Source of the DNA: Desulfobacterales bacterium
GTDB lineage: Bacteria > Desulfobacterota > Desulfobacteria > Desulfobacterales > JAFDCJ01
DNA length: 11,771 bases
Assembly: GCA_020345785.1 (NCBI GenBank)
Contig: CP070771.1
Location: forward strand, 617,739 to 629,509
Direction: 5' to 3'
How positions within the stretch are numbered: the first letter of the stretch is position 1; each line of letters begins with the position of its first letter. Both the position numbers and the translations under genes were made by a program. Positions 1 through 11,771 of this stretch are shown here, piece by piece. A model generated the notes under the pieces. That model had not been told where the DNA came from, searched no databases, and worked only from the letters and a program-made list of their open reading frames with translations.

Positions 1-87
1 AATATTGCCAATGCTTTTCATCACAACGGCCTAAATTCAAAAAACATTTTATGCAACTTAGGGGGGAATGCTGATTTTTGTTTTATT

Positions 88-143
88 CTCAAGCAAGGCG
101 CTCCTCAAGGTCGTCAAGGCCGCTCTTCGAGCAAAGCGCTCCT
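88..143. repeat. Pair of 18-base direct repeats downstream of rlmN
   Basis: Bases 88-105 and 126-143 match at 15 of 18 positions and share the core GCGCTCCT. Each copy can form a small hairpin (GAGC pairing with GCTC in the second copy). The pair lies 42 bases or more beyond the rlmN stop codon, where a terminator would be expected on the minus strand, but I see no clean run of U after either hairpin. Function unknown. Confidence 0.4.
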
Positions 144-149
144 AATCCG

Positions 150-219
150 TGCCCACTCAGTCCTCATACCTCAGTCCTCAACTTTTATGGGCCCTGCCCT
201 GCGCTCCGTGCCCTGAGCT
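150..219. repeat. Degenerate heptamer array crossing the rlmN stop codon
   Basis: Read in fixed 7-base steps, bases 157-184 are TCAGTCC, TCATACC, TCAGTCC, TCAACTT. In the same register, 192-219 is a 14-base (2 x 7) tandem duplication with 12 of 14 identical bases (CCCTGCC CTGCGCT, then CCGTGCC CTGAGCT). The second part is coding: it specifies about residues 352-361 of RlmN. The array therefore runs without a register break from the spacer through the stop codon (185-187) into the gene. Confidence 0.7.
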
Positions 220-1273
220 GTCCGCAGGCTGCCGATATGTCCTGCCCTTTACTGCGGCGGATAATGACCGTGTAATTTTTGGCGAACAGGATGTCGTAAA
301 ACGCTTTGATCGCCGTTTCGGCCGGCCGAACGAAGTCACAGCCTTCATGAGGGTTAAACGGAATCAGGTTGATCTTGGACCGGATCGGCTGAAGCATTTT
401 CGCCAGGCGTCTGGCGTCTTCCTCCGAATCGTTGAGTCCCTTGATGAGAATGTATTCAAACGTGATTCTGCGGCCGGGCTGCAGCGGAAACTGCCGACAG
501 GCTTCCAGCAGGGCTTCCAGGGGATAGGTGCGGTTGATGGGCATCAGGCGGCTGCGGGTTTCATTGTCGGCTGCATTGAGGGAGACTGCCAGATTCACCT
601 TTGTATCCCGGCCCAGGGCGGGAATTTTGGGGGCCAAACCGGCGGTAGAGACCGTCACCCGACGGCCGGCAAAGCGCAGTCCCGCGTTGTTGTCGGTGAT
701 GGCGCCGATGGCACTCACCAGATGTTTGTAGTTGGCCAGGGGTTCGCCCATCCCCATAAAAACGATATTGCTCAAGCGCTCGGGGTCGTCTAATTCTTTT
801 TTGATATCGCGCACCTGGGCAATTATCTCGGCCCGGGTCAGATTGCGCTCGAAACCGCCGGTTGCCGTCAGGCAGAACAGGCACCCCTGGGCGCAACCCA
901 CCTGGCTCGACACGCAAAGGGTATAATGATCCCTTTCCGGGATGAGGACCGTTTCAATGTGTCGGCCGTCGTTTAATCTGAAAAGGTATTTGCGCGATCC
1001 GTCCCGGGATTTTTCAATGCGCTCGACACCCAGCCGACCGACCACGAAATGCCGTGACAGCAGGCCCCGGATCTCTTTGGAAATATCGGTCATACGATCA
1101 AAGTCGTCAACCTGGCGCATATAGATCCACTTTTGAATCTGGTCGGCGCGATAGGCGGCAATATCCCGTTCGGTCAGCCAGTCGACCAGCTGTTCACGCG
1201 TGAATTCAAGGATATCTGTCTTTTTATTGGTATCGAATTCATGCATTTTGATCATGACCCTTGTCGGGTTCAT
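185..1273 (-). CDS. rlmN: Dual-specificity RNA methyltransferase RlmN (23S rRNA A2503 / tRNA A37 C2-methyl)
   Basis: This is a radical-SAM enzyme that methylates C2 of adenine 2503 in 23S rRNA and adenine 37 in some tRNAs. The radical-SAM cluster motif CxxxCxxC is at C127, C131 and C134, with the GMGEP motif at 174-178. The two RlmN-specific cysteines are present: C120 in LCVSSQVGC, exactly seven residues before the cluster as in E. coli (C118/C125), and methyl-carrying C350 in AACGQL. At 362 residues the length is normal for the family. The ATG at 1273 has no Shine-Dalgarno; in-frame ATGs at 1255 and 1246 are alternatives, the last preceded by AAGGG at 1258-1262 but 11 bases away. The C-terminus after CGQL is short and repeat-derived. 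It is divergent from ffh and stands alone on its strand. Confidence 0.95.
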   Translation of the reverse strand: MNPTRVMIKMHEFDTNKKTDILEFTREQLVDWLTERDIAAYRADQIQKWIYMRQVDDFDRMTDISKEIRGLLSRHFVVGRLGVERIEKSRDGSRKYLFRLNDGRHIETVLIPERDHYTLCVSSQVGCAQGCLFCLTATGGFERNLTRAEIIAQVRDIKKELDDPERLSNIVFMGMGEPLANYKHLVSAIGAITDNNAGLRFAGRRVTVSTAGLAPKIPALGRDTKVNLAVSLNAADNETRSRLMPINRTYPLEALLEACRQFPLQPGRRITFEYILIKGLNDSEEDARRLAKMLQPIRSKINLIPFNPHEGCDFVRPAETAIKAFYDILFAKNYTVIIRRSKGQDISAACGQLRARSAGQGP

Positions 1274-1315
1274 TCCGGCAATATGTTGTCAGAAACTGAA
1301 GGCTTCAGGGGATAG

Positions 1316-1355
1316 AAGCTGGGAGGCTGGAAGGCCAGGAGGCTGGGAAGCCAGG
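1316..1355. repeat. Five-unit degenerate octamer array
   Basis: In steps of eight the sequence reads AAGCTGGG, AGGCTGGA, AGGCCAGG, AGGCTGGG, AAGCCAGG. A 15-base stretch of it (1321-1335) recurs exactly at 9812-9826 in a different spacer about 8.5 kb away, so it belongs to a dispersed family. Confidence 0.75.
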
Positions 1356-1462
1356 TCTCGGAGCCGTATCAATTTTATTGAATCCCACGCTTTCTTTGCT
1401 GATACCTCGAATGAAACTTCATGAAACCCCAACAAATAATTTGAGAGTTTGAAGTTTATCAC

Positions 1463-1558
1463 TAATTAATTTCGGAATACACGCTTTAGTAACATGATGT
1501 CTGCTCTCGGTCTCATTATTCGGTTATTTTAGACTCCTGGTGAATAAGAAATTAATTA
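1463..1558. repeat. 11-base perfect inverted repeat upstream of the ffh promoter
   Basis: Bases 1463-1473 (TAATTAATTTC) and 1548-1558 (its exact reverse complement) are separated by 74 bases. The right arm ends two bases before the -35 hexamer of the ffh promoter. It could be an operator pair or an AT-rich upstream activating element; because both arms are AT-rich, chance is also possible. Confidence 0.4.
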
Positions 1559-1559
1559 C

Positions 1560-1588
1560 TTGACATAGCACCATTGAAATTATATTTT
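1560..1588 (+). promoter_or_regulatory. Sigma70-type promoter for the ffh operon
   Basis: A perfect -35 TTGACA at 1560-1565 is followed after 17 bases by TATTTT at 1583-1588, or after 15 bases by TATATT at 1581-1586. It points at ffh, whose ATG is at 1620, giving a short leader of roughly 25 bases. I see no comparably good promoter inside the following 6.7 kb, which fits one main transcript. Confidence 0.65.
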
Positions 1589-1619
1589 CAAGAATTTTAG
1601 AAACCAGATCGGTAAAATT

Positions 1620-2951
1620 ATGTTTGAAAATTTAAGCGACAAACTCGATGCCGTTTTTCGCAAGCTCAAAGGGCACGGCAAATTAACGGAAAAAAACATC
1701 GAGGAGGGGTTGAAAGAAGTTCGCCTGGCCCTCCTGGAGGCTGATGTTCATTATCGGGTCGTCAAACAGTTCATCGCCGCCGTCAGACAACGGGCAGTGG
1801 GTCAGGAAGTCCTGTCAAGCCTGACACCCGGTCAGCAGGTCATCAAAATCGTCAACGACGAGCTGACGGCGCTGATGGGGTCCCAGCACGAAGGATTAAA
1901 CCTGTCCGGAGCAAGCCCGGTGGCGGTGATGCTGGCCGGGCTTCAGGGGTCCGGTAAAACGACGACGGCCGGCAAACTGGCGGTTTACCTGCGCAGCAAA
2001 GGTAAAAAGCCCTTCCTGGTGCCGGCGGATGTGTATCGCCCCGCTGCCATCGATCAGCTCAAGAAACTGGGTTCGCAGCTCGATGTACCGGTGTTTCCCT
2101 CCAGCGTGGAAATGGATCCTGTAGAGATTTGTCGGGAGGCCAAAACAACCGCCCATCGGCAGGGTTGTGATACGCTGCTGCTGGACACCGCCGGACGCCT
2201 TCATATTGATGAAGCGCTGATGGATGAACTCAGTCGCATCAAAAAGGAAGTGAAGCCGTCCGACATCCTGCTGGTGGCCGATGCCATGACCGGCCAAGAC
2301 GCCGTCAACATCGCCAAATCATTTGACGAAAAGCTTGACATCGGCGGTGTTGTCCTCACTAAAATGGATGGCGATGCCCGCGGCGGCGCGGCCCTCTCCA
2401 TCAAATCGATTACCGGCAAACCGATCAAGTTCATCGGCGTCGGCGAAAAATTAAACGAACTGGAGCCCTTTCATCCGGACAGACTCGCTTCAAGCATTCT
2501 GGGTATGGGAGACGTTCTCACCCTGATCGAAAAAGCCCAGGAAGCAGTTGATGAGAAAAAGGCTGCCGAGCTCGAGAAAAAACTCAGGAAGAGTCAGTTT
2601 AGCCTGGAGGATTTTCGCGACCAAATGGTTCAAATTCGCAAGATGGGGTCGCTGGGAGATCTTATGAAGATGATCCCCGGCATGGGCAAGCTCAAACAGA
2701 TGAAAAACCTGGAAGTCGACGAAAAAGAGTTTGTCAGAATTGAGGCCATCATCAATTCAATGACGCCGCGGGAACGCCAACAGCATACCATCATCAACGG
2801 CAGTCGCCGCAGAAGAATTGCCACGGGCAGCGGCACCCGGGTCCAGGATGTCAATCGCTTATTAAAAAATTACACCCAAATGCTGAAAATGCTGAAAAAA
2901 ATCAATAAAGGCGGTATGCGCGGAATGCCGCAGGGAATGCTGCCGTTTTAA
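1620..2951 (+). CDS. ffh: Signal recognition particle protein Ffh (SRP54 GTPase)
   Basis: Ffh binds 4.5S/SRP RNA and the signal sequences of nascent membrane proteins, and delivers ribosomes to FtsY by a paired GTPase mechanism. Domains in order: N-terminal helical bundle (about 1-90), G domain with P-loop [10 protein letters not shown] at 107-116, DVYRPAA at 137-143, DTAGR at 189-193 and TKMDG at 247-251, then a methionine-rich M domain from about 325. The SRP RNA-binding helix region is at 395-415, with the typical SRxxRIATGSG signature; [12 protein letters not shown] (346-357) is the M-domain flexible loop region. The length of 443 is usual. The Shine-Dalgarno before the ATG is poor. It is the first gene of the block and is followed 14 bases later by rpsP. 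Confidence 0.98.
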
Positions 2952-2965
2952 AGGAGAAAAAAACT

Positions 2966-3220
2966 ATGGCTGTAAAAATCAGATTGGCCAGACATGGAGC
3001 AAAGAAGAAACCGTTTTATCGAATTGTCGTTGCCGACAGCGAAAGCCCCCGTGACGGCCGCTACCTGGAAAATGTCGGCACTTATGATCCATTGTTCGAC
3101 CCGGCCAAGGTGAGCCTGAAATCAGAGAGAATAAAATACTGGATGGATCAGGGCGCCAAGCCCTCCGACACGGTGCGAAGCCTTTTGAAAAAAGAAGGCT
3201 TTTATGCCTCAAATGCCTAA
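2966..3220 (+). CDS. rpsP: Small ribosomal subunit protein bS16
   Basis: bS16 is a small assembly protein of the 30S subunit, bound to 16S rRNA. The 84-residue sequence shows the family N-terminus ([20 protein letters not shown]) and the [21 protein letters not shown] block, and has the normal length. A clear Shine-Dalgarno AAGGAG at 2951-2956, overlapping the last base of the ffh stop codon, sits ten bases before the ATG. In many bacteria a KH-domain RNA-binding gene (khpA) follows rpsP; here only 32 bases separate it from the rimM ATG, so that gene is missing at this locus. Confidence 0.97.
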
Positions 3221-3252
3221 CCCGGACAAGCCGCGATTAATTGCAGTTGAAC

Positions 3253-3771
3253 ATGTCTGTGGAAAAGAAAGGCTATGTGCTCATCGGAGAGATCATCGGC
3301 ACCCACGGCATAAAGGGGGCCCACAAAATCCGTTCATATGCCGAATCAACGGAAGTGTTTGAGCCGGGCCGCTCTATTCTTGTCCGAGAAAGCAGCGGTC
3401 GGGAAACACACCGTGAAATAAACTGGGTTAACCCTCACAAGCGGACCCCTCTTTTGTCATTTAAAGGAATAGATGACCGCAATCAGGCCCAGTTGCTGGC
3501 CGGCGCGGCGCTATTCATCCCGAAAGCAGAACTTCCGCAACTGGAGAATGGCAGCTTTTACTGGATCGATCTGATTGGAATGGAAGTTTATACGACCGCT
3601 GATGAATATCTCGGCCGGCTCGAGTCGATCATCGAGACCGGCAGCAACGACGTGTATGTCGTCCAAGACAAGAAAAAGGAAGTACTGATTCCCGCGCTCG
3701 AATCGGTAGTTGTGGACATCGATCTGGAACAAAAACGGATGCGGGTCGATCTGCCCGAAGGGCTCATTTAG
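3253..3771 (+). CDS. rimM: Ribosome maturation factor RimM
   Basis: RimM assists late 30S maturation near the 16S rRNA 3' domain and bS16/uS19; pairing it with rpsP and trmD is conserved. The N-terminal beta-barrel domain opens with VLIGEIIGTHGIKGAHKIRS; the C-terminal PRC-barrel domain starts near GSFYWIDLIGMEVY and includes the LIPALESVVVDID block and the final DLPEGL. I chose the ATG at 3253 (172 residues); a TTG at 3241 is in frame and would add four residues. Neither has a good Shine-Dalgarno. The stop TAG at 3769-3771 is also the start of an 8-base repeat array that fills the gap to trmD. Confidence 0.95.
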   Translation: MSVEKKGYVLIGEIIGTHGIKGAHKIRSYAESTEVFEPGRSILVRESSGRETHREINWVNPHKRTPLLSFKGIDDRNQAQLLAGAALFIPKAELPQLENGSFYWIDLIGMEVYTTADEYLGRLESIIETGSNDVYVVQDKKKEVLIPALESVVVDIDLEQKRMRVDLPEGLI

Positions 3772-3864
3772 TTGATTAGGTTCATTAGTTGAGTAGTTGA
3801 TGAGGTAAAACTGATTTTATCCACTCACTATTCAGCCCGTCAACCTATCAACCATTCAACGAAT
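3769..3864. repeat. Palindromic octamer array filling the rimM-trmD gap
   Basis: Twelve 8-base units in one register. The first four are TAGTTGAT, TAGGTTCA, TTAGTTGA, GTAGTTGA; the last four are CAGCCCGT, CAACCTAT, CAACCATT, CAACGAAT. The late units are reverse complements of the early type, so the whole array can fold back into one long imperfect hairpin around the AT-rich centre (about 3805-3820). It starts on the rimM stop codon and ends three bases before the trmD ATG, leaving no room for a Shine-Dalgarno. Confidence 0.75.
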
Positions 3865-3867
3865 GCC

Positions 3868-4641
3868 ATGGATTTTGCCGTACTGACGATTTTCCCTGAA
3901 ATGTTTGAACCATTCTGGGAGCATGGAATTATCCGCAGGGCGATCGAGCAGAAGATCATTAGGGCGTCGGGCGTGAATATTCGAAATTTTGCCGCGGATA
4001 GGCACCAGGTAACCGATGACAGACCTTACGGCGGCGGCAGCGGAATGGTAATGAAACCCGAACCTCTGGCAGCCGCCATTCGGGAGACGGCGAAAACGAT
4101 GCCCGGGGCAAAGACCGTCTTGCTGACGCCCCAGGGGCGAATGTTCAACCAGCGGATAGCCCGCGAGCTCGCAACATGCGTTGGCTTAATTCTGGTCTGC
4201 GGCCGCTATGAAGGTGTCGATGAGCGAATCTGCCATGATCTGATCGATGATGAAATTTCGATCGGAGATTATGTCCTCACCGGAGGCGAACTGGCGGCAA
4301 TGGTTATCATTGATGCCGTCACCCGGCTGATTCCCGGCGCTCTCGGCGGTGAGGATGCGGCCGAAAAAGACTCATTTTCAGATGGTCTGCTGGAACACGC
4401 TCACTTTACGCGGCCGGCAGATTTTGAAGGCCAGGAGGTTCCCGAGGTTTTATTGTCCGGCCATCATCAAGAAATTGAAAAATGGCGGCTTGAGTCTGCT
4501 GTGATGCGCACCCTATTAAAACGGCCGGATCTTCTGCAAAATAAGAACTTAACCCTGCAGGAACGCGAAATTTTAAAAAAATGGCGTCAGGTAATTGAAA
4601 AGATATTAGACTTTCGTGAGAGCCGAATAAAGGGATCTTGA
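3868..4641 (+). CDS. trmD: tRNA (guanine-N1)-methyltransferase TrmD (m1G37)
   Basis: TrmD is a SPOUT-class SAM-dependent enzyme that methylates N1 of G37 in tRNAs reading CUN, CCN and CGG, preventing +1 frameshifting. Visible features: N-terminal [26 protein letters not shown] at about 52-66, the knot segment [10 protein letters not shown] at 111-120 and [14 protein letters not shown] at 130-143 that form the SAM pocket, the [10 protein letters not shown] block, and [22 protein letters not shown] (about 179-200), where F replaces the more usual Y before TRP. The length of 257 is normal. The ATG at 3868 is chosen because the conserved N-terminus begins there, but no Shine-Dalgarno is seen; the upstream 96 bases are the octamer array. 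Confidence 0.97.
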
Positions 4642-4682
4642 GCGGATACATATTGCGAGGTCCTATGTGATAACCAAGCAGG

Positions 4683-4754
4683 GTTGGCCCGTTAGCCCGT
4701 ATGACCGAATCTGCAAAAGCGGCTGACCGGCGAACGGGTTAAGCGGAAAACAGG
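4683..4754. repeat. Octamer array ending at the methyltransferase start codon
   Basis: Nine 8-base units in register: GTTGGCCC, GTTAGCCC, GTATGACC, GAATCTGC, AAAAGCGG, CTGACCGG, CGAACGGG, TTAAGCGG, AAAACAGG. The first three units end in a C run and the later ones in a G run, so the two halves are complementary (for example CCCGTT at 4688-4693 with AACGGG at 4733-4738). The last unit ends one base before the next ATG. Confidence 0.7.
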
Positions 4755-4755
4755 T

Positions 4756-5313
4756 ATGCCCAGGCTTTATGTGGCGTTGACACATTTCCCCGTGGTGAAT
4801 AAGCGGGGCGACACCATCGCTTCGGCGGTGACGAATCTGGATTTACACGACATATCGCGGGCGGCGAAGACATATGGGGCAAAGAGTTTCTATGTGGTCA
4901 CCCCGCTTGCTGATCAGAAAAGCCTGATCAAAAAGATTATTTCACATTGGACAGAGGGCGTCGGCGCTGCATATAATCCGGCCAGGCGCAGCGCTCTTGA
5001 TCTGATCAGGATTAAAGATTCTATCGCTGATGCAGCTGAAGAAATCGAAAGCATTGAGAAAGTTTACCCGAAAACAGTAGTCACCTGTGCTCGCAGGCAT
5101 CCGTCGAGCATCCGCTTTGAAGAGTTTCGTGATGTTCTGCAGCTCGGCCGGCCGCACCTGCTGGTCTTTGGAACCGCGTGGGGCTTAGCCGAATCGTTTA
5201 TCAGTGAAGCGGACTATATTCTGGAACCGATTTTGGGCCGCACCGACTACAACCATCTATCGGTCCGATCCGCTGCCGGTATCGTTCTTGACAGGCTGTT
5301 GGGGACCAGATAA
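4756..5313 (+). CDS. SPOUT-fold RNA methyltransferase, TM1570-like (Methyltrn_RNA_4 family)
   Basis: This 185-residue protein fits the family of the Thermotoga maritima protein TM1570, a SPOUT (alpha/beta knot) protein that binds SAM; its RNA target is not established as far as I know. The start MPRLYVALTHFPVVNKRGD (1-19) is characteristic, as are LLVFGTAWGLAES (135-147), which forms the knot SAM loop, and YNHLSVRSAAGIVLDRLLG (165-183). In deltaproteobacteria and Thermotoga the gene lies, as here, between trmD and rplS, suggesting a tRNA or rRNA substrate. The ATG at 4756 follows an octamer array; only a weak AGG abuts it. It is followed 18 bases later by rplS. Confidence 0.88.
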   Translation: MPRLYVALTHFPVVNKRGDTIASAVTNLDLHDISRAAKTYGAKSFYVVTPLADQKSLIKKIISHWTEGVGAAYNPARRSALDLIRIKDSIADAAEEIESIEKVYPKTVVTCARRHPSSIRFEEFRDVLQLGRPHLLVFGTAWGLAESFISEADYILEPILGRTDYNHLSVRSAAGIVLDRLLGTR

Positions 5314-5321
5314 AAAAATTT

Positions 5322-5327
5322 GGAGGG
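5322..5327 (+). promoter_or_regulatory. Shine-Dalgarno that decides the rplS start
   Basis: GGAGGG lies four bases before the ATG at 5332. An in-frame TTG at 5320 overlaps this site and is therefore unlikely to be the start. Confidence 0.85.
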
Positions 5328-5331
5328 AAAA

Positions 5332-5679
5332 ATGGAAAAAATTGAACAACTCGAAAAAGAAAATATTCGCTTGGACTTGCCCAACTTTAAGCCCGGCGAT
5401 ACCGTCAAAGTCCATGTAAAAATAAAAGAAGGTGAAAAGGAGCGCATCCAAGCCTTCCAGGGCGTTGTCATCAGCAAACACAAGGGCTCGACGAATGCTA
5501 CTTTTACCGTGCGCAAAGTTTCATACGGTATTGGCGTCGAACGTATTTTCCCGCTGCATTCACCCGTCATTGACAGAATAGAGGTCGTCACCAAGGGTCG
5601 GGTAAGACGCGCCAAAATCTACTATCTGCGCAAACTCAGAGGCAAAGCCGCCAGGATCAAGGAGAAGCGGTTTAATTAA
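5332..5679 (+). CDS. rplS: Large ribosomal subunit protein bL19
   Basis: bL19 sits at the subunit interface of the 50S ribosome and takes part in bridges to the 30S. The 115-residue sequence has the family blocks [76 protein letters not shown] and [11 protein letters not shown], with normal length. The ATG at 5332 is preferred to the TTG at 5320 because the strong GGAGGG Shine-Dalgarno lies between them. It is preceded closely by the SPOUT methyltransferase and followed by rnhB across a 48-base heptamer-bearing gap. Confidence 0.98.
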
Positions 5680-5692
5680 TCCGCCTTTTAAT

Positions 5693-5727
5693 TTCCGACT
5701 TCCACATTCGGAATGCCGAATTCCCAA
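5693..5727. repeat. Five-unit heptamer array in front of rnhB
   Basis: In 7-base steps: TTCCGAC, TTCCACA, TTCGGAA, TGCCGAA, TTCCCAA. TTCCGA (5693-5698) is the reverse complement of TCGGAA (5708-5713), giving a small dyad. The array ends immediately before the ATG at 5728 and contains the other in-frame ATG at 5713. Confidence 0.6.
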
Positions 5728-6330
5728 ATGGATTTGTGGCACTACGAAAAAGAAGCCACCCGCAATGGATGCCGGGGCATCGCAGGCATCGACGAGGCCG
5801 GCCGGGGTCCTCTGGCCGGCCCGGTTGTCTCGGCCGCTGTTATTCTACCGATGACATTTGATGTTCCCGATGTTACCGACTCCAAAAAATTGACGGCCCG
5901 CAAACGGGACCGTTTGTATGAGACGATTTACGCTCAGGCGGTGGCAGTGGGCATCGGCATTGTGGATCCGCTGGAAATAGATCGAATTAACATCTTGCAG
6001 GCGTCTTTGCTGGCCATGGCCATGGCGGTAAAAAACCTCAACCCCCGGCCGGATTTCCTATTGATAGACGGCACCTTTCGAATCGCTGCCGATCTGCCCC
6101 AAATGGCGATTCCAAAAGGCGACGCTTTAAGCATCTCCATTGCGGCAGCTTCCATCATTGCCAAGGTCACCCGGGACCGCCTCATGCAGACCTACCATCA
6201 ATACTATCCCCAGTTTGACTTTCCGCGACACAAAGGCTATCCGACCAAAGCCCACAAGGAGGCCATTCAAAAATACGGCTGCTGCCCCATCCACCGCAAA
6301 AGTTTTAGAGGCGTCAAAGAATACAGTTAA
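5728..6330 (+). CDS. rnhB: Ribonuclease HII
   Basis: RNase HII cuts the RNA strand of RNA-DNA hybrids and removes single ribonucleotides misincorporated in DNA. The 200-residue protein carries the metal-binding signature GIDEAGRGPLAGPVV (D22, E23), the LLIDG aspartate (D114), and the AAASIIAKVTRD block whose final D150 completes the DEDD set; the tail YGCCPIHRKSF matches the family. I prefer the ATG at 5728 (MDLWHYEKE) to the ATG at 5713, because 5713 lies inside the heptamer array and would add repeat-encoded MPNSQ. Neither has a Shine-Dalgarno. The rplS-rnhB-yraN order is common in proteobacteria. Confidence 0.96.
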   Translation: MDLWHYEKEATRNGCRGIAGIDEAGRGPLAGPVVSAAVILPMTFDVPDVTDSKKLTARKRDRLYETIYAQAVAVGIGIVDPLEIDRINILQASLLAMAMAVKNLNPRPDFLLIDGTFRIAADLPQMAIPKGDALSISIAAASIIAKVTRDRLMQTYHQYYPQFDFPRHKGYPTKAHKEAIQKYGCCPIHRKSFRGVKEYS

Positions 6331-6355
6331 ACCGAAAAATCCCTAAAATTTCGGT
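6331..6355. other. Small hairpin just after rnhB
   Basis: ACCGAAA (6331-6337) and TTTCGGT (6349-6355) form a 7-base-pair stem with an 11-base loop, starting on the base after the rnhB stop. There is no U tract behind it, so it is a poor terminator candidate; it may influence 3' end stability or be incidental. Confidence 0.35.
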
Positions 6356-6475
6356 ATCGCTGTACGCCATCTTTTTTATCAAATGAAAAAGCTTGTTGCC
6401 CCTTGTTCCAACGTGCTAAGATCGTTTCGTGTGAGCGACACAATTCTCATTGTAAATCCGAACATATTGGTGATT

Positions 6476-6847
6476 ATGCCGAGCAAACCACAAATATTGG
6501 GGGAAAAGGGGGAATCCCTGGCGGCCTGGTACCTGCGAAAAAACGGCTATAAGATTATCGAGCAGAATTACCGCAGCCATCTGGGTGAAATCGATATCAT
6601 CGCCAAAGAGAAGAAGACGATTGTATTTGTGGAAGTGAAATCAAGAAAATCGATCCGCTACGGCAGCCCGAAATGGGCGGTTACTCCCAGAAAGCAGCGC
6701 AAAATCTCCATGGTGGCACTTCACTACCTGAAAAGCACCCGCCAGACGGATCTCAAAGCCAGATTTGATGTGGTTGCCATTACCGTCAACCGGGACGAAC
6801 CCCGAATCGAAGTCGTAAAAAATGCCTTCGAACTCGCCTACGAATGA
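6476..6847 (+). CDS. yraN: UPF0102 family protein YraN
   Basis: YraN is a small protein with a Holliday-junction-resolvase-like (restriction-endonuclease) fold; its cellular role is unresolved. The 123-residue version shows GEKGESLAAWYLRKNGYKI, then NYRSHLGEIDIIA and VFVEVKSRKS, which carry the E-D-ExK acidic and lysine residues of the nuclease-like core, then the SPKWAVTPRKQRKI block and ARFDVVAI. I chose the ATG at 6476, where the family's typical N-terminus begins; an in-frame ATG at 6383 would add 31 residues with no family resemblance. No good Shine-Dalgarno precedes either. It lies in the usual place after rnhB and before rsmI. Confidence 0.93.
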   Translation: MPSKPQILGEKGESLAAWYLRKNGYKIIEQNYRSHLGEIDIIAKEKKTIVFVEVKSRKSIRYGSPKWAVTPRKQRKISMVALHYLKSTRQTDLKARFDVVAITVNRDEPRIEVVKNAFELAYE

Positions 6848-6914
6848 GTCATGATTCGGTAAAGAATCCCGGCCCAGAGGACCCGGCTTTCAATGTTAGA
6901 ATAACGGAATCGTT

Positions 6915-7802
6915 TTGAAGAGAGAAAAGACCAAAGAGAACATATCCGGCGATACCCCGGGCACCCTCTATGTTGTCGCGACACCGATCGGCCATCGGGA
7001 CGACATCACGATCAGGGCGCTGAAAGTCCTGGCTGATGTCGATCTGGTGGCGGCTGAAGACACCCGCAAGACGCGAAAGTTCTTGACGCTGCACGGCATC
7101 AGCAACCGCTTGATTTCATATCATGATCACAATGAGACCGAACGCACCCCTCAGCTTATCGCCAAGCTCAAAAGCGGCGCATCGATGGCACTGGTCAGCA
7201 ACGCCGGCACCCCGACGGTATCGGATCCGGGTTATCGCTTGATTGAAGCAGCTGTCGACAACAACCTAAAGATTATTCCCGTCCCGGGCCCGTGCGCCGC
7301 CACCACCGCCTTGAGTGTCGCCGGCCTGCCGACGGACTCGTTTATTTTCATGGGATTTCCGGCCAAAAAGAAAACCAAACGCATACAGCAGCTGAAAGAC
7401 CTTGCAAGTCAACCCCGCACGCTTATTTTTTACGAGTCGCCCAAACGAATCCTCACGCTTTTAAATGAAATTATCGATGTCATGGGCGATCGCAGGGGCG
7501 TGCTGGGCAGAGAAGTAACCAAACTGCACGAAGAAATTTTAAGAGGCCGACTGTCTGACATCGCCGATCAGTTGAAAGACCGCGGTGAGGTTAAAGGCGA
7601 ATGCACCCTGCTGATCGCGGGCAGCGGCGGCGAAAAACACCCATCCTGGCATCTTGTCAGGCAGCAGATAAGAGCCGCCGTCATCGAAGGACAACGTTCC
7701 CTATCGGCGATAGCAAGGGAAATTGCCGCCGCATCCGGTATTGGGAAAAACCGAATATATACCGAGGCATTAAAAATTTCCAAGGAGCTCGACAGTGGAT
7801 AA
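6915..7802 (+). CDS. rsmI: 16S rRNA (cytidine-2'-O)-methyltransferase RsmI
   Basis: RsmI methylates the 2'-O of C1402 in 16S rRNA using SAM; it belongs to the tetrapyrrole-methylase fold. Motifs: GTLYVVATPIG (16-26), AAEDTRKTRK (46-55), SNAGTPTVSDPGY (95-107), VPGPCAATTALSVAGLP (123-139), FYESPKR (172-178) and GREVTKLHEEILRG (198-211). At 295 residues it is slightly longer than usual at the N-terminus. The start is taken as TTG at 6915: the frame is closed by a TAG at 6897-6899 and no ATG or GTG lies between that stop and the GTLYVVATPIG motif. Its last eight bases overlap the PPTase start, implying translational coupling. Confidence 0.95.
   Translation: MKREKTKENISGDTPGTLYVVATPIGHRDDITIRALKVLADVDLVAAEDTRKTRKFLTLHGISNRLISYHDHNETERTPQLIAKLKSGASMALVSNAGTPTVSDPGYRLIEAAVDNNLKIIPVPGPCAATTALSVAGLPTDSFIFMGFPAKKKTKRIQQLKDLASQPRTLIFYESPKRILTLLNEIIDVMGDRRGVLGREVTKLHEEILRGRLSDIADQLKDRGEVKGECTLLIAGSGGEKHPSWHLVRQQIRAAVIEGQRSLSAIAREIAAASGIGKNRIYTEALKISKELDSG
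7782..7787 (+). promoter_or_regulatory. Shine-Dalgarno for the GTG-started PPTase, inside rsmI
   Basis: AAGGAG ends seven bases before GTG 7795 and lies within the rsmI coding region. It supports the non-ATG start and coupling to rsmI translation. Confidence 0.75.
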
Positions 7803-8382
7803 ACTTGATACCATCTTCCCTGTCATCCTGCCGGTGCCGGCCGAGGTCGCGGAATTCAAACCACGAGACCGTGTCATCTTTCTCAGCCGGCATGCCCGCG
7901 CAGCGCTGCAGAAATCAGCCGAAAAGAGCGGCGTCCGTCTCGACGAATTGGTCAAGGACGGAAATGGGGTCCCACAGCCTTTTGACGGCACTTTCTGGTC
8001 TGTTACCCACAAAACGCAGTATGTGGCCGGTGTGGCGGCACCGACCCCGACCGGTATTGATATTGAGAGAATCCGCAGTTTTTCAGACGGCCTCTTTCAA
8101 AAGACGGCCTCTGACCGGGAATGGGCGCTGGCAGACATGGAAAAAAAAGCGGTGATGACATTTTTCCGCTTCTGGACCGCCAAGGAGGCCGTGTTGAAGG
8201 CCACCGGTATCGGCATCAAAGATCTTCTGAAATGCCGGATCCATCAGATTATTGATGATAATCATCTGCGAATTCACTATGAAGGACGGGACTGGCTGAT
8301 CGAACATTTGGTATTCGACCGGCACATCGCATCCATCGTACAAAACCGGTACCGAATTGATTGGTCCGTGGAGCAGAGATGA
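7795..8382 (+). CDS. 4'-phosphopantetheinyl transferase (Sfp/EntD/AcpT-type)
   Basis: Enzymes of this superfamily move the phosphopantetheine arm of coenzyme A onto a serine of acyl or peptidyl carrier proteins. Signatures: SVTH at 69-72 (the S-x-S/T-H motif), the Mg-binding GIDIE with D89 and E91, and FWTAKEAVLKATGIG (126-140) with W127, K130, E131 and K135. At 195 residues it is near Sfp/AcpT size rather than the ~120 of AcpS. The start is GTG 7795, supported by AAGGAG at 7782-7787. It overlaps rsmI by 8 bases and ends the plus-strand block; no carrier protein or synthase gene is in view, so its partner is unknown. Confidence 0.9.
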   Translation: MDKLDTIFPVILPVPAEVAEFKPRDRVIFLSRHARAALQKSAEKSGVRLDELVKDGNGVPQPFDGTFWSVTHKTQYVAGVAAPTPTGIDIERIRSFSDGLFQKTASDREWALADMEKKAVMTFFRFWTAKEAVLKATGIGIKDLLKCRIHQIIDDNHLRIHYEGRDWLIEHLVFDRHIASIVQNRYRIDWSVEQR

Positions 8383-8407
8383 TAATGGTCTTGCCCGTGC
8401 TTGCAAA

Positions 8408-8470
8408 AAATCTCAAATTCCAAATTTCAAATCTCAAATAAATTACAATGACCAAAATAAAAAATTCCAA
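8408..8470. repeat. A-rich heptamer array downstream of the PPTase
   Basis: Bases 8415-8470 read in 7-base steps as AAATTCC, AAATTTC, AAATCTC, AAATAAA, TTACAAT, GACCAAA, ATAAAAA, ATTCCAA. It begins about 25 bases after the PPTase stop, where a terminator might be expected. It is complementary in character to the array at 8589-8648. Confidence 0.75.
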
Positions 8471-8588
8471 ACCGAACTCAATCTGTCTTGGTCATCGCTT
8501 CAGATAACCAGGCGATCCTTTACATGAATGCACGAGAGTTCTAACACACGAAAAAAGAAAGTTGGGTTTTCCCGGTTTAGCCGTTTTT

Positions 8589-8648
8589 GGTCATTGATAA
8601 TTGCGATTTGGGATTTATTTGTTATTTGGTGCTTGGAATTTGGAATTT
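8589..8648. repeat. T-rich heptamer array, reverse-complement partner of 8408-8470
   Basis: In 7-base steps: GGTCATT, GATAATT, GCGATTT, GGGATTT, ATTTGTT, ATTTGGT, GCTTGGA, ATTTGGA. Its reverse complement begins AAATTCC, AAATTCC and ends with the GACC block, the same order as the left array. It overlaps the stop codon (8647-8649) of the minus-strand oxidoreductase. The two arrays together form a long imperfect inverted repeat around about 118 bases of spacer. Confidence 0.75.
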
Positions 8649-9630
8649 ATACTTTTACCTCCAGGATCACCTTGCCGATGTTGCGATCCTGCCGGACATG
8701 GGCGTGTGCAGCCTGCGCCTCTGTAATCGGAAAAATCTTATCGATCACCGGTTTGAGCCTGCCCTCTTCCACGAGCGGCCAGAATCGCTCTTTAAATTTT
8801 TGGGTTATGAATATCTTTTGGTTCAGCGGCCGCGCCCGCAAGCGCGTGGCGATGATGCGCAGGCTTTTGCCGAGTATCGTCCCCAGATTCAAATCAGCCG
8901 TGCCGCCGCCAAGCAGTCCGATTACCACCAGCCGTCCGTTTGTCTTTAGAAGATTCAAATTCTGATTCAGATAAGGTCCCCCGACCGGATCCAGGATGAG
9001 ATCGATACCCTCGCCGCCGGTGTCGTCCATTGCTTCTTTGAAGAAGTCCTGTGTTTTGTAGTTGATTGCCAGGCGGGCGCCCAACTCACGGCAGGCCTCC
9101 AGCTTGGCCTGATTTCCGGCGGTGACATACACGACCGCGCCGGCTGCGCGGGCCATTTGAATGCCGGCCGTGCCAACCCCGCTGGCACCGGCGTGGAGCA
9201 TGACCGTCTCACCGGATTTGAGATCGCCCTCCAAGAAGAGATTGCTGAAAGCCGTCAGCCAGACTTCCGGGATGGCGGCCCCTTCAGCAAACGACCAGCT
9301 ATCCGGCAATCTGATCAGCATTTGAGAGTGCACGGCGACCTGCTGCGCGTAGCCGCCGCCGGGCAGCAGCCCGGCCACGCGATCGCCGATCTGCCAGCCC
9401 TCGACCGCATCCCCAACGGCTGCAACCACGCCGGCCATTTCCAGTCCGATAATTTCAGACTCACCGGGCGGCGGCGGGTACGCACCCATCGCCTGCAGCA
9501 GATCGGCCCGGTTGACGGCGGTAGCCTTTATGTCGACCAGCACCTCCTCCGGACCATGGGCAACATCGGGCACGGTCTCCCAGACCAGCACAGGTTCTTT
9601 GTCCGATTTTTTAACCACAATTGCTTTCAT
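8647..9630 (-). CDS. NAD(P)H quinone oxidoreductase, PIG3 (TP53I3-like) family
   Basis: This is a zinc-independent medium-chain dehydrogenase/reductase of 327 residues, predicted to reduce quinones with NAD(P)H. PIG3-family features are NRADLLQ (40-46), GAYPPPPGESEIIGLEMAG (49-67) and GDRVAGLLPGGGYAQ (82-96). The cofactor-binding Rossmann loop AGASGVGTAGIQMA is at 147-160, followed by the DPVGG block and the C-terminal DRNIGKVIL. No structural-zinc cysteine cluster is seen. The start is well supported: AGGAGG (minus strand of 9638-9643) lies seven bases from the ATG. A promoter candidate lies at 9660-9689. It appears to be a single-gene unit unrelated to its neighbours. Confidence 0.92.
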   Translation of the reverse strand: MKAIVVKKSDKEPVLVWETVPDVAHGPEEVLVDIKATAVNRADLLQAMGAYPPPPGESEIIGLEMAGVVAAVGDAVEGWQIGDRVAGLLPGGGYAQQVAVHSQMLIRLPDSWSFAEGAAIPEVWLTAFSNLFLEGDLKSGETVMLHAGASGVGTAGIQMARAAGAVVYVTAGNQAKLEACRELGARLAINYKTQDFFKEAMDDTGGEGIDLILDPVGGPYLNQNLNLLKTNGRLVVIGLLGGGTADLNLGTILGKSLRIIATRLRARPLNQKIFITQKFKERFWPLVEEGRLKPVIDKIFPITEAQAAHAHVRQDRNIGKVILEVKV

Positions 9631-9659
9631 AAAGCTGCCTCCTGTTCAATTCATTTCGA

Positions 9660-9689
9660 TTTATACGTAACTCTTTCAAATCTATCCAA
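9660..9689 (-). promoter_or_regulatory. Candidate promoter of the quinone oxidoreductase gene
   Basis: On the minus strand TTGGAT (9689-9684) is followed after 18 bases by TATAAA (9665-9660), about 30 bases upstream of the start codon. The -10 is good and the -35 only partial. Confidence 0.4.
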
Positions 9690-9704
9690 GTAAATTAAGA
9701 TCAA

Positions 9705-9794
9705 AAGTTCAAGGTGCAAGGCAGAAGACCGAAGGTGGGAAGGTGGAACTTCAACGCTTAGGGCAAAGAGCATAGCGCAAAGCGTATATGCAGA
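9705..9794. repeat. Purine-rich heptamer arrays
   Basis: Two blocks of 7-base units: 9705-9746 (AAGTTCA, AGGTGCA, AGGCAGA, AGACCGA, AGGTGGG, AAGGTGG) and 9760-9794 (AGGGCAA, AGAGCAT, AGCGCAA, AGCGTAT, ATGCAGA). The units are reverse-complement relatives of those on the right side of the same spacer: AAGGTGCA at 9711-9718 answers TGCACCTT at 9907-9914, and the AGAGCAT/AGCGCAA units answer the CCTATGC/GCTATGC units near 10186-10206. Confidence 0.7.
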
Positions 9795-9846
9795 TGATAA
9801 AAATCTAAGCCGGGAGGCTGGAAGGCTATGATGCGGGGAGACTTGT

Positions 9847-9958
9847 GCCGTGCGCCTTCTTCCTTTTGCCGTGAGCCGTGCGCCGTTAGCCTTTAACCTT
9901 ATACCCTGCACCTTAAACCTTATACCGCTCTTTATCCAGTATCCAGCATCCAGTAACC
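9847..9958. repeat. Sixteen-unit heptamer array with drifting consensus
   Basis: All 112 bases can be cut into 7-base units without a register slip. They start GCCGTGC, GCCTTCT, pass through GCCGTTA, GCCTTTA, ACCTTAT, ACCCTGC, ACCTTAA and end TTTATCC, AGTATCC, AGCATCC, AGTAACC. Thirteen units carry a CC in positions 2-3 or 6-7; the unit changes gradually from GCC-type to ACC-type to ATCC-type. Confidence 0.8.
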
Positions 9959-9995
9959 GAAACAAATGACAATTGAATATTGACTAATTATGGAA

Positions 9996-10034
9996 GGCGC
10001 ACGCGCAGCGCAGGCGCTTGCGCCGCGTGTCGCC
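9996..10034. terminator. GC-rich 14-bp hairpin, possible terminator
   Basis: Stem: GGCG (9996-9999) with CGCC (10031-10034), CACGCG (10000-10005) with CGCGTG (10024-10029), and GCGC (10008-10011) with GCGC (10020-10023), with an 8-base loop and small bulges. It is the strongest hairpin I see in the window and lies between two minus-strand genes. On the plus strand a short T run follows (TCTTTT, 10038-10043); on the minus strand no U tract follows. It could end transcription from the actin-like gene or be part of the repeat system. Confidence 0.4.
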
Positions 10035-10080
10035 CGGTCTTTTGATAACTTTATAAGACAGATAGAATTCCTTCAATCGA

Positions 10081-10234
10081 CATTCGACATTCGACATTCG
10101 ACATTCGTCAATCCGCTATCCCCCGCACCCCGTACCCCGCACCCCGCAACACATTCACCTTCGTCTCAGCGCCTTTACGCTCTGCCCTATGCGCTATGCC
10201 CTATGCCCATACCCCGTACCTCGCACCCCGCACC
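10081..10234. repeat. Twenty-two-unit heptamer array with drifting consensus
   Basis: 154 bases divide into 22 heptamers in one register: CATTCGA three times and CATTCGT, then CAATCCG, CTATCCC, CCGCACC, CCGTACC, CCGCACC, CCGCAAC, later CCTTTAC, CCTATGC, GCTATGC, CCTATGC, CCATACC, CCGTACC, TCGCACC, CCGCACC. Exact copies exist only for neighbouring units, but the phase holds throughout. The array ends about five bases from the stop codon of the minus-strand actin-like gene. Confidence 0.85.
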
Positions 10235-10238
10235 GCGT

Positions 10239-11372
10239 CTACATCTCCGACAATTCATCCTCGCTGACGGCTTCAATGTCTTCCGGATTGTTTTCTTCAT
10301 ATTCCGTTTCGGATTCTTCCTCATTCTCCGCTATCATTGATCCATTGGCCGCATCCCCCCAGACGTACCGGCCGTACTTGATATAACCCAAGACATTGTT
10401 GAGTCTTGGATCCTTGTTGGGATCAACCGGTATGATGTTGCCGATAATCAGGGGCTGGAGATAACTTGCCAGTTCCCGGCACCCGCCGCCGGATAGGATG
10501 ATCGTATCGATATCCCAGTCGTCCGCCCACAGCCGATCAATTTCGTTCGCAATGGTGCCGGCCAACTGCGAGTAAACCTGATCCCGAATTTTTGAAAATG
10601 AGAATCCGTGGCCGCGCATTTTGATTGAGCCTGTCTCAGCTGCTTTGTACAGGCGGAAGAGTTCAACGGCGACGCCGCACTTTTCCCGCAGCTTGTTTGC
10701 AATGAAGCTGAAACCTTTCGAGATGCCGCTATCGATGGTCCTGCTGCCGCGGTCAATGTAGCGCAGCCGATCCAGAATAGTAAAGTCTGTTGTCCGAAAT
10801 CCGATGTCAACCACGCCGATTTTCTGATTGGCAAGTTCCTTGTTTAAGATTTTGCCTCGGTCATCCATCAGAAGGTTTAAAATGCTGCCCATCGGCTGCG
10901 GCAGCATCCGCACCTTGTTGATATATATCTCCTTGGTTATCTGGTGGCCATTGTGCGAATGGTAGGTAACCTTGTGATGACCGCTGAGCAGTTCATTGAA
11001 TCTTTCGTGATTCTGCTTGAAGTAACCGATCGGAAGTCCGGACACCACGTTCACAGGAACATTGATCGGTGCGCCTTTTTTCAGAAACATACCGGCTACC
11101 GTCAACGATAGAATTCTGACATAATCCGTAATCAATCTTTCCTGATCCAGGGTAAAGTGCAGAACGCTCGATTGCTGCTCTGCCAGATCGCCTACGAAGT
11201 AAGACTTGCCGTCTATGGTCACATGAATGTGATCGGTAGGGGTGTCTTCACCAAAATCGGCCCAGAATTGAATGTCGGCCGCCTCTCCGAAAATAGATTT
11301 GAAGATTACCGTGTCTCTGCCATTGGTCGCTTTGGTGAAACCAAAGCCGATATCGATGCCGAGGACTTCCAT
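10239..11372 (-). CDS. ParM/StbA-like bacterial actin with acidic C-terminal tail
   Basis: This 377-residue protein belongs to the actin/Hsp70 ATPase fold, closest by motif to ParM/StbA-type and Alp-type actin-like filament proteins. Phosphate-1 loop: GIDIGFGFTK (5-14, D7). Connect/catalytic region: MLPQPMGSIL (156-165, with Q159 where other actins have Q or E). Phosphate-2 loop: VVDIGFRTTDF (187-197, D189). Adenosine loop: IILSGGGCRELASYL (291-305). The last 30 residues (about 348-377) contain 15 Glu or Asp and are probably disordered. The start is firm: GGAGG (minus strand of 11379-11383) lies six bases from the ATG, with a TTGACT/TAGAAT promoter upstream. No ParR-like partner is seen on either side. 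Role (DNA segregation, cell shape or other) not determinable here. Confidence 0.88.
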   Translation of the reverse strand: MEVLGIDIGFGFTKATNGRDTVIFKSIFGEAADIQFWADFGEDTPTDHIHVTIDGKSYFVGDLAEQQSSVLHFTLDQERLITDYVRILSLTVAGMFLKKGAPINVPVNVVSGLPIGYFKQNHERFNELLSGHHKVTYHSHNGHQITKEIYINKVRMLPQPMGSILNLLMDDRGKILNKELANQKIGVVDIGFRTTDFTILDRLRYIDRGSRTIDSGISKGFSFIANKLREKCGVAVELFRLYKAAETGSIKMRGHGFSFSKIRDQVYSQLAGTIANEIDRLWADDWDIDTIILSGGGCRELASYLQPLIIGNIIPVDPNKDPRLNNVLGYIKYGRYVWGDAANGSMIAENEEESETEYEENNPEDIEAVSEDELSEM

Positions 11373-11406
11373 TTTTTGCCTCCGTATGCATTGCTGTTTA
11401 TTACAG

Positions 11407-11581
11407 ATTCATTCTATCTCCTAACTAGTGAAAAGTCAAAAAAAACAACAAGGTTACTCCATTCATAAGCCACCGGCTATACAGATGAGAATTAAAAAGG
11501 GCTTTACCGTTACAGCGGGAGTATTTTTTGGTTGTCCAAACTTACACATGCCGCTGGCATATGAATGGAGATAGAATAAAT
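11407..11581. repeat. 32-bp inverted repeat with one arm split by a 39-base insertion
   Basis: The right arm 11550-11581 is the reverse complement of the left arm 11407-11421 joined to 11461-11477, matching at 29 of 32 positions. The left arm is interrupted by 39 bases (11422-11460); CTCC stands at both edges (11418-11421 and 11457-11460), like a short target duplication. Each arm contains a mini-hairpin (AGCC-ACC-GGCT on the left; TGCC-AGC-GGCA read in the same sense on the right) whose outer base pair changes from A-T to T-A, a compensatory change. Could be a small element end pair, an operator, or a partition-type site. Confidence 0.6.
11411..11439 (-). promoter_or_regulatory. Sigma70-type promoter of the actin-like gene
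   Basis: On the minus strand TTGACT (11439-11434) and TAGAAT (11416-11411) are spaced by exactly 17 bases, with a T-rich tract just upstream of the -35. The leader to the ATG at 11372 is about 30 bases. The -10 lies in the outer part of the inverted repeat's left arm, and the -35 lies inside the 39-base insertion. Confidence 0.7.
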
Positions 11582-11771
11582 TATGTTGGCTTACCTTTCA
11601 TAATGTCGTTTTGTCAACTGGCGCAGCAACGATTACCCTATCGGGCAGAGCAACACAAGATGCCTGTGAATAATGAATCGATCAAATACACGTCAAACAA
11701 GCCAGATCAGCACCAAGGGTGATCAAAATATATAATAAAAAATTACAAGGACAAGCTTTCGTTTGAAACAC

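Follow-up and report, generated by a model that had tools for sequence, protein, structure and literature searches.

Analysis of an 11,771-nt stretch of Desulfobacterales DNA (hereafter the window) indicated that its period-7 arrays are probably the arms of dispersed, non-coding, REP/MITE-like hairpin elements of Desulfobacterales, which evolve by heptad duplication with divergence. Such elements are common among relatives of this sediment-type host, and they often lie right behind genes. In our best reading, these heptad-armed elements extend the known bacterial heptamer repeats, and the window array is not a lone satellite. A search for publications on heptad-armed hairpin elements of Desulfobacterales found none by title.

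The following course of events is proposed. The elements would be spread through genomes by some agent. An arm would gain or lose whole heptads, most likely by replication slippage, in which a unit is duplicated or lost beside its neighbour; because heptads would be gained and lost while the copies diverge by substitution, the word would drift along the array. The word class shared by the two arms of an element may result from arm-to-arm copying or from selection for pairing in the formed hairpin. Elements located behind stop codons would be transcribed as 3'-UTR hairpins, and our best guess is that they act in the processing or stability of 3' ends or in termination.

Period-7 arrays and their surroundings in the window

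The period of 7 at positions 10081-10234 is certain. Identity at lag 7 was 0.653, compared with a mean of 0.310 (sd 0.034, maximum 0.429) in 2000 dinucleotide shuffles; the highest shuffle value over all lags 2-30 was 0.455, and in the native sequence only multiples of 7 scored >0.40 over the same lags. The initial annotation had described this region as 22 heptamers in a single register with an in-register change of unit. The periodicity itself withstood the comparison with shuffled sequence, which did not reach the observed score. The single register gave way to two arrays, 10074-10148 and 10173-10237, separated by a gap that lacks period 7. Consecutive heptads of 10081-10234 matched at 7, 7, 6, 4, 5, 3, 6, 6, 6, 1, 2, 1, 1, 4, 5, 6, 6, 3, 6, 5 and 6 of 7 positions; the four transitions within 10144-10178 (1, 2, 1 and 1 of 7) are below the level expected by chance, ∼2.2/7, and no lag-7 segment was found in the gap (10149-10172, no strand assigned). 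The change of unit in register is true inside each array.

Array 1 (10074-10148, + strand, lag-7 score 42) passes from CATTCGA through CATTCGT, CAATCCG and CTATCCC to CCGCACC, and Tandem Repeats Finder reported period 7 in two parts of it, 10077-10107 and 10121-10148. Array 2 (10173-10237, + strand, score 28) runs from CTATGCC through CATACCC and CGTACCT to CGCACCC. The only word common to both sides of the gap is that of the CCGCACC-type blocks, so that phase across the gap could be judged for these alone. The two blocks agree in phase, with a similarity of 0.82 at shift 0 and of 0.48 at the next best shift, an agreement that has a chance probability of 1 in 7; the CATTCGA block showed no preferred phase relative to the other blocks.

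The originally annotated interval was too narrow. Additional lag-7 segments on the + strand were found at 9704-9784 (G-rich, score 14, which equals the threshold), 9844-9926 (C-rich, GCCGTGA, ACCTTAT and similar units, score 28) and 9933-9986 (TATCCAG units followed by ACAAATG/ACAATTG/AATATTG beside the core described below, score 15). Together with the two arrays they form a mosaic of ∼540 bp (9704-10237), which ends one base from the stop codon (10239-10241) of the gene at 10239-11372 (-), according to the ORF coordinates. A dispersed-element context, inverted repeats and placement behind stop codons, all absent from the initial annotation, were found as well. The core of a dispersed element occupies 9985-10073 (+); the query 9985-10108 matched 18/58 relative genomes, with a best E value of 1.8e-20. 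Inside the core are the junction sequence AGACAGATAGAATTCCT (about 10056-10072, +), before the CATTCGA units, and a GC-rich palindrome (10001-10030, no strand assigned) that is 80% self-complementary over 30 nt. By self-comparison, an outer inverted pair has its left arm at 9756-9791 (+) and its partner at 10171-10206 (80.6% over 36 nt, E 5.6e-6). One dispersed element ends in the CATTCGA block, and the CTATGCC block makes up an arm of the outer inverted pair.

Complementarity between the left and right sides of the mosaic was 22, and the maximum in 500 shuffles was 16, a shuffling that also destroys periodicity. Two results on folding and pairing count against the hairpin reading: the advantage of the whole mosaic (541 nt) over shuffles in folding was modest (z -1.83, 3/100), and complementarity of the CATTCGA arm to its supposed left partner at 9963-9992 was 6.0, against a shuffle mean of 6.2. 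Onion-like growth, with mirrored word order on both sides, was rejected: the pairs 9704-9727/9898-9921 and 9756-9791/10171-10206 cross and are not nested. The open frame at 9990-10340 was also rejected as a gene, since the steps of 7 by which homologous arms change are not divisible by 3. No intrinsic terminator and no sigma-70-like promoter was predicted at 9600-10300, and no Rfam family matched the window above its gathering score. Pfam matches in the window comprised RlmN, Ffh-type SRP54, phosphopantetheinyl transferase, zinc-type dehydrogenase and an actin-like protein; the remaining genes were recognised by eye only.

A second element is located at 8408-8655. Its left arm (8408-8439, +, a lag-7 segment of AAATCTC/AAATTCC units) is complementary to 8608-8648 (75.6% over 41 nt), its right arm (8587-8655, +, lag-7 score 22) overlaps the ORF at 8647-9630 (-) by its final 9 bases, and the region 8395-8655 folded with a z-score of -2.68. 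A short CTCAGTC array (156-180, +, Tandem Repeats Finder) ends four bases from the stop (185-187) of the RlmN-type gene at 185-1273 (-), which carries Pfam domain RlmN_N. Three arrays of the window therefore meet stop codons, with their ends at 10237, 180 and 8655. Two minor similarities were also seen. The region 8400-8655 combines AAATYYC arms with a AATGACCAAA motif, and similar sequence occurs in the relative genome G008 (L130:809-842). Repeats of the GGCTGGGAGGCTGG type, with an 8/16-base period, are present behind rlmN (window 1318-1355), and the same word occurs in the mosaic at about 9815-9830.

Dispersal among relatives and position relative to genes

The sequence 9985-10108 is dispersed among relatives. 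In a match search of 58 relatives that scored at most 15 candidates per genome, eight genomes had at least 15 matches (G001, G002, G007, G008, G015, G016, G017 and G047). The palindrome side of the query (4-62) and its junction plus heptads (66-123) behave separately among relatives: among the matches listed, all of those in G047 were on the palindrome side, and the match in G038 was limited to 29 nt of the palindrome. The printed copies often follow the plan [heptads]-TGGAAGTCGCT-...-TTTATAAAATAGACAGAATTCCTT-[heptads]; some of them contain the palindrome, and others carry different inserts. Copies of the GC palindrome CGCAGCGCAGGCGCTTGCGCC (window 10001-10030) that do not belong to the heptad element were seen in L149, L150, L151, L167 and L169. 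In three of these loci (L149, L150 and L167) the copy is found in the loop of another inverted repeat, like an independent repeat that settles in hairpin loops.

The actin-like protein of the window is 70-81% identical to nine records (L001-L009) titled Desulfobacterales, deltaproteobacterial or proteobacterial MAGs. Behind the actin-like gene, period-7 elements with other words were seen by eye only in L002 and L008 among the 16 loci printed, of which one (L048) had its stop misread. No agent of spread was found, and this counts against the hairpin reading. Spread by a Y1-type (RAYT) transposase was considered and provisionally set aside, since Y1 counts, judged by eye, do not track element matches. 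Y1_Tnp matches were present in 52/58 relatives; G008 had 10, G002 2 and G047 1, and among genomes without an element match G063 had 31 and G026 24.

Period-7 density ranged from 0.5 to 24 segments per 100 kb over seven sampled Desulfobacterales-type genomes. G008, on 13 contigs chosen regardless of hits, gave 53 lag-7 segments in 219,670 bp (24.1 per 100 kb). The values for G055 (18.0, with 3/5 stretches from contigs that had a known hit), G001 (9.0, with 1/10 stretches on a hit-carrying contig), G027 (7.5), G005 (6.0, with 4/5 stretches on hit-carrying contigs) and G006 (4.5; 18 segments in 396,268 bp, N excluded) were lower. G063 (L285-L294) had 1 lag-7 segment in 200 kb, or 0.5 per 100 kb, which again counts against the hairpin reading; despite this near-absence of arrays, its Y1-type transposase matches are the most numerous among the 58 genomes. 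Lag 7 was the leading lag in 6/7 sampled genomes, G063 being the exception. Besides lag 7, G008 had more than one segment only at lags 8 and 9, which came next in frequency, and at multiples of 7, 8 or 9. Among single loci, 17 of Desulfobacterota type carried 20 lag-7 segments in 179,404 bp, three Geobacter/Desulfobulbaceae/Desulfuromonadales loci carried none in 30,199 bp, and 38 mostly gamma- and zetaproteobacterial control loci carried 2 in 437,284 bp.

Arrays are mostly intergenic and crowd at stop codons. ORFs of at least 150 aa cover 74% of the bases sampled in G008 and contain 11% of the array bases; in six genomes, 19/163 arrays were inside ORFs of at least 120 aa. On 20 contigs of G008, 16 arrays were located ≤10 nt from a stop codon, whereas 4.2 were expected and 2000 random placements gave at most 14. 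The 13 unselected contigs yielded 11 such arrays (2.7 expected, maximum 9). On the start side of genes in G008 no array lay as near, against 3.0 expected on the 20 contigs and 2.1 on the 13 unselected ones. Five other genomes, when pooled, had 20 arrays near stops against 8.7 expected (0/5000 placements) and 8 on the start side against 7.7 expected; the stop-side counts of G006 alone (6 vs. 2.8) and G055 alone (8 vs. 4.2) were within the permutation range. The ORFs in these counts are mechanical, and some stops may lie within arrays that truncated a gene.

Heptad drift, arm length and arm pairing

Heptad identity decays with distance along the arrays. In a sample of 31 arrays of at least 70 bp from 20 contigs of G008, of which 7 contigs had been selected because they carried a hit, the identities for lags 7-63 in steps of 7 were 0.662, 0.586, 0.524, 0.448, 0.401, 0.380, 0.347, 0.333 and 0.309, and off phase it was 0.253. 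As abrupt changes of word could mimic decay, we also kept only homogeneous runs, in which neighbours agree at 4/7 or more; in 71 such runs identity was 0.732 for the second, 0.734 for the third and 0.607 for the ninth neighbour. Drift is general in G008, the relative scanned most closely, and the drifting unit does not stand out as a peculiarity of the window array, for which it had been taken.

The length of an arm changes by whole heptads. We located 79 junctions followed by TTCGA, and 21 distinct arms reached the border TTCGC(T/A)TTT within 110 nt. (A looser far border had given 35 rows, several of them spurious, with lengths over six modulo-7 classes; the stricter border was then used.) The lengths of 13 arms were 0 modulo 7 (28 nt in four, 35 nt in six, then 42, 49 and 56 nt), those of seven were 5 modulo 7 and one was 1 modulo 7. 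The same 19-nt insertion, TTTATCCGCCT..GGAGGA, sits at an identical place in six of the seven 5-modulo-7 arms (L156, L219, L220, L306, L312 and L146), whose lengths minus the insertion are 28, 35 or 49. Other GC-rich sequence is present in L216, the seventh of these arms, and in L215, the 1-modulo-7 arm. Once arms with inserted GC-rich sequence are set aside, all 13/13 bounded arms are thus exact multiples of 7 (28-56 nt), from which we concluded that the number of units changes in steps of 7. The 13 arms are homologous, so that a fair count is five distinct lengths and not 13 trials. Local expansion of runs was evident inside arms, in the form (TTCGACA)n-TTCATTA-(TTCGATA)m. The initial annotation had offered stepwise duplication with divergence and had proposed that the same spacer be compared among sister strains for steps of 7. 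The decay of identity in G008 and the whole-heptad differences among homologous arms both support this account, and neither of the two outcomes named there as refuting was seen; the comparison drew on six genomes (G001, G002, G007, G008, G015 and G016) and not on strains of one species.

The words that follow the same junction include ATTCGAC, TTGGACG, AAATCTT, ATTCCTA, AATATTC and AAATCCG, and a few arms (L134, L157 and L139:10617) have words of a 9-base ATTTTAGGC or an 8-base AACCAATC type. The arms of one element tend to share a word class. In 93 elements, a subset chosen by a strict junction and a right-arm filter for period 7, 8 or 9, the score of an element's own left and right arms was 13.5 and that of swapped arms 10.9; 0/10,000 permutations reached the value for own arms. 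A first arm test with a loose junction pattern had given 550 sites, mostly noise, and own arms were no better there (mean percentile 0.49). Word class, set by hand after the arms had been seen, was concordant in 40 of the 54 elements that could be classed (23.4 expected, maximum 35 in 20,000 permutations); the other 39 of the 93 were left out, having no class for one or both arms. Counting against the hairpin reading are the 14/54 elements whose arms are of different class, and also the ATTCGAC class (28 elements), in which the coupling is weak and was reached by 104/10,000 permutations.

Orthologous sites, alternative explanations and known heptamer repeats

Behind an iron-sulfur protein gene, a hairpin is present at the same place in six genomes, namely G008 itself and those in which the gene is 75-80% identical to that of G008. 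The words in this spacer are of one class in G008, G015 and G017 and of another in G001, and they are 10-base words in G016 and G007. Own arms ranked 6/720 assignments, and the fold z-scores were -1.4 to -4.8. The gene was found in 48/58 relatives. Of 30 loci retrieved, two were too short and 28 were printed, with the stop codon misplaced in some of them, e.g., G008 (L255) and G015 (L259). Beyond the six genomes, short-word hairpins behind the gene were seen by eye only in L264 and L270. In the next spacer a similar core is present in G008, G017, G016 and G001, with differing arms. Pairing of own arms there was slightly worse than the mean swap (rank 14/24), a further point against the hairpin reading. 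In G007 (L236; counterpart L139:13205-13379) the element of this spacer is reduced to 35 nt, little beyond two facing arms. At a third site, G008 has the L131 element, and no such element was seen behind the gene of six relatives. Two of these relatives, G001 and G007, keep the same next gene, as judged by eye.

These sites also bear on other explanations. Different hairpin families might enter behind the same stops, so that a change of word is replacement and not rewriting. Three unrelated word classes in the one iron-sulfur spacer, the L131 element, seen in G008 and in none of six relatives, and the strong stop-codon preference would all fit such an insertion hot spot; the persistence of the same core in four genomes in the next spacer, with differing arms, does not. 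We consider this explanation possible, and the strongest of the alternatives. Somewhat more speculative, and in our view doubtful, is that the hairpins rewrite themselves: slipped arm pairing or a dedicated polymerase would copy the neighbouring or the opposite heptad into place, words would be replaced over time at a fixed site behind a gene with period and pairing kept, and 7 would be the size of the copying step. If true, this would explain the dominance of heptamers among long bacterial simple repeats. In the sampled genomes period-7 segments are as dense as one per about 4 kb, conserved arm borders let heptad gains and losses be read directly, and an orthologous site shows a word that differs between species; the step size, the role of the hairpin and the 3'-UTR function are therefore testable.

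It is unlikely that the arrays are fossils, that is, that elements spread with ready-made 7-periodic ends and vary because subfamilies were copied, with no ongoing gain or loss of heptads. The TTGGACG subfamily, in several G008 copies of which five variant heptads follow one another in almost one order, agrees with this, as does presence or absence at one orthologous spacer, which would be insertion or loss of whole elements; arms between the same borders, however, hold 4 to 8 heptads and contain local runs of identical units. The initial annotation had also suggested a protein contacting every seventh base. Such a DNA- or RNA-binding protein would leave the spacing selected and the sequence free. 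The strict 7-base phase in 13/13 bounded arms and the in-phase CCGCACC-type blocks of the window would be expected, but the register is broken at 10149-10172, many unrelated words follow one junction, a few copies have 8- or 9-base words at that junction, one orthologous spacer has 10-base words, and the loss of similarity with distance is not what selection on spacing only would produce; we found no positive support for this proposal and consider it improbable. Chance or ordinary low-complexity sequence, in favor of which there is the gap in register and nothing else, is practically negligible, as 0/2000 shuffles came near the observed value and none of the five sets of shuffled genome stretches contained a lag-7 segment.

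For the favored reading, dispersed hairpin elements with heptad-duplicating arms, comparable known systems include the REP/BIME, ERIC and MITE-type palindromes, which are short, multicopy, non-coding inverted repeats of spacers and of the regions behind genes. The elements described here are likewise dispersed non-coding inverted repeats; they differ in their heptad-word stems, and no transposase link was found for them. To our knowledge, stems of REP/BIME, ERIC or MITE are not known as tandem 7-base words. The comparison with MITE-type elements gave a mixed result: dispersal in relatives was seen and arms were coupled on average, but the CATTCGA element of the window showed no arm pairing beyond shuffles. 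The ends of the elements are themselves repeats, among which a target-site duplication would not stand out by eye. The STRR sequences of heterocystous cyanobacteria are intergenic tandem heptamers too, but they belong to another phylum and have other words; the nearest relatives of the protein adjacent to the mosaic are of Desulfobacterales type, 70-81% identical. STRR sequences are mentioned in PMC4692102 as Calothrix heptanucleotides.

Rehm et al. (2015, PMC4692102) describe GGGAATC and GGGGA(C/T)T heptamers in Xanthomonas and Nostoc that are intergenic, occur singly or as inverted pairs, differ in length between relatives, drift in unit and lie near stop codons on the sense strand. The present arrays resemble them in all of these respects (intergenic tandem heptamers, inverted pairs, length variation, stop-codon proximity and drift). 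In those repeats, however, there is one G-rich word able to form G-quadruplexes, whereas the present arrays have many unrelated words, several without G runs, and conserved cores attached; the CATTCGA units lack a run of G whichever strand is read and thus do not fit the GGGNATC quadruplex pattern. MacGregor (2015, PMC4679880) reported that TAACTGA direct repeats are dispersed and intergenic in Beggiatoaceae, cyanobacteria and Bacteroidetes. Both are dispersed intergenic heptamer arrays, but TAACTGA is one constant word, mostly just upstream of starts, and the arrays described here have many words, are enriched at stops and show no excess at starts; the units of the window are words other than TAACTGA. 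In Geobacter metallireducens, which belongs to a related class of bacteria, passages of PMC2700814 describe multicopy elements of four or five tandem heptanucleotides in tens of copies, with consensus words GGACCGG and MTYCTGA, some classes being paired on opposite strands, and interpret them as regulator-binding sites. Tandem heptanucleotides and opposite-strand pairs are shared with the present elements; the consensus words are others, and those passages do not describe drift or length steps.

Heptamers have been reported to outnumber the other long simple repeats of most bacterial genomes, and polymerase slippage over a 7-base contact was guessed as the cause (Mrazek 2007, as cited in PMC4679880 and PMC4692102). 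The present arrays share the general features of heptameric simple sequence repeats, with tandem 7-base units beyond chance and lengths that vary by whole units.
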